64,000 nucleotides of DNA, from assembly GCF_001689125.2 (NCBI RefSeq), contig NZ_CP015405.2, positions 1,393,001 through 1,457,000 on the forward strand, in the 5' to 3' direction. The notes under the pieces are model-generated. The model ran no database searches, was not told where the DNA came from, and worked only from the letters and a program-made list of their open reading frames with translations. Source of the DNA: Blautia pseudococcoides. GTDB lineage: Bacteria > Bacillota > Clostridia > Lachnospirales > Lachnospiraceae. The position numbers were made by a program, and so were the translations under genes. This document shows positions 1-64,000 of this stretch, one piece after another (position 1 is the stretch's first letter; the number at the start of each line of letters is the position of its first letter).

Positions 1-683
1 AGCCGGATGCTGTTGCGCTTATGGAAGAAAAAACTGCTGACTGCGACAACCTCCAGGTTGTAGTGGCTAAGACAAAGTACCCTCAGGGTGCTGAAAAAAT
101 GCTGATCAAGCGCGTTATGGGCAGACAGGTGCCACGAGGCGGCCTGCCTGCAGATGTAGGTGTTGTGGTGAGCAACATCAGTACCGTAAAGGCTGTTTCT
201 GATGCAATTCAGAAAGGTATGCCGCTGATTGAACGTGTTGCGTCCGTGACCGGAGTGAAAATTAAAAATCCGGGCAATTATATCGTGAAGATCGGTACCA
301 ATGTAAAAGATTTGATCGACTACTGCGGCGGAGTGACAGATGATGATGTTATGATCAAGATGGGTGGACCTATGATGGGATTTGCCCTTCCGGATTTAAA
401 TGTGCCGATGATGAAAGGTTCCAATGGAATCATTGCCATAGATACGGACCAGACACAGGAAGTGGCGTGTATCAAATGCGGACGCTGTATGGATGTATGT
501 CCAATGGAACTTTCTCCGCTGTATTTTGCCAAACTTGCAGATGAGCAGGATTGGGTAGGGATGCGTGACAGAAATGTCATGGACTGTGTTGAGTGCAGGT
601 GCTGTGACTACATATGTTCCTCCAAGATTCCAATAGTCAGCAAGATCAAAGCCGGAAAAAATGCCATAAGGGGGATGAAGTGA
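1..683 (+). CDS. RnfC-like Fe-S/flavin subunit (RnfC2 type), 5' end cut off
   Basis: The frame is open from the left edge, so the N-terminus lies outside the window. About 227 C-terminal residues are visible. They show the SLBB-like part of RnfC/NuoF proteins (around 'GNYIVKIGTNVKDLIDYCGG') and two Cys clusters, CIKCGRCMDVCP and CVECRCCDYIC, fitting two 4Fe-4S clusters. The stop is one base from metV, and metF follows. In acetogens such as Acetobacterium woodii, an RnfC2 subunit joins MetV and MetF to feed electrons to methylene-THF reductase. By position this is that subunit rather than the membrane Rnf complex RnfC. The RnfC family call is firm; the RnfC2 assignment is inferred from context. 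Confidence 0.85.
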   Translation, partial: PDAVALMEEKTADCDNLQVVVAKTKYPQGAEKMLIKRVMGRQVPRGGLPADVGVVVSNISTVKAVSDAIQKGMPLIERVASVTGVKIKNPGNYIVKIGTNVKDLIDYCGGVTDDDVMIKMGGPMMGFALPDLNVPMMKGSNGIIAIDTDQTQEVACIKCGRCMDVCPMELSPLYFAKLADEQDWVGMRDRNVMDCVECRCCDYICSSKIPIVSKIKAGKNAIRGMK

Positions 684-684
684 T

Positions 685-1323
685 ATGTTGATTACCCAAT
701 TAAAATCAAAGGAAACTATCGTATCACTGGTGGACGGAAAAAAAGTCTTTGTCATTAACTGCCAGGGATGCAAAGAAGTTCATTTCCCTGAAAAAGAAGC
801 CGAAGAATTCCAGAAGGAACTGGCTGAGGTTGGAAATGTGACCGGAATCATTACAACGGACTATATTTGTAATCCGGAAAATATGAAGCTGCGCCTTCAG
901 AAACACAGAAGTGCCATTGATGCGGCAGATGTGGTACTGGTATTCTCCTGCGGTGTCGGTGTACAGACCATTGCCGAGTACCTGGAGGATAAAAAAGTAT
1001 GTGCAGCGTGTGATACATACCCCCTGCCGGGATTTCAGGGTGTAACCCCCTTAGAATATGACTGTGATCAGTGCGGTGAATGCTACCTGAATATCACAGG
1101 GGGGATTTGTCCGATCACTGCATGCTCCAAGAGCCTGGTCAACGGGCCTTGCGGCGGTACGAAAAACGGCAAATGCGAAGTGGACAGTGAAATGGAATGT
1201 GGCTGGGAGCGTATTTACAGACGGCTGGCACAGCTCGGACGTCTGGAAGAACTGAAATGCCCAGTTAAGATACGCAATTACGCGACTGATGATGAAGTGT
1301 CTAAACAAACAGAGAACTGTTAA
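685..1323 (+). CDS. metV: Methylene-tetrahydrofolate reductase small subunit MetV
   Basis: This 212-residue protein has the MTHFR_C (MetV) fold: an N-terminal alpha/beta half and a Cys-rich C-terminal half, with CDQCGECYLN followed by 'GGICPITACSKS' and 'NGPCGG' around residues 130-165. In acetogens MetV binds Fe-S or zinc and links MetF to its electron donor. It starts one base after the RnfC-like stop and is followed 62 bp later by metF, so the three genes read as one operon for the methyl branch of the Wood-Ljungdahl pathway. Length and Cys pattern are typical. Confidence 0.88.
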   Translation: MLITQLKSKETIVSLVDGKKVFVINCQGCKEVHFPEKEAEEFQKELAEVGNVTGIITTDYICNPENMKLRLQKHRSAIDAADVVLVFSCGVGVQTIAEYLEDKKVCAACDTYPLPGFQGVTPLEYDCDQCGECYLNITGGICPITACSKSLVNGPCGGTKNGKCEVDSEMECGWERIYRRLAQLGRLEELKCPVKIRNYATDDEVSKQTENC

Positions 1324-1385
1324 CATTCATGTAACTAGGAAGGTACTGAATAGTTACAAATACATAATGATTAGGAGTAGGGTGA

Positions 1386-2264
1386 ATGAATATTAGCGAA
1401 TTATTTCAACGTGGTGAATTTGTAGTTTCTGCAGAAGTAGGACCGCCGAAAGGAATCAATATTGACCATCTTGTAGAAGAGGCAAAGACTTATCTGAGCG
1501 GCGTTACAGCAGTTAACGTAACAGATAACCAGTCTTCCGTTATGCGTCTTGGCTCTCTGGCCACATGTAAAGTTCTGAAAGATGAAGGGCTGACACCAAT
1601 CTATCAGTTGACCTGCCGTGACAGAAACCGTATCGCACTGCAGTCTGACCTTTTGAGCGCAGCTATGTTAGGAATCGAAAACCTGCTGCTGTTAACAGGT
1701 GACCATACAAAAATGGGAGATCATCCCCAGGCAAAACCTGTTTTCGACCTGGATTCCGTTTCCCTGATCCATACAGTGAAGCAGTTGGAATCAGGCTATG
1801 ATCTTGGAGGAAACGAACTGGTAGGCGAACCTCCAAAGTTTGCAAAAGGTGCAGTAGTATCACCGTGTAGTGATTCTGTAGATGCACAGCTTGCAAAAAT
1901 GGAACGAAAAGTTATGGCCGGCGCTGATTATTTCCAGACACAGGCAGTTTTTGAGCCTGAAAAATTCATATCATTTATGGAAAAAGCCAAACAGTTCGGA
2001 AAACCGGTTCAGCTCGGTATTATAATTCCGAAATCCGTGGGAATGGCAAGATTCATGAATGCAAATGTTGCCGGGATCCATGTTCCGGAATCCATGATCG
2101 ACGAATTGAAAGCAGATAAAGAAAAAACAAAAGCAGGTATTACTGGTGTTGAGATTGCTGCGCGCATTATCAAAGAATGTAAGCCATACTGCCAGGGTAT
2201 CCATATTATGGCATTGGGATGGGAATCCAAAGTACCGGATCTCCTTAAACAGGCTGGACTTTAA
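1386..2264 (+). CDS. metF: Methylene-tetrahydrofolate reductase MetF
   Basis: A 292-residue TIM-barrel flavoprotein that reduces 5,10-methylene-THF to 5-methyl-THF. Family landmarks are the N-terminal 'AEVGPPKG' strand, 'VNVTDNQSS', 'YQLTCRDRNR' and 'LLLTGDH'. The ATG has an upstream AGGAGTAGGG ribosome site. It lies third in the RnfC-like/metV/metF operon and is followed by an intrinsic terminator, which closes the unit. In acetogens the enzyme works in acetogenesis as well as in methionine supply. A purely methionine-biosynthetic role is less likely given the MetV and RnfC-like partners. Confidence 0.93.
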   Translation: MNISELFQRGEFVVSAEVGPPKGINIDHLVEEAKTYLSGVTAVNVTDNQSSVMRLGSLATCKVLKDEGLTPIYQLTCRDRNRIALQSDLLSAAMLGIENLLLLTGDHTKMGDHPQAKPVFDLDSVSLIHTVKQLESGYDLGGNELVGEPPKFAKGAVVSPCSDSVDAQLAKMERKVMAGADYFQTQAVFEPEKFISFMEKAKQFGKPVQLGIIIPKSVGMARFMNANVAGIHVPESMIDELKADKEKTKAGITGVEIAARIIKECKPYCQGIHIMALGWESKVPDLLKQAGL

Positions 2265-2322
2265 TGCTGTAAGGGTTATGGATCAATGCCCATTTTAAAA
2301 TATCTTAATCCCAAATAAAATT

Positions 2323-2376
2323 ATTCCCACCGGAATCAATGCTTTCGCAGTATTGAGATTTCCGGTGGGGATTTTT
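2323..2376 (+). terminator. Intrinsic terminator after metF
   Basis: A 12-bp stem pairs ATTCCCACCGGA with TCCGGTGGGGAT (one G-U pair) across a loop of about 26 nt, followed by five T. It lies about 60 bp after the metF stop. Confidence 0.8.
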
Positions 2377-2532
2377 GTAAAAAAGCAATTGATAGGACAT
2401 AGAGAAGATGGGTGTGCAGTTTCCGACAGGAGAACCCATGTGTTGCCCACCCGGAGGGGAATCTGCTTGAAATCGGCAGCATGAGTGAGACGCAGGCCTA
2501 ACAACTTTTAATTTATGTGGGGAAATAAAAGT
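2377..2532. other. Non-coding stretch, no assignable gene
   Basis: It is locally GC-richer than its surroundings (2400-2500), with several stop codons in each frame and no convincing ORF. It could be a remnant or a structured RNA, but no known riboswitch core was recognised. Confidence 0.3.
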
Positions 2533-2691
2533 ATGAATATAACGCTTCATACAAGTGAAATAGAAAAATATCTGGCTGTTAGCAGCGTAGTTGACTACAA
2601 TGATCCATGGATTGTGGATTTATCGGATCGTCTGACTGATAAAGCAGTGCAGTCATATGCGGAAGCTATTGAAAAAATCCAAGCGTCTTAA
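2533..2691 (+). pseudogene. Short ORF, possible N-terminal remnant of a transglutaminase-like protein
   Basis: ATG at 2533 follows a GGGGAAATAAAAGT ribosome-site-like sequence and reads 52 codons beginning MNITLHTSEIEKYLAV, then 'VVDYNDPWIVDLSDRL'. This resembles the first 50 residues of cytosolic transglutaminase-core proteins, which normally run to 200 or more residues. Two stops follow and no core domain can be found downstream. It lies in a stretch of broken genes, so a decayed 5' fragment is the best reading. A genuine 52-residue protein cannot be excluded. Confidence 0.4.
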
Positions 2692-2768
2692 TGAGATAGA
2701 GGACAGCAGAGCCTCCTATCGTCCGGAAAGGCTCTGCAAATATAATCCATACTCCATAATCTATAGTT

Positions 2769-3287
2769 TCATAAATCAAATTCCAGCTGATAGTCATGAG
2801 TATCCATTTGATATAGATTTTGATTTATTTCTTTTGTTTCTTCGCAACCGATTGCTAAATAAAAAGCTATGGTTTCTTTCGATGAGCCGGCACAAATATA
2901 AAATTTTTCATCCCCTTTATTTTTCGCCATTTTTGCAGCCATGAAAATAATTTTTACCTAAACCTTTATTATGCAATTCATTTGAAATAAAAAGTTGCTC
3001 CAAAAGAACATATTTATACTATTCTCCAAAAACAAAAACAGTATTGTTCACACTACAAAAACCTACAAGACGTTCTTTGAAAAATGCCCCCAACACAATT
3101 CCACCGGAACGAATTGTATTCTCTAAGTTTACAAGATGATTTTCAAAACCATTTGAAAAATCCATATCATGGTAGTTTAATTCAACAAGCTGTCTGTAAC
3201 CACAGGCTCGTCCAATATATTGGGAAGCATTTAGTTCTCTTATTCTGTCACATTCATCCAATTCTAACGTTCGGTTAATACTTCCAT
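2769..3287 (-). pseudogene. Frameshifted GNAT N-acetyltransferase
   Basis: Reading leftward, an AGGAG site at 3296-3300 precedes ATG at 3287. After seven codons the frame breaks, then resumes with 'LDECDRIRELNASQYIGR' and runs to 'GIVLGAFFKERLVGFCSV'. A second break near 3020 leads to 'LLEQLFISNELHNKGLG', the acetyl-CoA binding strand-turn. A third break leads to 'KFYICAGSSKETIAFYLAIG' and a stop at 2769. Joined together these make one complete GNAT acetyltransferase. At least three frameshifts mean it is dead unless the assembly is faulty here. Confidence 0.8.
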
Positions 3288-3461
3288 TTATGAAACTCCT
3301 GTTCTATAAACCATCTTTGTTCCAAGAGGTTTCCATGGTTTTTCCGTAATAGGATAGTTTCCCAAAACCCCTGCCGTCCATTTGTAAAAATCAACTTCAT
3401 TTTTGCACCAGGAGAGGATTGTATTAGCGTCTGTCTCTTTATAAGGCCTTAATCGAATCAT
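3288..3461 (-). pseudogene. Truncated N-terminus of a second GNAT acetyltransferase
   Basis: The 57-codon ORF starts MIRLRPYKETDANTILSW and continues 'EVDFYKWTAGVLGNYPITE', the usual start of a different GNAT subfamily of about 150 residues. It stops immediately before the start of the neighbouring broken acetyltransferase, so its last two thirds are missing. This looks like an internal deletion that joined the head of one GNAT gene to the ribosome site of another. Confidence 0.7.
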
Positions 3462-4109
3462 TTTCACACCACCAAATTTTTATTTTTTCCTGCTGTTAAG
3501 CTGGGATTTACAGTTTGAATTTATTCTACCATCTTTTATCACAAATAAAAAGACAGGTTCTATTCAAAATAAAAGTCTGGATGATTTTCAGAAAAACAGG
3601 CCACAGGATTTACGCTTACGAATGAAACCAGAAAATCTATGAGGGTGGGCTACAGTCTGAGTTGTTTATTATAAATTTAACGTACTCTCAGAGGTATCAT
3701 ATCCTTTTAAAGTTTTTGATTATTTTACGAGAGATGCTAAAAATTTTTATAGGGAGATGCCCAGGAAAACCGGTAATTCTTTACAGTAAAGAAAATATGC
3801 AGTTGATGGAAGTTACTCATTCATGAGTTTTGAAATAGTGTTGCAATAGGCAAAAGTATTATATCTACTTGAAGTTCTTCCGTAAAATGTATATAATAGG
3901 TGAGATTGAACCAACAGTAAAATGCCTTCCTATGACAGGTGGCTATACATGATTCTGAAAGTAATGATTTGGAAAAAGCACTAATTGTGAACGAGCTGCT
4001 GTTTTGGACCTATTATACACAAAAAAGCAACCTCTTTTAAAATGGGATCGCGGCAGAATATGTAAAGGTTCTAAAGTTGTGCAATATTGCCAAAAATGAG
4101 AGGAATAAC
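3462..4109. other. Intergenic or decayed sequence before the radical-SAM operon
   Basis: About 650 bp of AT-rich DNA without a credible intact gene. One short plus-strand stretch around 3710-3790 reads protein-like residues ('VFDYFTRDAKNFYREMP') before a stop, which suggests another decayed gene that I do not recognise. A GAGAGGAA ribosome site just before 4110 belongs to the next gene. Confidence 0.4.
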
Positions 4110-5969
4110 ATGAGAAAACTAGCTTTGAGTGATGAAATATTACTAAAAATCGAGAAGCCGGCCCGCTATATCGGGAACGAGGTAAATTCGGTTAATAAGG
4201 AAGCAAGTAAGGTGGACGTGCGCTTCTGTATGTGCTTTCCGGACGTCTACGAAATCGGAATGTCCCATCTTGGAATTCAGATTTTATATGATATGTTCAA
4301 TAAAAGAGAGGATGTTTGGTGTGAGCGTGTCTATTCGCCCTGGCCTGATTTAGATGCGGTTATGCGTAAAGAGCAGATTCCGTTATTTGCACTGGAATCC
4401 CAGGACCCAATCAAAAATTTTGATTTTTTAGGCATAACCATCCAGTATGAAATGTGTTACACGAACATACTGCAGATTCTGGATTTAAGCCAGATGCCTC
4501 TCCGCGCCAAAGACAGGGGAGAGGCATATCCTATTGTCATTGGAGGAGGACCCTGTACCTATAATCCGGAACCGCTGGCGGAATTTTTTGATGTCTTCTA
4601 TATCGGTGAAGGGGAAACTGTTTTTGATGAATTCCTGGATGCATATAAGGAATACAAAAAAGCAGGAAAAAGTAAAAAAGAGTTTTTAGAACGTGCCGCA
4701 GAGATTCCGGGTATTTATGTTCCTGCCTTTTACGATGCATCCTATCATGAAGATGGAACACTTGCATCCTTCACACCGAATAACGCTCATGCAAAAGAGA
4801 AAATAGAAAAACAGGTTGTGATGAACCTTTCCGATGTCTGCTATCCGGAAAAGCCTATTGTACCATTTATAAAGGCCACACAGGACCGGGTTACTCTGGA
4901 AATCCAGCGGGGATGTATCCGTGGCTGCCGTTTCTGCCAGGCAGGAATGATCTACCGGCCTACCAGGGAGCGTGATGGGGAGTTTTTGAAAAAAACGGCC
5001 CGGTCCATGCTGGAAAGTACCGGACATGAGGAAATTTCTCTGAGTTCTTTAAGCTCCAGTGATTATTCCAAACTGCCGGAATTGATAGATTACCTGATCG
5101 AGGAGTGTTCCGCGAGAAATGTAAATATTTCGCTTCCCTCCCTGCGTATTGATGCATTCTCCCTGGATGTCATGAGCAAAGTACAGGACATCAAGAAGAG
5201 CAGCCTTACCTTTGCTCCGGAGGCGGGAACACAGCGTATGCGTGATGTCATCAATAAAGGGCTCACGGAGCAGGTCATCTTGAATGGTGCGGCAGAAGCG
5301 TTTGCAGGGGGCTGGACCAGAGTGAAATTGTACTTTATGCTTGGACTTCCAACAGAGACAGAGGAGGACATGAAAGGCATTGCCCATCTGGCTGAAGAGG
5401 TTGCAAAGAAATACTATGAAATTCCAAAAGAACAGCGCCGTGGCCGATGTCAGATAGTAGCCAGCACATCCTTTTTCGTACCGAAACCGTTTACCCCCTT
5501 CCAGTGGGCCCCCATGTGCCGTAAAGAAGAGTATCTGGCGAAAGCAAAAGTAGTAAAAGATGAAATTCGTGCACAGTTAAATCAAAAGAGTATTAAATAC
5601 AATTATCATGAGGCTGATGTCACTGTGCTGGAAGGGATTTTGGCAAGAGGAGACAGGCGTATTTGTGATGTGTTGGAAAAGGCTTATAAAAATGGCGCGA
5701 TTTTTGATGCATGGTCCGAATATTTCCGTTATGATATTTGGATGAAAGCTTTTGATGAGCTGGGGATCAGTCCGGAATTCTATACACTCAGGGAGCGCCC
5801 GTCCGATGAACAGTTCCCCTGGGATTTTATCCATGCGGGTGTATCAAAGAAATTCCTGCGCAAGGAATGGGAGAGAGCAAAAGAGGGAGTTGTAACACCT
5901 AACTGCCGTGTGAAATGTTCCGGCTGCGGGGCAGCTTCTTATAAAGGAGGTGTCTGCATTGAAGGTTAG
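4110..5969 (+). CDS. B12-binding-domain radical SAM protein, TIGR03960 family
   Basis: The 619-residue protein has an N-terminal cobalamin-binding-like region ('GMSHLGIQILYDMFN', 'IVIGGGPCTYNPEPLAEF'). A radical-SAM core follows, with its cluster motif CIRGCRFC near residue 275. The C-terminus has a Cys-rich tail, CRVKCSGCGAA. ATG at 4110 is chosen over the upstream in-frame codon at 4077 because it follows GAGAGGAA. It overlaps the next gene by 11 bp, and the pair is translationally coupled and conserved ahead of RNase G and L21 in Clostridia. A role in tRNA or ribosome modification is often supposed for this pair, but the reaction is unknown. Confidence 0.88.
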   Translation: MRKLALSDEILLKIEKPARYIGNEVNSVNKEASKVDVRFCMCFPDVYEIGMSHLGIQILYDMFNKREDVWCERVYSPWPDLDAVMRKEQIPLFALESQDPIKNFDFLGITIQYEMCYTNILQILDLSQMPLRAKDRGEAYPIVIGGGPCTYNPEPLAEFFDVFYIGEGETVFDEFLDAYKEYKKAGKSKKEFLERAAEIPGIYVPAFYDASYHEDGTLASFTPNNAHAKEKIEKQVVMNLSDVCYPEKPIVPFIKATQDRVTLEIQRGCIRGCRFCQAGMIYRPTRERDGEFLKKTARSMLESTGHEEISLSSLSSSDYSKLPELIDYLIEECSARNVNISLPSLRIDAFSLDVMSKVQDIKKSSLTFAPEAGTQRMRDVINKGLTEQVILNGAAEAFAGGWTRVKLYFMLGLPTETEEDMKGIAHLAEEVAKKYYEIPKEQRRGRCQIVASTSFFVPKPFTPFQWAPMCRKEEYLAKAKVVKDEIRAQLNQKSIKYNYHEADVTVLEGILARGDRRICDVLEKAYKNGAIFDAWSEYFRYDIWMKAFDELGISPEFYTLRERPSDEQFPWDFIHAGVSKKFLRKEWERAKEGVVTPNCRVKCSGCGAASYKGGVCIEG

Positions 5970-6666
5970 AGTAAAATTTGCAAAAGAAGGGGCTATGAAA
6001 TTTATTGGCCACCTGGATATTATGCGGTATTTTCAGAAAGCTGTAAAACGCGCAGGGCTGGATGCTGCTTTTTCTGAGGGATACAGTCCTCATATGATCA
6101 TGTCATTCGCTTCCCCCCTGGGCGTGGGGATAACCAGTACAGGTGAATACTTTGATCTGGAGCTGAAAAGTGTGTATTCATCAAAAGAAATGGTAAATAA
6201 ACTGAACGATACCATGGTGGAGGGTATGCGCATTTTAAGCGTCCGTCAGGTAGAGGAAGGAAAAGCTGGAAAGGCAATGTCTCTTGTGGCTGCTGCGGAT
6301 TATGTAATTACTTTCCGGGAGGGAAAGGAACCGTCAGAGGACTGGATGCAAAGAATCGCCGGGTTTACGGACCAGTCATGCATTTCTATTGTGAAAAAAA
6401 CAAAGAAAAGTGAAAAAGAAGTGGATATTCGTCCGTTTATATATCGTATGGAAGAAAAAGAGGGGAGCATTTGTCTGACTTTGGCAGCAGGAAGCGCCAA
6501 CAACACAAAACCCGAGCTTGTGATGGAAGCTTTCTGTGGTTTTTTAGGCGTACCTTACGATCAATGGGATTTTATGGTGCATCGAAGTGAATTATACGCC
6601 GATACCGGCACGGAAGAGGAGCGGCATCTTGTGCCGCTGGAAGATCTGGGTGAGGAAATTGAGTAA
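5959..6666 (+). CDS. TIGR03936 / DUF2344 partner of the radical SAM protein
   Basis: About 235 residues. The N-terminus 'MKFIGHLDIMRYFQKAVKRA' and 'FSEGYSPHMIMSFASPLGVG' are the family's signature. TTG at 5959 is taken as the start because AGGAGG at 5945-5950 lies 8 bp upstream. The GTG at 5950 sits inside that ribosome site. The gene overlaps the radical SAM gene upstream and RNase G downstream. In some bacteria the two domains are fused in one protein, implying a complex. The biochemical role is unknown. Confidence 0.85.
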   Translation: MKVRVKFAKEGAMKFIGHLDIMRYFQKAVKRAGLDAAFSEGYSPHMIMSFASPLGVGITSTGEYFDLELKSVYSSKEMVNKLNDTMVEGMRILSVRQVEEGKAGKAMSLVAAADYVITFREGKEPSEDWMQRIAGFTDQSCISIVKKTKKSEKEVDIRPFIYRMEEKEGSICLTLAAGSANNTKPELVMEAFCGFLGVPYDQWDFMVHRSELYADTGTEEERHLVPLEDLGEEIE

Positions 6667-7867
6667 ACTGGTACTAACCCCTATGGAAATTTCCGGCAGG
6701 AAACGGCTGACAGCAGCCCTGGTAAAGGATGGACGAATCTGCCAGCTTAATTTATGCCGGTTTGAACATAAGAGTATTCTGGGTAATATTTATGTGGGTA
6801 AAGTAAAAAATATCACAGAAAATATCCGTGCGGCTTTTATAGAGATTGCAGATGATATCATGTGTTATTATTCCATGGATGAGAAAGCAGTTCCGCTTTA
6901 TATGAATAAAAAGAAAAGCGGAAAACTGAAACCAGGTGATGAGCTTTTGGTACAGGTGTGCAGGGAGCCGATCAGGGGAAAACTTCCCTGTGTGACCTGT
7001 GATCTGAATTTTACCGGAAGATATCTGGTCGTGACGGCTGTTTGGGCAAAGCTTGGCTTTTCGGGCAAATTAAGTGCAGAGGAGAAAAGAAGACTCAAAG
7101 AGATACTGCAGCCTATTCTGCCGGAAGATGCCGGGGTTATTGTACGCACCAACAGCAGAAATGCATCCGAAGAAGATTTACAGTCTGAATTGGATCGTCT
7201 TTTAGAATGCCTTCGGCAGATAAAGGAGAAGGCAGCAACCAGAACCTGCTTTTCTCTGATCCATGAAAATCTGCCGGAATATCTGCAGGTTCTGCAAAAT
7301 GTGTATGAACAGGATTTAGAGGAGATAGTCACTGACAACAAAGAGCTTTACGGGCAGATTTCCCATTATCTGGAGTATTATGGAATGACGGACAATAGGC
7401 TGCGCCTTTATGAGGATAAACTTCTGCCGTTGTCCCGCTTATATTCCCTGGAAACGGTTCTTAAAGAAGCTTTATCTGAGAAGGTGTGGCTGAAGTCTGG
7501 TGCATTTCTGGTCATCCAGCAGACAGAGGCGTTTGTGTCCATTGATGTGAACACCGGAAAATATACCGGAAAAAAAGATTATCAGGAGACATTTCGGAAA
7601 ATCAATCTGGAGGCTGCAAAGGAGATCGCGAGACAACTGCGTCTCCGTAATTTGTCCGGTATGATTTTAATAGATTTTATCAATCTGAAAGAGCAGAAAG
7701 ATAAAGAGGAACTGCTGTACACTTTACAGAGATACCTGAATCAGGATCCGGTAAAGGGGAATGTGGTGGATATTACAAAACTAAATATTGTGGAAGTTAC
7801 CCGCAAAAAAATAAGGAAATCCCTGGCAGAAGAGCTTCGGGAAGAATATCAGGAAAGTGTAAGGTAA
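6659..7867 (+). CDS. rng: Ribonuclease G/E family endoribonuclease, short form
   Basis: About 402 residues. An S1-like RNA-binding region comes first ('LGNIYVGKVKNI', 'AAFIEI'). The catalytic domain carries its two metal-binding aspartates in 'FVSIDVNTGKYTGKK' (about residue 295) and 'GMILIDFINLK' (about 338). The protein ends soon after 'VEVTRKKIRKSLAEEL' and has no CPxCxG zinc-link motif, which E. coli RNase E/G use for oligomerisation. The start is uncertain: TTG 6659 (matching the family N-terminus MSKL-) or GTG 6650. It overlaps the preceding stop. Expected role: 5'-end-dependent cleavage in rRNA maturation and mRNA decay. Confidence 0.88.
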   Translation: MSKLVLTPMEISGRKRLTAALVKDGRICQLNLCRFEHKSILGNIYVGKVKNITENIRAAFIEIADDIMCYYSMDEKAVPLYMNKKKSGKLKPGDELLVQVCREPIRGKLPCVTCDLNFTGRYLVVTAVWAKLGFSGKLSAEEKRRLKEILQPILPEDAGVIVRTNSRNASEEDLQSELDRLLECLRQIKEKAATRTCFSLIHENLPEYLQVLQNVYEQDLEEIVTDNKELYGQISHYLEYYGMTDNRLRLYEDKLLPLSRLYSLETVLKEALSEKVWLKSGAFLVIQQTEAFVSIDVNTGKYTGKKDYQETFRKINLEAAKEIARQLRLRNLSGMILIDFINLKEQKDKEELLYTLQRYLNQDPVKGNVVDITKLNIVEVTRKKIRKSLAEELREEYQESVR

Positions 7868-7875
7868 TCATAGTT

Positions 7876-8367
7876 ATGAAAGTAAAATCCATGCTTACAA
7901 CGCTGTGTTATATTGAAAAAGGAGACAGCTATCTGATGCTGCACCGGATTAAAAAGGAGTCTGATGTAAATAAGGACAAATGGATAGGTGTAGGCGGACA
8001 TTTTGAGGAGGACGAAAGTCCGGAGGACTGTCTTTTGCGGGAAGTGAAAGAGGAGACCGGACTGACACTCACTTCATACAAATTCAGAGGTATTGTCACA
8101 TTTATTTTCAAACCCCTTACAGGGGAACCAGACACGGAATATATGTGTCTGTACACAGCAGATGGATATGAAGGCACTCTTTGTGCCTGTAATGAAGGCA
8201 TTCTGGAATGGGTACAGAAAAAAGAAGTGCTGAATCTGAACCTTTGGGAGGGGGACAAGATATTCTTCAAGCTTTTAGAGGAGGAACATCCTTTCTTTTC
8301 CCTGAAATTAATGTACCGGGGAGATACATTACGCGAGGCGGTGTTAGATGGAAAACGGATACAATGA
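7876..8367 (+). CDS. NUDIX hydrolase, MutT/8-oxo-dGTPase-like
   Basis: 163 residues with a full Nudix box near residues 40-62: 'GGHFEEDESPEDCLLREV' followed by KEETGL, matching GX5EX7REUXEEXGU. MutT-like proteins hydrolyse oxidised nucleotides or other nucleoside diphosphate derivatives; the substrate cannot be read from sequence. It starts 8 bp after the RNase G stop and overlaps the next gene by 20 bp, so it belongs to the same transcription unit. Confidence 0.85.
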   Translation: MKVKSMLTTLCYIEKGDSYLMLHRIKKESDVNKDKWIGVGGHFEEDESPEDCLLREVKEETGLTLTSYKFRGIVTFIFKPLTGEPDTEYMCLYTADGYEGTLCACNEGILEWVQKKEVLNLNLWEGDKIFFKLLEEEHPFFSLKLMYRGDTLREAVLDGKRIQ

Positions 8368-9355
8368 TTTTATGAACCCTCATAAGAAAAAACTGAAGCC
8401 GGTACATGGAATTCTTCTTTTTGTTCTGGTTATGGTTTCCTACTATACAATTATTGCCTGGATGCAGATGAGATTCGGAATGTACGGACTTGCCATGACA
8501 GAGCTATATCTGCTCTTACTGTCTGTGGGAATCACAGCTCTTGCCGGTGGGGATTTTGCGGAAGTCTTTCCGGTCAAAAAACCGTCATGGAGTAAAATAT
8601 TTGGGACACTTCTGCTTTGGGCCGGGGCGTATGCTTTGGTCCTTCCGGCAACCATGGTGATCGCATGGCTGTTTCCGAAGCAGATGTTTGGCACAAGCAG
8701 CGCCTTAAATGATATAATCGCAAGCGTACCGCTGCTGGTTTCAATCTTTATTACGGCTGTTATGCCTGCTGTCTGCGAGGAGGCCATGCACAGAGGGGTA
8801 ATTCTTCACAGTCTCAAAAGTTTGAAACGGGAGTGGGTGATCGTGCTGATCATGGGAGTCCTTTTTGGGCTTTTTCACGGGAGCGTATGGCGTTTTGTTC
8901 CGACTGCGCTTTTGGGCGGTGCTTTATCCTGGCTGATGCTCAGAACAGAAAATATGGTCTACCCTGCATTGTTCCATTTTGCAAATAATTTCCTGCCCAC
9001 ACTTCTCTCTTTTGGACAGACCAATAGCGATACTGCAGCCAGTGCAGAATACTTGATGGAAGCGGGAATTCCGGTGGCTGCCCTGGGGATTTATGTGGCT
9101 GTGGGCTGCGCGGCGCCATTTGCTCTTTATACTGCCGGTTATCTGATACGAAGGGAAAAAGGCAGAAAGGTGCCTTATTTTCCTAAAGAACATCAGACAT
9201 TTTGGATTGTATTTTTGACGGTATGTTCTGTAATACCGGCTATGATAGGCGGAATATTGTTTTTGTACGGGGTTTTCTTTGACGATTCCCTGTGGCAGAT
9301 GATAAGACAGAGTCCCATAGAAAATTTCAGTGTTTTTTTAACAAATTTCTTGTAA
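8348..9355 (+). CDS. CPBP-family intramembrane metalloprotease
   Basis: 335 residues with about eight hydrophobic segments. The CPBP/Abi (Rce1-like) motifs are in order: EEAMHRG (about residue 145), 'FGLFHGSVWRFVPTALLGG' (about 175) and 'HFANNF' (about 210). The paired glutamates and the histidines form the metal site. A poorly conserved C-terminal pair of membrane segments follows. Substrates of bacterial members are mostly unknown; some process peptides or confer bacteriocin self-immunity. It ends the RNase G operon, and a separate promoter serves L21. Confidence 0.85.
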   Translation: MENGYNDFMNPHKKKLKPVHGILLFVLVMVSYYTIIAWMQMRFGMYGLAMTELYLLLLSVGITALAGGDFAEVFPVKKPSWSKIFGTLLLWAGAYALVLPATMVIAWLFPKQMFGTSSALNDIIASVPLLVSIFITAVMPAVCEEAMHRGVILHSLKSLKREWVIVLIMGVLFGLFHGSVWRFVPTALLGGALSWLMLRTENMVYPALFHFANNFLPTLLSFGQTNSDTAASAEYLMEAGIPVAALGIYVAVGCAAPFALYTAGYLIRREKGRKVPYFPKEHQTFWIVFLTVCSVIPAMIGGILFLYGVFFDDSLWQMIRQSPIENFSVFLTNFL

Positions 9356-9371
9356 AATTTTCTGGATTATC

Positions 9372-9400
9372 TTGACGAACAGACATTCTTGTGCTATTAT
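9372..9400 (+). promoter_or_regulatory. Sigma-A promoter for rplU operon
   Basis: TTGACG at 9372-9377, a 17-bp spacer, then TATTAT at 9395-9400, placing the start of transcription just before the L21 leader. Confidence 0.8.
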
Positions 9401-9405
9401 AAGCA

Positions 9406-9482
9406 AGTATGCCGCACAAAGAGGTTAGAAGCGCTGTGAAATAGGCAGCCACCATATTTTGGCGAGTAATGATAATAGGAGG
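9406..9482 (+). ncRNA. L21 mRNA leader (autoregulatory ribosomal-protein leader)
   Basis: About 80 nt between the promoter and the rplU ribosome site contain the stretch 'AGAAGCGCTGTGAAATAGG' and a following GCAGCCACC. The position and look match the Firmicutes L21 leader RNA, which is thought to bind L21 for feedback control. The assignment rests on recall and position; no covariance search was done. Confidence 0.65.
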
Positions 9483-9488
9483 TGCCAT

Positions 9489-9794
9489 ATGTACGCAATT
9501 ATTGCAACAGGTGGTAAACAGTACAAAGTAGCCGAAGGCGATGTTATCAGAGTAGAAAAACTTGGAGCAGAAGCTGGAGAAACTGTTACATTTGACCAGG
9601 TCCTTGCCGTAAACAATGATGGGTTAAAAGTTGGTGAAGACGTAGCAAGCGCTACTGTAACCGCGTCTGTAGTTGAAAACGGTAAAGCCAAAAAGGTTAT
9701 CGTTTACAAATATAAACCGAAAACCGGATACCACAAGAAAAACGGTCACAGACAGCAGTACACCAAAGTTAAGATTGAAAAAATCAACGCTTAA
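9489..9794 (+). CDS. rplU: 50S ribosomal protein L21
   Basis: 101 residues beginning [18 protein letters not shown] and ending with the usual basic tail ('[18 protein letters not shown]'). ATG at 9489 follows GGAGGTGCC. An in-frame ATG 30 bp upstream is rejected because it lies inside the leader. First gene of the conserved rplU-prp-rpmA operon. Confidence 0.98.
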
Positions 9795-9796
9795 TT

Positions 9797-10129
9797 ATGA
9801 CGTACATTACGTTTTATCAGGACAGTGACGGTGTTGTGACAGGCTTTGACACCAGTGGACATGCCGGATATGCCAGGCAGGGTGAGGATATCATCTGTGC
9901 AGCAATTTCCGCTCTTGTCATCAATGCGGTGAATTCCATTGAACAGTTTACAGAGGATGCTTTTAAAGTGGATGTGGACAGAGAAAATGGCGGCATCGTA
10001 TTCAGGCTGGAGGCAAAACCTTCCAAAGAAGCAGTGTTGTTGCTGAATTCCCTCATTCTCGGATTGCAGAGAATGGAAGACGAAGAAGAAAACAGACAAT
10101 ATATTGATGTCATATTCGAGGAGGTGTAA
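9797..10129 (+). CDS. prp: Ribosomal-processing cysteine protease Prp
   Basis: 110 residues of the YsxB/Prp family. The catalytic histidine is in 'GHAGYA' and the cysteine follows in '[12 protein letters not shown]'. Prp cuts the N-terminal extension from L27 in Firmicutes and related bacteria, which is essential in Staphylococcus aureus. It sits between rplU and rpmA as in most Firmicutes, and the L27 encoded next door carries the matching cleavage extension. Confidence 0.95.
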
Positions 10130-10133
10130 GGAC

Positions 10134-10421
10134 ATGTTAAGAATGGACCTTCAATTTTTCGCTCATAAAAAAGGTGTAGGTTCTACCAAGAACGGTAGAG
10201 ATTCCGAATCTAAAAGACTGGGCGCAAAAAGAGCAGACGGACAGTTTGTAAAAGCCGGAAACATCCTTTACAGACAGCGCGGAACAAAGATTCATCCGGG
10301 TGTGAATGTAGGACGCGGTGGCGACGACACTTTATTTGCATTAGTAGATGGTGTTGTTCGTTTTGAAAGAAAAGGCAGAGACAAAAAACAGGTTTCTGTA
10401 GTACCGGTAACAGCAGAGTAA
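10134..10421 (+). CDS. rpmA: 50S ribosomal protein L27 with Prp-cleaved extension
   Basis: 95 residues. The N-terminus [20 protein letters not shown] carries the Prp recognition extension, with cleavage expected after FFA so that the mature protein starts HKKG. The mature N-terminus reaches the peptidyl-transferase centre. The core motif '[15 protein letters not shown]' is typical. ATG at 10134 follows GAGGTGTAAGG. Confidence 0.98.
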
Positions 10422-10469
10422 CAATAGAATTTACGCTTGGCGGATTTTCTGTTGTGGTGAATTAAGGGA

Positions 10470-10505
10470 GGCTTCAAATCGTTCTGGTTTGAAGCCGCTT
10501 TTTTT
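10470..10505 (+). terminator. Terminator after rpmA
   Basis: GGCTTCAAA pairs with TTTGAAGCC over a short loop, followed by a GC dinucleotide and seven T. Confidence 0.88.
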
Positions 10506-10549
10506 AGCAATATATCTGCCAAGGCAGATTTAGAAAGTCAGAGGTTTTT

Positions 10550-11842
10550 ATGTTTGCAGACAGAGCAAAAATCACAATCCGTTCCGGAAAAGGGGGAGAC
10601 GGCCATGTGAGTTTCCGAAGAGAACTGTATGTTGCCAACGGCGGTCCTGATGGTGGAGACGGCGGCAGAGGCGGAGATGTTATCTTTGAAGTGGATAAGG
10701 GTCTGAATGCCCTGACCGATTATCGGCATAAACGTAAATATGCGGCAGAGAACGGACAGGAAGGCGGCAAGAAAAGATGTCATGGCGCCGATGGCAAGGA
10801 TATTATCCTGAAAGTTCCGGAAGGAACCGTGATCAAGGACGCAGACTCCGGCAAAGTCATTGCTGACATGTCAGGAGAAAACAAAAGACAAATCGTATTA
10901 AAAGGCGGAAGAGGCGGCAAAGGGAATATGAACTATGCCACAGCTACCATGCAGGTGCCTAAATATGCCCAGCCGGGACAGCCGGCGCAGGAGCTGGCGG
11001 TTATGCTGGAGCTGAAAGTGATAGCGGATGTGGGACTTATTGGATTTCCCAATGTGGGTAAATCAACACTGCTTACAAGAGTGAGCAATGCCAGACCGCA
11101 GATTGCCAATTATCACTTTACAACAATTAATCCTCATCTTGGAGTGGTGGATCTGGAAGGCTGTGATGGATTTGTCATTGCAGATATTCCGGGTTTGATC
11201 GAAGGTGCCTCAGAGGGTGTGGGACTTGGTCATCAGTTTCTGCGCCATATTGAGAGAACCCGTGTGCTGATTCATCTGGTGGATGCGGCATCCACAGAGG
11301 GAAGAGACCCCATTGATGATATTTATAAAATTAACAAGGAACTGGAAGCCTATGATCCTAAACTCATGGAACGTCCACAGGTGATCGCAGCCAACAAGAC
11401 GGACATGATCTACAGTGAGGATGAGGACCCGGTTGAGTGCATCAGACAGGAGTTTGAGCCTCAGGGAATCAAAGTGTTCTCCATTTCTGCAGCAACAGGA
11501 AAAGGCCTGAAGGAACTTCTTTATTATGTGAAGAGCCTTCTGGATAAGATTGATAAGGAACCGGTTATTTTTGAACAGGAATTTTTCCCGGAAGATATGC
11601 TGATCGCTGAAAATCTTCCATACACCGTAAAACAGGATGAAGAGGACGAGCACCTGTTCTATATGGAAGGGCCAAAGATTGAGAAGATGCTGGGTTATAC
11701 CAATCTGGATTCAGAAAAAGGATTTTCTTTCTTCCAGAGATTCTTAAAGGATAGTGGTATTCTGGCAGACCTGGAAGCAGCAGGAATTGAAGAAGGCGAC
11801 ACTGTACGGATGTATGGCTTTGATTTTGATTATTACAAATAG
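10550..11842 (+). CDS. obgE: GTPase Obg
   Basis: 430 residues in three domains. The glycine-rich Obg fold comes first ('GGPDGGDGGRGGDVIFEV', 'GGRGGKGN'). The GTPase domain follows, with G1 'GFPNVGKSTL' near residue 165, G3 'DIPGLIEGA' and G4 NKTD. A C-terminal OCT domain ends 'DTVRMYGFDFDYYK'. Obg acts in 50S subunit assembly and stress control. The clustering with yhbY, nadD, yqeK and rsfS is the standard Clostridia order. Confidence 0.97.
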   Translation: MFADRAKITIRSGKGGDGHVSFRRELYVANGGPDGGDGGRGGDVIFEVDKGLNALTDYRHKRKYAAENGQEGGKKRCHGADGKDIILKVPEGTVIKDADSGKVIADMSGENKRQIVLKGGRGGKGNMNYATATMQVPKYAQPGQPAQELAVMLELKVIADVGLIGFPNVGKSTLLTRVSNARPQIANYHFTTINPHLGVVDLEGCDGFVIADIPGLIEGASEGVGLGHQFLRHIERTRVLIHLVDAASTEGRDPIDDIYKINKELEAYDPKLMERPQVIAANKTDMIYSEDEDPVECIRQEFEPQGIKVFSISAATGKGLKELLYYVKSLLDKIDKEPVIFEQEFFPEDMLIAENLPYTVKQDEEDEHLFYMEGPKIEKMLGYTNLDSEKGFSFFQRFLKDSGILADLEAAGIEEGDTVRMYGFDFDYYK

Positions 11843-11850
11843 GAGATAAC

Positions 11851-12141
11851 ATGACAAGTAAACAGAGGGCTTATTTGAAAAGTCTTGCTATGACCATGGA
11901 TCCCATCCTGCAGATTGGAAAATCCAGCCTGACACCGGAGAATACGGCGTCGGTAGCGGAAGCGCTGGAAGCCAGAGAACTGATTAAGATAAATGTACTT
12001 CAGAACTGTATGGACGATCCGAAACAAATTGCAGAGGTACTGGCTGAGAGGACAAAATCCCAGGTGGTACAGGTGATTGGCAAGAAAATAGTTTTATATA
12101 AAGAAGGAAAAAAAGAAAAGAAGAAAATATTTCTTCCATAA
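11851..12141 (+). CDS. yhbY: Ribosome-assembly RNA-binding protein YhbY
   Basis: 96 residues with the CRM domain: 'LTSKQRAYLKSL'-like start, 'PILQIGKSSLTPE', and 'QVVQVIGKKIVLYKEGKK' with a basic tail. CRM proteins bind pre-50S particles. It begins 8 bp after obgE. Confidence 0.93.
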   Translation: MTSKQRAYLKSLAMTMDPILQIGKSSLTPENTASVAEALEARELIKINVLQNCMDDPKQIAEVLAERTKSQVVQVIGKKIVLYKEGKKEKKKIFLP

Positions 12142-12168
12142 TAGGATATCCTGATAAGAGGAACAGTC

Positions 12169-12807
12169 ATGTGCGAGAAAAGAAAACGAGTGGGCATCAT
12201 GGGAGGGACATTTGATCCCATCCATATTGGACATCTGATTTTGGGCGAGACAGCCTATGAGCAGTTTGACTTAGACCAGGTACTTTTTATGCCTGCAGGA
12301 AATCCTCCTCATAAGAGAAGGCGCCTTCACAGGGCAACGGATGGACAGCGCAGCGAAATGGTGAGAAGAGCAATCGCTTCAAATCCGCACTTCTCCCTCT
12401 CTTTGGAGGAGATGAATGAAGATGGATTCACTTACACGTACAGAACTCTGGAGCGTTTAAAGGCAGAGCACCAGGATACAGATTATTTTTTTATTCTGGG
12501 CGCAGATTCTCTTTTTGATTTTGACAAATGGAGGGAGCCTGGAAGAATATGCAGGGCATGTACCGTGGTGGCGGCAACGCGAAATCATACCAGCCAAGAA
12601 CGTCTGGATGAGGCGATCCGTTTCCTGGAGGAGAAATACTGCGGAACTTTCCGCAAACTGAATTCCCTGAATATTGATATATCGTCAGCCATGCTCCGCT
12701 CCTGGATTGCAGGGCAGAGGACAATAAAGTATTATGTGCCTGACAATGTGATCGCATATATCAGGGAGAACCATATTTACGAGGAATGTGATACAGATGA
12801 ATTATGA
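12169..12807 (+). CDS. nadD: Nicotinate-nucleotide adenylyltransferase
   Basis: 212 residues. The nucleotidyltransferase signature 'GIMGGTFDPIHIGHL' lies near the N-terminus, and the second conserved site 'SSAMLRSWIAGQ' near the C-terminus. It transfers AMP to nicotinate mononucleotide in NAD synthesis. It overlaps yqeK by 11 bp. Confidence 0.96.
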   Translation: MCEKRKRVGIMGGTFDPIHIGHLILGETAYEQFDLDQVLFMPAGNPPHKRRRLHRATDGQRSEMVRRAIASNPHFSLSLEEMNEDGFTYTYRTLERLKAEHQDTDYFFILGADSLFDFDKWREPGRICRACTVVAATRNHTSQERLDEAIRFLEEKYCGTFRKLNSLNIDISSAMLRSWIAGQRTIKYYVPDNVIAYIRENHIYEECDTDEL

Positions 12808-13399
12808 TTTGAAAGCCTTTTCAAAAAAGCTGAAGAAACATCTCGATGAAGAGCGTTATATACACACTCTTGGAGTTATGTATACAGCGGCGGCTTTAGC
12901 TATGGCCCACGGCGGTGATTTGGAAAAGGCCCAGACAGCAGGGCTGCTTCATGACTGTGCAAAATGTATACCTAACGATAAGAAGCTGAAGTTGTGTGAA
13001 AAAAAGAATATTCCGGTTTCGGAGATAGAAAAACAGGCACCATTTCTTCTGCATGCAAAACTTGGAGTTTATATAGCCGGGAAAAAATATGATGTAGAGG
13101 ATAAAGAGATTCTGTCTGCTGTCCGCTGGCACACCACAGGCAAGCCTGAGATGACACAGCTTGAACAAATCATATATCTGGCAGACTATATAGAGCCTGG
13201 CAGAGACAAGGCACCAAATCTGCTTAAAGTACGCAGACTGGCTTTCGAGAATCTGGATGAGTGTATGTATGAGGTGCTGAAGGATACACTGGACTATCTT
13301 GGCAGCGATCCAAAGACTCTGGATCCTGCTACAAAAGAAGCATTTATTTATTACGAGAAAATTCATAACAGTAAAATACAGAAGGAGGCGAATATATGA
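12797..13399 (+). CDS. yqeK: YqeK, HD-domain Ap4A hydrolase
   Basis: 200 residues with HD-domain residues in 'YIHTLGVMYTAAALA' and 'LLHDCAKCIP'. YqeK-type enzymes split diadenosine tetraphosphate symmetrically to ADP. ATG at 12797 is preferred over the in-frame GTG at 12788 because the GAGGA site lies 11 bp from the ATG and only 2 bp from the GTG. It lies between nadD and rsfS in the conserved order. Confidence 0.92.
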   Translation: MNYDLKAFSKKLKKHLDEERYIHTLGVMYTAAALAMAHGGDLEKAQTAGLLHDCAKCIPNDKKLKLCEKKNIPVSEIEKQAPFLLHAKLGVYIAGKKYDVEDKEILSAVRWHTTGKPEMTQLEQIIYLADYIEPGRDKAPNLLKVRRLAFENLDECMYEVLKDTLDYLGSDPKTLDPATKEAFIYYEKIHNSKIQKEANI

Positions 13400-13749
13400 A
13401 CAGCAAAGAAATTGCACGGATGGCATGTGAGGCACTGGAAGACAAAAAAGCGCTGGAAGTAAAGATTATCAATATTGAAAAGGTATCTACTCTGGCAGAT
13501 TATTTTATTATTGCCAGCGGAAGCAACCGGAATCAGGTACAGGCCATGGCAGATAATGTGGAAGAAATTCTTGGAAAAGCACAGATCGAGCCAAAGCAGA
13601 TTGAAGGTTATCAAAATGCAAACTGGATTCTGATGGATTACAGGGATGTGGTTATCCATATCTTTGATGAAGAAAACCGCCTTTTCTACGATTTGGAAAG
13701 AATCTGGAGAGATGGTTCCCTGATTGAAAAAGAAGAACTGGATAAATAG
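13396..13749 (+). CDS. rsfS: Ribosomal silencing factor RsfS
   Basis: 117 residues with family strands 'LADYFIIASGSNRNQVQAMA', 'WILMDYRDVVIHIF' and 'FYDLERIW'. RsfS binds L14 on the 50S subunit and blocks joining of subunits under starvation. It overlaps the yqeK stop by 4 bp and is followed by a strong terminator that ends the block. Confidence 0.95.
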   Translation: MNSKEIARMACEALEDKKALEVKIINIEKVSTLADYFIIASGSNRNQVQAMADNVEEILGKAQIEPKQIEGYQNANWILMDYRDVVIHIFDEENRLFYDLERIWRDGSLIEKEELDK

Positions 13750-13797
13750 AGACCACGCTTCCACGGTTATCTATTATCATGAATAATTATAAGAGCT

Positions 13798-13832
13798 GCC
13801 GTGCAGATGGAGACTTCTGCACGGCGGCTTTT
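13798..13832 (+). terminator. Terminator after rsfS
   Basis: GCCGTGCAGA pairs with TCTGCACGGC, followed by GGCTTTT. It lies between the convergent rsfS and lexA genes. Confidence 0.88.
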
Positions 13833-13890
13833 ATATTGTGCTGTGTTATATGTACCTTGTTCCTGATGACAGGAATTTTGCGGTTTAACA

Positions 13891-14517
13891 TTACTTCATG
13901 AATCGGAAAACCCCAATTACCTTTCCCAGTACCTGGAACTGCTGTTCCGGATATATCACAATGGGATCCATATAGTCGTTCTCCGGCTGGAGACGGATAT
14001 GGTCTTTTTCTTTATAAAATGTTTTGATCGTTGCCGAGTCATCAACCAAAGCAACAATCTTATCGCCGTTCTCGGCATTCTCCTGTTTCTCAACCACTAC
14101 ATAGTCACCGCTGAATATACCTGCATTGACCATACTGTCCCCCTGTACAACCAGCATAAATGTCTGTTTGTTGGGCATATACTCAGACGGAATTGGGAAA
14201 TAGCCTTCTACGTTCTGCATGGCAAGCAGCGGTTCTCCGGCTGCAACCTTGCCGATGATCGGTACATTTATGGTCTCTCTTCTGACGAGGTTGAAGTTAT
14301 CATCTACAATTTCAATTGCCCGCGGCTTAGTGGGGTCTCTTCTTATATAGCCGTTTTTCTCCAGCGTTTCCAGATGTGAGTGTACGGAAGAGGTGGATTT
14401 TAAATTGACTGCCTCACAGATTTCGCGTACAGATGGCGGAAAACCGCGGTTAAGGATTTCGTTTTTCATATATTCTAAAATTTCGGATTGTTTTTTACTG
14501 ATTTTTCCATATGACAT
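13891..14517 (-). CDS. lexA: SOS repressor LexA
   Basis: 208 residues. The winged helix-turn-helix is at residues 1-70 ('GFPPSVREICEAVNLKSTSS'). The self-cleavage site is Ala93-Gly94 in 'GKVAAGEP'. The catalytic dyad is Ser128 in 'GDSMV' and Lys165 in 'ATIKTF'. It is divergently transcribed from a YneA-like gene, with four LexA boxes in between, so it is autoregulated. Confidence 0.98.
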   Translation of the reverse strand: MSYGKISKKQSEILEYMKNEILNRGFPPSVREICEAVNLKSTSSVHSHLETLEKNGYIRRDPTKPRAIEIVDDNFNLVRRETINVPIIGKVAAGEPLLAMQNVEGYFPIPSEYMPNKQTFMLVVQGDSMVNAGIFSGDYVVVEKQENAENGDKIVALVDDSATIKTFYKEKDHIRLQPENDYMDPIVIYPEQQFQVLGKVIGVFRFMK

Positions 14518-14597
14518 ATGTAATACCTCCGGTTCTGATCTGATAGGGGTTTGTTTTTGGAGCGATATGGTTTGCTGCCCATGCGATCACTAAAAAT

Positions 14598-14626
14598 ATA
14601 ATAACATATTTTGATACGAAATGCAA
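14598..14626 (-). promoter_or_regulatory. lexA promoter
   Basis: On the minus strand, TTGCAT (14626-14621), a 17-bp spacer and TATTAT (14603-14598). Confidence 0.65.
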
Positions 14627-14636
14627 ACAGATATTC

Positions 14637-14728
14637 GGAATATTTGTTCGATTACTATTGACAAACGTGTGTTCTTGTATTATGATGGGTTATAGTAAAT
14701 AGAACGCATGTTCGCGAACATATATTTG
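14637..14728. promoter_or_regulatory. Four LexA (SOS) boxes and the YneA-like promoter
   Basis: Against the Firmicutes consensus CGAACRNRYGTTYC there are four sites: 14637-14650 read on the minus strand (13/14), 14662-14675 (12/14), 14701-14714 (12/14) and 14715-14728 (12/14). The second lies inside the 17-bp spacer of a promoter TTGACA 14658-14663 / TATGAT 14681-14686 that points at the YneA-like gene. The last two are abutted. Repression by LexA of both divergent genes is the clear inference. Confidence 0.88.
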
Positions 14729-14749
14729 TATGTACGAAGGAGAAAAGCT

Positions 14750-15091
14750 ATGAGGGAAAGCAGGAAAAGAGCAAGAAGACGGAGAACAAACAGAGCAAAA
14801 CTTTTGGGGATTGGTTTTTTGGCTTTGGTGATAACATTGATTTTTTCTGTCCGGGCAGCCGCTACAGCCAATGCGGGAACTGCTGACAGCAGCCGGACCA
14901 AATATTATGCCAGTATCCAGATAGAGAAAGGTACCAGCCTGTGGGAGATTGCTGGTGATTATATGACAGAGGAGTACAATTCTGCGCAGCAGTATATAGA
15001 GGAAGTAATGCAGATGAATCATTTGGAAAGTGATATTATCTATGAGGGAGCTTATCTTTGTGTTCCTTATTATTCTTCCGAACAAAAGTAA
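14750..15091 (+). CDS. YneA-like SOS cell-division inhibitor (LysM domain)
   Basis: 113 residues. A very basic N-terminal tail (RKRARRRRTNRAK) is followed by one membrane segment ('LLGIGFLALVITLIFSV'). An extracellular LysM-like domain comes next, with 'IQIEKGTSLWEIAGDYM' and 'GAYLCVPYY'. Bacillus YneA, divergent from lexA, has the same layout and blocks septation during the SOS response. ATG at 14750 follows GAAGGAG; the longer in-frame start at 14708 lies within a LexA box. The role is inferred from layout, LysM and SOS control. Confidence 0.85.
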   Translation: MRESRKRARRRRTNRAKLLGIGFLALVITLIFSVRAAATANAGTADSSRTKYYASIQIEKGTSLWEIAGDYMTEEYNSAQQYIEEVMQMNHLESDIIYEGAYLCVPYYSSEQK

Positions 15092-15462
15092 AGGGGAGCT
15101 GTGCGATGCGCGGCAAAATCGCAACATCCTAAGCTGCCCGGCGTCAGAATGCAATTAATAGTATTCTCCACCCTGAAAGGCGGAACTGCCATAATGGGAT
15201 CAGTAGTGCATTGTGCAGCGTGTTGCTGAAGGAAAAACTGTGATTTAAGCAAATTGTGAACAGTGACATATGAAACATTGTTTGTATGCATATGGTCATG
15301 CCTGCTTTTTTGTGATAAGATAAAAATCAAGTATAGGAAGACTGCTGTTCAAAGGGATGGGATTTTACAGTATGTGAACAGCGGCATCCGGTTATTATAC
15401 GGCAATATAGCACAGATAATAAATCACAATAGAGACGGGCGGATACGTGCAGAGGGAAGTTT
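15092..15462. other. 371-bp intergenic region without a recognised gene
   Basis: Several stops in all frames and no credible ribosome site. Stretches such as 15230-15290 look conserved-like (TGAACAGTGACATATGAAAC), but I cannot assign them. Both flanking genes point rightward, so promoter elements of the LacI gene are expected in 15380-15450. Confidence 0.3.
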
Positions 15463-16545
15463 ATGAATCGAAAGAAAGTGACATCAACAGATGTGGCCAA
15501 GAGAGCAGGAGTATCCCAGGCCACAGTATCAATGGTTCTGAATCAGAAGTACAATGTCTCCTTTTCCAGAGAGACGATCAAAAAAGTTGAACAGGCGGCA
15601 AAGGAGTTAGGATATACCAATGAGAAGAAACCGCGCGCCTCCAGAATACGCATGCGTGGTACCATATTTGTTGTCTGCCCTAATTTTACAAATCCCTATT
15701 ATTTTTCGCTGATACAAGGGATAGAAAAGACAGCGCAGAAAAATAAATTTGATGTTTTTCTGTGTAATACCAGAAGGGATTATCAAACTGAGGAGAAGTA
15801 TTTAAAAAAGATAGAAAAACTGAATCCTTCTGGGGTTATCTATACTTTTGCACCTACTTTTCCGGAATCCCTGCAGAATGTGTCGAAGAAAATCCCTGTG
15901 GTTCTGATCGGTGAGAAGGATGTGGTGTCAGGGATAGATACCGTGGTATTGAACAGTGAAAAAATGGGACGTATGCTTGCAGAGTATTTACTGGGACTGG
16001 GGCACCGTAAAGTTGGTTTCATTTCAACCCCTTTGACAGAGCGGCAGTCAGCCCGCAGAGCAAGAATCAAAGGCTTTTGCGAGACTTTTGCGGAAGCCGG
16101 CTGTTCCCATGGGGTATATGTAAGAAGCCTTCCGAAAGAAATGGATATTATGTTTCAGGAAATTGACATGGAATACAGGACCGGATATGAACTGACATTG
16201 GAACTGATCCAGCAGGTGCCCCAGATTACCGCGATCGCAGGAACAAACGATATGGTTGCCCTGGGAATCAGAGATGCACTGTTGAAGGAGAAATACAGGA
16301 TTCCGGAAGATATTTCTGTAATTGGATGTGATAATCTTCTTTTTTCAGGTCTCAGAGGAATTGACCTAACAACCGTGGAACATTATGTTTCAAAAAAAGG
16401 CGAGGATGCCTGTGAGATCCTTATACAGGAGATGGGAGAACAGAAGGCTAAAAATAACAGCACTGGAGAAAATATGGTTCATCATATTGAATATGAACCA
16501 CGACTCGTAGTAAGAGGCAGTAGTTCTTATCCGAAATTAAAATAG
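15463..16545 (+). CDS. LacI-family transcriptional regulator
   Basis: 360 residues. An N-terminal LacI helix-turn-helix ('TSTDVAKRAGVSQATVSMVL', then YNVSFSRETIKKV) is followed by a periplasmic-binding-like effector domain ('GTIFVVCPNFTNPYYFSLIQ', 'ISVIGCDNLLFS'). It probably controls sugar genes nearby. A perfect palindromic LacI/CcpA-type operator lies about 380 bp downstream at 16927, ahead of the DeoR gene. The ligand is unknown. Confidence 0.88.
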   Translation: MNRKKVTSTDVAKRAGVSQATVSMVLNQKYNVSFSRETIKKVEQAAKELGYTNEKKPRASRIRMRGTIFVVCPNFTNPYYFSLIQGIEKTAQKNKFDVFLCNTRRDYQTEEKYLKKIEKLNPSGVIYTFAPTFPESLQNVSKKIPVVLIGEKDVVSGIDTVVLNSEKMGRMLAEYLLGLGHRKVGFISTPLTERQSARRARIKGFCETFAEAGCSHGVYVRSLPKEMDIMFQEIDMEYRTGYELTLELIQQVPQITAIAGTNDMVALGIRDALLKEKYRIPEDISVIGCDNLLFSGLRGIDLTTVEHYVSKKGEDACEILIQEMGEQKAKNNSTGENMVHHIEYEPRLVVRGSSSYPKLK

Positions 16546-16926
16546 ATGGTCTGAAAAAGCAGGAGCGATTGCAATACTTGAATGGTTGCAAGTCTAGCAA
16601 AGGGGGACCGCCAATTTCAGCATTCGGATTCAAAATCTAAAATGCGAAATAAAAAATATAAAGTAGCTTGCGTCAAAAAATTGGCAAAAGGCATCTTGAA
16701 GATTGAACACATCATATTCTGCAATTGTACATGAGAAAATGATGTATCCGGTTTGAGAGATGTCTTTTGTTTTTTGGTTTTACTTATTAAAACGGCAGCT
16801 ATCTATTTTTTATAGGTGTTATAGGAGCGGATGAAAAAATGTAACAGATGTGATGAAGCTCCGCCCCTCCATGAACATAGTAGTAGTTTTCTAAATATTA
16901 ATAGATATAACGGCTCTTATTTGTTC
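16546..16926. other. Long untranslated stretch after the LacI gene
   Basis: No credible ORF. It holds a few AT-rich runs and no clear terminator stem after the LacI stop. Confidence 0.3.
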
Positions 16927-16955
16927 TTGAAAACGATTACAGAGTAGTGTATTAT
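16927..16955 (+). promoter_or_regulatory. LacI/CcpA-type operator over a promoter -35
   Basis: TTGAAAACGATTACA at 16927-16941 matches every position of the Firmicutes cre consensus WTGNAANCGNWNNCW. Its first six bases also serve as a -35 (TTGAAA), 17 bp before TATTAT at 16950-16955. Repression by CcpA or by the LacI-family protein encoded upstream is likely. About 250 nt of leader separates it from the DeoR gene, including AC-rich low-complexity sequence (about 16990-17070). Confidence 0.65.
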
Positions 16956-17211
16956 ATCCCATATAGAACCAATGATTGATGGGAAACAGCAAAAACAAGA
17001 ATAAACAAGTGATGAGCAAGAACAAAACAAGAACAAACAAGAATAAACAAGTAAGAGGCAAGCACAAATAAGAACTAAGAGTAGAAAATCAATTTAAATT
17101 ATTTTCGCGTTTACAAAAACACAATGCAGCAAACGGTATTGGTCCCACATAGAAATAAGGACAATGTTTGTTCCTTACTCGTTGGCAGGCCCTGGAAAGG
17201 AGACAGAAGCC

Positions 17212-17985
17212 ATGTTCATGGAAGAACGTCAAAAGATGATTGTCGAGATGGTAAATAAATCCGGTCACATCTCAGTCAATGAAATACAGGAGCGATTTCA
17301 TGTATCCTCCGATTGTGTCAGAAGAGACCTGCGTTCTCTGGAAAGCAGAGGATTATTAAAAAGAACACATGGAGGTGCGATCAGCACCGGTCCAAAAGGG
17401 AAATATCCGGAAGAACTGTATAATCCCAAAGAGGTTTCAGATATGAATGAACTCTGTCTTGCAGCGGCAAAAAAAGCTGCGGAATATATTGTGGAAAATG
17501 ACGTAGTATATCTGACTACCTCTGTGGTTGGTTATTATATGGCGAAATATCTGCCAACAGATTTTTCCTTTACGGTAGTCACCAATTCCGTGACAGTGGC
17601 AGACGAACTGCGGAGACATTTGAATGTGTCTGTCATACTGCTTGGCGGGGAGATGTCCCACCGAGGGCACTGCCATGATTTCTATACAATGCAGATGATG
17701 AAAAATATAAGTCTGGATAAAGCATTTTTGTCACATACAGCTTTGTCGATTGAAAATGGAGCATCTATACACAACAGTGCCGGAGTGGAATTTGGCAGGC
17801 TGATCATGAAAAACAGCTCCAGGAACATAGGAGTGTATCCCTCCGAGAAATTGGGGAAAAAATCAATTCACTCAGTTTGCCCGATCACTGCATATGATCT
17901 TCTGATTACCGATGACCAGGTTTCTGAAGACTTTGTCATGCAGGCAGAGAAATTAAAAGTAAAGGTTGACATTGCGGTTGTATAA
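17212..17985 (+). CDS. DeoR-family transcriptional regulator
   Basis: 257 residues. The DeoR winged helix is at the N-terminus ('RFHVSSDCVRRDLRSLESRG', then LLKRTHGGA). A sugar-phosphate sensing domain follows ('TVVTNSVTVADEL', 'VILLGGEMSHRG', 'LLITDDQ'). ATG at 17212 is chosen because AAAGGAG ends 9 bp upstream. It precedes a small kinase and glycerol-1-phosphate dehydrogenase. DeoR proteins usually sense phosphorylated sugars, so control of this cluster is plausible. Confidence 0.87.
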   Translation: MFMEERQKMIVEMVNKSGHISVNEIQERFHVSSDCVRRDLRSLESRGLLKRTHGGAISTGPKGKYPEELYNPKEVSDMNELCLAAAKKAAEYIVENDVVYLTTSVVGYYMAKYLPTDFSFTVVTNSVTVADELRRHLNVSVILLGGEMSHRGHCHDFYTMQMMKNISLDKAFLSHTALSIENGASIHNSAGVEFGRLIMKNSSRNIGVYPSEKLGKKSIHSVCPITAYDLLITDDQVSEDFVMQAEKLKVKVDIAVV

Positions 17986-18022
17986 AGGATCCGTCCGTAT
18001 GTCTGCTGCACGAGGAGGAAAA

Positions 18023-18748
18023 ATGTACTGTATATTAGTGACCGGGATACCCGCGTCCGGAAAGACTGCCCTGGCAGAGTATTTGTCAGCATCTCTGCAT
18101 ATTCCGTTGGTTTCAAAGGACAAGATCAAAGAAATTTTATTCGATACTATTGGTTTTCGCTCCAGGACAGAAAAAGTTGCGCTTGGAACAGGAGCGATGG
18201 AGACCATGTATTATTTTGCAGGCCAGATGATGAGGACAGGACAGCCGTTCCTGCTGGAAAATAATTTTGAAAATGTCTCGAGACCGGGAATTCAGTCATT
18301 GCTTGAAGAATATGGTTATCAGGCTGTAACTGTTCGCCTTACCGGGGACTATAACGTTCTATTCAAGAGGATGACAGAAAGAAATAATTCACCAGACAGA
18401 CACAAAGGCCATATTGTTAATGATTGTTATCAAAAGCCGGAAATAAACCCAAAAACAAAGCCAAAAACAAACCCAGAAACAAATCCAGAAACAAATCCAG
18501 AAACAAACCCAGAAACAAACCCAGAAACAAACCCAGAAACAAACCCAGAAACAAACCCAGAAATAAACATACAGCCAGTTCTCACACAGGAAGAGTTTAT
18601 CCGGGGAATTACAGAGCGGGGGATGGTAGAGTTTCGGCTTCCGGGACCAGTTATGGAGATTGACACCACAGACTTTTCAAAAGTGGATTTGCGGCATGTG
18701 ACAGAAGAACTGCAAAATATAATATCCAGCCTAAAACTGCAAAGATAG
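18023..18748 (+). CDS. P-loop kinase/ATPase with internal TNPE tandem repeat
   Basis: 241 residues. Walker A 'GIPASGKTALAEYL' is near residue 10. 'LVSKDKIKEILFDTIG' and 'PFLLENNFENVSRPGIQSLL' follow, as in zeta-toxin/AAA_33-type small-molecule kinases. After 'LFKRMTERNNSPDRHKGH' the sequence breaks into a low-complexity linker of about 45 residues built on TNPE. A conserved C-terminal part follows ('GPVMEIDTTDFSKVD'). ATG at 18023 follows CGAGGAGGAAAA. The substrate is unknown. The adjacent dehydrogenase and DeoR regulator suggest a carbohydrate or polyol substrate. Confidence 0.75.
   Translation: MYCILVTGIPASGKTALAEYLSASLHIPLVSKDKIKEILFDTIGFRSRTEKVALGTGAMETMYYFAGQMMRTGQPFLLENNFENVSRPGIQSLLEEYGYQAVTVRLTGDYNVLFKRMTERNNSPDRHKGHIVNDCYQKPEINPKTKPKTNPETNPETNPETNPETNPETNPETNPETNPEINIQPVLTQEEFIRGITERGMVEFRLPGPVMEIDTTDFSKVDLRHVTEELQNIISSLKLQR
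18467..18562 (+). repeat. 12-bp minisatellite, eight units, inside the kinase gene
   Basis: Eight head-to-tail copies of ACAAAYCCAGAA, each encoding Thr-Asn-Pro-Glu. Units 2 and 3 have T and the others C at the variable base. Degenerate copies extend to about 18438. Since 12 is a multiple of 3, copy-number change would lengthen or shorten the linker without frameshift. Confidence 0.95.
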
Positions 18749-18774
18749 CTGCAGTTTGGTAAATTTATTTATAA

Positions 18775-18812
18775 TTTAAATTATTAATAATACTATCAAT
18801 TAATAATTTAAA
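18775..18812. promoter_or_regulatory. Perfect 14-bp AT-rich inverted repeat
   Basis: TTTAAATTATTAAT at 18775-18788 and its exact complement at 18799-18812, separated by 10 bp. It ends 7 bp before the -35 of the dehydrogenase promoter. With no GC pairs and no T-run it is more like an operator than a terminator. The DeoR-type regulator encoded upstream is a candidate ligand. Confidence 0.6.
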
Positions 18813-18819
18813 CGGTAGT

Positions 18820-18847
18820 TTGACATTCTTAAAGATTCTGCTATAGT
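18820..18847 (+). promoter_or_regulatory. Promoter for the glycerol-1-phosphate dehydrogenase gene
   Basis: TTGACA at 18820-18825, a 16-bp spacer and TATAGT at 18842-18847. It leaves a leader of about 115 nt before the ATG. Confidence 0.75.
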
Positions 18848-18969
18848 AAAAACATAGGGTGATAATTCAGTACCAATACCGTTACCCAAAATAGAATCTG
18901 ACAGAAAGGAGCAGAGTGTGGCGCACAGCTAGCTGAAAGTAATGTTTCGTCGCACTCCGGAGCAAAACA

Positions 18970-20313
18970 ATGGAAAAGATAAACTGGAAAAAATATTTGG
19001 AGAAACCATATCACTGTTCCTGTGGAAAGACACATGTGTGCAGCATTGAGGATATTATCATTGAGGAGAATGCCATTGAGCGTCTTCCTGAAATTTTGGG
19101 AAAGCATGGCTATAAAAAACTCTGTGTGGTCAGTGATATCAATACACAAGAGGTGGCTGGGGAAAAAGTATGTGCAGTGCTGAACAAGACGCCAATTCCA
19201 TATCAGACAATTGTTTTTCAGGATAAGGAGCTTGTGCCGGATGAGGAGGCAGTCACATATTTTCTTACAGAGATTGACAGGGACTGTGATCTGATCATCG
19301 GCGTGGGATCTGGTACTATCAACGATTTATGCCGTTTTATCAGTTTTAAAATGAATCTGGATTATTATATTGTGGGTACAGCACCGTCAATGGACGGCTA
19401 TGCCTCCAATGTTTCACCGCTTATAATCAAGCATCTGAAAACTACATATGAAGCCCATACAGCAAAAGTGATAATCGGAGATCTGGATATTCTGGCCCAG
19501 GCACCGCTGTCCATGATCGCTGCAGGCGCAGGTGATATTCTGGGAAAATATGTCTGCCTGACAGACTGGCAGCTTGCTCACATTATTAATGGGGAATATT
19601 ACTGTCCGGAGATGGCTGCTATGGTGAGGGAATCTATCCAGAAGGTAGTAGATCACGCAGAGAGGGCAGCAAAAAGAGAGAAAGAGGCAGTGGCAGCCAT
19701 TATGGAAGGTCTTGTACTCAGCGGTATTGTCATGAGCTATATCGGCAATTCCAGGCCTGCATCAGGAAGTGAGCATCACATGTCTCATTACTGGGAAATG
19801 ATGTTTCTGCTTGACCAGCAGCCGGATCCCCTTCACGGCACAAAGGTGGGAATCGGAACTGTGGCAGCTATCAAGATGTATGAAAAGCTCCGGGAGCTTG
19901 GCAAAGATGCAGTGCCAGGCAGCGCACCGCATTTTGACTACAATACCTGGAGCGAAGAGATTGAGACAGCCTACGGACCGGCAGCGCCTGGTGTCCTGAA
20001 ATTGGAGCAGTCCATCGGAAAAAATAAAAATGAAGAAGTAACAAGAAGAAGAGCGGCTTATCTGCAGCATTTGGATAAGATTCAGGCGCTGATTGATGAG
20101 CTGCCAAAGGCGGAGACAATTATTGACATTCTGAAGTCAATGGACGCGTCATATTATCCGGAGCAGATCAAGGTGACAAAAGATGTTTTCAAACGGAGCA
20201 TTTATTATGCGAAAGATTTGAGAAACCGTTTTGGGCTTCTGCAGCTTTTATTTGACCTGGAGCTTCAGGAAGGATTCAGTAAAGACCTGATCAAAGAAAT
20301 ATATAAGGCATAA
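18970..20313 (+). CDS. egsA: sn-glycerol-1-phosphate dehydrogenase (EgsA/AraM family)
   Basis: 447 residues of the AraM/EgsA branch of metal-dependent dehydrogenases. 'LIIGVGSGTINDLCRF' binds NAD(P)H, and 'GTAPSMDGYASNVSPLI' is the branch signature. 'GAGDILGKYVCLTDW' and 'SGSEHHMSHYWEM' supply metal ligands, followed by 'HGTKVGIGTV'. Bacillus AraM reduces dihydroxyacetone phosphate to glycerol 1-phosphate and is Ni-dependent. Bacillus AraM is about 394 residues, so this one has an extended C-terminus. The neighbouring DeoR and kinase point to sugar- or polyol-regulated use. Confidence 0.85.
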   Translation: MEKINWKKYLEKPYHCSCGKTHVCSIEDIIIEENAIERLPEILGKHGYKKLCVVSDINTQEVAGEKVCAVLNKTPIPYQTIVFQDKELVPDEEAVTYFLTEIDRDCDLIIGVGSGTINDLCRFISFKMNLDYYIVGTAPSMDGYASNVSPLIIKHLKTTYEAHTAKVIIGDLDILAQAPLSMIAAGAGDILGKYVCLTDWQLAHIINGEYYCPEMAAMVRESIQKVVDHAERAAKREKEAVAAIMEGLVLSGIVMSYIGNSRPASGSEHHMSHYWEMMFLLDQQPDPLHGTKVGIGTVAAIKMYEKLRELGKDAVPGSAPHFDYNTWSEEIETAYGPAAPGVLKLEQSIGKNKNEEVTRRRAAYLQHLDKIQALIDELPKAETIIDILKSMDASYYPEQIKVTKDVFKRSIYYAKDLRNRFGLLQLLFDLELQEGFSKDLIKEIYKA

Positions 20314-20381
20314 TTCACATTGCACTGCCCCTCCTGCTTGTGATAAACTAGAAGCAATGATGAAAAAAGGAGCTTAGAGTC

Positions 20382-21275
20382 ATGAGACAGATTTTGGAGA
20401 ACGAATTTCTGAGAGTATCCATAGAGGACCACGGTGCTGAATTAGTCAGTGTGTATGATAAGGAAAATGAGAGAGAAGAGTTATGGCAGGCAAAGCCACC
20501 TTATTGGAACCGCCACGCGCCTGTTCTCTTTCCAAATGTAGGAAAGCATCACAACGATACATACCGTCTGCAGGAACAGGAATTCCATACCAGCCAGCAT
20601 GGATTTGCCAGAGACAGGGAGTTTGTCTGTATCAGCAGGACAGATTCGGCCCTTACCCACAAACTGATTTCGGATGAGAACACCAGAAGCTATTTTCCCT
20701 TTGATTTTGAACTGCATATCACACACCGTCTGGAGGAAAGGAAGCTTACCGTGGAATGGAATGTGGTGAACAACAGTGGAGATACCATGTATTTCACGAT
20801 CGGTGGACATCCCGGTTTCAACGTTCCCATTCTGCAGGGTAGTAAACAGACCGATTATTACCTTTTGTTTAAAGAGGGACCGGCGCTTAAATACAAACTG
20901 GTGTATGGCGACAGCGGTACGGCAGATGCTTCCAAAGAATACACGCTGCATGTGGAAGAGGCGGAAGGATATTACAGATGCCCCATTACAGATCATATGT
21001 TTGACAGGGATGCCCTGATCTTTGATGATACCCAGATTGAATGGGTGGGGATCGGATACCCTGACGGGAGACCTTATGTGACCATGGAGTGCGAAGGGTT
21101 TACCAATTTCGGCATCTGGACAATGCCGGGAGGACCTTATATCTGTCTGGAGCCATGGATGGGGCGCTGTGATGACTATGGTTTCACAGGAGATATTTCA
21201 GAAAAACCGGATATTATTTCTCTGAAAAAAGGGGAAACTTTTCATAAGGGTTATTGCCTTACTTTTCACAGATAA
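20382..21275 (+). CDS. Aldose 1-epimerase-like protein (LacX type)
   Basis: 297 residues of the galactose-mutarotase fold: 'EFLRVSIEDHGAELVSVYDK', 'PVLFPNVGKHHNDTY', 'SQHGFARDREF', 'GGHPGFNVP', and the catalytic-Glu region 'GPYICLEPWMGRCD'. LacX-like proteins interconvert sugar anomers or phosphosugars; the precise sugar is unknown. It follows egsA by 68 bp with its own AAAGGAG site, so it may be co-transcribed. Confidence 0.85.
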   Translation: MRQILENEFLRVSIEDHGAELVSVYDKENEREELWQAKPPYWNRHAPVLFPNVGKHHNDTYRLQEQEFHTSQHGFARDREFVCISRTDSALTHKLISDENTRSYFPFDFELHITHRLEERKLTVEWNVVNNSGDTMYFTIGGHPGFNVPILQGSKQTDYYLLFKEGPALKYKLVYGDSGTADASKEYTLHVEEAEGYYRCPITDHMFDRDALIFDDTQIEWVGIGYPDGRPYVTMECEGFTNFGIWTMPGGPYICLEPWMGRCDDYGFTGDISEKPDIISLKKGETFHKGYCLTFHR

Positions 21276-21310
21276 GCGGCCGGGATTTTGGAACTTATAA
21301 AAAGAAGATC

Positions 21311-21347
21311 AAAAAGCTGCAGGGCAGAAATGTTCGGCAGCTTTTTT
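21311..21347 (+). terminator. Terminator after the epimerase gene
   Basis: AAAAAGCTGC pairs with GCAGCTTTTT across a loop of about 16 nt, with the T-run at 21342-21347. Confidence 0.85.
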
Positions 21348-21368
21348 GTAGAGATTTTGTAGAGATTT
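21347..21368 (+). promoter_or_regulatory. Tandem 11-bp response-regulator half-sites before the first two-component system
   Basis: TGTAGAGATTT occurs twice with exact 11-bp phasing (21347-21357, 21358-21368). Close copies TGTAGGGAAAG and TATAGAGATTT occur with the same phasing at 23326 and 23337, ahead of the ABC genes. One turn per half-site is typical of OmpR/PhoB dimers. Confidence 0.6.
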
Positions 21369-21450
21369 TTTTGTTATCCTGATTATAAAATGGATAAAAA
21401 TGCTCTTGGCAGGAAAAGAAGTACTCGCGCAGAGCTGGATGGGAGGAAGA

Positions 21451-22125
21451 ATGGCGGAAAAAATTTTGATCGTGGATGACGAGAAGGATATCCGCTGTAT
21501 GCTGAAAGATTATTTTGAGCTGCAGGGATATGAAATTTATACAGCGGATGGCGGGGAGGACGCGTTGGAAAAAATGAAGATACAGCCTGATATGATCCTT
21601 CTCGACATTAATATGCCGGATATGGACGGATATGAGGTCTGCAGAAGGATCAGAGATTATGTGAGCTGTCCCATTCTCTTTCTCACTGCAAGAGTGGAAG
21701 AGCAGGACAGAGTAAATGGACTGATGGTTGGCGGTGATGATTATATTATGAAACCGTTCAGCATGGATGAACTGGAGGCCAGAATTATGGCACATCTGCG
21801 GCGGGAGCGACGAATGGCATCCAGAGAACAACTTAGGTTTCAGGGAAAGCTGGTAATCAATTACTCACAGCGGAAAGTGTTTTATGGAAAGGAACAGATA
21901 CCGTTCACCAAAATGGAATTTGACCTTATAGAGTTTTTATCCATGCATAAAAAACAGGTGTTCAGCAAAGAACGCATTTATGAAGCTGTCCGTGGGTATG
22001 ACGGGGATGGAGACAGCAGTATTATTATGGAGCATATCAGAAGGATCCGGTTGAAACTGAAAAAATATACAAACCATGACTATATAGAAACTGTTTGGGG
22101 AGTGGGCTATCAATGGATTGGATAG
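21451..22125 (+). CDS. OmpR-family response regulator
   Basis: 224 residues. The receiver has the acidic pair in 'LIVDDEKD', phosphoacceptor Asp in 'MILLDINMPDMDGYEV', 'FLTAR' and Lys in 'YIMKPFS'. The output is a winged-helix Trans_reg_C domain ('TKMEFDLIEFLSMH', 'ETVWGVGYQW'). ATG at 21451 follows GGGAGGAAG. It overlaps the kinase gene by 13 bp and heads a five-gene set that ends with an ABC-2 type exporter. Confidence 0.93.
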   Translation: MAEKILIVDDEKDIRCMLKDYFELQGYEIYTADGGEDALEKMKIQPDMILLDINMPDMDGYEVCRRIRDYVSCPILFLTARVEEQDRVNGLMVGGDDYIMKPFSMDELEARIMAHLRRERRMASREQLRFQGKLVINYSQRKVFYGKEQIPFTKMEFDLIEFLSMHKKQVFSKERIYEAVRGYDGDGDSSIIMEHIRRIRLKLKKYTNHDYIETVWGVGYQWIG

Positions 22126-23330
22126 AAGAATACCTGGAGGATCTGGGAAAGAAAATCAGAAATCTGAATCTCAGGAAATCTCTGCGCTTTTATATTTTCG
22201 TGGCGGTACTGGCAATCTGTCTGGCCTCTGCCATGACGATACAGACCTGCAATGGATGGAAACGGATCATTGAGAAGCCGTATGGGCACAAGACATCGCA
22301 GATGGTACTGGATAAGGAGAAGAATACTGTCTTTACCTTTGAGTATTCAATACCGGAAAAAAAGCTGACCAAGTTGGATATCCTGTTGCTGGAAGGCATT
22401 AATATTCTGCAGTATGGGTGCGTGCTGCTGTATTCTGTACTGGCAATTGCTTTTGTGTCCAGGCTGTATTACAGGAATAAGCTGAAAAAGCCCATTGATA
22501 TTATGACAGATGCAGCCCAGCATATTTCCCAAAATGACATGGGGTATTCCTGCAGATATGACAGTTCGGATGAAATGGGCCAGCTCTGCAGATGCCTGGA
22601 TGACATGCGCCTGCAGCTCATTTCGTATCAGGAGAACCTCTGGAATCAGGCAGAAGACCAGAGAACTCTGAACGCGGCGTTTGCCCATGATCTGCGCACG
22701 CCGCTTACCGTTATGCAGGGATATGTGGACTTGCTGCTTCGCTTTTATCCGGATGACCGGCTGCAAAAAGAAAAGGTTATAGAGATTCTCCATACCATGC
22801 AGGAACAACTGGGAAGGCTCGAGAACTTTGGAGGGACCATGAAAGAGATCCACAGTATGGAAGAACGGATGCCAAAGGGGAAGCATATCCGCTTCTCCTG
22901 TCTCTTTGAAAAAATATGTGAGACGGCAGCGCCTCTTAATGAGACAAGCGGTACCGAAATTGTAGTGAGGATGAAGGGAAATCCGGAGACGGAACTGCTG
23001 GCAGATGATTTTTTTGTTCTGGAAGTGGCTGAAAACCTTCTGTCAAACGCCCTCCGTTATGCAGATAAGAGGATTGAAGTGCTCCTGGAAGCCGGGCGTG
23101 AGGAGGGGCCCATCCGTCTGTATGTAAAAGATGACGGAAGAGGGTTTTCAAAAGAGGAACTGGTGAAAGCTGTCTCTCCATATTACAGGGAAAAGAAGGG
23201 GGACAACAGCCATTTTGGCATAGGATTGTCCATCAGTGCCCTGCTCTGTAAAAAACACGGGGGAGAGCTGGAACTTGCCAACAGTATTTGCGGAGGTGCA
23301 ATTGTCTGCGCGGTATTTTCCTGTCTGTAG
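22113..23330 (+). CDS. Sensor histidine kinase
   Basis: 405 residues. Two membrane segments ('FYIFVAVLAICLASAMTI' near residue 30 and 'YGCVLLYSVLAIAFVS' near 110) flank an external part of about 60 residues. HAMP and the H-box 'FAHDLRTPLTVMQGY' follow. The ATPase domain has N-box 'EVAENLLSNALRYA', 'DDGRGFS' and 'HFGIGLSISALL'. It pairs with the regulator just upstream. The signal is unknown; an antimicrobial or envelope signal is plausible because an ABC exporter follows. Confidence 0.9.
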   Translation: MDWIEEYLEDLGKKIRNLNLRKSLRFYIFVAVLAICLASAMTIQTCNGWKRIIEKPYGHKTSQMVLDKEKNTVFTFEYSIPEKKLTKLDILLLEGINILQYGCVLLYSVLAIAFVSRLYYRNKLKKPIDIMTDAAQHISQNDMGYSCRYDSSDEMGQLCRCLDDMRLQLISYQENLWNQAEDQRTLNAAFAHDLRTPLTVMQGYVDLLLRFYPDDRLQKEKVIEILHTMQEQLGRLENFGGTMKEIHSMEERMPKGKHIRFSCLFEKICETAAPLNETSGTEIVVRMKGNPETELLADDFFVLEVAENLLSNALRYADKRIEVLLEAGREEGPIRLYVKDDGRGFSKEELVKAVSPYYREKKGDNSHFGIGLSISALLCKKHGGELELANSICGGAIVCAVFSCL

Positions 23331-23347
23331 GGAAAGTATAGAGATTT
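23326..23347 (+). promoter_or_regulatory. Tandem 11-bp half-sites before the ABC-2 exporter genes
   Basis: TGTAGGGAAAG (23326-23336) and TATAGAGATTT (23337-23347) repeat, in the same phase, the element found before the response-regulator gene. The site also contains GGGAAA and TTTCCC as an inverted pair. It straddles the kinase stop codon. Confidence 0.5.
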
Positions 23348-23394
23348 CCCTGTTAAGATAAGAAGCAGATAAGGAGAAAGGAAGTAAGACAAAA

Positions 23395-24273
23395 ATGGAT
23401 ACGAAGATAGAAATCAAAAATCTGAGTAAAAACTACGGGAAAAAGCAGGCTCTAAAAAATGTGGACCTCACCATCCGTCAGGGAATGTTCGGTCTTTTGG
23501 GTCCCAATGGTGCCGGCAAGACAACGCTTATGAAAATCATTGCAACTCTGCTGCAGAAATCAGAAGGGGACGTACGCGTATGCGGTATTGATATTAACAA
23601 TGACAGGGAAATCCGAAGGATCATCGGTTATCTTCCACAGGACTTTTCCATGTACGGAAATATGTCTGTATATGAGGCCATGGATTACCTGGGCGTATTG
23701 TCAGACCTTTCCGGGCGGGAGAGAAAGGAGAGGATTCCCTCACTGCTTGAACAGGTAAATCTCTCAGATGATGTAAAAACCAAGGTGCGTGCCATGTCGG
23801 GCGGAATGCGCAGGAGGCTTGGCATTGCACAGGCGCTGCTGCACGAACCCAAAGTGCTGATCGTGGATGAACCGACGGCGGGCCTTGACCCGGAAGAGAG
23901 GGTGCGTTTTCGTAATCTGCTCAGCGAGACGGCAAAGGACAGAATTGTCATACTGTCCACACATATCGTGGGGGATGTTGAGGCCACCTGCGAAGACATT
24001 GCTGTTCTGAACAAGGGCTGTGTGCTTTTTCAGGGGACCGTGACAGAACTTTTGGAGGAGGCCAGCGGCAGGATCTACAGTGCCCAGGTATCGAGGATGG
24101 AATTAGAAAGCATCAGGAATAGTTATACGGTCACCAGTATGATGATGCAGGGGAATCATGCCTGTGTCCGTCTGATCGCAGATGAAAAGCCTTTCGCCGA
24201 TGCGCAGGTATGTGAGGCAAATGTGGAGGATGCTTACATGTATTTGATGCAGGAGGAGAGGAGGAGAAAATAA
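23395..24273 (+). CDS. ABC transporter ATP-binding protein
   Basis: 292 residues: Walker A 'GPNGAGKTT', Q-loop 'GYLPQDFSMYG', signature 'MSGGMRRRLGIAQALLHEP', Walker B 'VLIVDEPTAGLDPEE', H-loop 'STHIV'. It is closest to the NatA/BcrA type of ABC-2 exporters. The stop TAA shares its last base with the next gene's ATG. With the two permeases it forms a transporter under the upstream two-component system. Confidence 0.92.
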   Translation: MDTKIEIKNLSKNYGKKQALKNVDLTIRQGMFGLLGPNGAGKTTLMKIIATLLQKSEGDVRVCGIDINNDREIRRIIGYLPQDFSMYGNMSVYEAMDYLGVLSDLSGRERKERIPSLLEQVNLSDDVKTKVRAMSGGMRRRLGIAQALLHEPKVLIVDEPTAGLDPEERVRFRNLLSETAKDRIVILSTHIVGDVEATCEDIAVLNKGCVLFQGTVTELLEEASGRIYSAQVSRMELESIRNSYTVTSMMMQGNHACVRLIADEKPFADAQVCEANVEDAYMYLMQEERRRK

Positions 24274-25526
24274 TGTTTTTTAAACTTTTTGCCAAGGAAT
24301 GCGGGCAGATGTTGAAAAGCCTCATTTATTATTTGTTTCTGGCTGCGCTTATTTTCTTCTATGTAAGCCAGGTGGGAAGCTTTACCCCATATTCGGAGCC
24401 TTTAAAGGGGCAGGAACAGAGCTATGGGCTGAAAACCAGCTCTGATAAGCAGGAGATCATGGGAGCAACCCTGGCCATGCTTGCCGGAGAATATGAGGGA
24501 AACAGCTATACTGCATATCCGGTGGGATTTTATAAAAATGTGGTCCTGACGGAAGAGAAACAGAAAGGGATCCATCAGATCTTAACGGCCTGTACAGGTA
24601 TGGAAGATGGATATTCAGAGGCAATCCGGGAGTCGGATGAGAAAACACCTATAGAAAATGGGGCATCCATCCAGATGACAGGTGTCAATCCGCCCATCCT
24701 TGCCCCGGCAGAAAATCTGTCCTACGATAAGTTTTTACGGTACATGAAAAAAGCGGATAAGATCATCGGCGGAGGGACCAGCTATGCTGCTGACAAGATT
24801 AAAAATAATGCCATGACCTATGCCACTTACGACGATGCAAAAAAAATCTATGATGCCAGTCTGTATACGGACCGCATATCCAGAGGAAAAGCCAGGATCT
24901 TCTGTGACTATATGGGCATTATCCTGGGCCTCCTTCCGGTATTTCTGGCGGTGACCAGAACGCTCAGGGACAAACGCTCTATGGCCCAGGAAGTGATTTA
25001 TGCCAGAAAAGCGTCCTCTGCGGCCATTATAGCAGCACGGTATTTTGCCGCTGTATTCCTGATCGCAGTTCCACTGTTCTTGCTGTCAGTTATGCCCACG
25101 CTTCAGTGTATGTATTACGGACACCAGCTGGGAGTGGCAGTGGATCTGCTGGCCTATGGAAAATACATTTTAGGATGGATTTTACCGGAGGCGGCGTTTG
25201 TTCTGGCGTTGGGATTCTTCCTGTCCGAATCCGTGGGAGGACCGGCTGCTATTTTAGTACAGGTGGTGATCTGGATCGTAAGCATCAGCGCCGGAGGAAC
25301 AAAGCTGGTTGGCACGGTAGGATGGAACCTGATCCCACGGTTTAATAATGACCAGTCCACAGACGTATGGCTGTCCGTGTACGGACAGATGGTCAAAAAC
25401 AGACTGCTGTACGCCGGGCTTGCCTTAGCGCTTATGGCAGGTACTATGGTGATTTATCACATGAAGCGGAAAGGAGTGCTGGGAGGCCGTGGAAAGAATT
25501 TTATCCATAGAAAAAGAATACTTTAA
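24273..25526 (+). CDS. ABC-2 type permease, large
   Basis: 417 residues. One N-terminal membrane segment ('LIYYLFLAALIFFYV') is followed by an extracytoplasmic region of about 180 residues. Five or so membrane segments follow ('FCDYMGIILGLLPVFLAV', 'IAARYFAAVFLIAVPLFLL'). This is the layout of ABC-2/DUF3526-like permeases of antimicrobial or lipid exporters. Start codon and upstream stop overlap by one base, indicating coupled translation. Confidence 0.8.
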   Translation: MFFKLFAKECGQMLKSLIYYLFLAALIFFYVSQVGSFTPYSEPLKGQEQSYGLKTSSDKQEIMGATLAMLAGEYEGNSYTAYPVGFYKNVVLTEEKQKGIHQILTACTGMEDGYSEAIRESDEKTPIENGASIQMTGVNPPILAPAENLSYDKFLRYMKKADKIIGGGTSYAADKIKNNAMTYATYDDAKKIYDASLYTDRISRGKARIFCDYMGIILGLLPVFLAVTRTLRDKRSMAQEVIYARKASSAAIIAARYFAAVFLIAVPLFLLSVMPTLQCMYYGHQLGVAVDLLAYGKYILGWILPEAAFVLALGFFLSESVGGPAAILVQVVIWIVSISAGGTKLVGTVGWNLIPRFNNDQSTDVWLSVYGQMVKNRLLYAGLALALMAGTMVIYHMKRKGVLGGRGKNFIHRKRIL

Positions 25527-26109
25527 AAATCATTATGCCGGACATTTTACAGCAGGTGTGCTGTTCTGCCTTTTCGCTCCGGTGATCGTGGGCCTGGAAG
25601 CGCTGAATCAGTCTCAAGCCGGACAGGTATTGGATATATATTTTTCACTGCTGGGCATTGTGCTGCTGACGCCGCTTTTTATGCCCGAGCAGAACAAAGA
25701 TATCAGGGATTTGCTGGCAAGCAAAGAATATCCGGTAAGAAATGTGCAGCTTTTGCGTTTGCTGCAGGCATATCTCATACTGGCAGTGCTGAATCTGCTG
25801 GTCTTATTTCAGATGAGGCTTGGAGCGTGCACCTTTCCTTTTGGAACTTACTTTTTATGCGCCATGGCAAGCTGCGTTTTCCTTGGAGGACTTGGGATCC
25901 TGGCCTATGGTATAACGGATAATCTGGCAATCGCTTATATGATTCCCGTATTTTATTACATCTGCTGTTATGGCTCAGGGGAAAAGTATATGGGGAAATT
26001 TTATTTGTTTTCTCTCATGGAGGGAAAGATGGAGAATAAGATATGGCTTGGTACAGCAGGCATTGTGCTGACTGCAGCAGGCCTATGGATAAGAAACAGA
26101 AAGAAATAA
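25489..26109 (+). CDS. ABC-2 type permease, small
   Basis: 206 residues, mostly hydrophobic, about six membrane segments ('HFTAGVLFCLFAPVIVG', 'LDIYFSLLGIVLLTPLFM', 'YFLCAMASCVFLGGLGILAY'). GTG at 25489 is the first usable start and lies 37 bp inside the preceding permease gene, so the two are coupled. It ends the operon before a bidirectional terminator. No family signature beyond the membrane layout. Confidence 0.72.
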   Translation: MERILSIEKEYFKNHYAGHFTAGVLFCLFAPVIVGLEALNQSQAGQVLDIYFSLLGIVLLTPLFMPEQNKDIRDLLASKEYPVRNVQLLRLLQAYLILAVLNLLVLFQMRLGACTFPFGTYFLCAMASCVFLGGLGILAYGITDNLAIAYMIPVFYYICCYGSGEKYMGKFYLFSLMEGKMENKIWLGTAGIVLTAAGLWIRNRKK

Positions 26110-26115
26110 GAAAAG

Positions 26116-26158
26116 AAGGCCGCTTATGGCAGGTTAATCCTGCCCAAAAGCGGTCTTT
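26116..26158. terminator. Hairpin between convergent permease and XRE genes
   Basis: AAGGCCGCTT and GGCAGG pair with CCTGCC and AAGCGGTCTT, leading into TTTT on the plus strand. The left flank is A-rich, so it may work both ways. It overlaps the last codons of the XRE gene. Confidence 0.75.
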
Positions 26159-26880
26159 TCGTTTGTAAGCTCAGGAACATCCACACACCCGACATAAAGT
26201 CCTAAACGGCGGTACTGAGAATAGTCTGTAGCCGAAATGTCGTCAATGGTCCCGTTTAAGGATTTTAGGATGAATCTCTCATGGCTTTTATAAAACCTTC
26301 CGATAAACAGCAGGCCGTTATGAAGTACGATCCATATTTCACCGCTTTTTGGCCGCTGTCCCTCATTGCGTTGAAAGCCCAGGACGGAATTTTTGAAAAA
26401 TTTTGGCTCCAGTAAATCTGTGCGGAGCCAGACGAGAAAGGTACAGGAGTCTGTCAGAAGGTTTTTATCTACCGTTACATTGTGTGTTTTGGCGCTGTCA
26501 AGCTCGGCCCAGCCATCCACAATGTTGGTGAATTCATAACACCTCAGGGATATTTTCTTATCATTCTGCAGATGGATCATGCGATCATATTCCAGGTCGA
26601 TCACATATTTGATATATTCTTTCTGGCAGGTGGGCAGCAGCTTGAAGCGGCGGAGGTATTCCTCATAGTCATAGGGAATCAAGACAGGACGCCCTGAAAA
26701 TTCATCCAAAGAACAATGAAGCGCTTTGGCTATGGCGGACATGGTTTCATATCCGGGATTCGATGTGATTCCGCTGATGATTTTAGAAAGTGTTCCGACA
26801 GGGATTTTACTGATCAGAGACAACATTTCGATCGTATAGCCCTGCGCCTTCATGATTTCCTTTAATTTTTTATTATCCAT
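26134..26880 (-). CDS. XRE regulator with S24-like C-terminal domain lacking the catalytic serine
   Basis: 248 residues. The helix-turn-helix at residues 5-60 reads 'AQGYTIEMLSLISKIPVGTL' and 'ISGITSNPGYETMSAIAKAL'. The C-terminal half resembles LexA/CI S24 folds ('TDLLEPKFFKNSVLGF', 'SGEIWIVLHNGLLFIGRFY'), but the serine expected before 'EP' is a Leu and no Lys stands at the partner position. Autocleavage is therefore unlikely and the fold may bind a ligand. ATG at 26880 follows AAGGAATGG. It is divergent from the Spo0A-C-like gene. Confidence 0.75.
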   Translation of the reverse strand: MDNKKLKEIMKAQGYTIEMLSLISKIPVGTLSKIISGITSNPGYETMSAIAKALHCSLDEFSGRPVLIPYDYEEYLRRFKLLPTCQKEYIKYVIDLEYDRMIHLQNDKKISLRCYEFTNIVDGWAELDSAKTHNVTVDKNLLTDSCTFLVWLRTDLLEPKFFKNSVLGFQRNEGQRPKSGEIWIVLHNGLLFIGRFYKSHERFILKSLNGTIDDISATDYSQYRRLGLYVGCVDVPELTNEKTAFGQD

Positions 26881-26924
26881 GTTCCATTCCTTCCAAATAT
26901 GGAATATTATGGCAGTGAGCTGCG

Positions 26925-26953
26925 TTGACAAGTATCGGCCGGTTTCTTATAAT
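26925..26953 (+). promoter_or_regulatory. Consensus sigma-A promoter for the Spo0A-C-like gene
   Basis: TTGACA at 26925-26930, a 17-bp spacer, TATAAT at 26948-26953. Its upstream edge is 45 bp from the divergent XRE start, so XRE control is possible. Confidence 0.85.
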
Positions 26954-27012
26954 AGAAACATTCGTGTTTTACAGAACCACTGAGAAATATTCTATTTGGG
27001 AGGAAATATACC

Positions 27013-27504
27013 ATGAATCGTGAAAATTTTCAAGAACTGCTGGCAGAGGGGAAGATACTGGAGATGGCGCTGCAATATCTGCTGCAGGCAGAAATATTGG
27101 AAAAAAGGGACAGGCATACAGATGATATGACCGGTTATTGTCAGGAACTCATAGAAATGGATGTGGGAGCGCGCACAGGTATCCTGCTGAACAGACTGGG
27201 CATCACTCCGAATCTGAAAGGGCATCTGTATCTGAGGAAAGCAATTGCACTGGAAGTAGAGGGGAACAGCAGCCTGAATGGCATGATGAAGTGTCTCTAC
27301 CCCCAGGTGGCCTCTCAATGCAATACAGCTCCCGCCAGTGTGGAACGGAATATCCGCCATGCCATAGAAGTGATGTGGGAGCGGGGCAATCAGGAACTGT
27401 ATCGTGAAATTGCGAATTATTACATACAAAAGCGTCCAAGCAACGGACAATTTATCACTTCCATTGCCGCGTATTTCAGAGATGGACGGATACTTATGCA
27501 CTGA
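27013..27504 (+). CDS. Receiver-less Spo0A C-terminal domain protein
   Basis: 163 residues. Residues 70-160 match the sigma-interacting, DNA-binding C-terminal domain of Spo0A: 'KGHLYLRKAIALEVEG', 'MMKCLYPQVASQCNT', 'SVERNIRHAIEVMWERGN' and 'PSNGQFITSIAAYF'. The first 65 residues are helical and charged and are not a receiver, since no phosphoacceptor Asp motif is present. It may bind 0A-like sites without phosphorylation or bind Spo0A partners. Its own consensus promoter suggests steady expression. The domain call is strong; the function is unknown. Confidence 0.82.
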   Translation: MNRENFQELLAEGKILEMALQYLLQAEILEKRDRHTDDMTGYCQELIEMDVGARTGILLNRLGITPNLKGHLYLRKAIALEVEGNSSLNGMMKCLYPQVASQCNTAPASVERNIRHAIEVMWERGNQELYREIANYYIQKRPSNGQFITSIAAYFRDGRILMH

Positions 27505-27513
27505 AATGCAAAA

Positions 27514-27542
27514 ACTTAGGATAATGTTAATAAATTCTTAGT
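27514..27542 (+). promoter_or_regulatory. Phased CTTAGGA half-sites before the VanRS-like genes
   Basis: CTTAGGA at 27514, GTTAATA at 27525 and CTTAGTG at 27536 are spaced exactly 11 bp apart. A TATGAT -10 follows about 15 bp later without a good -35, as expected for an activator-dependent promoter. The same element recurs at 29422. Confidence 0.65.
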
Positions 27543-27581
27543 GATTTCCTGGTATGATAGATGCAGAAGGAGGAAGATACC

Positions 27582-28277
27582 ATGGCAGAAAAGATACTGA
27601 TAGTAGACGACGAGAAGGAGATCGCCGACCTGGTTGCATTGTACCTGGAAAATGAAACGTACCAGGTTTTTAAATATTATACAGCCGAGGAGGCTCTGGC
27701 CTGTTTTGACAGGGAAAAGATAGATTTGGCGGTACTGGATATTATGCTTCCCGGTATGAGCGGCCTGGAGATATGCAGAAGGATCAGAGAAAAGTACACG
27801 TTTCCTGTGATCATGCTGACGGCAAAAGGGGAAGAGCTGGACAAGATCACGGGGCTGAGCCTGGGGGCAGACGATTATATCACAAAACCCTTTCGGCCCC
27901 TGGAACTGGTGGCAAGAGTGAAAGCCCAGCTCCGCAGATATAAGAGATATAATTCGGGTTATGAAGCCAGTGAAGATATTCTGGAGCATTCCGGCCTTGT
28001 GCTGAATATCAGGACACATGAATGTACGCTGGATGAAAAACTTCTTTCCCTGACACCAACAGAATTTTCCATTCTGCAGATACTGTGCAGGGAAAAGGGA
28101 AAAGTGGTGAGTGCAGAGGAGTTGTTTCATGAGATTTGGAAAGATGAGTATTTCAGTAAAAGTAATAATACCATAACCGTGCACATCCGCCACCTGAGGG
28201 AAAAGATGAATGATTCTTTTGAAAATCCAAGGTATATTAAAACAGTCTGGGGGTATGGTTATAAAATTGAAGGATAG
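27582..28277 (+). CDS. OmpR-family response regulator, VanR-like
   Basis: 231 residues: 'ILIVDDEKEIADLVALYLEN' opening, phosphoacceptor Asp in 'AVLDIMLPGMSGLE', 'VIMLTAKGEE', 'DDYITKPFRPLELVARV', and a winged-helix output ending 'IKTVWGYGYKIEG'. The sequence is of the VanR type. ATG at 27582 follows AGGAGGAAG. It overlaps the kinase by about 23 bp. The phased half-sites upstream suggest autoregulation and control of the carboxypeptidase downstream. Confidence 0.92.
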   Translation: MAEKILIVDDEKEIADLVALYLENETYQVFKYYTAEEALACFDREKIDLAVLDIMLPGMSGLEICRRIREKYTFPVIMLTAKGEELDKITGLSLGADDYITKPFRPLELVARVKAQLRRYKRYNSGYEASEDILEHSGLVLNIRTHECTLDEKLLSLTPTEFSILQILCREKGKVVSAEELFHEIWKDEYFSKSNNTITVHIRHLREKMNDSFENPRYIKTVWGYGYKIEG

Positions 28278-29409
28278 ATTACTATTTCTCTTAAAAGTGA
28301 TTATTAGTTTTTATGTTATTCTTATTGTATGTTACGGCATCTTTTATCTGGTGGATACTCTGGGAAACGGATTGTTTCTGGATTGGTTTGTCAGAAAATT
28401 TGTAGTCTCCACATCTCAGGAGAATACAGATTCCGGCATGTCATATTACAGTCAGGACATATCCTGGCCTGTGCTGAAAGATTTTCTGCTGAAGTGTTTC
28501 TGTGCCATAGTGTTGTTTATGGCCGCGGTCATTTATTCTACCATTCATTTTTATACAAGAAAGAAAGTGAAGGCTGCAGCGAATGAAGCAGTGAAGCTGA
28601 TCCACACGTATATGAATACAGAAAATGCAAAAGCAGAAGTGATATTTTCACCGCCGTATGGAGAACTTGGAACAGAGATGGAGCGGGTAAAAACCGTTAT
28701 GGAGCATCATGAACAGATTTTAAAAGAAGAGTCCAGACGTAAGAGTGACCTGCTGACCTATCTGGCACATGATTTGAAGACACCGCTTACCTCTGTGATG
28801 GGATATCTGAGCCTTTTGAATGAGGCGCCGGATATGCCGGAAGAACAGAAGGAAAAGTATGTGGGGATTGCCTTTGACAAGGCGTGCCGGCTGGAAAGTC
28901 TTTTAAATGAGTTTTTTGAGATCACCCGCTATAACCTTCAGGAGATACCTCTTGAGAAGGAGACCATTGACTTATATTATATGCTGGTACAGATGATGGA
29001 TGAATTCTATCCAATCCTCTCGGCTCATGGGAACACGGCAAGCCTTCACGCGGATGAGAATCTTAAACTGTATGGGGATCCGGAAAAACTGGCAAGAGTA
29101 TTTAATAATATTCTGAAAAATGCAGTGGCATACAGTTATCCGGATACCGCAATTGAGATCAGCGCCAAAGAGATTGATGAAAGTGTAGAGATTTCCATAG
29201 GGAACAAAGGAAAAACCATTCCGGCCCAGAAGCTGGAATCTATTTTTGAGAAATTTTTCAGGCTGGATGAGGCCCGGGGCAGTAATACAGGAGGCGCAGG
29301 GCTGGGCCTGGCAATCGCCAAAGAGATTGTGGAGCAGCATGGGGGAACACTCAGGGCAGAGAGTAAAGAGGAGCTGACCGTATTCTATGTATCACTTCCC
29401 AAACGCTGA
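28255..29409 (+). CDS. Sensor histidine kinase, VanS-like
   Basis: About 384 residues. Two membrane segments ('VIISFYVILIVCYGIFYLV' and 'CFCAIVLFMAAVIYSTIHFY') surround a short external loop. The H-box 'YLAHDLKTPLTSVMGYLSLL' and 'DKACRLESLLNEFFEITRY' are close to VanS kinases. ATPase motifs are 'VFNNILKNAVAYS', 'LFRL'-type lid 'FEKFFRLDEARG' and 'GAGLGLAIAKEIVEQHGG'. The start is uncertain; ATG 28255 is used. No D-Ala-D-Lac or D-Ala-D-Ser ligase lies nearby, so the pair probably reports cell-wall state and not glycopeptide resistance as such. Confidence 0.88.
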   Translation: MVIKLKDRLLFLLKVIISFYVILIVCYGIFYLVDTLGNGLFLDWFVRKFVVSTSQENTDSGMSYYSQDISWPVLKDFLLKCFCAIVLFMAAVIYSTIHFYTRKKVKAAANEAVKLIHTYMNTENAKAEVIFSPPYGELGTEMERVKTVMEHHEQILKEESRRKSDLLTYLAHDLKTPLTSVMGYLSLLNEAPDMPEEQKEKYVGIAFDKACRLESLLNEFFEITRYNLQEIPLEKETIDLYYMLVQMMDEFYPILSAHGNTASLHADENLKLYGDPEKLARVFNNILKNAVAYSYPDTAIEISAKEIDESVEISIGNKGKTIPAQKLESIFEKFFRLDEARGSNTGGAGLGLAIAKEIVEQHGGTLRAESKEELTVFYVSLPKR

Positions 29410-29421
29410 AACACATAACAT

Positions 29422-29439
29422 CTTAGGATTTTCTTAGGA
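29422..29439 (+). promoter_or_regulatory. Paired CTTAGGA half-sites before the carboxypeptidase
   Basis: CTTAGGA at 29422-29428 and again at 29433-29439, exactly 11 bp apart and identical to the half-site ahead of the VanR-like gene. Likely binding site of that regulator. Confidence 0.65.
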
Positions 29440-29462
29440 AAATATCAACTGAATATTAAAGG

Positions 29463-29512
29463 AAAGAACTCCCCCAAAAGATATAATGTCTTTAAGAACA
29501 GGGGAGTTCTTT
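29463..29512 (+). promoter_or_regulatory. Perfect 12-bp inverted repeat around a TATAAT
   Basis: AAAGAACTCCCC (29463-29474) and GGGGAGTTCTTT (29501-29512) are exact complements with a 26-bp interval. The interval holds TATAAT at 29482-29487. The right arm runs into T-rich DNA, so it may end the kinase transcript or act on the carboxypeptidase promoter. Confidence 0.55.
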
Positions 29513-29539
29513 ATATATTCAGAGAGGATGTGCGTACAG

Positions 29540-30505
29540 ATGGATAAGAGACAGTCAACAGACAGAAAGATGACCAGAGGGCAGAGAAGAAGGCGCCAAA
29601 GAAGGCGGAAAATGTTAGCGGCAGTTATGCTGTCTGTGATTTTAATGAGTTTTACCGCGTTTTTTGTTTTAGGCCAGGGCGAAGGGGAGACTGTTTCCTG
29701 GACAGAAGAAAAAGATGTGGAAAACCTGAACGGGCTGAACAGCCGAAATGCTATCCTTATGGACCGGGAGACAGGCAAGATCCTTGCGGACAAAGGAGCT
29801 GATGAAAAGGTGTATCCTGCATCTCTTACAAAGATCATGACAGCGGTTTTGGCTGTTGAGAACATTCCGGATCTGCAGGAAAGTATAACGGTTCCGGAGG
29901 GGATTTTTCCGGGGCTCTACGCGGAAGGTGCCTCTATGGCCGGATTTTGTCCGGGTGAGGAAGCTGTAGGTATGGATCTGCTTTATGGGGTTCTGCTTCC
30001 CTCCGGGGCAGAATGCTGTCTGACACTTGCGGGCAGCATTGCCGGTTCGGAGGAGGCTTTTGTGGACATGATGAATGAAAAAGCAGGGGAACTTGGCATG
30101 GATGGGACGCATTTTACCAATTCCACAGGACTTCAGGATGTGAATCATTATTCTACCGTGAGGGATATCTCCACATTGCTGCGGTATGCGCTGGAAAATG
30201 AGACATTCCGTCAGGTGTTTACCAGCAGCAGACATAGTACAAGCCCATCAGCCTGTCATCCCCAGGGATTTACATTTGTCAGCACCATGTTCCGGGAGAT
30301 GAGCAGTGCCGAGGTGAACGGCGGCGAGATACTGGGAGGAAAAACAGGGTATACCAAAGATGCCGGACTCTGTCTCGCCAGTATGGCGGTAATAGACGGG
30401 AAAGAGTATATTCTCGTAACGGCCCATGCCAATGGGAACCACGAAACAAAGCAGTATCATGTGAAGGACGCAGTGAAGGTGTATAACCAAATCGGTAAAA
30501 GCTGA
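29540..30505 (+). CDS. D-alanyl-D-alanine carboxypeptidase, S11 family
   Basis: About 321 residues. A strongly basic N-terminus and signal anchor ('MLAAVMLSVILMSFTAFFVL') lead to the S11 domain: SxxK as 'PASLTKIMTA', KTG as 'GGKTGYTKDAG'. The SxN position reads 'PSGAECC', with Ala replacing the usual Asn. The enzyme would trim D-Ala from peptidoglycan stem peptides outside the membrane. It lacks the amphipathic C-terminal anchor region of PBP5. It follows the VanRS-like pair and shares its operator. ATG 29540 is used; ATG 29528 abuts the ribosome site. Confidence 0.87.
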   Translation: MDKRQSTDRKMTRGQRRRRQRRRKMLAAVMLSVILMSFTAFFVLGQGEGETVSWTEEKDVENLNGLNSRNAILMDRETGKILADKGADEKVYPASLTKIMTAVLAVENIPDLQESITVPEGIFPGLYAEGASMAGFCPGEEAVGMDLLYGVLLPSGAECCLTLAGSIAGSEEAFVDMMNEKAGELGMDGTHFTNSTGLQDVNHYSTVRDISTLLRYALENETFRQVFTSSRHSTSPSACHPQGFTFVSTMFREMSSAEVNGGEILGGKTGYTKDAGLCLASMAVIDGKEYILVTAHANGNHETKQYHVKDAVKVYNQIGKS

Positions 30506-30551
30506 ACGATTTTACACAAAAAAGCAATTCTGCATGAAAGCCATAAAAGGC

Positions 30552-30580
30552 TTGAAATTTGTATCCGGCTGTGATATGCT
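30552..30580 (+). promoter_or_regulatory. Promoter of the ABC-F leader
   Basis: TTGAAA at 30552-30557, 17-bp spacer, TATGCT at 30575-30580, giving a leader of about 260 nt. Confidence 0.6.
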
Positions 30581-30609
30581 GTTTTCAGAATTTAAAGAGA
30601 GGTGCTCCG

Positions 30610-30621
30610 ATGAGAAAATAA
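30610..30621 (+). CDS. Three-codon upstream ORF (MRK) in the ABC-F leader
   Basis: ATG AGA AAA TAA, with a strong GAGAGG ribosome site at 30597-30602, 7 bp before the ATG. Short upstream ORFs of this sort set antibiotic-responsive attenuation in several ABC-F leaders. Downstream, AACATGTGGAAAC (about 30641-30655) can pair with GTTTGTCATGTT. Confidence 0.5.
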   Translation: MRK

Positions 30622-30761
30622 TCTATTTTTTGAAAACATGTGGAAACTGGAAGAACGGTACGATTTCGTATCGAATGTTTGTCATGTTATCAGAAGATAG
30701 GCTATATTCGCAGGAGCCCTCTTTTTTTCTGTGCTGAGCGGCTTTATTTTTGCGCGGATAT

Positions 30762-30790
30762 AAAAATCGTCTGGTAACAGGCGATTTTTT
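30762..30790 (+). terminator. Attenuator terminator in the ABC-F leader
   Basis: AAAAATCGTCTG-GTAA-CAGGCGATTTTTT forms a 12-bp stem with one G-U pair and a T-run, 58 nt before the ABC-F start. There is no gene between the promoter and this terminator, so it is a regulatory terminator. A second 8-bp hairpin (GCAGAGAC/GTCTCTGC, 30798-30824) separates it from the ribosome site. Confidence 0.75.
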
Positions 30791-30848
30791 AATGGTGGCA
30801 GAGACATAGAGATAACGTCTCTGCGACTGCTGGGAGAGTGATTTTATT

Positions 30849-32372
30849 ATGGCAAAAATAAGCGTATCAGGATTGACTTTTAGCTATGACGGAAGTTATG
30901 ATGATGTATTTTGTGAGGCTTCCTTTATCTTGGATACCAATTGGAAATTAGGGCTTATGGGGCGGAACGGCAAAGGAAAGACCACACTGCTCAGACTGCT
31001 GATGGGACAGTATGCCTACAGGGGCAGTATCAGCAGTTCGGTTTTATTTGATTATTTTCCTTTTCAAATCAGGGAGGAGGAGATGGGACATGACACCATA
31101 GAGGTGATAGAAGGCATACAGCCTGATTATGAGCTGTGGAAAATCTGCCGGGAACTGGACCTGCTGCGTGTGGAGGCTGATATACTCTACCGCCCGTATG
31201 ATACCCTGAGCCACGGGGAGCGCACGAAGGTCATGCTGGCTGTGCTTTTTTCCAGGGAGAGTTATTTCCTGCTTATTGATGAACCCACCAATCACCTGGA
31301 TATGGAGACAAGGGAGCTTTTGTGTGATTATCTGAAAAAGAAAAAGGGATTTATACTGGTATCCCATGACAGGTGGCTGCTGGATTCCTGTATTGACCAT
31401 GTGCTGGCACTGGAGAGAAACCAGATCGAGGTGGAAAAAGGAAATTTCAGTTCCTGGTGGGAGAATAAGCAGAAACGGGACCAGTATGAGATCTCTGAAA
31501 ATGAGAAACTGAAACAGGAGATCAAGAAGATGGAGGAATCTGCCAGAAAAGCCTCTGCATGGGCAGAGAAGGCGGAGCGCTCGAAAATCGGATTCAATCC
31601 TTCGGTGGAGCATGACAGGTTTCTTGACACAAGGGCTTATATCGGAGAAAAAGCCAGACGTATGCAGCAGAGGAGAAAGAACCTGGAACGCAGGCAGCAG
31701 ACGGCGATCAGGGATAAGGAACAGCTTTTGAAAAATCTGGAACAGCCGGTACAGCTCAGACTCACGCCCCTTACCCACCATAAGGAGACCTATGTCAGGG
31801 CAAAGGAGGCAGCCATCTCTTATGGCAGCACGCAGGTAATTGAAAATTTCAGCATGGAACTGAAACGCGGGGAGCGGATTTTACTGCAGGGAAAAAACGG
31901 ATGCGGAAAATCCAGTGTCCTGAAAATGATTCTGCAGGATGCCGGAATCAGCGTTCCGGGTGTGGAGAACCTGTGCATCCGGGGACGGCACGAACTGGCG
32001 GCAGGGCTGGAAATCTCCTATATTAACCAGGATACCTCTTTCTTAAGGGGGAGCCTTGATGCGTATATGGAGCGGGAATCCATAGACGGCAGCCTGTTAC
32101 GGGCTGTGCTTCGTAAGCTGGATTTTGAAAGGACACAGTTTGAAAAGAATATGGAAGAGTATTCAGAAGGCCAGAAAAAGAAAGTTCTCATAGCATCCAG
32201 CCTTCTGAAACCCGCCCATCTCTATATCTGGGACGAGCCATTGAACTATATTGATATATTCTCCAGAATGCAGATCGAGAATCTGATTCTGGAGTACGCG
32301 CCGACCATGCTGCTGGTGGAGCATGATAAGGACTTTGGGAGCCGCTGTGCCACCCAGGTAATTACGATTTAG
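30849..32372 (+). CDS. Lsa-type ABC-F ribosomal protection protein
   Basis: 507 residues with two ABC domains and no membrane segments. First domain: 'GRNGKGKTTLLRLLMG', 'LSHGERTKVMLA', 'LLIDEPTNHLDMET'. A charged linker (about residues 200-310) would reach the peptidyl-transferase centre. Second domain: 'GKNGCGKSSVLKMIL', 'YSEGQKKKVLIASSLL', 'IWDEPLNYID'. Sequence and size fit the Lsa/Vga group, whose members dislodge lincosamides, streptogramin A and pleuromutilins from the 50S subunit. Resistance itself is inferred. It is preceded by an upstream ORF and terminator, and overlaps the convergent kinase gene by 11 bp. Confidence 0.88.
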   Translation: MAKISVSGLTFSYDGSYDDVFCEASFILDTNWKLGLMGRNGKGKTTLLRLLMGQYAYRGSISSSVLFDYFPFQIREEEMGHDTIEVIEGIQPDYELWKICRELDLLRVEADILYRPYDTLSHGERTKVMLAVLFSRESYFLLIDEPTNHLDMETRELLCDYLKKKKGFILVSHDRWLLDSCIDHVLALERNQIEVEKGNFSSWWENKQKRDQYEISENEKLKQEIKKMEESARKASAWAEKAERSKIGFNPSVEHDRFLDTRAYIGEKARRMQQRRKNLERRQQTAIRDKEQLLKNLEQPVQLRLTPLTHHKETYVRAKEAAISYGSTQVIENFSMELKRGERILLQGKNGCGKSSVLKMILQDAGISVPGVENLCIRGRHELAAGLEISYINQDTSFLRGSLDAYMERESIDGSLLRAVLRKLDFERTQFEKNMEEYSEGQKKKVLIASSLLKPAHLYIWDEPLNYIDIFSRMQIENLILEYAPTMLLVEHDKDFGSRCATQVITI

Positions 32373-33342
32373 AGGTCCGGGTATAATACTGACTTAATTC
32401 AGCAAATTTATCTGTAAGTATTCCGGTGGACCAGTCATACATTTGAGTGGTTTCATATTGTCTGTAAGTGTATTCCTGGGCAACCAGTACCATCAGATAG
32501 ATATCATACCAGAGCGCCCGAAGATATTCTTGGGAAGATAAAGTTTCCCTGCCGTAACCGGAGAGGAAATCAGGGTCCTGTCCGTAGGTGCGGAACCCCA
32601 CTTCCATCAAAGGGTCTGCCCACAGGCTGCGTTCCCAGTCGATCAGGCCGGTGATGCTGCTGTTTTTTACGAATATATTGCCGTCCCATAAGTCCCAGTG
32701 CACCAGACAGGGAACCGTAACCTGTTCAAACACGGTCCTGCTGTTTTCAAGAAAGCGCTTCAACAGAGGCACAGAGATTTTTAAATCTATGGACATGGCT
32801 TCTGCATCCGAAAATGCCATTTCCATCATACGGCAAAATACGGTATACCAGTTCTTGTCCTGCATAGGAGGCTGGCAGATATAGCCAAAGGATTCTCCGG
32901 TGATGTTGTTTATTTTCCGGTTCAGCATTCCGGAATCTTTCCGGATCTTCTTTTTGTCAGAGTCCGGTATGGAGTCTCCCAATGAGGACAGGCTGTTTCC
33001 CTCCAGCTTTTCCATAAAAAAGTAGGGGGAACTGCAAAGGGTAAGACTGTCATCAAAAAAGAGGATCTCTGCCACAGGCACATCCGTCTTTTGGGCAGCA
33101 AGCCTCATGGCGGTTACCTCGCTATACATAATGTTTTTTTCATAAGACATAATGCGCGCATCTTTTGGAGGGGCAATTTTCAGGACACTTTCCCGGCCGC
33201 TGTCAAAAAGCAGAAGGTATGCCACATTGAAATAACCTTCGGTCAGTTCCTGGATTTTGGTGCAGGTCTCACCGGGAAAGGCTTTCTGTGCCATTTGCAG
33301 CAGGGTTTCCCGGGACTGTGTGTTTTTCGTCATACTTATCAT
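32362..33342 (-). CDS. Aminoglycoside-phosphotransferase-fold kinase
   Basis: 326 residues. The APH fold is shown by the nucleotide-binding strand 'SVLKIAPPKDARIM', the catalytic loop 'LVHWDLWDGNIFV' (HxDxxxxN) and the metal site 'GLIDWERSLWADPLMEV'. The family covers antibiotic, choline, homoserine and sugar kinases. No strong match to a named aminoglycoside enzyme is recognised, so the substrate is open. It reads in the same direction as the MATE gene 9 bp upstream and is likely co-transcribed with it. Confidence 0.82.
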   Translation of the reverse strand: MISMTKNTQSRETLLQMAQKAFPGETCTKIQELTEGYFNVAYLLLFDSGRESVLKIAPPKDARIMSYEKNIMYSEVTAMRLAAQKTDVPVAEILFFDDSLTLCSSPYFFMEKLEGNSLSSLGDSIPDSDKKKIRKDSGMLNRKINNITGESFGYICQPPMQDKNWYTVFCRMMEMAFSDAEAMSIDLKISVPLLKRFLENSRTVFEQVTVPCLVHWDLWDGNIFVKNSSITGLIDWERSLWADPLMEVGFRTYGQDPDFLSGYGRETLSSQEYLRALWYDIYLMVLVAQEYTYRQYETTQMYDWSTGILTDKFAELSQYYTRTSKS

Positions 33343-33351
33343 ACTATTACC

Positions 33352-34665
33352 TCACAATTTATTTTTTTGGTATATCCGGACCGCCCAGGCAGCGGCCGCA
33401 AGGTCGCTTACGACACAGGCAGTAAAGAGAAAGGTTATATTTCCCAGAAAGCCTGCCGCCAGCAGGACGGGGAGCTGGATAAAACAAATGCTTCCAACAG
33501 AGAGCAGAAACGCCGTCCGTGCATTTCCGGTGGACTGGAAATATGCAGCAGCAGTCTGGACAAAGCCTTTTACGCAGAAGGAAAGACTTAGGATTCGGAG
33601 GGCCTGCATTCCAATCATACGGATCTCTTCCTGGCTGGTAAAAAGGCGGAAGACCAGGCCTGCCCCGGCAAGGGAGAAAAGTGTGATGGCAAGGCCATAG
33701 ACAAAGTCTGCCTGAAAAGCACAGCGGACAGTGTCCCGTACTCTTTTATAGTTTCTGTCCCCGTAATTATAGCCGATGATAGGCTGTATCCCCTGCATGA
33801 TGCCCGTAAATGGCGTGAAGAGGACAGAAGTGATACGGCTTAGAATAGCGTAGGCTCCAAGTGCCATAGGGCCGCCTGCTGCACGCAGCATGTGGTTAAA
33901 TACCGTGATGATCAGGCTGCTGCCCAGATTATTCAAAAAGGAAGGCAGGCCCACAGAGATGATCTCCCCTGCAAGGGCTCTGTGAAAACGGATGTGGCGT
34001 ATGGAAATGCGGCACGGTGTCTTCTTCCTGATGAAAAAATAATACAGACTGGTAAGCATGGAAACCATCTGGGAAGCCAGGGTTGCCAGGGCAGCTCCGG
34101 AAATCCCCATGTGGAAAACATAGATAAAAATCGGGTCCAGCACCATATTCAGCAAGACGGGAAGGGACCACTGCAGGGTGGAGTAGGAGATATCTCCGTT
34201 TGCCCGCATGACGCCGGAAAATCCTGTGCTGATCAGAGTTCCCGCCAGCAAAATCTTGCCGTAATCCCGTATGTAGGGGAGTATCTGCCCGGCAGCCCCC
34301 AAAAGTCTTATAAGCGGCTCAAACAGGCTTAAACCCACAAAGGTGATCAGTCCTGCGCAGACGATCCAGAGGAAGAACATGCAGCCAACAGCATCGGCAG
34401 CTTTATCCTGTTCTTTTGCTCCCAGTTTTCTTGAAAGGACAGAGCCGGTCCCTGTGCCGACCGTGGTGGTGATCCCCCCGATCAGGACAGTGACAGGGGA
34501 GAAGACCCCAACGGCTGCGCTGGCGTATCCCCCCACACCCCGGGATACATAGAAGGCATCGGTCAGGCCGTACATACTGTATAATATCAGTGAAAATGTG
34601 GTCTGGGTACACAGGGTGAGCAGCAGACTCTTCAGAGGCTGTTTTCCCAAACGGTTTTCTGTCAT
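33352..34665 (-). CDS. MATE-family efflux transporter
   Basis: 437 residues with about 12 membrane segments in two MatE halves ('MYGLTDAFYVSRGVGGYASA', 'FSGVMRANGDISYSTLQW', 'GIMQGIQPIIGYNYGDRNYK'). Such pumps export cationic drugs by Na+ or H+ antiport. ATG 34665 is favoured over GTG 34674 since AAGGCGG lies 10 bp upstream. It is divergent from the UvrA-like gene. Confidence 0.88.
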   Translation of the reverse strand: MTENRLGKQPLKSLLLTLCTQTTFSLILYSMYGLTDAFYVSRGVGGYASAAVGVFSPVTVLIGGITTTVGTGTGSVLSRKLGAKEQDKAADAVGCMFFLWIVCAGLITFVGLSLFEPLIRLLGAAGQILPYIRDYGKILLAGTLISTGFSGVMRANGDISYSTLQWSLPVLLNMVLDPIFIYVFHMGISGAALATLASQMVSMLTSLYYFFIRKKTPCRISIRHIRFHRALAGEIISVGLPSFLNNLGSSLIITVFNHMLRAAGGPMALGAYAILSRITSVLFTPFTGIMQGIQPIIGYNYGDRNYKRVRDTVRCAFQADFVYGLAITLFSLAGAGLVFRLFTSQEEIRMIGMQALRILSLSFCVKGFVQTAAAYFQSTGNARTAFLLSVGSICFIQLPVLLAAGFLGNITFLFTACVVSDLAAAAWAVRIYQKNKL

Positions 34666-34745
34666 TGTTATCACCGCCTTTGAATCGTTTCCTTATGGTA
34701 TCAGTATACAAAAAAACGATTAAAATATCTATATTTTTATTCATG

Positions 34746-34779
34746 ACAGTAGAAGTTTGTGCAGCTTGCCTTCTACTGT
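34746..34779 (+). promoter_or_regulatory. Leader hairpin before the UvrA-like gene
   Basis: ACAGTAGAAG (34746-34755) and CTTCTACTGT (34770-34779) are perfect complements with a 14-nt loop, ending 4 nt before the AAAGGAGC ribosome site. There is no T-run, so it could regulate translation or be an operator. Confidence 0.5.
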
Positions 34780-34794
34780 TTGAAAGGAGCATAT

Positions 34795-37242
34795 ATGAAC
34801 TATATTAAAATCACAGACGCTTATGAGGGATGTCTGAAAAATATTTCCCTGGAAATACCGAAAAATAAACTGGTGGTCTTCACCGGGTTATCAGGTTCCG
34901 GGAAGTCCACACTGTTAATTGACGTCCTGTTTCATGAGTGCCAAAGGCAGTACTTGGAAGCCATGGCTTTACAAGGGATCCGCAAACCGAAGGTGGGACG
35001 GATACAGGGGGCCTCCCCCGCCATAGTAATCCTACAAACCGCCATGAACCGCAATCCCCGCTCCACAGTGGGAACCATGACGGATGTTTACACAGACCTG
35101 CGGATGATTTATGAAAAGCTGGGTGTGAGAACCTGTCCCCACTGCGGCGAGGTGATCTCATCCGCTGACTGTAAGGAGGAAACAGAGAAAATAGGAAACG
35201 ATTTTTATGTCTATATGTACTGCAGCCGGTGCGGCAGGCGAATGGATAAAATCACACGCACCTATTTTTCTTTTAATACCAGGGAAGGCGCATGTCCCGC
35301 CTGTGAAGGGCTTGGCAGAGTACATACCATAAAAAAAGAGCAGGTAGTAGATGAAACGTTGTCTCTGGAGGAAGGGGCTGTGTGTTACTTTGAGAAACAG
35401 TATGGAAAATACCAGTTTTCTGTACTTCAAAAAGCATTTGCCTACTATGGACTAAAACAGGATATCACTTTGCCGGTACAGCAGTTTAGCAGAGAGCAGA
35501 AAGCGATTTTATATGAAGGGGCAGACAGCAGTGCGGTAAAAGCGTTTTTCCCTGATCGTAAGCCGCCCAAAAGTGTTTCTCTGGGCAGATTTGAAGGCGT
35601 ATACCCCATATTGCGGAGGCGTCTTGCAGAGAAAAACGGGGATACAAAGCAGCTGGGAGATTATTTTGATGTGGTGGAATGTCCCGAATGTAAAGGGGAA
35701 CGGCTGGGGGAACTGAGCCGGAAGGTAACCGTGCATGGGATTCGTCTCCCGGAGATATCCCGGTTTTCTCTTGAAAAATTATACACATGGATACAGGAGC
35801 TGGGGGATTCCCTTACAAATCAGGAAAAAGAATTGGTGGAGGATTATCTGACGGATATAGAGACAAAACTTGGCCGTTTTATAAAGGCGGGACTTGGATA
35901 TCTCTCCCTGGACCGCCAGATCATCACTCTGTCCGGAGGGGAGATGCAGCGGCTGCGTCTGGCAGCAGCCCTGGATTCTGAACTCTCCGGGATCATATAT
36001 ATCCTGGATGAGCCCACAGCAGGACTTCACCCAAAAGATACAAAAGGGCTGATGGATATTCTGGAAAGACTCCGTGACATGGGAAATACAGTGCTTGTCA
36101 TTGAACATGATGTGGATGTTTTGTCAGGCGCGGACTACGTCATTGATATGGGACCAGGTGCGGGAAAATATGGCGGTGAGGTGATCGCAGCAGGAACCAT
36201 GTCTGACCTTATGCGGCAGAGCGCCTCTGTGACAGGAAGATACCTTCAGGCGCCTCAGCCGGGCAGGACGAAATACAGAGTTCCTGACGGGGCAATACAC
36301 ATTGAAAATGCAGATACCTATAATTTAAAGCATGTATCCGTGGATATCCCCACAGGCTGTATTGTCTCGGTCACCGGACCTTCGGGTTCCGGAAAATCAA
36401 CGCTTATTTTTGAGGTGCTGGCAAAGGGAAATCCGGATGGGACGCATAACCGGGTTTCGGGACTTGACAGATTTGAGCAGATTGCAGAGATAGACCAGTC
36501 AGCAGCTGCCAGGATGAAACGGTCCAACGTGGCTACATTTTCAGAAGTCTATACGGAGATCCGGACAGTATTTGCCAGGACAGAGGAGGCAAAAAGCGCC
36601 GGCTTTTCGGCAAAATATTTTTCTTTCAACACATCCGGCGGCAGATGTGAAAACTGTGAAGGGCTTGGGTATGTGGAGAATAATATGCTGTTTTTTGCTG
36701 ATACAGAAGTCATATGCCCGGTCTGTAACGGAAACCGTTTTAACAGGGAAGTGCTGGATGTGACGTACAGAGGGTATTCTATCAAAGATATTCTGGATCT
36801 GTCCGTGGAGGAGGCCTGCGAAGTTTTTCTGGGCCATAAAAAGATCACGGGAATCTTGGCTCTATTGCAGGATGTGGGACTTGGCTATCTGCAGCTTGGC
36901 CAGCCTTTGACTACCTTATCCGGCGGTGAAGGACAACGGCTGAAGCTTGCAAAGGAATTGATCGGGAACCGCGGCCAAAAACAGTGCCTGTATCTCATGG
37001 ATGAACCTACTACAGGCCTGCATCCAAAGGATATTGAGCATTTTCTGGCACTGCTTGACCGGCTGGCTGATGCGGGAAATACCGTGGTTGTGGTTGAACA
37101 TAACCAGCAGGTGATCAGAAACAGTGACTGGGTGATCGACCTTGGCCCCGAGGGAGGGGATAAGGGAGGCATTGTCATTTTTGAGGGAACCCCGGAAAAG
37201 ATGAAAGCATGCGGCACAGGCATTACCGCGGAATACCTGTAA
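34795..37242 (+). CDS. UvrA-like ABC ATPase (excinuclease A paralogue)
   Basis: 815 residues, against about 940 in true UvrA. It has the inverted UvrA ABC layout: Walker A 'GLSGSGKSTLLIDVLF', zinc pairs 'CPHCGE' and 'CPACEGLG', signature 'LSGGEMQRLRLA', 'ILDEPTAGLHP'. The second half has 'GPSGSGKSTLIF', 'CENCEGLG', 'CPVCNGNRF', 'LSGGEGQRLKLA' and 'LMDEPTTGLHP'. The UvrB-binding region is reduced. Short UvrA paralogues (UvrA2/DrrC type) occur in antibiotic producers and resistant strains and tolerate DNA-binding drugs. Neighbouring MATE, APH-like and ABC-F genes support such a role, which stays inferred. Confidence 0.85.
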   Translation: MNYIKITDAYEGCLKNISLEIPKNKLVVFTGLSGSGKSTLLIDVLFHECQRQYLEAMALQGIRKPKVGRIQGASPAIVILQTAMNRNPRSTVGTMTDVYTDLRMIYEKLGVRTCPHCGEVISSADCKEETEKIGNDFYVYMYCSRCGRRMDKITRTYFSFNTREGACPACEGLGRVHTIKKEQVVDETLSLEEGAVCYFEKQYGKYQFSVLQKAFAYYGLKQDITLPVQQFSREQKAILYEGADSSAVKAFFPDRKPPKSVSLGRFEGVYPILRRRLAEKNGDTKQLGDYFDVVECPECKGERLGELSRKVTVHGIRLPEISRFSLEKLYTWIQELGDSLTNQEKELVEDYLTDIETKLGRFIKAGLGYLSLDRQIITLSGGEMQRLRLAAALDSELSGIIYILDEPTAGLHPKDTKGLMDILERLRDMGNTVLVIEHDVDVLSGADYVIDMGPGAGKYGGEVIAAGTMSDLMRQSASVTGRYLQAPQPGRTKYRVPDGAIHIENADTYNLKHVSVDIPTGCIVSVTGPSGSGKSTLIFEVLAKGNPDGTHNRVSGLDRFEQIAEIDQSAAARMKRSNVATFSEVYTEIRTVFARTEEAKSAGFSAKYFSFNTSGGRCENCEGLGYVENNMLFFADTEVICPVCNGNRFNREVLDVTYRGYSIKDILDLSVEEACEVFLGHKKITGILALLQDVGLGYLQLGQPLTTLSGGEGQRLKLAKELIGNRGQKQCLYLMDEPTTGLHPKDIEHFLALLDRLADAGNTVVVVEHNQQVIRNSDWVIDLGPEGGDKGGIVIFEGTPEKMKACGTGITAEYL

Positions 37243-37245
37243 AAA

Positions 37246-37288
37246 TATCCCCCTGAAACCAGCAGGCCGCTGCCGTTTCAGGGGGATA
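37246..37288. terminator. 14-bp perfect hairpin between convergent genes
   Basis: TATCCCCCTGAAAC pairs with GTTTCAGGGGGATA over 15 nt. The T-run is on the minus strand (ATTTTT after the stem), so it mainly terminates the LysR transcript and probably also the UvrA-like one. Confidence 0.8.
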
Positions 37289-37365
37289 GAGGAATCGAAT
37301 ACAAACCGTAACACAGGAGTATAGGAAGCAAAAAGGCGGCCAGTAAGCACATCATAGATACGTGG

Positions 37366-38280
37366 TTACAAACTGTCAAGTGAAACTTCCCCAAGAGCAT
37401 CGTGCGTATCAGCAGGTATGATACAGGACAGCAGGGCTTTCTGCGGCGCGGGCAGATATTTATCCTTATGCCACACAGCAAAAAGTTCATTTTCCAGGGA
37501 AAGGCCTTTCACATCCAGGGAGATAAGGGAGCCGTTCTTTAGATCATTTTTGATCAGAATGTGGGGAAGAACGGCTATTCCCAGCCCTGCTTTTGCCGCT
37601 TCGATCAGGGCTGGGGAATTGACGCTGACCCACAGCGGGCGTATGCTGTGGCCGGATAACAGAAGCGTGCTGTCCAGTACATCGCGGATAGCACTTCCCG
37701 TTTCACGCAGCAGCAGATTTTCTGAACAGAAAGATTCCATATCCATAGAAGTACAAGCGCAGGGATATTGGGGGGAACAGACTATCTGCAGAGAATATCT
37801 GTCAAAGGAGGCATGGGAAAAAGGCCCCTGAGGAACGGAACCCTCCAACAGAGCGAAATCGGCTTTTCCCTTTCGTAGCGTTTCCAGTGCATTGGCAGCG
37901 CTTACTACTTCCACCTGAACGGCCACCCCGGGCCACTGCCTTTTGAAATCCGCCAGTATTTTTGGAAGCCAGTGGATCGCTATGGTGATGCTGGATACCA
38001 GATGGATGGGGGCCTGTTCTTCCAGATTTTTTATGCGGCTGTCCAGGCATTCACAGGCAGCCAGCACGGGCAGGATCTCATCCAGGAGAAGTTCCCCGCT
38101 TCTGGTGAGCTGGACCCGTTTGGAGAGTCTGTCAAACAGCGGAGTCCGGGCATATTCCTCCAGCTCTCTTACCGCATGGGAGACCGCGGACTGGGTGATG
38201 TATAATCTCTGGGCAGCTTTTGTGAAATTCTTTGTCTCTGTTACCGCCTTGAATATATAGAGATGGCGCAGGGTCATCAT
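37366..38280 (-). CDS. LysR-family regulator
   Basis: 304 residues. N-terminal LysR helix-turn-helix ('NFTKAAQRLYITQSAVSHAV', then RELEEYARTPLFDR), then the two-lobed effector domain ('VSSITIAIHWLPKILADF', 'LLRETGSAIRDVLDS'). Divergent from the chromate-type transporter genes, with a LysR-like dyad between them. It is therefore their probable regulator. The ligand is unknown. Confidence 0.9.
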   Translation of the reverse strand: MMTLRHLYIFKAVTETKNFTKAAQRLYITQSAVSHAVRELEEYARTPLFDRLSKRVQLTRSGELLLDEILPVLAACECLDSRIKNLEEQAPIHLVSSITIAIHWLPKILADFKRQWPGVAVQVEVVSAANALETLRKGKADFALLEGSVPQGPFSHASFDRYSLQIVCSPQYPCACTSMDMESFCSENLLLRETGSAIRDVLDSTLLLSGHSIRPLWVSVNSPALIEAAKAGLGIAVLPHILIKNDLKNGSLISLDVKGLSLENELFAVWHKDKYLPAPQKALLSCIIPADTHDALGEVSLDSL

Positions 38281-38299
38281 AGTAGTCTCCTCCTAATCT

Positions 38300-38320
38300 A
38301 TCATGAATAAAATTAATGAT
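38300..38320. promoter_or_regulatory. LysR-type dyad between lysR and chromate transporter genes
   Basis: ATCAT and ATGAT are separated by 11 bp (38300-38304, 38316-38320), within a 105-bp divergent promoter region, matching the T-N11-A style of LysR sites. Confidence 0.4.
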
Positions 38321-38391
38321 TATCACAATATTATATCGTTTTACAGATTGATATACAAGCGTTATACTAATCTTTCAGGGAGGATATGGAT

Positions 38392-38961
38392 ATGAGAGAA
38401 AAAATAAAGCTTTGCCTGTGGCTGGCGTATATCAATCTGTTTATCAGTGCATTTACATTTGGCGGCGGTTATGTGGTGGTACCCATGATACGGAAGTATT
38501 TTGTACAGAAAAGAAAGCTCTTTGATGAGGAGGAACTGATCCGCATGGCAGCCATTGCCCAGTCCACCCCTGGGGCCATTGCTGTCAATATGGCATCCCT
38601 GGCAGGATATCGGGCAGCGGGAATGGCCGGGCTTGTAATCAGCGGCATCTGTTCTGTCATCCCGCCTCTGGTCATTCTGGCAGTTGTTTCAAAATGGTAT
38701 GCCGTGGTGGCTGCCAATACCATCATAGCTGCTGTGCTCAAAGGGATGCAGGCAGGTGTTGCGGCCCTGATCGTGGATTTTGTGGTGGATATGACCCGTG
38801 CCGTACTGGGGGAGCGCTCCCTTTTTCTAAGTACCATGACGGTTGCTGTGTTTGTCATTAGTTTTTTGACGGATACCAACATTGCGATGATACTGTTGGT
38901 GTGCTGCGGCCTTTGCGCCGGACGTGTGTGGTTTAGAAAGAGAGGTGAGATATATGGGTAA
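38392..38961 (+). CDS. Chromate transporter family protein, N-type half
   Basis: About 189 residues with five or six membrane segments. The CHR motif is 'FTFGGGYVVVPMIRKYFV' and 'AAIAQSTPGAIAVNMAS'. This is the short, single-domain CHR form that works as a pair with the next gene. ATG 38392 is preferred to ATG 38386 since AGGGAGG is 8 bp away. The substrate in gut anaerobes may not be chromate. Confidence 0.87.
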   Translation: MREKIKLCLWLAYINLFISAFTFGGGYVVVPMIRKYFVQKRKLFDEEELIRMAAIAQSTPGAIAVNMASLAGYRAAGMAGLVISGICSVIPPLVILAVVSKWYAVVAANTIIAAVLKGMQAGVAALIVDFVVDMTRAVLGERSLFLSTMTVAVFVISFLTDTNIAMILLVCCGLCAGRVWFRKRGEIYG

Positions 38962-39514
38962 GCTTATCCGGCTTGCAGTGACCTTTTTCCAGATAGGGCT
39001 GTTAAGTATCGGGGGAGGGTATGCCATTATCCCTATGATCCAGGAGCAGGTGGTGGAGCGGTTTTCATGGGTATCCCAGAAGACCTTTACGGATATTATC
39101 ACCATATCGCAGATGACACCCGGGCCTCTGGCTGTGAATACTTCCACTTTTATCGGCATACAGATTGCAGGGATACCGGGAGCGGTACTGGCAACATTCG
39201 GATGCGTCATATCCGGCATCAGTATTTCTGCTTTTTTGTACAGGCTGTTTCAGCGTTTTCAGAAGTCGGAGTATATCATGGAACTATTGAGCGGCCTGAA
39301 GGCAGCCTCTCTTGGCCTGATCATATCTGCTGCCGTGACGATCCTTCTTTTGTCTTTTACAGGTACCTCTGTGATATCTGAGATCAGAACAGCAGACTGG
39401 ACAGCAGCGGCAATTTTTTTGTGTTCTCTGTTCGTATTGAGAAAATGGAAATTAAATCCTATCGCAGTAATGATCGGCACAGGGATTGTAGGACTTTGCG
39501 TTAGTATGATATAA
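38954..39514 (+). CDS. Chromate transporter family protein, C-type half
   Basis: 186 residues. 'FFQIGLLSIGGGYAIIPMI' and 'ITISQMTPGPLAVNTSTFIG' mark the CHR domain. ATG at 38954 overlaps the stop of the first half by 8 bp, so the two are made together and presumably dimerise with opposite membrane topology, as described for paired short CHR proteins. Confidence 0.87.
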   Translation: MGKLIRLAVTFFQIGLLSIGGGYAIIPMIQEQVVERFSWVSQKTFTDIITISQMTPGPLAVNTSTFIGIQIAGIPGAVLATFGCVISGISISAFLYRLFQRFQKSEYIMELLSGLKAASLGLIISAAVTILLLSFTGTSVISEIRTADWTAAAIFLCSLFVLRKWKLNPIAVMIGTGIVGLCVSMI

Positions 39515-39589
39515 TGACAGAAACGGGCCAAATGGGAGCCTGTTCCCATCTGGCGACTGCGGCAGCTTAATTTAGAAGGAAGGCAGAAT

Positions 39590-41032
39590 ATGGATAAAAA
39601 TTATGATGTGATCATTATCGGCGCAGGTCCTTCGGGAATCTTCTGTGCCTATGAGCTGAAACGCCAAGATCCACAGCTTAAAGTGCTGATGATAGAAAAA
39701 GGCAGATGCATAGAAAAACGCCGCTGTCCAAAGCGTACCACCAATGTCTGCGCAGGCTGTGTCCCCTGTTCCATCACTACGGGATTTGCAGGGGCAGGAG
39801 CATTTTCAGACGGAAAGCTCTCCCTTTCACCGGATGTGGGAGGCACGCTTCCGGATATCCTGGGATATGAAAAGGCGGAGGAGCTGATTCATGAGGCAGA
39901 TGAAATCTATCTGAAGTTTGGAGCAGACCGGAAAGTATACGGAATAGATGACCGGGCAGCTATCTCTGAGATCCGCACAAAAGCGATCCGCGCCAATTTA
40001 AAGCTTATTGAGTGCCCCATACGCCATTTGGGCACAGAGGAAGGCTATAAGATTTATACACGCCTGCAGGAGCATCTGCTGGCTGAAGGGGTGGAAATCC
40101 TGTTTATGACTATGGTGAAGGATATCCTTATGGAAGAGGGCAGGGTGAAAGGCGTTGTGACAGATAAACAGGAGACCTTTTACGCACCCCAGATTGCCGC
40201 AGGTGTAGGGCGGGAAGGATCGGAGTGGTTTGCCGGCGTATGCAGCGGGCATCATATTGAGACAAGAAACGGAACCGTGGATGTGGGGGTCCGTGTTGAA
40301 GTCCGGGATGAAATCATGAGAGCACTCAATGAAAAACTGTATGAGGCAAAACTGGTTTACTACACACCCACGTTTGACGACAAGGTGCGGGTGTTCTGCA
40401 CAAACCCATCCGGTGAAGTTTCCGCGGAATACTATGAGAACGGTCTTGCCGTGGTAAATGGCCATGCCTATAAATCCAAAGACAAAAAGACGCACAACAC
40501 CAATTTTGCCCTGCTTGTCTCCAAAAATTTCACTGAGCCTTTCCGCTCTCCCATTGAGTACGGCAAACACATCGCGCAGCTTGGAAATATGCTGAGTGAC
40601 GGGAAAATTCTGCTGCAGAGATACGGAGATTTCAAGAGAGGCAGAAGGACCACCGCAGAGAGGCTTACCCGGAATAATATAATCCCCACGCTGAAAGATG
40701 CGGTTCCCGGGGATCTGTCCCTGGTATTCCCCCACAGGATCATGGTGGCTGTGGTGGAGATGATAGAAGCGCTGGACAAGGTGACGCCGGGAATTGCAAG
40801 TGATGAGACCCTGCTCTATGGTGTGGAGGTCAAATTTTATTCCAATAGGGTTTTGGTAGATACGGAATTTGAGACAAATATCAAAGGGCTGCGCTCCATG
40901 GGGGACGGCGCATCTATCACCAGGGGGCTGATGCAGGCGTCCGCAAACGGCCTCTGCGTGGCGCGGGCCGTTCTGAAAACGTTCCGGGAGCAGCAGGAAG
41001 GAGATGCAGTGGATGAAACTTCTGGTAGTTGA
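39590..41032 (+). CDS. FAD-dependent oxidoreductase, COG2509 type
   Basis: 480 residues. The dinucleotide-binding motif 'DVIIIGAGPSGIFCAYEL' is at the N-terminus. A Cys-rich insert follows (CPKRTTNVCAGCVPC, residues 45-60), then 'GAFSDGKLSLSPDVGG' and the C-terminal FAD contact 'SMGDGASITRGLMQASANG'. Widespread in Firmicutes and annotated only as a predicted FAD-dependent dehydrogenase. The four clustered Cys may bind metal or a cluster. It overlaps the response-regulator gene by 20 bp. Confidence 0.85.
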   Translation: MDKNYDVIIIGAGPSGIFCAYELKRQDPQLKVLMIEKGRCIEKRRCPKRTTNVCAGCVPCSITTGFAGAGAFSDGKLSLSPDVGGTLPDILGYEKAEELIHEADEIYLKFGADRKVYGIDDRAAISEIRTKAIRANLKLIECPIRHLGTEEGYKIYTRLQEHLLAEGVEILFMTMVKDILMEEGRVKGVVTDKQETFYAPQIAAGVGREGSEWFAGVCSGHHIETRNGTVDVGVRVEVRDEIMRALNEKLYEAKLVYYTPTFDDKVRVFCTNPSGEVSAEYYENGLAVVNGHAYKSKDKKTHNTNFALLVSKNFTEPFRSPIEYGKHIAQLGNMLSDGKILLQRYGDFKRGRRTTAERLTRNNIIPTLKDAVPGDLSLVFPHRIMVAVVEMIEALDKVTPGIASDETLLYGVEVKFYSNRVLVDTEFETNIKGLRSMGDGASITRGLMQASANGLCVARAVLKTFREQQEGDAVDETSGS

Positions 41033-41678
41033 GGATGATGCGGTACTAGGCAGGGAACTCTCCAGGGACTTGGAAAGCCATGGATATGAGGTTGTTATGC
41101 CCCAAACCTTTGATGCTGCAGAGGAGATCGTGCAAAAGGGGGAGGTACATCTTGTGCTTTTAGATGTCACACTTCCGGGCAGGGACGGGTATGAGATCTG
41201 CAGGAGCATCCGGCGCTTTTCCAGTATCCCTGTTATATTCCTTACCAGCAGGGATACAGACATGGATGAGCTGTACGGCATGACCATGGGCGGGGATGAC
41301 TTTGTCCGAAAGCCTTACAAAATGCCCATACTGCTGGCCCGGATTGAAGCACTTTTAAGACGCAGCTATCCCGATTCGGGACCGGAGAGAGAAGTTCTGT
41401 GGCAGGATTTCCGCCTTCTGCCGGCCAAGGGAAAACTGTGCCGGGGCGGCGGGGAAGTCATGCTGACCAGGCAGGAAACCCTGCTTTTGTCCTGTCTGTT
41501 TGCCCGTCCGGGTGAAGTTATCAGGAGGGTGGATTTTATAGAAGAATTATGGGATGATCAGGTTTTTATTGATGACAATACGCTGAGTGTCCATATGACC
41601 CGCCTCAGGGGGAAATTAAAGGAACTGGATGCCGGCGATCTCATTCAGACCCGGTACGGACTGGGGTATCTGATATGA
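41013..41678 (+). CDS. BceR-like response regulator
   Basis: 221 residues: 'MKLLVVEDDAVLGRELSRDL', phosphoacceptor Asp in 'LVLLDVTLPGRDGYEI', 'IFLTSRD', 'DDFVRKPY', and a winged-helix output ending 'QTRYGLGYLI'. BceR/GraR-type regulators respond to peptide antibiotics. ATG 41013 is favoured because the GGAAGGAG site is too close to ATG 41004. Start and stop overlap with neighbours on both sides. Confidence 0.9.
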   Translation: MKLLVVEDDAVLGRELSRDLESHGYEVVMPQTFDAAEEIVQKGEVHLVLLDVTLPGRDGYEICRSIRRFSSIPVIFLTSRDTDMDELYGMTMGGDDFVRKPYKMPILLARIEALLRRSYPDSGPEREVLWQDFRLLPAKGKLCRGGGEVMLTRQETLLLSCLFARPGEVIRRVDFIEELWDDQVFIDDNTLSVHMTRLRGKLKELDAGDLIQTRYGLGYLI

Positions 41679-42724
41679 ACGGGCGGATGTATTGGCGGCA
41701 GCAGGCAGTCCCTGTACTTGTGCAGGTGATGTGCCTGTGTGCGGCCTCTTTATATCTGCGTGCTCTTGGCATTACCTGGGTACAGCTTCTGCCCCTGGTT
41801 CTGGCTTATATGGGCAGTCTGATCCTTTGGAACCTGCTGCGTTTTTACAGAAAAAGAAACTATTTTCATAAAATGGCAGTCCTAATGGAAAGCCTGGATG
41901 AAAAGTATCTCTTTCCCCAGGTATGGAAGGGCGCAGGCTCCTGGGAGGAAGCAGGTTATTACTGCCTTTTAAAAGAATGTACAAAATCCATGCTGGAGGA
42001 GACGGAGGAGGCCAGAAGGGTACAGATGGAATACCAGGAGAGGCTGGAAACTTATGTACATGATATGAAACAGCCCATATCCGTAGTCTCCCTGATTGCC
42101 GGGAGAGAGAAAAACGGGGAAAACAGAGCTGTACTTTTGGAACTTGAAAAAATGAATCATCTGCTGGAGCAGATCCTGTATTTCGGCAGAAGTGAAAGCG
42201 CCCACTCGGATTTTCTGATACAGAAAGTAAATACCCGAGACGTTATCCGGGAATGCTTATCCATAAACAAGCAGCTTTTGATACAAAACAAGGTCTCCCT
42301 GGATATTCCGGATACAATACCCGGAGTCTACGCGGATGAAAAGGCGCTTTTGTTTGTCTTAAATCAGATCATCTATAATGCAGTCACCTATCAAAAGCCG
42401 GGGGAGGTTCCCAGGATAACGATCTCCTGTCTGGTCTTGAATGGAAAAGAATCCGGTGCATGGGACGGCAGTGAAACACCGGGAAATAAGCTGCTGCTTC
42501 AGGTCCGTGACAATGGATGCGGCATCTCGCCGGAAGATCTGCCAAGGATTTTTGAGAAGGGATTTACAGGGAGAAACGGCAGGGAAAACCGCCGTTCCAC
42601 GGGCATGGGGCTGTATCTCTGTAAAAAAATATGCGGCAGGCTTGGCATCGGTTTATCTGCCAGTTCTGAAAAGGGTATTTACACCCAGATCAACATCTGC
42701 CTTCCGATCCTTTCGGAAAAGTAA
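41675..42724 (+). CDS. BceS-like intramembrane-sensing histidine kinase
   Basis: 349 residues. Two adjacent membrane segments near the N-terminus with almost no external loop ('LVQVMCLCAASLYLRALG', 'LLPLVLAYMGSLILWNLL'), then the H-box 'YVHDMKQPISVVSLIAG' and ATPase motifs 'VLNQIIYNAVTYQ', 'DNGCGI' and 'STGMGLYLCKKI'. Such kinases read the flux through their partner BceAB transporter. It shares ATGA with the regulator stop. Confidence 0.9.
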   Translation: MNGRMYWRQQAVPVLVQVMCLCAASLYLRALGITWVQLLPLVLAYMGSLILWNLLRFYRKRNYFHKMAVLMESLDEKYLFPQVWKGAGSWEEAGYYCLLKECTKSMLEETEEARRVQMEYQERLETYVHDMKQPISVVSLIAGREKNGENRAVLLELEKMNHLLEQILYFGRSESAHSDFLIQKVNTRDVIRECLSINKQLLIQNKVSLDIPDTIPGVYADEKALLFVLNQIIYNAVTYQKPGEVPRITISCLVLNGKESGAWDGSETPGNKLLLQVRDNGCGISPEDLPRIFEKGFTGRNGRENRRSTGMGLYLCKKICGRLGIGLSASSEKGIYTQINICLPILSEK

Positions 42725-42792
42725 GATTTCTGCAAGAAAGTATGATACATTGAGGAAGACACATATGATACCCTGTACCTGAGGTGATAAAT

Positions 42793-43560
42793 ATGGAACC
42801 ATTACTGAATATTGAACATGTCTCCAAATATTATGGAGAGAGCACAAATGTGACAAAGGCATTGGATGATGTCTGCTTTTCTGTGGAACCGGGAGAATTT
42901 GTGGGTATAATGGGTGCCAGCGGCTCCGGGAAAACTACTATGCTGCAGTGTATTTCCACACTGGATGAGCCTACCGGCGGACGGATCCTGCTGGACCGGA
43001 AGGACATTACAAAATTGACGGAAAAGGAAATCGCACGTTTCAGGAGCAAAAACCTGGGATTTGTGTTCCAGGAATATAATCTTCTGGATACTCTGACTTT
43101 AGGGGAAAATATTGAGCTGGCACTGACCATACGCCGGGCGCCAAAGGATGAGATCGGAAAGAAAGTGGAGGCCATTGCGGGAAAACTGGGAATTCTTTCA
43201 GAGCTTGAAAAATTTCCTTATGAAGTGTCAGGAGGCCAGAAGCAGCGCTGCGCCTGTGCCAGAGCCCTTGTCAATGAGCCGCGTCTGCTGCTGGCGGATG
43301 AACCGACCGGAGCCTTGGATTCCGCATCCAGCGCCAGGCTTTTGGACACCATGGATGACCTGAACCACGATATGGGAATCACGATTCTTATGGTTACCCA
43401 CGACGCATTTACTGCCAGCCACTGCAGCAGGATACTTTTCCTTCGGGACGGGCATATCTTTACAGAGATGCGCAAGGGGAACAGGGACAGGAAAACATTC
43501 TTCCAGGAAATACTGGATGTAATGTCTATGTTAGGCGGTGATGTTGCCCATGTACGCTAA
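42793..43560 (+). CDS. BceA-like ABC transporter ATP-binding protein
   Basis: 255 residues: Walker A 'GASGSGKTTMLQCISTLD', Q-loop 'FQEYNLLDTLT', signature 'VSGGQKQRCACARALVNEP', Walker B 'LLLADEPTGALDSASS', H-loop 'VTHDA'. It is the MacB/BceA class that pairs with an FtsX-like permease. ATG 42793 follows GAGGTGAT and overlaps the permease start by 11 bp. Confidence 0.93.
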   Translation: MEPLLNIEHVSKYYGESTNVTKALDDVCFSVEPGEFVGIMGASGSGKTTMLQCISTLDEPTGGRILLDRKDITKLTEKEIARFRSKNLGFVFQEYNLLDTLTLGENIELALTIRRAPKDEIGKKVEAIAGKLGILSELEKFPYEVSGGQKQRCACARALVNEPRLLLADEPTGALDSASSARLLDTMDDLNHDMGITILMVTHDAFTASHCSRILFLRDGHIFTEMRKGNRDRKTFFQEILDVMSMLGGDVAHVR

Positions 43561-45586
43561 AATAGCTATACGGAATGTAAAACGGAGTATAGGCGATTAC
43601 GCGGTCTATGTGCTGACTCTTGTGCTGAGCATTTCCATGATATTTGCCTACAACTCCCTGCTGTTCTCTGATGCTATCAATTCCTTCAGCAAGCTGATGC
43701 GGCCTATGATGTCTATTCTCATATGTGTCACAGTCATGGTGGTATTGATTCTCGGATGGCTGATTTCCTATATCACACATTTTATCTTTGAACAGAGAAG
43801 CCGGGAATTTGCCTGCTATATGACGATGGGAATGGAGCGGCCGGCCATGAGCCGTCTTTTCCTCACCGAACAGCTTGTCATTGGCAGTGTGACGCTTGTG
43901 GGAGGCATTCTGCTGGGAAATGTTTTTTATCTGGCGCTCAGCCAGGTGATCTTTAAAATGTTTGACAAGACCTATTACATGGATCTATCGTTCCAGCTGC
44001 CAGCCATCAGTCTGACGATTCTCTGCTTTTTTGTAATGTTCGCATTCTGCCTTTTGAAGCAGAACCGCATACTGAAAAAGGTAAGGATAAAAGAATTGAT
44101 GAGTTACAGCAGGCAGAATGAGAATGGGGTGGCGGCAGGCAGAAAAAACGTCAGATTAAAAATGACCGCTGCAGTGCTTTTGGGAGTGCTTGGACTGCTC
44201 TGTCTGTATGTGGCATTTTCCGTAACGATAGAACTCTTCGCAGGTTTCGCGAATATGTTCCTTATGGCAGCAGGTGTTTTACTTCAGGGGGTAAGTCTTA
44301 TGCTCTTTTACCGGCAGCTTGCCCTAGTGATTTTGCAGCGGTATAAAAAGAGCGGAAAAAGACTGCATCATCTGAACATATTTTTTTATCGGCAGCTAAC
44401 CGCCCGCCTGAACACCAATGGAAGACAAATGGGCGTTATTTCTATTTTGCTGCTGCTTACCTTTATGGGACTGGGGGGCGCTTCCTTTATGGCAAACGCC
44501 TATGAAGATGCATTGCAAAATAAAGTCCCGTTTGACGTGGAGGTTTCCCAGCATTACGGAAAACTGGATGTAGAAGCATGCCGTGATTTTATAAAGGAGC
44601 ACAGTATAATTACGGCGGATCTGTCATACGACATCTATTATCTGGAGGACAGCACTCTGATCGCAGATATGATTGACCGAAAACGGGAACCTGTTGAGGG
44701 GCTTGAGGACTGGGCTGCTGAGGAGAATATGGACCGCTGCATCAGACTATCGGATTATAATAAGCTTCGGAGTTTCCTGGGAGAATATCCTGTCAGCCTG
44801 CAGGAGGACGAATATGCCATGCAGACAGAGGAAGGGTATTACAGGGATAAGATTGAGAAGGCAGGCACTCCCCTGAAGACAGGCGGCAGAGAATACCGCC
44901 TGGGACAGGTGCTGGAAGGTCCTTTTGCCCAGGATGGCATGAACGAGAGCGGATATGGTTCAAAAACAATTCTTGTTTTGCCGGATCAGGCCTGTGAAAC
45001 GCTGAAACAGGCAAGAGGATGTTATGCAGCAATGGTGGATGACAGAGAAAAGACGGATTATCAGGACACGCTTCAGAAAACCATAGAAAAAACAGTAAGT
45101 TCTGATGGTCCCAGCTATATCATGACCTACACTTATCAGGGTCAGAAGGGAGAAATGCAGTCCCTTTATATGATGACCGCATTTATCTGCTGCTATGCCG
45201 CATTCATCTGCATCTTCATCTGTGCCACAATATTGGCGGTTCAGCTTATAAGCAGCAGCAAAAAATACAGATACCAATATGACCAGCTGAGACGAATGGG
45301 AACTATGGACAGTGAAATACGAAAGCTTACCGTAAGGCAGACAGCCGTGTATTTCTTCCTGCCTATGGTCCTTCCCCTGTTTTTCCTGCTTCTTTATATG
45401 GCGGGGATCGGTTTTGCATTTCCTGTACAGCGCAGTATGCTGATCGCCTCCTTTGCCGGAGCTGCCGGGATCTTTCTGGCGGTGTACGGATGTTATCTGG
45501 TCATTACATGTCTGCAGTACCAGAGAAATGTACTGAAAGGCACAAAACAGTTTCGTCTGCATGATTTCATCCGGCAGGAAAAATAA
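43550..45586 (+). CDS. BceB-like FtsX-domain permease
   Basis: 678 residues. It opens 'MYAKIAIRNVKRSIGDYAVY' with about ten membrane segments in the 1-4-(2)-4 pattern of BceB. A large extracytoplasmic domain of about 220 residues (roughly 330-540) is where peptide antibiotic complexes are sensed. BceAB systems remove bacitracin, lantibiotics or similar from lipid-linked wall precursors. With the three upstream genes it makes a complete resistance and sensing module; its specific ligand is unknown. Confidence 0.9.
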   Translation: MYAKIAIRNVKRSIGDYAVYVLTLVLSISMIFAYNSLLFSDAINSFSKLMRPMMSILICVTVMVVLILGWLISYITHFIFEQRSREFACYMTMGMERPAMSRLFLTEQLVIGSVTLVGGILLGNVFYLALSQVIFKMFDKTYYMDLSFQLPAISLTILCFFVMFAFCLLKQNRILKKVRIKELMSYSRQNENGVAAGRKNVRLKMTAAVLLGVLGLLCLYVAFSVTIELFAGFANMFLMAAGVLLQGVSLMLFYRQLALVILQRYKKSGKRLHHLNIFFYRQLTARLNTNGRQMGVISILLLLTFMGLGGASFMANAYEDALQNKVPFDVEVSQHYGKLDVEACRDFIKEHSIITADLSYDIYYLEDSTLIADMIDRKREPVEGLEDWAAEENMDRCIRLSDYNKLRSFLGEYPVSLQEDEYAMQTEEGYYRDKIEKAGTPLKTGGREYRLGQVLEGPFAQDGMNESGYGSKTILVLPDQACETLKQARGCYAAMVDDREKTDYQDTLQKTIEKTVSSDGPSYIMTYTYQGQKGEMQSLYMMTAFICCYAAFICIFICATILAVQLISSSKKYRYQYDQLRRMGTMDSEIRKLTVRQTAVYFFLPMVLPLFFLLLYMAGIGFAFPVQRSMLIASFAGAAGIFLAVYGCYLVITCLQYQRNVLKGTKQFRLHDFIRQEK

Positions 45587-45600
45587 AAGGGGATAGGGCC

Positions 45601-46809
45601 TCAGTTTATGGATTTCTGTACACCGTAAGCATTGCGGTATTCACCGAGGGTAAAGCCTGTCAGCCTTTTGAACTGTTTTCCGAGATGGCTCTGGGAGGAA
45701 AAGCCAAGGTATGCGGCAATTTCAATATAAGAATATCCGGAATAGGTCAGCATATTTTTCGCCAGATCGATCTTCTCTCTGAGAATAAAATTTTTGATGG
45801 ATATTCCCTCGCATTTATGGAAAAGTTCAGAGAGATAGCCGGGATTCTTTCCCAAATAGTCTGCTATTTCCTGTATGGAGAGCCTGTCGTGGAGATGGGC
45901 AAAGATATAATCTTTGCAGCGGCGGATATGGGGATTCTTTTCTTTGTTCCCCATACCGTTTTGCTGTTCTTTCTGTTCCCTCACCATTTTCGTATACTGG
46001 TATTCTGCCTGCCGCAGCAGATGTGTGATGGAGGCCGGATCAGATGCCTCCTCCACTTTGTTGATATAGATATCGCTGAGGGAAAAAGAAATTTCAGGAA
46101 GGATGCCTCCGCGTATGGCGGCCCGGCTTGCCAGTGTGATCACCACGATTCCGATATTTTTCCAGCTTCTCACTCTGTCCTTTGCCAGTACGCCGATATT
46201 GCCGGTGTAGTCTTCCGCCCAGCTTTGTTCTAACTGTTGGATATCTCCGTTTTCGATACTGGAGAATTCCCGCAGTTCCTGGTCGTAGGGATTGTGTCCA
46301 CGGGATGCCTCCCGGTTCTCAAACAGCAAGTCTGAAAAATGTCTCTGAATTTCCGTATCCAGTGATGTCTCAATGCAGTTAAACAAGATCAAGTCCCGCT
46401 CATGCAGCGTCTGTTCCCAGAAAAGGTTATGGATCAGAAGGATATTTACCGCTAAGTCTTTAAAATCACAGAAGGGGACAGTATCTAAAAAAGCATGGTC
46501 AATATCCGGCAGTTCTGCACAGTGGATCAAACGCACGGGAATCTTGAACTTCACCGGGCCAATGATAAAATGATGACCAGGAACCGTGATCCCCGCATAT
46601 ACCAGTTTATCACCAGCGGACAGCAGAAGCGGCAGTGTCTCAGAAGGCCGCAAGAGCAGCCTTCGCTCCAGATAAGATTCAAAAAAACGGCTGTCCGTAA
46701 AATCGGGACGTCCGCAGAAGCTCTCCTGCAGCTTTTGGTTTTCCCCATAATCTCGTACGATGGTGTGCAGGCTGTACGAAATATGCTGCATCAGATAAGG
46801 GATATTCAT
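45601..46809 (-). CDS. AraC-family regulator
   Basis: 402 residues. The C-terminal AraC domain has two helix-turn-helices ('LSIQEIADYLGKNPGYLSEL' and 'YSYIEIAAYLGFSSQSHLGK'). The N-terminal 280 residues are a long sensor region with 'GDKLVYAGITVPGHHFIIGP', the type seen in regulators of glycoside genes in Clostridia. ATG 46809 follows GGAGG. It is divergent from the GH5 gene, with perfect direct repeats between them. Confidence 0.85.
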   Translation of the reverse strand: MNIPYLMQHISYSLHTIVRDYGENQKLQESFCGRPDFTDSRFFESYLERRLLLRPSETLPLLLSAGDKLVYAGITVPGHHFIIGPVKFKIPVRLIHCAELPDIDHAFLDTVPFCDFKDLAVNILLIHNLFWEQTLHERDLILFNCIETSLDTEIQRHFSDLLFENREASRGHNPYDQELREFSSIENGDIQQLEQSWAEDYTGNIGVLAKDRVRSWKNIGIVVITLASRAAIRGGILPEISFSLSDIYINKVEEASDPASITHLLRQAEYQYTKMVREQKEQQNGMGNKEKNPHIRRCKDYIFAHLHDRLSIQEIADYLGKNPGYLSELFHKCEGISIKNFILREKIDLAKNMLTYSGYSYIEIAAYLGFSSQSHLGKQFKRLTGFTLGEYRNAYGVQKSIN

Positions 46810-46859
46810 ACATAAGAACCTCCGGGTCATTTTCTTCCTAATAGTATAACAGATTATAT

Positions 46860-46892
46860 GGAAAAAGTGATAAAAAACAGGAAAAAGTGATA
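46860..46892. promoter_or_regulatory. Direct repeats, probable AraC operator
   Basis: GGAAAAAGTGATA occurs at 46860-46872 and again at 46880-46892, identical and 20 bp apart, about two helical turns. Paired same-face direct repeats are the usual target of AraC-family dimers. They lie midway between the divergent AraC and GH5 genes. Confidence 0.65.
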
Positions 46893-46958
46893 TATAAGCC
46901 GCTGCTTTTATCATAAAATCAAGACAAATAAAAGAAAAGTCCAAAAGGAGAATGGATC

Positions 46959-48125
46959 ATGTATGTAAAAGGTGTGAATCTGGGTAACTGGCTGGTACTG
47001 GAAAAATGGATGAGTCCGGCACTTTTTGAGGGAACCGCAGCGGAGGATGAATATTATCTTCCCACACAGCTTTCCAAAGAGGTATATGAAGCCAGGATTA
47101 AAATCCACCGTGCGGAGTATATAAGCGAGAGGGATTTTACAAGAATCAAATCCATGGGAATGGATGCTGTGAGAATCCCGGTGCCTTACTTTATCTTTGG
47201 CGACAGGGAGCCCTTTATCGGATGTGTGGAGGAATTGGACAAGGCATTTAACTGGGCTGAAAAATATGGGCTGCAGATTTTGATAGACCTGCATACAGCA
47301 CCGGACAGCCAGAATGGATTTGACAACGGCGGCATCTCCGGCGTGTGTAAATGGTCTCAGGAACCGGATGAGGTGGAGTTCGAGCTTGGGGTTCTGGAGC
47401 GCCTGGCAAAACGATACGGAACCAGACGGGGACTGTGGGGAATCGAGATATTAAATGAGCCTATCCTGGAAAATATGTGGAAGACCATGGATGTGGAAAA
47501 CCGTTTCAGACCGGCAGACCCCCAAAAAGCAGAGGGGACCAGGCCGAATACCATGGAATTTATCCGCGGCTTTTACCTGCAGGCTTACGACAGAATCAGA
47601 ACATATATGCCGGATGAGAAATATGTGGTATTCCATGATGCCTTTGAGCTGAAGGCCTGGAAGGACTTTATGCGCGGGGAGAAGTATAAGAATGTTGTGC
47701 TGGATACACACCAGTATCTGATGGTGGCGGAAGCTCTTGGCTGTGAGCAGACCGTGGAGTCTTACACCACCTATATTCGGGAGAATTTGGCAAAGGATAT
47801 AGAAGAGATGCAGCAGTATTTTCCCGTTATCTGCGGAGAATGGTGCCTGTTTAACTCTCTTGCCTGCGGATGTGACACCAAAGGCGGCCAGAGTGTTTTA
47901 AACGGCGTGGAAGGTTCTGCGGCAGAGACAGTCAGCCCTGAGGAGAAACAACGCATTTACAGCGCGCTTGCCAAAGCGCAGTTGGATGCCTGGAAAAAAG
48001 GTTCCGGATATTTTTACTGGAGCTATAAGCTTCTGGTGGATACGGTAAACGAGGCCGGATGGATCGGATGGGACAGTTGGGATTTTGGCAGATGTGCGGA
48101 TTTTGGATGGTTTCCAAAGGAATAG
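46959..48125 (+). CDS. Glycoside hydrolase family 5, cytoplasmic exo-beta-glucanase-like
   Basis: 388 residues. The N-terminus 'GVNLGNWLVLEKWMSPALFE' and 'MDAVRIPVPYFIF' match GH5 exo-beta-1,3-glucanase-like enzymes. The acid/base Glu is in 'GIEILNEPI' and the nucleophile Glu in 'VICGEWCLF', with 'DLHTAPDSQNGFDNGG' between. No signal peptide, so it should act on imported oligosaccharides or glycosides. It is a single gene between an AraC regulator and a perfect terminator. Substrate specificity cannot be read. Confidence 0.88.
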   Translation: MYVKGVNLGNWLVLEKWMSPALFEGTAAEDEYYLPTQLSKEVYEARIKIHRAEYISERDFTRIKSMGMDAVRIPVPYFIFGDREPFIGCVEELDKAFNWAEKYGLQILIDLHTAPDSQNGFDNGGISGVCKWSQEPDEVEFELGVLERLAKRYGTRRGLWGIEILNEPILENMWKTMDVENRFRPADPQKAEGTRPNTMEFIRGFYLQAYDRIRTYMPDEKYVVFHDAFELKAWKDFMRGEKYKNVVLDTHQYLMVAEALGCEQTVESYTTYIRENLAKDIEEMQQYFPVICGEWCLFNSLACGCDTKGGQSVLNGVEGSAAETVSPEEKQRIYSALAKAQLDAWKKGSGYFYWSYKLLVDTVNEAGWIGWDSWDFGRCADFGWFPKE

Positions 48126-48147
48126 AATAGATATACATTGTAATTAC

Positions 48148-48182
48148 AATCCTGGTATATTATAATAATACCAGGATTTTTT
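48148..48182 (+). terminator. Terminator after GH5
   Basis: AATCCTGGTAT pairs exactly with ATACCAGGATT, followed by T6. Confidence 0.92.
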
Positions 48183-48223
48183 GTAATGCATAAGGTGAGA
48201 ATAGACTATTTTGGAGGATGGAT

Positions 48224-49522
48224 ATGGAGGCGAAAGCAGTTGTCAACAGTAATAACATAAGCGGCCTGATCGAACGGACGCTGAACTATGTGGACCCAAG
48301 GCTGGTGGACCACGGAAAAAGAGTAGCGTCTCTTGTCTATGGGATGCTGGAAGCACAGAAAAAGTATTCTGCAAAAGACATGCAGGATATCTGTATTCTT
48401 GCCATGCTGCATGATATCGGCGCTTATAAGACAGAGGAGATCAACCGGATGACCCAGTTTGAATCAGAGGACATCTGGGAGCATTCCATCTACGGGTATC
48501 TGTTTCTGGCGAATCTCTCCCCGCTGAAAGAATGGGCAAGGGCTGTCATGTTCCATCACGTGGCAGCCGTCCATCTGCCGGACTCCTTGGAAGAGCCAAT
48601 ACGGGAAGCGGCCCAGATGATCAGCCTTGCCGACCGGATTGACATATACCTGCAGGAAAATACAGACCCCCCAAATTTGTTTGTATCACTGGAAAAAGTG
48701 AGAGATACAAAATTCGACAGCCATATCCTTGATCTGTTTTATGAGGCGGAAAGACAGTTTTCCCTGCTGGCCTGTCTGGAGGAGGAGAAGGACTTTCATA
48801 AAATTCTTCCAAATGTACAGTTGTCAGGGAAGGAATGTGAAGAGTATCTGCGAATGATGATTTTTGCCATTGATTTCAGAAGCCAGCACACTGTGACCCA
48901 CACCATCACAACGACCCGCATCAGCTGCTGCGCTGCCAGCCACATGGGACTGTCCGATGCACAGATACATAATATTTTTTACGGTGCGCTCCTGCACGAT
49001 TTGGGGAAGATCGGAATTCCGGTGGAGATACTGGAGTATCCGGGAAAATTAAGCAGTCAGGCTATGGCGGTCATGCGTACCCATGTAGATTTAACGGAAA
49101 AGATTTTGGGCGGCACTATAGATGAGGAGATAACAAAAATTGCGCTGAGGCATCATGAAAAATTGGATGGAAGCGGATATCCCAGAGGTCTCACCAGAGA
49201 TGCGCTTACCATAGAGGAACGGATTGTGGCTGTTTCGGATATTGTCAGTGCACTGCTTGGCACACGGAGCTATAAGGAGGCTTTTTCTAAAGAGAAGACA
49301 TTGTCTATTTTAGAGGAGCAGGCCGGGGAAGGAAAAATAGACAGCGATGTGGTGGCGGCTCTGAAAGCGAATTTTGATACTGTTTTGGAGGAAGTGGAGG
49401 ATAGCTGCAGGCCCATATTAGATACCTATTATGGCCTGCGCAAGGAATATCAGTATCTGCTGGGAAAATATCTCTACAGCAGCACAGAAGCTGCGGACCC
49501 TGCTGACAGGAGTCATAAGTGA
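48224..49522 (+). CDS. Tandem HD / HD-GYP-like phosphohydrolase
   Basis: 432 residues with two HD domains. The first has 'LVDHGKRVASLVYGML' and 'LAMLHDIGAYKTEE', then 'MFHHVAAVHLP'. The second has 'THTITTTRIS', 'GALLHDLGKIGIPVEIL', 'MRTHVDLTEKIL' and 'RHHEKLDGSGYPRGL', which is HD-GYP-like. HD-GYP enzymes degrade cyclic di-GMP or related nucleotides. No receiver or membrane part is present, so it is soluble. ATG 48224 is chosen since GGAGG is 6 bp upstream; the ATG at 48218 abuts it. Confidence 0.82.
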   Translation: MEAKAVVNSNNISGLIERTLNYVDPRLVDHGKRVASLVYGMLEAQKKYSAKDMQDICILAMLHDIGAYKTEEINRMTQFESEDIWEHSIYGYLFLANLSPLKEWARAVMFHHVAAVHLPDSLEEPIREAAQMISLADRIDIYLQENTDPPNLFVSLEKVRDTKFDSHILDLFYEAERQFSLLACLEEEKDFHKILPNVQLSGKECEEYLRMMIFAIDFRSQHTVTHTITTTRISCCAASHMGLSDAQIHNIFYGALLHDLGKIGIPVEILEYPGKLSSQAMAVMRTHVDLTEKILGGTIDEEITKIALRHHEKLDGSGYPRGLTRDALTIEERIVAVSDIVSALLGTRSYKEAFSKEKTLSILEEQAGEGKIDSDVVAALKANFDTVLEEVEDSCRPILDTYYGLRKEYQYLLGKYLYSSTEAADPADRSHK

Positions 49523-49571
49523 CAGGGACAGGGCATAGAATATAGTATCCAGAAAGAAGGAGGCACTGCCC

Positions 49572-49727
49572 ATGTCCGTAAATTATAAAGTTTCTTATTT
49601 TCTCGACCGCTTTGATTTTCCTGCCCCTCAGCAGCTTGTGGAAAAATATTACCGGTATAAACTGGGACATCCCTGTTTTTTGATGAAACAAAACGGAAGA
49701 TGGACAATCGTGCCTGTCCGGCAATAG
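49572..49727 (+). CDS. Small protein of 51 residues, unknown function
   Basis: ATG at 49572 has AAAGGAGG 9 bp upstream. The ORF reads MSVNYKVSYFLDRFDFPAP, then an acidic/basic middle, and ends 'FLMKQNGRWTIVPVRQ'. It has an intrinsic terminator 12 bp after the stop, good codon use and no membrane segment. I do not recognise the family. It follows the tandem-HD gene by 49 bp and may be co-transcribed. Confidence 0.6.
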   Translation: MSVNYKVSYFLDRFDFPAPQQLVEKYYRYKLGHPCFLMKQNGRWTIVPVRQ

Positions 49728-49739
49728 CAGATAGAATCG

Positions 49740-49767
49740 GGAGACGGCTTTTAGCCGCCTCCTTTTT
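49740..49767 (+). terminator. Terminator after the 51-residue protein
   Basis: GGAG-A-CGGCT pairs with AGCCG-C-CTCC over a short loop, followed by T5. Confidence 0.75.
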
Positions 49768-49774
49768 GTAATTG

Positions 49775-50968
49775 TCACTCCTTAAAACAGTTAAATAGCT
49801 TAAAGCAGACAGAGATAGTAAGGACCAGAGTACCTGCACCTATGAGAAGGTACTGTACAGGAATATGATCAGCCAGAGGACCGAAAAATATCATGCCAAG
49901 AGGCAGCGCGCAGGAGGTGGAAATCTGCATGAAGCTGAAAATCCTGCCGTGCATATCCGGCTCCACTTTTTCCTGAATGGTCACATTGATGGGTGTGTTG
50001 TAGCAGGGAGAGGTAACGCCTATCATGGTATTCATGATCAGATAACCAATAAATACATGGGCTGTTCCCAGGCCGATCATAATTGTCCCATAGACTCCAC
50101 CGGCCAATAGCGTTGTGTGCAGATGATGTTTAAACCCGCCCCAGGAAGCGATCAGGATTCCCCCCAGCACCATGCCAAGGCTGTAAGTCATTTCACTTAC
50201 AGTGAGCCGCCAGACTTCCGGTCCAAAGGTCCTGCTCACCATAAGGGGTGTCAGAAAGGCGGAGGGGCTTATGAGAAACAGGATGATAATCTGAAACACC
50301 AGCAGTTTTCTGATAAAAGCATTGTTTCTGAGGTAAAAAATACCACCAGCTATTTTATGCAGACCGGATTCCTTGTCTGCGGATGATTTTGTGTAGGGCG
50401 GTATTTTTATGGTGGAAGTAAGGCTGATACCGATAATAGCTGTTATGACGTCAATAAAGAGCGCTGCTTCCAAAGGCGCTGCGGAGAGGATGGCACCTCC
50501 GGCAGCAGGTGATAAGAACATCATGAAGGAGGACAAGGTGCTGTTGAGTCCGTTCATTTTCATGAGATGTTCTTTGGGAACAAGCTGCGGAAAAATAGCG
50601 TTCACCGCAGGGGTCTGGATGCCGGTCCCGGCTGATCGGATGATCAGTACAGCAAACAGAAACCAGATGTTTTTATGTCCTGCCAGGAAGGTAAGGGACA
50701 GCAAAAGTGTGGAACACGCAATGGCACCATCTGAGAGCATGATCAAGAACTTCCTGTCATAACGGTCAATCCATACTCCCGCGAAAAGTGAAATGATGAT
50801 CTGGGGAAGGAATCCGCAGAGAGTGGAGATGGTCAGCATCTTTCCTGAAGATGTTGTCAGTGTAATATACCAGACAATGGCGTACTGCACCAGGGAAGAA
50901 CCGAACAGGGAGATAGTCTGGGCTGTTAAAAATCGAAAGGTTTTCCCTTTCCATGTGTTTAAATCCAT
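49775..50968 (-). CDS. MFS exporter, Mef/enterobactin-exporter-like
   Basis: 397 residues with about 12 membrane segments: 'FGSSLVQYAIVWYITLTTSS', MFS motif A region 'GVWIDRYDRKFLIMLSD', 'AVNAIFPQLVPKEHLMKMNG', 'MHGRIFSFMQ'. It is the MFS_3 group that includes Mef macrolide pumps. ATG 50968 follows AAGAGG; the frame stays open to 51196 but that part overlaps an attenuator and has no ribosome site. A leader peptide, alternative hairpins and a terminator precede it, which strongly suggests drug-inducible expression. The substrate is not known. Confidence 0.85.
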   Translation of the reverse strand: MDLNTWKGKTFRFLTAQTISLFGSSLVQYAIVWYITLTTSSGKMLTISTLCGFLPQIIISLFAGVWIDRYDRKFLIMLSDGAIACSTLLLSLTFLAGHKNIWFLFAVLIIRSAGTGIQTPAVNAIFPQLVPKEHLMKMNGLNSTLSSFMMFLSPAAGGAILSAAPLEAALFIDVITAIIGISLTSTIKIPPYTKSSADKESGLHKIAGGIFYLRNNAFIRKLLVFQIIILFLISPSAFLTPLMVSRTFGPEVWRLTVSEMTYSLGMVLGGILIASWGGFKHHLHTTLLAGGVYGTIMIGLGTAHVFIGYLIMNTMIGVTSPCYNTPINVTIQEKVEPDMHGRIFSFMQISTSCALPLGMIFFGPLADHIPVQYLLIGAGTLVLTISVCFKLFNCFKE

Positions 50969-51046
50969 AATATAATACCTCTTTCTAAGAAATAATGAAA
51001 TCTGCTGCTGCCTGTACACGGTATCGAAATGTCTCTGCCGGGCAGC

Positions 51047-51078
51047 AAAAAAGGCAGAGGACATTATAAGCCTCTGCC
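51047..51078 (-). terminator. Attenuator terminator before the MFS gene
   Basis: On the minus strand GGCAGAGG (51078-51071) pairs exactly with CCTCTGCC (51060-51053) over 10 nt, followed by TTTTTT (51052-51047). It lies 79 nt before the MFS start and after the leader ORF, with no gene to terminate. Confidence 0.85.
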
Positions 51079-51147
51079 AGTCAGTCTGCAGACAAAAGGC
51101 TGTGGCGAACACATCGCCGCAGCCAGATACAGAACTATGATATCCAC

Positions 51148-51262
51148 GGAAAACAGGTACACAAATAAACGCATCAGAAAATCTGATACGAGGCACAACT
51201 GTTTTCCGGTGAATGCAGCAGTTCTGCCGCTATCTGAACTCCGTACAATGTCTCACCGGAAA
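51148..51262 (-). promoter_or_regulatory. Mutually exclusive hairpins in the MFS leader
   Basis: Segment 51253-51262 (TTTCCGGTGA on the minus strand) pairs exactly with 51203-51212. Segment 51199-51207 (GGAAAACAG on the minus strand) pairs exactly with 51148-51156 (CTGTTTTCC). The pairs share 51203-51207, so only one can form at a time. The first segment lies inside the leader ORF. This is the expected geometry of ribosome-stalling attenuation. Confidence 0.75.
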
Positions 51263-51319
51263 CGTTATCTGTACGGAGCTGATTCGTCTTCTCAATTTAT
51301 CGGTTAAAATGAAATTCAT
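51230..51319 (-). CDS. 29-residue leader peptide of the MFS gene
   Basis: ATG at 51319 has GAGGTGGA 6 bp upstream. The peptide starts MNFILTDKLRRRISSV and ends at a TAG at 51230. It contains K-L-R and R-R-R, which match the +X+ arrest motif known from macrolide-induced ribosome stalling (for example RLR in the ErmD leader). Stalling there would cover the first hairpin arm downstream. Reading frame, ribosome site and position are visible; the inducer is inferred. Confidence 0.7.
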   Translation of the reverse strand: MNFILTDKLRRRISSVQITFPVRHCTEFR

Positions 51320-51360
51320 AATATCCACCTCATTTGGATCATCCTTGTATCTTATCAATT

Positions 51361-51390
51361 AATATAGCATGTAAAAAAGTTCCTTGTCAA
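51361..51390 (-). promoter_or_regulatory. Promoter of the MFS leader transcript
   Basis: On the minus strand TTGACA (51390-51385), 18-bp spacer, TATATT (51366-51361), about 40 nt before the leader ATG. Confidence 0.7.
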
Positions 51391-51414
51391 TGGAGAGTTT
51401 GTATATGTTATAAT
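51384..51414 (+). promoter_or_regulatory. Divergent promoter for the AraC-EamA-DUF2000 operon
   Basis: TTGTCA at 51384-51389 overlaps the opposite -35. TATAAT is at 51409-51414, with a long 19-bp spacer. The two promoters share DNA, so use of one may hinder the other. An imperfect palindrome GGCACCTCAGGTGTC lies downstream at 51488-51502. Confidence 0.5.
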
Positions 51415-51568
51415 GGAACAAAATATATATTTTACTCGAAGTGAGTTTACTGAATACAAAAGAAAGAGTTCTGTTTAACGCGGATATGGCACCTCAGGTG
51501 TCATATCATTCAAGAATTCTTTTTTCCAGGGTGCTACAATAGTGAAAAGGAAAGGAGGAGGACAAAAG

Positions 51569-52432
51569 ATGCACGCAGAACAAGAACAAAGGCATGTGTA
51601 TTATGACCATGACCTGGAGATAGAGGCTTATAATTTGAGCGGTATTGTCCAGAAATTTCCAAACCATTTTCATGATTATTATGTGATCGGGTTTGTGGAG
51701 GGAGGTAAAAGGCATCTCTGGTGCAAAGGCAAAGAGTATGATCTGACCGCAGGGGATTTGATCCTGTTTAATCCCAGAGATAACCACTACTGTGCACCCA
51801 TCAATGGTGAAATATTAGATTACCGTGCTGTGAATATTAATGTGGACGTGATGGAAAGAGCAGTCAAAGAAATTACAGGTAGGGATTTTGTCCTGCATTT
51901 TACCAGCAACGTGGTGTATCAAAGTGACATTACACAGTCCATCGGTGATTTGTATGATGCCATCCTTACCCACGCACCTAAACTGAAAAAGGAAGAGGCG
52001 TTTTTCTTCCTTCTGGAGCAGATCCTGCAGGAACATGCAGCTCCTTTTGATGAAATTGATATATCAGAGCCAAATCAGCAGATCAAGACACTCTGTCATT
52101 ATATGGAGAAACATTTTTCCGAGAATATTACGCTGGATGACCTGCTTTCCATGACAAGTTTCGGCAAATCGTATCTGCTGCGTTCTTTTACAAAGCAGGT
52201 AGGTGTTTCACCTTACCGCTATCTGCAGACCGTGCGCCTGGAAAAAGCAAAAAAGTTTCTGGAACAGGGCGTGGCGCCTATTGATGCGGCAGATATGGCG
52301 GGGTTTGCGGACCAGAGCCATTTTACCAACTTTTTCAAAGAATTTATCGGACTGACACCAAAACAGTATCAGAAAATCTTTACGGATAAACCGCTGCCTG
52401 TCACTCCGGCAAAGGAGTGGACAAATGAATAA
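51569..52432 (+). CDS. AraC-family regulator with cupin sensor
   Basis: 287 residues. An N-terminal cupin ('FPNHFHDYYVIGFVEGGKRH', 'YDLTAGDLILFNPRDNHYC') precedes the AraC DNA-binding domain ('ITLDDLLSMTSFGKSYLLRS', 'APIDAADMAGFADQSHFTNF'). ATG 51569 follows GGAGGAGG. It overlaps the EamA gene by 8 bp and probably regulates this operon. Confidence 0.9.
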   Translation: MHAEQEQRHVYYDHDLEIEAYNLSGIVQKFPNHFHDYYVIGFVEGGKRHLWCKGKEYDLTAGDLILFNPRDNHYCAPINGEILDYRAVNINVDVMERAVKEITGRDFVLHFTSNVVYQSDITQSIGDLYDAILTHAPKLKKEEAFFFLLEQILQEHAAPFDEIDISEPNQQIKTLCHYMEKHFSENITLDDLLSMTSFGKSYLLRSFTKQVGVSPYRYLQTVRLEKAKKFLEQGVAPIDAADMAGFADQSHFTNFFKEFIGLTPKQYQKIFTDKPLPVTPAKEWTNE

Positions 52433-53354
52433 GACAATACATGGGCATATTGCTGCCTTTCTTACCATATTAATCTGGGGCACCACCTTTATTTCCACCA
52501 AGGTGCTTCTCAGAAGTTTTGAGCCGGTGGAGATTTTATTTATCCGTTTTATGATTGGATACATTGCTCTTTGGTGTGTCTGCCCGCGCAGGCTGAACAT
52601 CAGTGAGAGGAAACAGGAGTGGTACTTTGCAGCCGCGGGGCTTTGTGGCGTGACCCTGTATTACCTGTTTGAAAATATAGCGCTGACTTATACACTGGCT
52701 TCCAATGTGGGTGTTATTATTTCTATCGCGCCATTTTTTACGGTTATATTCTCCTGCTTGTTTCTGCATGACGGACGGCCAAAAACAAGGTTCTTTGCCG
52801 GCTTTTTAATAGCACTTACAGGTATTTTCCTGATCAGCTTCGGAGGGGTTAAGAATCTGCAGTTAAATCCTACGGGGGATTTGCTGGCTGTGATAGCGGC
52901 AATGATTTGGGCCGCGTTTTCAACGATCACAAAAAAAATCAGTGGGTTTGGATATAATACCATTCAGACTACAAGGCGGACGTTTTTTTATGGGCTGATC
53001 TTTATGGTTCCGGCTTTGCTCCTGATGGATTTTCATATTGAACTTATGCAGTTTGCCAGTCTTAAAAACGTTCTGAATCTTCTGTTTTTGGGATTTGGGG
53101 CTTCTGCATTATGCTTCGTGACATGGAACCTTGCCGTGAAGATCCTGGGCTCTGTGAAAACCAGTGTTTATATCTACATGGTACCTGTCATCACAGCAGT
53201 CACATCAGCACTTATTTTACATGAAAAATTAACGATGACAATTATTCTGGGTATTCTACTGACCTTGATCGGCCTCTTTTTATCTGAGGACAGAAAAACA
53301 GAGAAAACTACAGCAAAAGCAAAGGAGTATAAGATATATGCAGGCACAAAATGA
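52425..53354 (+). CDS. EamA-family (DMT) transporter
   Basis: 309 residues, ten membrane segments in two EamA repeats ('ILIWGTTFISTKVLLRSFEP', 'AAMIWAAFSTITKKISG', 'SALCFVTWNLAVKILGSVKT'). These export amino acids, metabolites or drugs. It is translationally coupled to the AraC gene upstream and overlaps the DUF2000 gene by 17 bp. Confidence 0.9.
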   Translation: MNKTIHGHIAAFLTILIWGTTFISTKVLLRSFEPVEILFIRFMIGYIALWCVCPRRLNISERKQEWYFAAAGLCGVTLYYLFENIALTYTLASNVGVIISIAPFFTVIFSCLFLHDGRPKTRFFAGFLIALTGIFLISFGGVKNLQLNPTGDLLAVIAAMIWAAFSTITKKISGFGYNTIQTTRRTFFYGLIFMVPALLLMDFHIELMQFASLKNVLNLLFLGFGASALCFVTWNLAVKILGSVKTSVYIYMVPVITAVTSALILHEKLTMTIILGILLTLIGLFLSEDRKTEKTTAKAKEYKIYAGTK

Positions 53355-53760
53355 TAAATGCGTCATGGTACTGGACAAGGACCTGCCTCTGGGCATTCTG
53401 GCAAACACAGCGGGAATCATGGGAATCACGCTGGGAAAACACATCCCTGAGACGGTGGGAGCGGATGTCCTGGATAAGAGCGGAAAAGAACACCTGGGAA
53501 TCATTGAATTGCCGGTTCCCATCCTGAAAGCAGACCGGGAAAAAATCAGGGAGATCCGAGAGCAGCTCTTCCAGCCGGAATTCGCTGATCTGATCGTGGT
53601 TGATTTTTCAGATGTTGCACAGAGCTGTAATGTCTATGAGGAGTATATTAAAAAAGCAGCAAGGGTGGAGGAAAAAGAAATGACTTACTTTGGTATCGGA
53701 ATCTGCGGAGCCAAAAAGCTGGTCAATAAACTCACAGGCAGCCTGCCGCTGTTGAGATAG
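53338..53760 (+). CDS. DUF2000 family protein
   Basis: 140 residues: 'DKCVMVLDKDLPLGILANTA' at the N-terminus, 'HLGIIELPVPILKAD' in the middle, and 'YFGIGICGAKKLVNKLTGSL' at the end, the pattern of DUF2000 (peptidyl-tRNA hydrolase-like fold). The function is unknown. DUF2000 genes often follow AraC or EamA genes, and here the three overlap, so they likely act together. Confidence 0.82.
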   Translation: MQAQNDKCVMVLDKDLPLGILANTAGIMGITLGKHIPETVGADVLDKSGKEHLGIIELPVPILKADREKIREIREQLFQPEFADLIVVDFSDVAQSCNVYEEYIKKAARVEEKEMTYFGIGICGAKKLVNKLTGSLPLLR

Positions 53761-53766
53761 GAAGAA

Positions 53767-53805
53767 AACGGGCGATTCCGCATAAAGCGGTATCGCCCGT
53801 TTTTT
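53767..53805 (+). terminator. Terminator after DUF2000
   Basis: AACGGGCGATTCCGC pairs with GCGGTATCGCCCGTT (one mismatch) over a short loop, followed by T6. Confidence 0.9.
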
Positions 53806-53824
53806 GTATAGCAGTAGATGAGGA

Positions 53825-54298
53825 TCACTGTAATGGGAGGAAAGGACATGGATCTTTGGTATACAGAAGTGTAAGCTTATGCATGGCTCTGGTGCATGCA
53901 ATGTAGAGAAGGCTTCTGTCATATTCGGAAGCATAAGTTTCGCATCCCGCATGAGGAAGGATAACTTCATCAAATTCCAGTCCCTTTGACATCCGCACAG
54001 AGGTAACGGATATGCCGTTGTGAAAGCTTGTACTCTTAGGTGAAATAAGCTCTGTTTTATATTGGGAGCACAGGAGATGATAAAGCGTTTCTGCCGCCCG
54101 GTCAGTTTTTAGGATTATGCCCAAAGAACCAAAGCCGCTTTTCTGAAAACGGTGGATCGCTGCCCGTATGTGCTGCAGTTCATCCGCATCGGTTTTACAG
54201 GAGATCACAGCGGGAGCTTCTCCGTGGCGTTCCACAGGCTGAATCCCTGTGTGATGCAGAATAGATTTGGCAAAATGCATGAAATGAGCGTTCCACAA
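53825..54298 (-). pseudogene. C-terminal fragment of a HelD/UvrD-like helicase
   Basis: About 157 residues with superfamily 1 C-terminal motifs: 'GIILKTDRAAETLYHLL', 'VTSVRMSKGLEFDEVILP' and 'YDRSLLYIACTRAMHKLTLL'. HelD-type proteins are about 700 residues with an ATPase N-terminus; none of that is present. The right edge is exactly at the 13-bp inverted repeat that precedes the recombinase gene, which suggests truncation by an insertion or recombination event. Confidence 0.75.
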
Positions 54299-54334
54299 CT
54301 ATTCGCGAAATGTCCATTTTACGAATAGTTGTGG
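54293..54334. repeat. Perfect 13-bp inverted repeat at the truncation point
   Basis: CCACAACTATTCG (54293-54305) and CGAATAGTTGTGG (54322-54334) are exact complements with a 16-bp interval. T6 follows on the right, so it could be a terminator. The location between a truncated gene and a tyrosine recombinase also allows a recombination site. Confidence 0.7.
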
Positions 54335-54407
54335 ACTTTTTTGTCCGGATGGGCTATAATTAGGTAAATTCGCTGCTAAGAACTTAATCATAATGAGGTG
54401 TAAATTC

Positions 54408-55475
54408 ATGGAGAAAAAAAACATCAGCTATCACGAGAAAAAATATATTGATAACAATATCCGTCTCAGAAATATTCTGGCGGAGCTTCCTCCGTATGTA
54501 CAGGATTTCTGCAGAGGCCGCCAGACAACGCTTAGTATGCAGACCCAAATTGCATATTGTTATGATCTAAAGATATTTTTTCAATTCCTTACAACTGCAA
54601 ATCCTGTTTTGAAAAATTCGGATCTTCGCAGTATATCCCTTGCTGTACTGGAAAATCTTCGTCCCACTGATATTGAAGAATTTCAGAATTATCTGAAAGT
54701 TTACGAAAGTCAAAATACAGGCGAGGCAATGACAAACGGTGAAATTGGTATATCAAGAAAAATTTCTGCGTTAAGAAGCTTGTTTGATTATCTCTATAAA
54801 CATGAAATGGTTAAAAATAATCCAACCCGCATTGTGGACGTCCCAAAAGTACATGAAAAAGCCATAATCCAACTGGATCCTGACGAAATTGCTATGATTT
54901 TAGATTCTATGGAGGAATTCAGTGACAATTTGACGCCGCACCAAAAGGGCTATTATTTAAAGACAAAAACGCGTGATATTGCTATTATTACCCTCTTTCT
55001 CGGTACCGGCCTGCGTGTGTCTGAGTGTGTGGGGCTGGATATTTCGGATGTCAATTTTAAAAACAGCGGTCTCCGTGTGATACGAAAAGGCGGAAATGAG
55101 AAAATTGTTTATTTTGGTGAGGAAGTTGAAATTGCCCTTCTGAATTATCTGGAGGAAAGAGAAAATCTGGAGACAAAGCCAGGCCATGAAAATGCACTCT
55201 TCCTCTCCCTCCAGGGAACCCGTCTCAGTGTCCGTGCCACAGAGAAAATGGTCAAGAAATACACACAGCCCATTATTACAAATAAAAAAATCACACCCCA
55301 TAAGCTGCGCTCTACCTACGGTACTGCTCTCTACGAAGAGACAGGGGATATCTACCTTGTGGCGGACGTTCTGGGACATAAAAGTGTGTCCACAACACAG
55401 AAACATTACGCCAAACTGAAAGACTCCAGAAGGCGTGCCGCAGCAAGCGCGGTACGGCTGAGAGAAAAAGAATAA
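54408..55475 (+). CDS. Tyrosine recombinase/integrase (XerC/D-like)
   Basis: 355 residues. A SAM-like N-terminal core-binding domain (about 30-140) precedes the catalytic domain with Arg in 'GTGLRVSECVGLD', 'HKLRSTYGTALYEE' (HxxR), 'VLGHKSVSTTQKHYA' (H and nucleophile Tyr). ATG 54408 follows ATGAGGTG. It has no excisionase or phage genes near it, so it may be a stand-alone Xer-like protein that acts at a nearby site. Confidence 0.88.
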   Translation: MEKKNISYHEKKYIDNNIRLRNILAELPPYVQDFCRGRQTTLSMQTQIAYCYDLKIFFQFLTTANPVLKNSDLRSISLAVLENLRPTDIEEFQNYLKVYESQNTGEAMTNGEIGISRKISALRSLFDYLYKHEMVKNNPTRIVDVPKVHEKAIIQLDPDEIAMILDSMEEFSDNLTPHQKGYYLKTKTRDIAIITLFLGTGLRVSECVGLDISDVNFKNSGLRVIRKGGNEKIVYFGEEVEIALLNYLEERENLETKPGHENALFLSLQGTRLSVRATEKMVKKYTQPIITNKKITPHKLRSTYGTALYEETGDIYLVADVLGHKSVSTTQKHYAKLKDSRRRAAASAVRLREKE

Positions 55476-55495
55476 GGCTTGCAGTTATGTTTTCA

Positions 55496-56059
55496 TTACA
55501 TGGGTTTCAGGTTTTTTTCTAAGCGTGCTGTCATCCATGCCAATCGTTTCCTCTGCCCATCTTCTGTCTTGGCATCTAAATAGGCTCGGGTATAAGTCTT
55601 TTTTACGGATGGGGGCATTGCTTGAAAATTGGTATATGCCACTTCGTTATCCTTTATTAAATTGCCCACTATTTCCATTTGGTCCTCCGTTATTGCGGAG
55701 GGCTTACCCGCCTTATCCCACTGGCCGTTTTTCTTTGCTTCCTCTATTTTTGCTCTTCCAAAATCGGTCATCAGACCGCGTTTTTCTAAACTTTTAACCA
55801 ATGTTTTATTTTTCTCCGACCACTTACTGTTTTTACGGCGTGAAGAAAAATATTTCACATAAGATTTATCATCAACACGTTTCATAGCACCGTCAATCCA
55901 GCCATAACATAAAGCCTCCTCAAGGGCTTCTCCGGCTTTTATGGTTGACATCTCCTTTGTTTTTCCGAAAAGCAGCCAAACACCTTCACTGGACTGCCCG
56001 TTCTCTTTTAGCCATGCTCTAAATTCCTCACGTGTTTTAAAATTAAATGGATTATCCAT
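55496..56059 (-). CDS. YdeI/OmpD-associated family protein
   Basis: 187 residues: 'REEFRAWLKENGQSSEGVWL' at the N-terminus, 'ALEEALCYGWIDGAMKRVDD', 'FSSRRKNSKWSEKN' and a C-terminal 'MPPSVKKTYTRAYLDA' segment. The family has been linked to bacteriocin or peptide tolerance in some bacteria, but the mechanism is unclear. The start overlaps the preceding gene's stop by 8 bp, so the two are co-translated. Confidence 0.82.
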   Translation of the reverse strand: MDNPFNFKTREEFRAWLKENGQSSEGVWLLFGKTKEMSTIKAGEALEEALCYGWIDGAMKRVDDKSYVKYFSSRRKNSKWSEKNKTLVKSLEKRGLMTDFGRAKIEEAKKNGQWDKAGKPSAITEDQMEIVGNLIKDNEVAYTNFQAMPPSVKKTYTRAYLDAKTEDGQRKRLAWMTARLEKNLKPM

Positions 56060-56495
56060 GCTTGAATCCTTCCTGACTGTCTGTTAATGGTTTTTTGTAC
56101 TGACATTCACTGCATTCAGCATCATGGATAGAAATGATACCTCCGCATTTGGGACAGGTATATTCCGCTCTTTGCTGCTCCAGGAAAGGGAACAGTCCCT
56201 GCTCCTGTACTGCCCTGCTGTTTGCCATAAGGCTGCTGTGATAACGGGTATTGTAGCTTTTTTCCAGCGCTTTTACCTGCTTACATGGATACAAGGCACA
56301 GTCAAAGCAATAAGTCAGACCTTTTTCTTTGATACAATCTTTGATCCTGCATTTTCTGCAATGCTCCGGTTTTCCCTGGTCACCTTTTGTACAGCCTTCA
56401 CAGGGTTTTTTGTGATAACAGTGTTTATAACAAACCATACAATTCATTCCGCAGGGCGCAAACATGGCAGGCTCTATTTTTTCCGGCATCCTCAT
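56052..56495 (-). CDS. DUF3795 Cys-rich protein
   Basis: 147 residues with an N-terminal Cys-rich DUF3795 region ('APCGMNCMVCYKHC', 'CEGCTKGD', 'HCRKCRIKDC', 'CFDCALYPC') and a C-terminal zinc ribbon ('CPKCGGIISIHDAECSEC'). It would bind metal. The function is unknown. It lies upstream of the YdeI-like gene in one operon. Confidence 0.82.
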   Translation of the reverse strand: MRMPEKIEPAMFAPCGMNCMVCYKHCYHKKPCEGCTKGDQGKPEHCRKCRIKDCIKEKGLTYCFDCALYPCKQVKALEKSYNTRYHSSLMANSRAVQEQGLFPFLEQQRAEYTCPKCGGIISIHDAECSECQYKKPLTDSQEGFKHG

Positions 56496-56630
56496 TTTTA
56501 TTCACTCCTTATCCAAAAAGGCATGAACATATATTTCTGATATTTGTCTATGCCTTCTTATCTTTACAGCTTACTACAATACTATTTTACCAAAATAAAT
56601 ACGCCAACAGTATGTCATGTTTGTTTTTAC

Positions 56631-57377
56631 TTATTCCAGAAACCTGCGGATGGTTATGGCTGCCTGTTCCGCATTGGAATAAATGGCTGGATGTCCCCCC
56701 TCTGGGAAAACACAGATTTCTGCCCCTGTTTCACCTGCTATTACACAGTATTCCGCCTGTAAGTCCTCTCTGGTCATTTCATCCCCTTCACTGCCCATAA
56801 GCAGAAGCGGAACCTGCAGGCTGGTCAGGGGTTTGGAGAATAATGGAAGTTTCTTCTCTGCACACTGCGTCAATGCTCTGGTATCCATATCCACGATACG
56901 CTCCCAGTCTTCGCCCTGACACCATCGGTAATATTCTACTGCCATGGCATCTTTCTTAGCATTTGCCCGCTCTTTTATCAGGTTTGCAGAGAAATCGCCT
57001 GCCAATGTCCGGCCATCAAAACTGTCTGCTACTACCCTGCCGACCAGGTCCGGGCGCTTTAATGCAGCATTGACGGCGACCCACGCACCACCGCTGGTCC
57101 CCACAAGATTTACCCGGTCAAGCTTTAGATGTTCCAGTAAAGCAATGGTCTGTTCGGCTTCCTCCATCCAGAGTTCTGGGGGGAAGTCCTCCAGGCGGTC
57201 TGAATTTCCGTGGCCCAGAAAGTCAATGAGAATGATATGGTATGTATCCTCATATAAAGGGAGCAGAGGCTCGAACATTCTGGAAGATGCTGTATTGCCG
57301 TGCAGGAATAACACGGGTTTTCCGTTTCCTGTTTCTGAGTAATAAATTTTTTTTGACTGATAATAGAAATATGACAT
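56631..57377 (-). CDS. Alpha/beta-fold hydrolase
   Basis: 248 residues: oxyanion region 'VLFLHGNTASSRMFEPLL', 'DFLGHGNSDR', nucleophile Ser in 'LVGTSGGAWVA', late acid in 'LLLMGSEGDEM' and catalytic His in 'FPEGGHPAIY'. No signal peptide. The substrate is unknown. Confidence 0.87.
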   Translation of the reverse strand: MSYFYYQSKKIYYSETGNGKPVLFLHGNTASSRMFEPLLPLYEDTYHIILIDFLGHGNSDRLEDFPPELWMEEAEQTIALLEHLKLDRVNLVGTSGGAWVAVNAALKRPDLVGRVVADSFDGRTLAGDFSANLIKERANAKKDAMAVEYYRWCQGEDWERIVDMDTRALTQCAEKKLPLFSKPLTSLQVPLLLMGSEGDEMTREDLQAEYCVIAGETGAEICVFPEGGHPAIYSNAEQAAITIRRFLE

Positions 57378-57538
57378 AGTATGCCTCCTAATCGTTTCTC
57401 TGTTTTTGGTTTTCTGATTTGATTAGCAAGGCTTGTAGACACCAACACCTTGCTGTTAGTGTTTTGTGATCCAAATTCCCATAGTTTGCAACCTCCGTTC
57501 TTAATATATTCTCAGTATACCATAGGATCACGGGAATT

Positions 57539-57670
57539 TTACCATGAAATTCTCTTTGCAAACCGTCCGTCCTCCAACACAATGATTTGGTGGGCTTCAA
57601 GTATGGTACTGATACGCTGCGCAGCAATGATAGCGGCGCTGACTGTGATTACCGTAAGGCTGCAAGGCGC
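57539..57670 (-). pseudogene. C-terminal remnant of an ABC exporter ATPase
   Basis: The minus strand reads 'ALQPYGNHS', then after a one-base shift 'SAAIIAAQRISTILEAHQII' continuing 'VLEDGRF', then a stop at 57539. This is the H-loop (normally AQR) and end of an MsbA/LmrA-type ATPase. The rest of the gene is absent, so it is a leftover of a deleted transporter. Confidence 0.65.
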
Positions 57671-57681
57671 GTATGGAATAA

Positions 57682-57710
57682 TTGACAGGGTATCTTAACA
57701 TTGCTATAAT
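57682..57710 (+). promoter_or_regulatory. Consensus promoter for the LysR gene
   Basis: TTGACA at 57682-57687, 17-bp spacer, TATAAT at 57705-57710. Confidence 0.85.
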
Positions 57711-57777
57711 CAGTGTAAATTACCCTATAACAGGAAGGCCTAAGTTTTGTACACATACCCATTTAGGAGGTCATCAG

Positions 57778-58677
57778 ATGGAATTACGGGTTCTTCAGTA
57801 TTTTCTTGCCATTGCCAGGGAGCAGAGCATTATCCGCGCTGCGGAATCCCTGCATCTTTCTCAACCGACACTATCCACCCAGATAAAGAACCTGGAGGAA
57901 GAACTGGGAAAGCAGCTCTTGATTCGCGGTACCAAAGGTTCACGTAAAGTGACTCTCACCGATGAAGGAATGATTTTGCGAATGCGGGCAGAAGAAATCC
58001 TTGAGTTGGTCAAAAAAACAGAAAAGGAAGTTACTCTCACCAATGATATTGTTATGGGGGATATTTTGATCGGGACCGGGGAGACAGATGCTGTCCGTAT
58101 TTTAGCGCAGGCCGCAAAAAGCCTGCAGAATACGGCCCCGGGCATTCACTACCATATTTGCAGCGGAAATTCTACTTTTGTTATGGAACAGCTGGATAAA
58201 GGCCTGCTGGATTTTGGTATTGTATTTGGTCCGGTGGACTTGACGAAATACAATGCGCTCAAAATACCTGCCAGAGATGTCTGGGGTGTTTTGATGAGAA
58301 AGGATTCCCCTCTTGCATTAAAAGAAACAATATCACCAGCTGATTTATGGGAACAGCCTTTGATCATATCCCAGCAGGAAGAGAAAGGCGGCGCCTTAAC
58401 ACAATGGTTGAAATGTCAAATATCGGATCTGAATATAGCGGCCACGTACAATCTGATCTTTAATGCTTCTTTGATGGTAGATGAAGGCTTGGGTTATGCC
58501 GTTTGTTTGGATAAAATCATAAATACAACAGGAAACAGCGGCCTTTGTTTCAGACCACTGAATCCAGGGCTTGAGGCGGAAATGAGTATTATATGGAAAA
58601 AATATCAGATATTCTCTAAACCTGCAGAAAAATATATTGCAGTCTTAAAGAAACATCTGAATGCTGATCAAACGTAA
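57778..58677 (+). CDS. LysR-family regulator
   Basis: 299 residues: helix-turn-helix 'QSIIRAAESLHLSQPTLSTQ', 'LEEELGKQLLIRG', then an effector domain with 'ILIGTGETDAVRILAQAA' and 'GLGYAVCLDKII'. ATG 57778 follows TAGGAGG. No divergent partner survives: the gene on its left is only an ABC remnant, so its original target may be lost. Confidence 0.9.
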   Translation: MELRVLQYFLAIAREQSIIRAAESLHLSQPTLSTQIKNLEEELGKQLLIRGTKGSRKVTLTDEGMILRMRAEEILELVKKTEKEVTLTNDIVMGDILIGTGETDAVRILAQAAKSLQNTAPGIHYHICSGNSTFVMEQLDKGLLDFGIVFGPVDLTKYNALKIPARDVWGVLMRKDSPLALKETISPADLWEQPLIISQQEEKGGALTQWLKCQISDLNIAATYNLIFNASLMVDEGLGYAVCLDKIINTTGNSGLCFRPLNPGLEAEMSIIWKKYQIFSKPAEKYIAVLKKHLNADQT

Positions 58678-58728
58678 ACGTTTTTTGTTAAAGGATAATA
58701 GGATACCGGTTAAGGATGGTGATGATAA

Positions 58729-59415
58729 ATGAAAAAAATATTTCTGGTTGAAGATGATAAGGAGATTGCCAAGAATCTTACGCTTCTGCTTCGTTCGGAG
58801 GGCTTTCAGGTTACCCATGCGCCTACCCAGCAAGAGGCGGTTTCCATGCTGGCTGAAGATAAATTCGACCTGGCGTTGGTGGACATATCCCTGCCGGACG
58901 GCAATGGCTTTACAGTCTGCACAGAAATCAAACAGACACAGAAGATACCTGTTATCTTCCTCACAGCTTCCGGTGATGAAGCCAGTGTTGTAACCGGTCT
59001 GAATATGGGGGCAGATGACTATATCACAAAACCTTTCCGCCCGCGCGAATTGATCGCCCGGATTGGTACTGCCCTGCGGAAATTCGGGTGTTCGCCGTCT
59101 GCCTTTGAAATGTGCGGTCTTTATGTGGACACCTCCAGCAGTGTGGTGAAGAAGGACGGCAAAGAAGTTTTTCTCTCCGCCTTAGAGTACCGCCTGCTGC
59201 TGGTGTTTATCAACAATCCCAAAATCATCCTGACAAGGGACAGGCTGCTGGATGAACTGTGGGACGCGGCAGGTGAGTTTGTCAATAACAATACCCTGAC
59301 CGTCTACATCAAACGGCTTCGTGAGAAGATCGAGAATGATCCTGCGAACCCGCAGATAATCCTTACCGTCCGCGGAACGGGATATCGGCTGGGAGGCAGT
59401 TATGTTTCGGAATAG
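58729..59415 (+). CDS. OmpR-family response regulator, orphan pair
   Basis: 228 residues: 'IFLVEDDKEIAKNLTLLL', phosphoacceptor Asp in 'LALVDISLPDGNGFTV', 'IFLTASGDE', 'DDYITKPFRPRELIARI', and a winged-helix output 'NTLTVYIKRLREKIENDP'. It overlaps its kinase by 14 bp. Pairs of this sequence type usually precede an ABC transporter operon, but none follows here. Confidence 0.92.
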   Translation: MKKIFLVEDDKEIAKNLTLLLRSEGFQVTHAPTQQEAVSMLAEDKFDLALVDISLPDGNGFTVCTEIKQTQKIPVIFLTASGDEASVVTGLNMGADDYITKPFRPRELIARIGTALRKFGCSPSAFEMCGLYVDTSSSVVKKDGKEVFLSALEYRLLLVFINNPKIILTRDRLLDELWDAAGEFVNNNTLTVYIKRLREKIENDPANPQIILTVRGTGYRLGGSYVSE

Positions 59416-60391
59416 AGAGATTCGGCAGTTTTCCGTCTTATTTGCTGTCTTGTCCTTCGCTGCAGCGGCAGCCGGATTTGTCATCCATCCCGCAGCAGGG
59501 ATACTGTCCCTGGTTACTGCTGCCGCTTTTGGCACTGCTTTTTTTGTATTTACGAAAGCCCGCTATAAGAACCTGTCACAGATTTCCGAACAGATTGATC
59601 TTGTCCTTCATAATGCGGATTCTTTGTTTATCAGTGAATCTGAGGAGGGCGAACTCTCTATCCTGCAAAGTGAGATCACAAAAATGACACTGCGTATTCG
59701 GGAGCAAAACGAAGCCTTAAAAAAGGAGAAGCAGCATCTTGCAGATTCTCTCGCTGACATTGCCCATCAGCTCCGCACTCCTCTCACCTCTGCCAACCTG
59801 ATATTGTCTTTACTGGAGAATGCTTCAGACGGTAAAGAACGAAAGAACCTGCTGCGGGAAACAGAGGAATTATTTGTACAGATGGACTGGCTGGTTACCT
59901 CCCTGCTGAAATTATCCCGGCTGGACGCAGGTATCGTGGTTTTCCAAGAGGGAACTATAGAAATAAAAAGTGTGATAAACGCTGCACTGCGCCCATTTCT
60001 GATCCCAATGGAACTGCATAACATTGTTCTGTATACAGACATGGCAGAAGGGGCCAGGATCCGGGGGGACGCAGGCTGGCTTTCGGAGGCAGTTCAGAAT
60101 GTGATTAAAAATTGTATCGAAAGTGCCGGTGATAACGGAAAGATTGAAATTGTCTGTGAAGATACCCCGCTGTTTGTTGAGATCACCCTTCATGACAGCG
60201 GGACAGGTTTCAAAAAAGAAGATCTGCCCTGCCTGTTTGACAGATTCTACCGTGGGAAAAATACAGACACTGCGGGATACGGAATCGGCCTGGCACTCTG
60301 CAAGACGATCATTACCCGGCAGGGCGGAACGGTCACCGCAAAGAACCATCCTAAGGGCGGTGCTGTATTTTCCATCCGTTTTCCAAAATAA
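59402..60391 (+). CDS. Sensor histidine kinase, orphan pair
   Basis: 329 residues. Two closely spaced membrane segments ('FSVLFAVLSFAAAAAGFVI', 'LSLVTAAAFGTAFFVF') with a minimal external loop. H-box 'LADIAHQLRTPLTSANLILS', N-box 'EAVQNVIKNCIESAGDNG', 'HDSGTGF', 'GYGIGLALCKTII'. The short sensor suggests reading of the membrane or a partner transporter. Confidence 0.9.
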   Translation: MFRNREIRQFSVLFAVLSFAAAAAGFVIHPAAGILSLVTAAAFGTAFFVFTKARYKNLSQISEQIDLVLHNADSLFISESEEGELSILQSEITKMTLRIREQNEALKKEKQHLADSLADIAHQLRTPLTSANLILSLLENASDGKERKNLLRETEELFVQMDWLVTSLLKLSRLDAGIVVFQEGTIEIKSVINAALRPFLIPMELHNIVLYTDMAEGARIRGDAGWLSEAVQNVIKNCIESAGDNGKIEIVCEDTPLFVEITLHDSGTGFKKEDLPCLFDRFYRGKNTDTAGYGIGLALCKTIITRQGGTVTAKNHPKGGAVFSIRFPK

Positions 60392-60396
60392 TGCAT

Positions 60397-60609
60397 TTAC
60401 TCCCTGGTGATGACAAAATACGGATTGTCCCATATGGCATCAATGCCCATCCACAGTTTTTCAAATTTGGAAATGCTTGTTTTCCGGTTATAGCCCTCTT
60501 CCGCTTTTTCCTGATAATTTGCCAGCCAGTCAAGGCTCTCCGCAAAATAAAGATACTCCGCATCATAACCCACTAATGGAAGGAAGCATAGATCACAATC
60601 CCAGTATTT
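60397..60609 (-). pseudogene. Unrecognised coding fragment at the 3' end of the kinase
   Basis: On the minus strand a frame reads 'WDCDLCFLPLVGYDAEYLYF', then 'AESLDWLANYQEKAEEGYNR', then 'WMGIDAIWDNPYFVITRE' and stops at 60397. It looks like a real protein C-terminus but has no start and overlaps the end of the DUF4317 ORF in another frame. I do not recognise the family. Probably the tail of a gene fused by deletion to DUF4317. Confidence 0.5.
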
Positions 60610-61213
60610 TCAATATTTCCAAGTGGGGATGTTCCGTATCCGACTGAAATACATCCACATGGTTTATGTCTGCGCTTCTGTCAGAAAAAGCCGGAAAAAG
60701 AAAGCCGCACTCCGGTTTACCCGGTTCATAATCGCCCTCCAGCGGACAGATGGCACAAATAAGATATTCAAACATCTCTTCCGATTCCCATAACCGTTCA
60801 TGGTCTGCTGCCTTTACAGGCACATCGTAGCGGTCATGGAAGACGAGGACCGCGTAGTCATGAGTGGATTGATAGGTTTCGGCGATCAATTCATAGAATG
60901 TCTCCATCATCACATCATTTTTCAGGCCGCAGGATTTCATTCCCATCAGAAGCTGCCGCATACTGCCGATTTTTATGGAATCCCCGGAGAATTTGTATCT
61001 TTTTAAATTTTTATTTGTACCGGAGAAGGGGATCGCCTTTGCGACAGCAAGGTTCTTTGTTTTATCTCCGGTTGAAAGCTTCAGAAAATTAGTATTAAAA
61101 GTGCCGTCTATTTCACCGTCTGCATCCATATAACTGCCTGCAACTCTTGTCATGGAAGTCCTTGCCGGTGTCATGCGCCTGGTCAGTTCCAGCATATCCT
61201 CTCTGTTTATCAT
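60593..61213 (-). pseudogene. Truncated DUF4317 protein
   Basis: 206 residues matching the first half of DUF4317 proteins: 'LELTRRMTPARTSMTRVAGS', 'FHDRYDVPVKAADHERLWES', 'YLICAICPLEGDYEPG' and 'CGFLFPAFSDRSADINHVDV'. Family members are usually about 400 residues. This one ends soon after the 'FPAF' motif where an unrelated fragment begins in another frame, so the C-terminal half appears deleted. It may still be translated. The family's function is unknown. Confidence 0.7.
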
Positions 61214-61331
61214 TTCAGTCTCCTTGTGAAGATTATACGTTTCCTATATATTCATATCACAATTTTTCTTTGTCCACAAGAGGTTTTGTTTTAAATACAG
61301 GGTTGTTTCCAGATCGCACGGCCCTGCCCCC

Positions 61332-64000
61332 TTAACGGTACAGTACATAATCCATCATTTCCCTGGTAAAACCGGCTTCCTTCAGGGCCTCCCCCATATC
61401 TGCAGGATACTCTTTGACGGTGAGCCTCTTCTTCTCCGGAAAAAGTGCTTTTTCCCGGAATGCGAGAACAAATTTTTTTAGAACAGCCTTTGGATCCGCG
61501 TCTTCCAGCACCCTCAGAACTTTTCCCTGCCGCTCCAGCACCATGACAGGAATGCCGCCCTGCAGCGCCACGGCAGTACCGGGGACATTCAAAAAAGAAC
61601 GGCCCTCTAAGTGTTCCAGCACCTTTCCCCAAAGCTGCATGGGGTCTGCTGCGTTCAGCCAGATGATCTGGGGGTCCGGATGTGCCAGGGCTTGTACGAT
61701 GCCCTTGTAATCCTGTTTTCGTATAAACTGCGCACCGGAGAGTCCGCGTACAAAATAACCTCTCCTCACGCGGCCTGTGAACTCCCAGATACGAAGAACC
61801 TCCAGGGCCTGCTTCCAGTCAGGATAAGATTCCTGCTCACGGTCCGTATGAAGAGAGAGGGAGCGCCGGAAGGTTTCCCGGCACAGGATGATATTTTCCC
61901 GGAAAAAGCTTTCCAGAAGATACTCCATGGACGGATTTTTCAGAGGGTGGACCACATCCCACCGTCCCTTAGACATGGCGGCGATCCTGGCATTGACTCG
62001 CTGTCTTGCCGCTGATCTCCTGATTTTTTCCCTGTTCCTCCACTGCCTTACAGGAACAAAACTGTCTGCACTGACCATTCCTTTTTCTGCCAGCTCCATG
62101 AGCAGGCTGCGCACATCTTTGGATAGGGGAAGATGCGTCAGGGCTTTCAGAAAACTGGCACCCCGCCTGCAAAGCTCCCGGTAGAGAATTTTTTCCTCTG
62201 CTGCTTCCGGTTCCTCGGCTTGCATATCTCCGGAAAGGGGCGCGTTCCAGTCAATCTCTTCATACCGGAGAAAACAAAGCATGTCTCCGGGCAGCATTTT
62301 CCAGAAATAATCCCCTTCTGTCAGGATCCGGTCAAGCAGACCTTCACTGTATCTTTGGATTCTTCTGGCAAAGATGATATTTTCCCAGAATGATACGGGA
62401 AATCCCTGTCCACAGAATAATTCTATGGTCTGCTTTAACTGCTCCTCCGGTGAAGCATTGACCAGGACCCGGCCTGCGGTCAGGGAGGCATAGTGTTCCG
62501 GCGGCTGTGTGACTGCCTCCATGCGCAATCCCCGGATGGTGGCGTTTCTTGCCCTGTCGTAGAGTTTGGCGTGGTAATAAAAGCCGCTGTCCTCCACCAG
62601 CTCCTTTTGGGCGCACAAGGTTTCCAGCCATTGGACCATGCAGTCCATGCCCGGCAGATAGCGCTCCTGAATCTGCTTGGCAGTCCGGGGCCCCCGGTAA
62701 TAGAGCATCCGCCGTATGATGTGCATACCATCCTGTTTATCCAGATCGGTAAGTGCATTTTTATATTCTTCATGCTGTTCCGCGGCAATCCAAAGTCCCG
62801 GTTCCATATAGTCTGCCATTTCCTGTGCCGCCAGTTCCTCCAGCCAGTCCGATATACAGCAAAGTTTTGGAGTTCCCGCGTACATATCCTGCAGCTCCGA
62901 TACTGTTACATCGCCTTCCATCATCAGAAGAGTGTGCAGACCTTCGGCATCCTCGGGAAGTTTTCTGTGCTCCTGCACCTTTTTGAGTGACTCTGCCGAT
63001 GGTTTCACCTTTTCCATATAGCGCAGTTCGTCATATACGGCCTGCCGGATTCCCGGTGTAGTTGGGGAATATTCGTACATCTCTGCAGCCTCCACGCGCC
63101 ACTGCATGGGCAGTGACATGGGGGAGGGCGTATCCAGATAAACTTCCCTGACAGCTATCTGACTGCTCTGCACTGCATGGAGTATGCCAAGCATACCCTC
63201 TATGTCCCACTGGTCTTCCAGACACTCCCTCTGCGTCTCACGTATCAGGGGATGATTCTTTTCCTGAACAAGGGACTCCAGCATTTCCGTGCTGCGAAGC
63301 CGCTGCATCCACAGGGGCTGCCTTCCGTTCCGCTTCATACCCATCATTAGAGCCCTGGCTGCATTGTAACGGAATGTCATGTTAAAGACAGGTGTTGCCG
63401 GAAGCATAGCTTCCAGGTTCTCTCTTGCTTTTTCCGTATCTATGGAAAATAAAATGCCCTCCGGCAGAACCTCTTCCCCATAGGGATACAAAAGAATTCC
63501 GTCCTCTTCCTCCACGCAGCCCACCGGATTTCCTGTTAATTTCTGGGCTGCGTCCTGAAGAAGAAGGGACAGGGGCGTATTGATCCTTTTTCCAAAGAGC
63601 GCGTGCAGCATGATCTGGCTGCTCCCTGTGGAGTCCTTGAAATGTTCTGCCACGATGGTCCTGTCATCAGGCAGAATGCCGGTGGCTTTTAACTGGCGCT
63701 CTAAAAATCCTGAGGTATTTTCCCGGGCAGCCTGGTCAAGTCCAAGATTCTCCAGTTCCTCCGTAAGCCTGCCCCTTCGCTCAGCTTCAGATAACGTTCT
63801 CATGATCCTGCCGAATGCCAGACTGGTTCCAAGGCTCCGGCCCTTGATCTCGCCTTTCCAGAAAGGAAGCCTGGCGCCCTCCGCGCCGGTCTGAGTAACC
63901 ACCACGGTATCTTTATCCTGCCCCACGATCTTCCAGGCAAAGGAGCCTAACAGGAATCGGTCCCCAAGCTGTGATTCATAGACAAACTCCTCGTCCAGTT
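61332..64000 (-). CDS. Lhr-like DEAD/DEAH helicase, C-terminal part
   Basis: The frame is open to the right edge, so the RecA-like motor domains lie outside. About 889 residues are visible, beginning 'FVYESQLGDRFLLGSFAWKI' and 'EGARLPFWKGEIKGRS', which follow the helicase core in Lhr proteins. A DEAD-assoc/winged-helix region comes next, then a long helical C-terminal extension ending 'EAGFTREMMDYVLYR'. Lhr proteins are 3'-5' helicases linked to DNA repair and RNA handling. Full length would be about 1,400-1,500 residues. Confidence 0.85.
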   Translation of the reverse strand, partial: LDEEFVYESQLGDRFLLGSFAWKIVGQDKDTVVVTQTGAEGARLPFWKGEIKGRSLGTSLAFGRIMRTLSEAERRGRLTEELENLGLDQAARENTSGFLERQLKATGILPDDRTIVAEHFKDSTGSSQIMLHALFGKRINTPLSLLLQDAAQKLTGNPVGCVEEEDGILLYPYGEEVLPEGILFSIDTEKARENLEAMLPATPVFNMTFRYNAARALMMGMKRNGRQPLWMQRLRSTEMLESLVQEKNHPLIRETQRECLEDQWDIEGMLGILHAVQSSQIAVREVYLDTPSPMSLPMQWRVEAAEMYEYSPTTPGIRQAVYDELRYMEKVKPSAESLKKVQEHRKLPEDAEGLHTLLMMEGDVTVSELQDMYAGTPKLCCISDWLEELAAQEMADYMEPGLWIAAEQHEEYKNALTDLDKQDGMHIIRRMLYYRGPRTAKQIQERYLPGMDCMVQWLETLCAQKELVEDSGFYYHAKLYDRARNATIRGLRMEAVTQPPEHYASLTAGRVLVNASPEEQLKQTIELFCGQGFPVSFWENIIFARRIQRYSEGLLDRILTEGDYFWKMLPGDMLCFLRYEEIDWNAPLSGDMQAEEPEAAEEKILYRELCRRGASFLKALTHLPLSKDVRSLLMELAEKGMVSADSFVPVRQWRNREKIRRSAARQRVNARIAAMSKGRWDVVHPLKNPSMEYLLESFFRENIILCRETFRRSLSLHTDREQESYPDWKQALEVLRIWEFTGRVRRGYFVRGLSGAQFIRKQDYKGIVQALAHPDPQIIWLNAADPMQLWGKVLEHLEGRSFLNVPGTAVALQGGIPVMVLERQGKVLRVLEDADPKAVLKKFVLAFREKALFPEKKRLTVKEYPADMGEALKEAGFTREMMDYVLYR

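Follow-up and report, generated by a model that had tools for sequence, protein, structure and literature searches.

The leader region that precedes a Mef-like MFS exporter gene in Blautia pseudococcoides is likely to be a ribosome-sensing transcription attenuator, of which the orphan uup RNA (Rfam RF03060) would represent the central hairpin, seen without its context. This interpretation is based upon the comparison of related sequences and upon predicted RNA folds. By comparison, a leader whose first half appears translated and selected, a preferred spacing of its start codon, four co-varying helices (viz. A, B, C, and E) and, further on, genes of resistance type are found, and from these we infer the order of events, antitermination by helix E, the passage of the second terminator (T2), the role of stem B, the pause and a ribosome-targeting drug as the trigger. 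If this reading is right, an orphan RNA family acquires a testable function in relatives of Blautia, other Clostridia and Paenibacillaceae-type genomes, the conserved element grows from 48 nt to some 220–300 nt, the deciding helix is named and the codons at which a ribosome must stall are predicted, and it can be said when the resistance-type ABC-F, MATE, and MFS genes of these bacteria are switched on.

The features of the leader region (51390-50969 of the whole 64,000 nt stretch that was analysed, hereafter the window) and of the gene which follows it are listed below.

51361..51390, minus strand: promoter-like sequence, TTGACA (51390-51385) and TATATT (51366-51361), spacer 18 nt
51326..51331, minus strand: Shine-Dalgarno (SD) sequence GAGGTG of the leader ORF
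51230..51319, minus strand: leader ORF MNFILTDKLRRRISSVQITFPVRHCTEFR, 29 codons, the stop counted in the coordinates
51238..51288, minus strand: match to Rfam RF03060 (uup RNA) within the 3' part of the ORF, 45.7 bits
51239..51278, minus strand: hairpin A (the uup hairpin), arms a1 51278-51270 and a2 51247-51239, absent from the earlier list of features
51203..51262, minus strand: stem B, arms b1 51262-51253 (inside the loop of A) and b2 51212-51203
51147..51208, minus strand: hairpin C, core arms 51208-51199 and 51156-51147, mutually exclusive with B
51163..51190, minus strand: pause-like hairpin 51190-51170, then TTATTT 51168-51163, in the loop of C, absent from the earlier list of features
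51244..51256, minus strand: e1, 5' arm of the proposed antiterminator helix E, made of the 3' part of the uup loop and 4 nt of a2
51104..51118, minus strand: e2, 3' arm of the proposed helix E, the apical portion of T1
51098..51124, minus strand: terminator-like hairpin T1, then TTTTGTCT, absent from the earlier list of features
51047..51078, minus strand: terminator T2, hairpin 51078-51053 and T6 51052-51047
50986-50975, minus strand: SD-like sequence AGAAAGAGGTAT of the pump gene
49775..50968, minus strand: MFS exporter gene, Mef-like by profile matches, 397 aa

An earlier account of this DNA, made from its letters alone (the sequence-only reading), had described the promoter, the 29-codon ORF with its ribosome site, two perfect stems excluding each other and a terminator with T6 ahead of the exporter, and all of these are present, but the two stems (B and C) overlap as 10-mers at 51203-51208 and not at 51203-51207. 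The leader contains five perfect inverted 9-mer pairs, whereas 1000 dinucleotide shuffles yielded 0.2 on average and 4 at most, and its 351 nt fold with a z-score of -7.2. The promoter of the window shows 11 of 12 matches and a TG upstream, and taken alone it is within chance for the region (2.6 sites expected, 2 found); support for it comes from the relatives described below, 37 of 65 of which carry a promoter with at least 9 of 12 matches ahead of the leader ORF, against a mean of 4.4 and a maximum of 8 in 50 base shuffles. By eye, many loci apparently have a small hairpin at or adjoining the leader stop codon, in the stretch that separates a2 from b2 (51230-51215 in the window). On the plus strand (51542-53760), a divergent gene for an AraC-type regulator precedes those for an EamA transporter and a DUF2000 protein.

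The uup RNA, an orphan motif that is curated as a cis-regulatory RNA, was reportedly first described in 2017, in a survey that presented 224 candidate RNAs. The sequence-only reading had not recognised the leader among known ones; its 3' part exceeds the RF03060 gathering score (45.7 vs. 36.8 bits), and RF03060 is the sole Rfam family found at gathering scores across the 64-kb window. RF03060 is associated with ABC-F (uup-type) genes, which follow it in 40 of 65 relatives, unlike the MFS gene of the window, but membership rests on the RNA model and is therefore not excluded by the MFS neighbour. Searches of related genomes with RF03060 (E ≤ 0.001, a few matches falling below the gathering score) yielded matches in 4/20 genomes of the genus, 13/299 of the family, 15/391 of the class, and 4/398 of the phylum, and in 15/71 genomes of the G122 family, which apparently includes Clostridioides, 24/245 of the G764 family, apparently Paenibacillaceae, and 2/13 of the G042 family, all these draws of genomes overlapping; the 14 control genomes of each search run gave no RF03060 match. 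In C. difficile, the uup RNA is placed ahead of CD3359 in a passage of a review (PMC11477304). A DNA-pattern scan of genome contigs returned 86 stretches, of which seven were kept as additional uup loci (L028, L040, L053, L060, L065, L076, and L081, including Paenibacillus oralis, P. macerans, a Cohnella, and Blautia parvula), and the others were set aside on the appearance of their loop and flanking sequence. Removal of two poor matches (L114 and L128) reduced 79 loci to 77, and removal of twelve near-duplicates (at least 93% ungapped identity, relatives differing by indels being retained) to 65. Among plasmids, no DNA match to the related leader L105, used as the query, was found at E 1e-3, and the three pattern matches in viral contigs belong to no Rfam family at E 0.5.

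The genes downstream of the 65 loci encode ABC-F proteins (40), MFS proteins (12), MATE proteins (7), and one each of what we take, from their sequences, to be a metallo-beta-lactamase-fold protein (L013) and a GNAT acetyltransferase (L127), both possibly further resistance functions; the remaining four had no match to reference proteins, two of them being at contig ends. All 12 MFS proteins are at least 59% identical to the pump of the window, and in the genus an MFS protein at least 85% identical occurs in 3 of 20 genomes, in all three with the leader. The pump scores 250 bits against TIGR00900 (cut-off 319.6) and 198.7 bits against the Mef(A) model (cut-off 675), so that it is related to Mef(A) and not a member of that group. 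Two ABC-F fragments of 420 residues matched best a model of ribosomal-protection-like ABC-F proteins, at scores under the full-length cut-off. Near the Peptoclostridium acidaminophilum MFS gene, whose product is 52% identical to the pump, no uup was found. A Niallia taxi megaplasmid carries an MFS gene with 47% identity to that of the window, preceded by the leader LTASMRLRFSPFIR (L175:627-671), which is of the mef/msr/ermK type; these are homologous pumps with different leaders.

The leader ORF of the window begins 41 nt ahead of hairpin A, and this spacing is exact in 62 of 77 loci (ATG 56, GTG 5, TTG 1), in 51 of the 65 loci free of near-duplicates, and in 11 of 19 when one locus is taken per 75% identity cluster, the start codon having been chosen by a script for SD, ATG and reach to a1. 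A ribosome-binding site with at least 4 matching bases is present in 75 of 79 loci, where the start was picked partly by this site. Within codons 2–13, pN/pS is 0.37 when read in frame but 0.80 and 1.03 when the frame is shifted, and the differences number 43/42/70 at codon positions 1/2/3 (22 pairs, each locus used once). From the hairpin onward the three positions differ equally (17/18/17, 12 pairs), so that a coding signal is lacking in the latter half of the ORF. The pattern is thus of the protein type before the hairpin and level after it, which argues that the peptide is selected ahead of the hairpin while the Rfam motif is constrained as RNA. This suggests, at the level of sequence, that the leader is translated and is under protein-level selection in its first half, and the 29-codon ORF proposed previously gains support to that extent. 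The peptide end MK-H/R-C-x-E was considered as a conserved peptide and rejected, the level codon positions indicating mainly RNA constraint. Preservation of frame across the uup loop was likewise dropped as coding evidence: the loop measures 19 nt in 47 of 65 loci and the other 18 are divided between nine of 19+3n nt (22, 25, 28) and nine of other lengths (16, 17, 18, 20, 23), which leaves no frame argument. The frame is lost across the loop in L012, L013, L113, L130, L143, L145, and L149–L153, and in L016, L065, and L127 the ORF that was chosen is in a different frame. Several types of leader peptides are seen: leaders of the LYIK..KLV type, which occur in the G764 and G122 families ahead of ABC-F and also MFS genes; MNFxLTDQxKKKxN leaders ahead of ABC-F genes; MNFILTDKLRRRIS ahead of the MFS gene in Blautia relatives; and HPKNKLN leaders ahead of MATE genes. 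No relevant paper was found in the literature with the leader peptide strings, and none linking the uup RNA with a leader peptide was found among titles, beginnings of abstracts and passages, subscription papers lying outside this scope.

Conservation and covariation in relatives, whose absence formed one half of the refutation that the sequence-only reading had set for itself, were found for the ORF and for helices A, B, C, and E. Hairpin A shows two-sided changes at 5 of its 9 pairs (pairs 3–7, in 1, 29, 8, 12, and 1 of 65 loci), and its pair 6 is non-standard in 17/65 loci. For the other helices, the pairing energy of each arm with its own partner was compared with that of arms permuted from other loci (20,000 permutations), a test which ignores descent. 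The own arms were never equalled for helix E (-9.84 vs. -8.07 kcal/mol, sd 0.28, 44 distinct pairs), stem B (-10.5 vs. -9.4 kcal/mol, sd 0.23, 42 distinct pairs) or hairpin C (-17.1 vs. -11.0 kcal/mol, sd 0.42, 53 distinct pairs), each with 0/20,000. Since the relatedness of the loci inflates such results, the test was redone with one locus per 75% identity cluster, which allows for descent only roughly; the counts became 1/20,000 for E (13 clusters, and also 1 with 16 when misassigned T1 hairpins are included), 46/20,000 for B (19 clusters), and 0/20,000 for C (14 clusters). B is the weakest of these helices: beyond wobble, one of its pairs changes on both sides in 5 of 64 loci, and two more pairs do so in 1 locus each.

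In helix E, the tip of T1, about 100–150 nt further on, is paired with the 3' portion of the uup loop together with the initial bases of a2, and the loops of T1 change along with e1 (e.g. AACATTGT with ACAATGTT in Lachnospiraceae and AAGCGTTGT with ACAACGCTT in Paenibacillus). Hairpin C is compatible with E and brings its arms together, and much of the conserved uup sequence has pairing partners downstream. T1 with a T-rich tail was accepted in 53 of 65 loci, being missing from L002, L013, L015, L110, L135, and L076 and misassigned in L009, L108, L113, L127, L131, and L152; the misassigned loci stayed in the permutation test of E, which works against its result. A second hairpin with a T-rich tail follows in 50 of the 53, several of these picks being poor or inside coding sequence. 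Pairing of the T2 loop with e1, an inverted repeat in the window, was rejected as a trait of the family when the same permutation test showed no clear covariation (751/20,000). The TTATTT of the window matches the NusG motif TTNTTT, which is found in the C loop of 35 of 57 loci (16.7 expected, sd 2.9), often preceded by a putative small hairpin. In L146, the pause-like hairpin and its TTATTTT tail are tandemly duplicated in the C loop, between c1 and c2.

In the predicted folds, A, E, and T1 are mutually exclusive, in the manner of an anti-antiterminator, an antiterminator, and a terminator. When the transcript ends in the T1 loop and is masked to a1+15, E forms with at least 5 pairs in 53/53 loci, against 18/53 unmasked; as E is already predicted in these 18 for an unfinished transcript, A is not always a tight lock. 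Once the whole of T1 is transcribed, it prevails over E in nearly all loci, E retaining at least 5 pairs in 3/53 with the mask (the window, L005, and L006) and being formed in 1/53 without it, namely L065, whose full transcript behaves in the reverse manner (E 9.9 pairs unmasked, 0.2 masked). Because T1 usually wins at equilibrium, antitermination by E must be kinetic in most loci. For the window through the end of T1, masking of a1 lowers T1 from 9.7 to 2.1 expected pairs and raises E from 0 to 9.1, and when the 5' mask is extended to a1+21 T1 remains at 9.6 pairs. A ribosome was also placed codon by codon with an assumed footprint of -14 to +15, the toeprint described in a passage of PMC9226507 being 16 nt downstream of the start codon. 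In 29 loci hand-picked from the 53, with codons numbered as if the start were at -41 (untrue for a few), E formed in 26–29 loci for P-site codons 11–17 and in 9–13 for codons 1–9; in the window E is absent at codons 1–9, partly productive at codon 10, and fully so at codon 11. The proposal that a stalled ribosome shifts the fold thus appears right in outline, but a switch mainly between B and C is not likely: B, rejected as the main switch, is hardly populated in the stalled-state folds (nested folds only), and both the masked folds and the covariation suggest that it is probably helix E which competes with termination.

We propose that, by default, hairpin A would hold e1, and the nascent RNA would fold into A, C, T1, and T2 and transcription stop before the pump gene. 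Under induction, a ribosome that stalls as it approaches the end of the selected leader half (P-site at about codon 11 to 17) would cover a1, A could not form, and e1 would be set free to pair with the rising arm and loop of T1 as soon as these are transcribed, with C folded within the resulting helix E; T1 would thereby be prevented and the polymerase could continue. The arms b1 and b2 flank the position of a terminating ribosome and use part of e1, and B may be a lock that favours termination once the leader is translated through to its end. The TTNTTT motif would be a polymerase pause that holds ribosome and polymerase in step. That the main control instead acts on how the downstream gene is translated or how stable its mRNA is, as is partly the case for C. 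difficile cplR, where passages of PMC10201436 describe translational and transcriptional attenuation as joined, we regard as unlikely, for the SD sequence of the pump in the window lies 3' of T2 and outside the described stems, and T-tailed hairpins recur in the family with the frequencies given above.

The trigger of the proposed attenuator would presumably be a ribosome-targeting drug. The sequence-only reading had seen in K-L-R and R-R-R the +X+ motif (R/K-X-R/K) of macrolide arrest; both are present in the window, where R10-R11-R12 would place a +X+ stall at codon 11, but the motif is not family-wide, occurring in 24/65 leaders (8/12 MFS, 10/40 ABC-F, 4/7 MATE, and 2/6 others). It is found in all six retained Lachnospiraceae MFS leaders (L001, L111, L113, L115, L156, and L157) and may still hold for the MFS subgroup of the window; L114, excluded as a poor match and also followed by an MFS gene, has no +X+ in an ORF picked by eye. 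For the MFS gene of the window, a macrolide is our best guess, by analogy: the Niallia taxi leader LTASMRLRFSPFIR is near to the mef(E) leader MTASMRLR, which, in a passage of PMC4335068, is required for macrolide induction of mef(E). Sensing of amino-acid shortage or slow codons in place of a drug appears quite unlikely. Three successive arginine codons (AGA AGA CGA) stand directly ahead of a1 in the window, K and R are abundant in many leaders, and the whiB7 uORF is reported, in a passage of PMC12121999, to respond to amino-acid starvation too; however, the position of the basic stretch is not common across leaders, and the downstream genes are mostly of resistance type and not biosynthetic.

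A ligand-binding, riboswitch-like uup RNA, with the overlapping ORF incidental to it, would agree with the curation of uup as a cis-regulatory RNA and with the lack of protein-type constraint in the half that Rfam models, but it is very unlikely in view of the protein-like substitutions in the upstream half, the preferred start-codon spacing, the ribosome-binding sites, the unrelated resistance gene families downstream and the extent of conserved sequence that pairs with downstream partners. A plain terminator region between divergent genes, devoid of regulation, is highly improbable, for even though a divergent AraC-type gene lies upstream and terminators are often found between genes, four co-varying helices and a selected leader recur in loci of several families. 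The probabilities we attach to these alternatives overlap with each other and with that of the attenuator.

That ABC-F and mef genes can be controlled by ribosome-mediated attenuation is well established (PMC4335068, PMC9226507, PMC10201436, PMC12121999; see also PMC10314930 and PMC4191407), and the ilvB-II motif (PMC10272879) is a precedent for a structured RNA motif proving to be a uORF. The 48 nt RF03060 model shares with the window the hairpin and flanking bases, but it includes neither the start of the leader nor the terminators, nor any of the stems B, C, and E. The leader of the Bacillus subtilis ABC-F gene vmlR (PLSA drugs), as described in part of PMC9226507, also has a uORF, an anti-antiterminator, an antiterminator, a terminator, and a NusG TTNTTT pause. 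It is likened here by architecture, and its uORF is of 3 codons and arrested at initiation, whereas the uup model needs a stall at codons 11–17, and in the codon scan a ribosome on the start codon of the uup leader does not reach A. The streptococcal mef(E)/mel leader (PMC4335068, in part) is likewise a transcription attenuator with a leader peptide before an MFS macrolide pump, but it has eight codons, one terminator, and another peptide and architecture. The cplR leader of Clostridioides difficile (PMC10201436, in part) precedes an ABC-F gene and shares a uORF and premature termination, but its uORF is the three-codon MRI, thought to stall the ribosome just past initiation, its SD is sequestered by the terminator, and cplR (CDIF630_02847) is an ABC-F gene distinct from the uup-associated CD3359. 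The bmrCD leader of Bacillus subtilis is counted among the closest systems through its description in a passage of PMC9226507.

A broader proposal, put forward tentatively and with rather less than even confidence, is that uup is a transferable sensor module, in which a single conserved switch, composed of A, B, C, E, T1, and the pause site, would serve at least three unrelated kinds of resistance genes (ABC-F, MFS, and MATE) through interchangeable leader peptides, each some 14 residues long and each adapted to its own drug. Its usual 41 nt distance would mean that elongation stalls at codons 11–17 are read and start-codon stalls ignored, and the module, if this is true, would sort drugs by the site of ribosome arrest. 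The near-identical LYIK..KLV leaders before MFS and ABC-F genes (e.g. L132, L133, and L154; L131 and L135) lower the odds of such tuning by the peptide.

The genome of the window (5.13 Mb, one contig) contains a second uup RNA, at C1:2237292, which precedes an ABC-F gene. Its leader (L002:1453-2400, about 2237240-2238190 of the contig) has some 560 nt between hairpin and gene, far above the usual distance, and its peptide resembles that of a relative in the same genus (L158).
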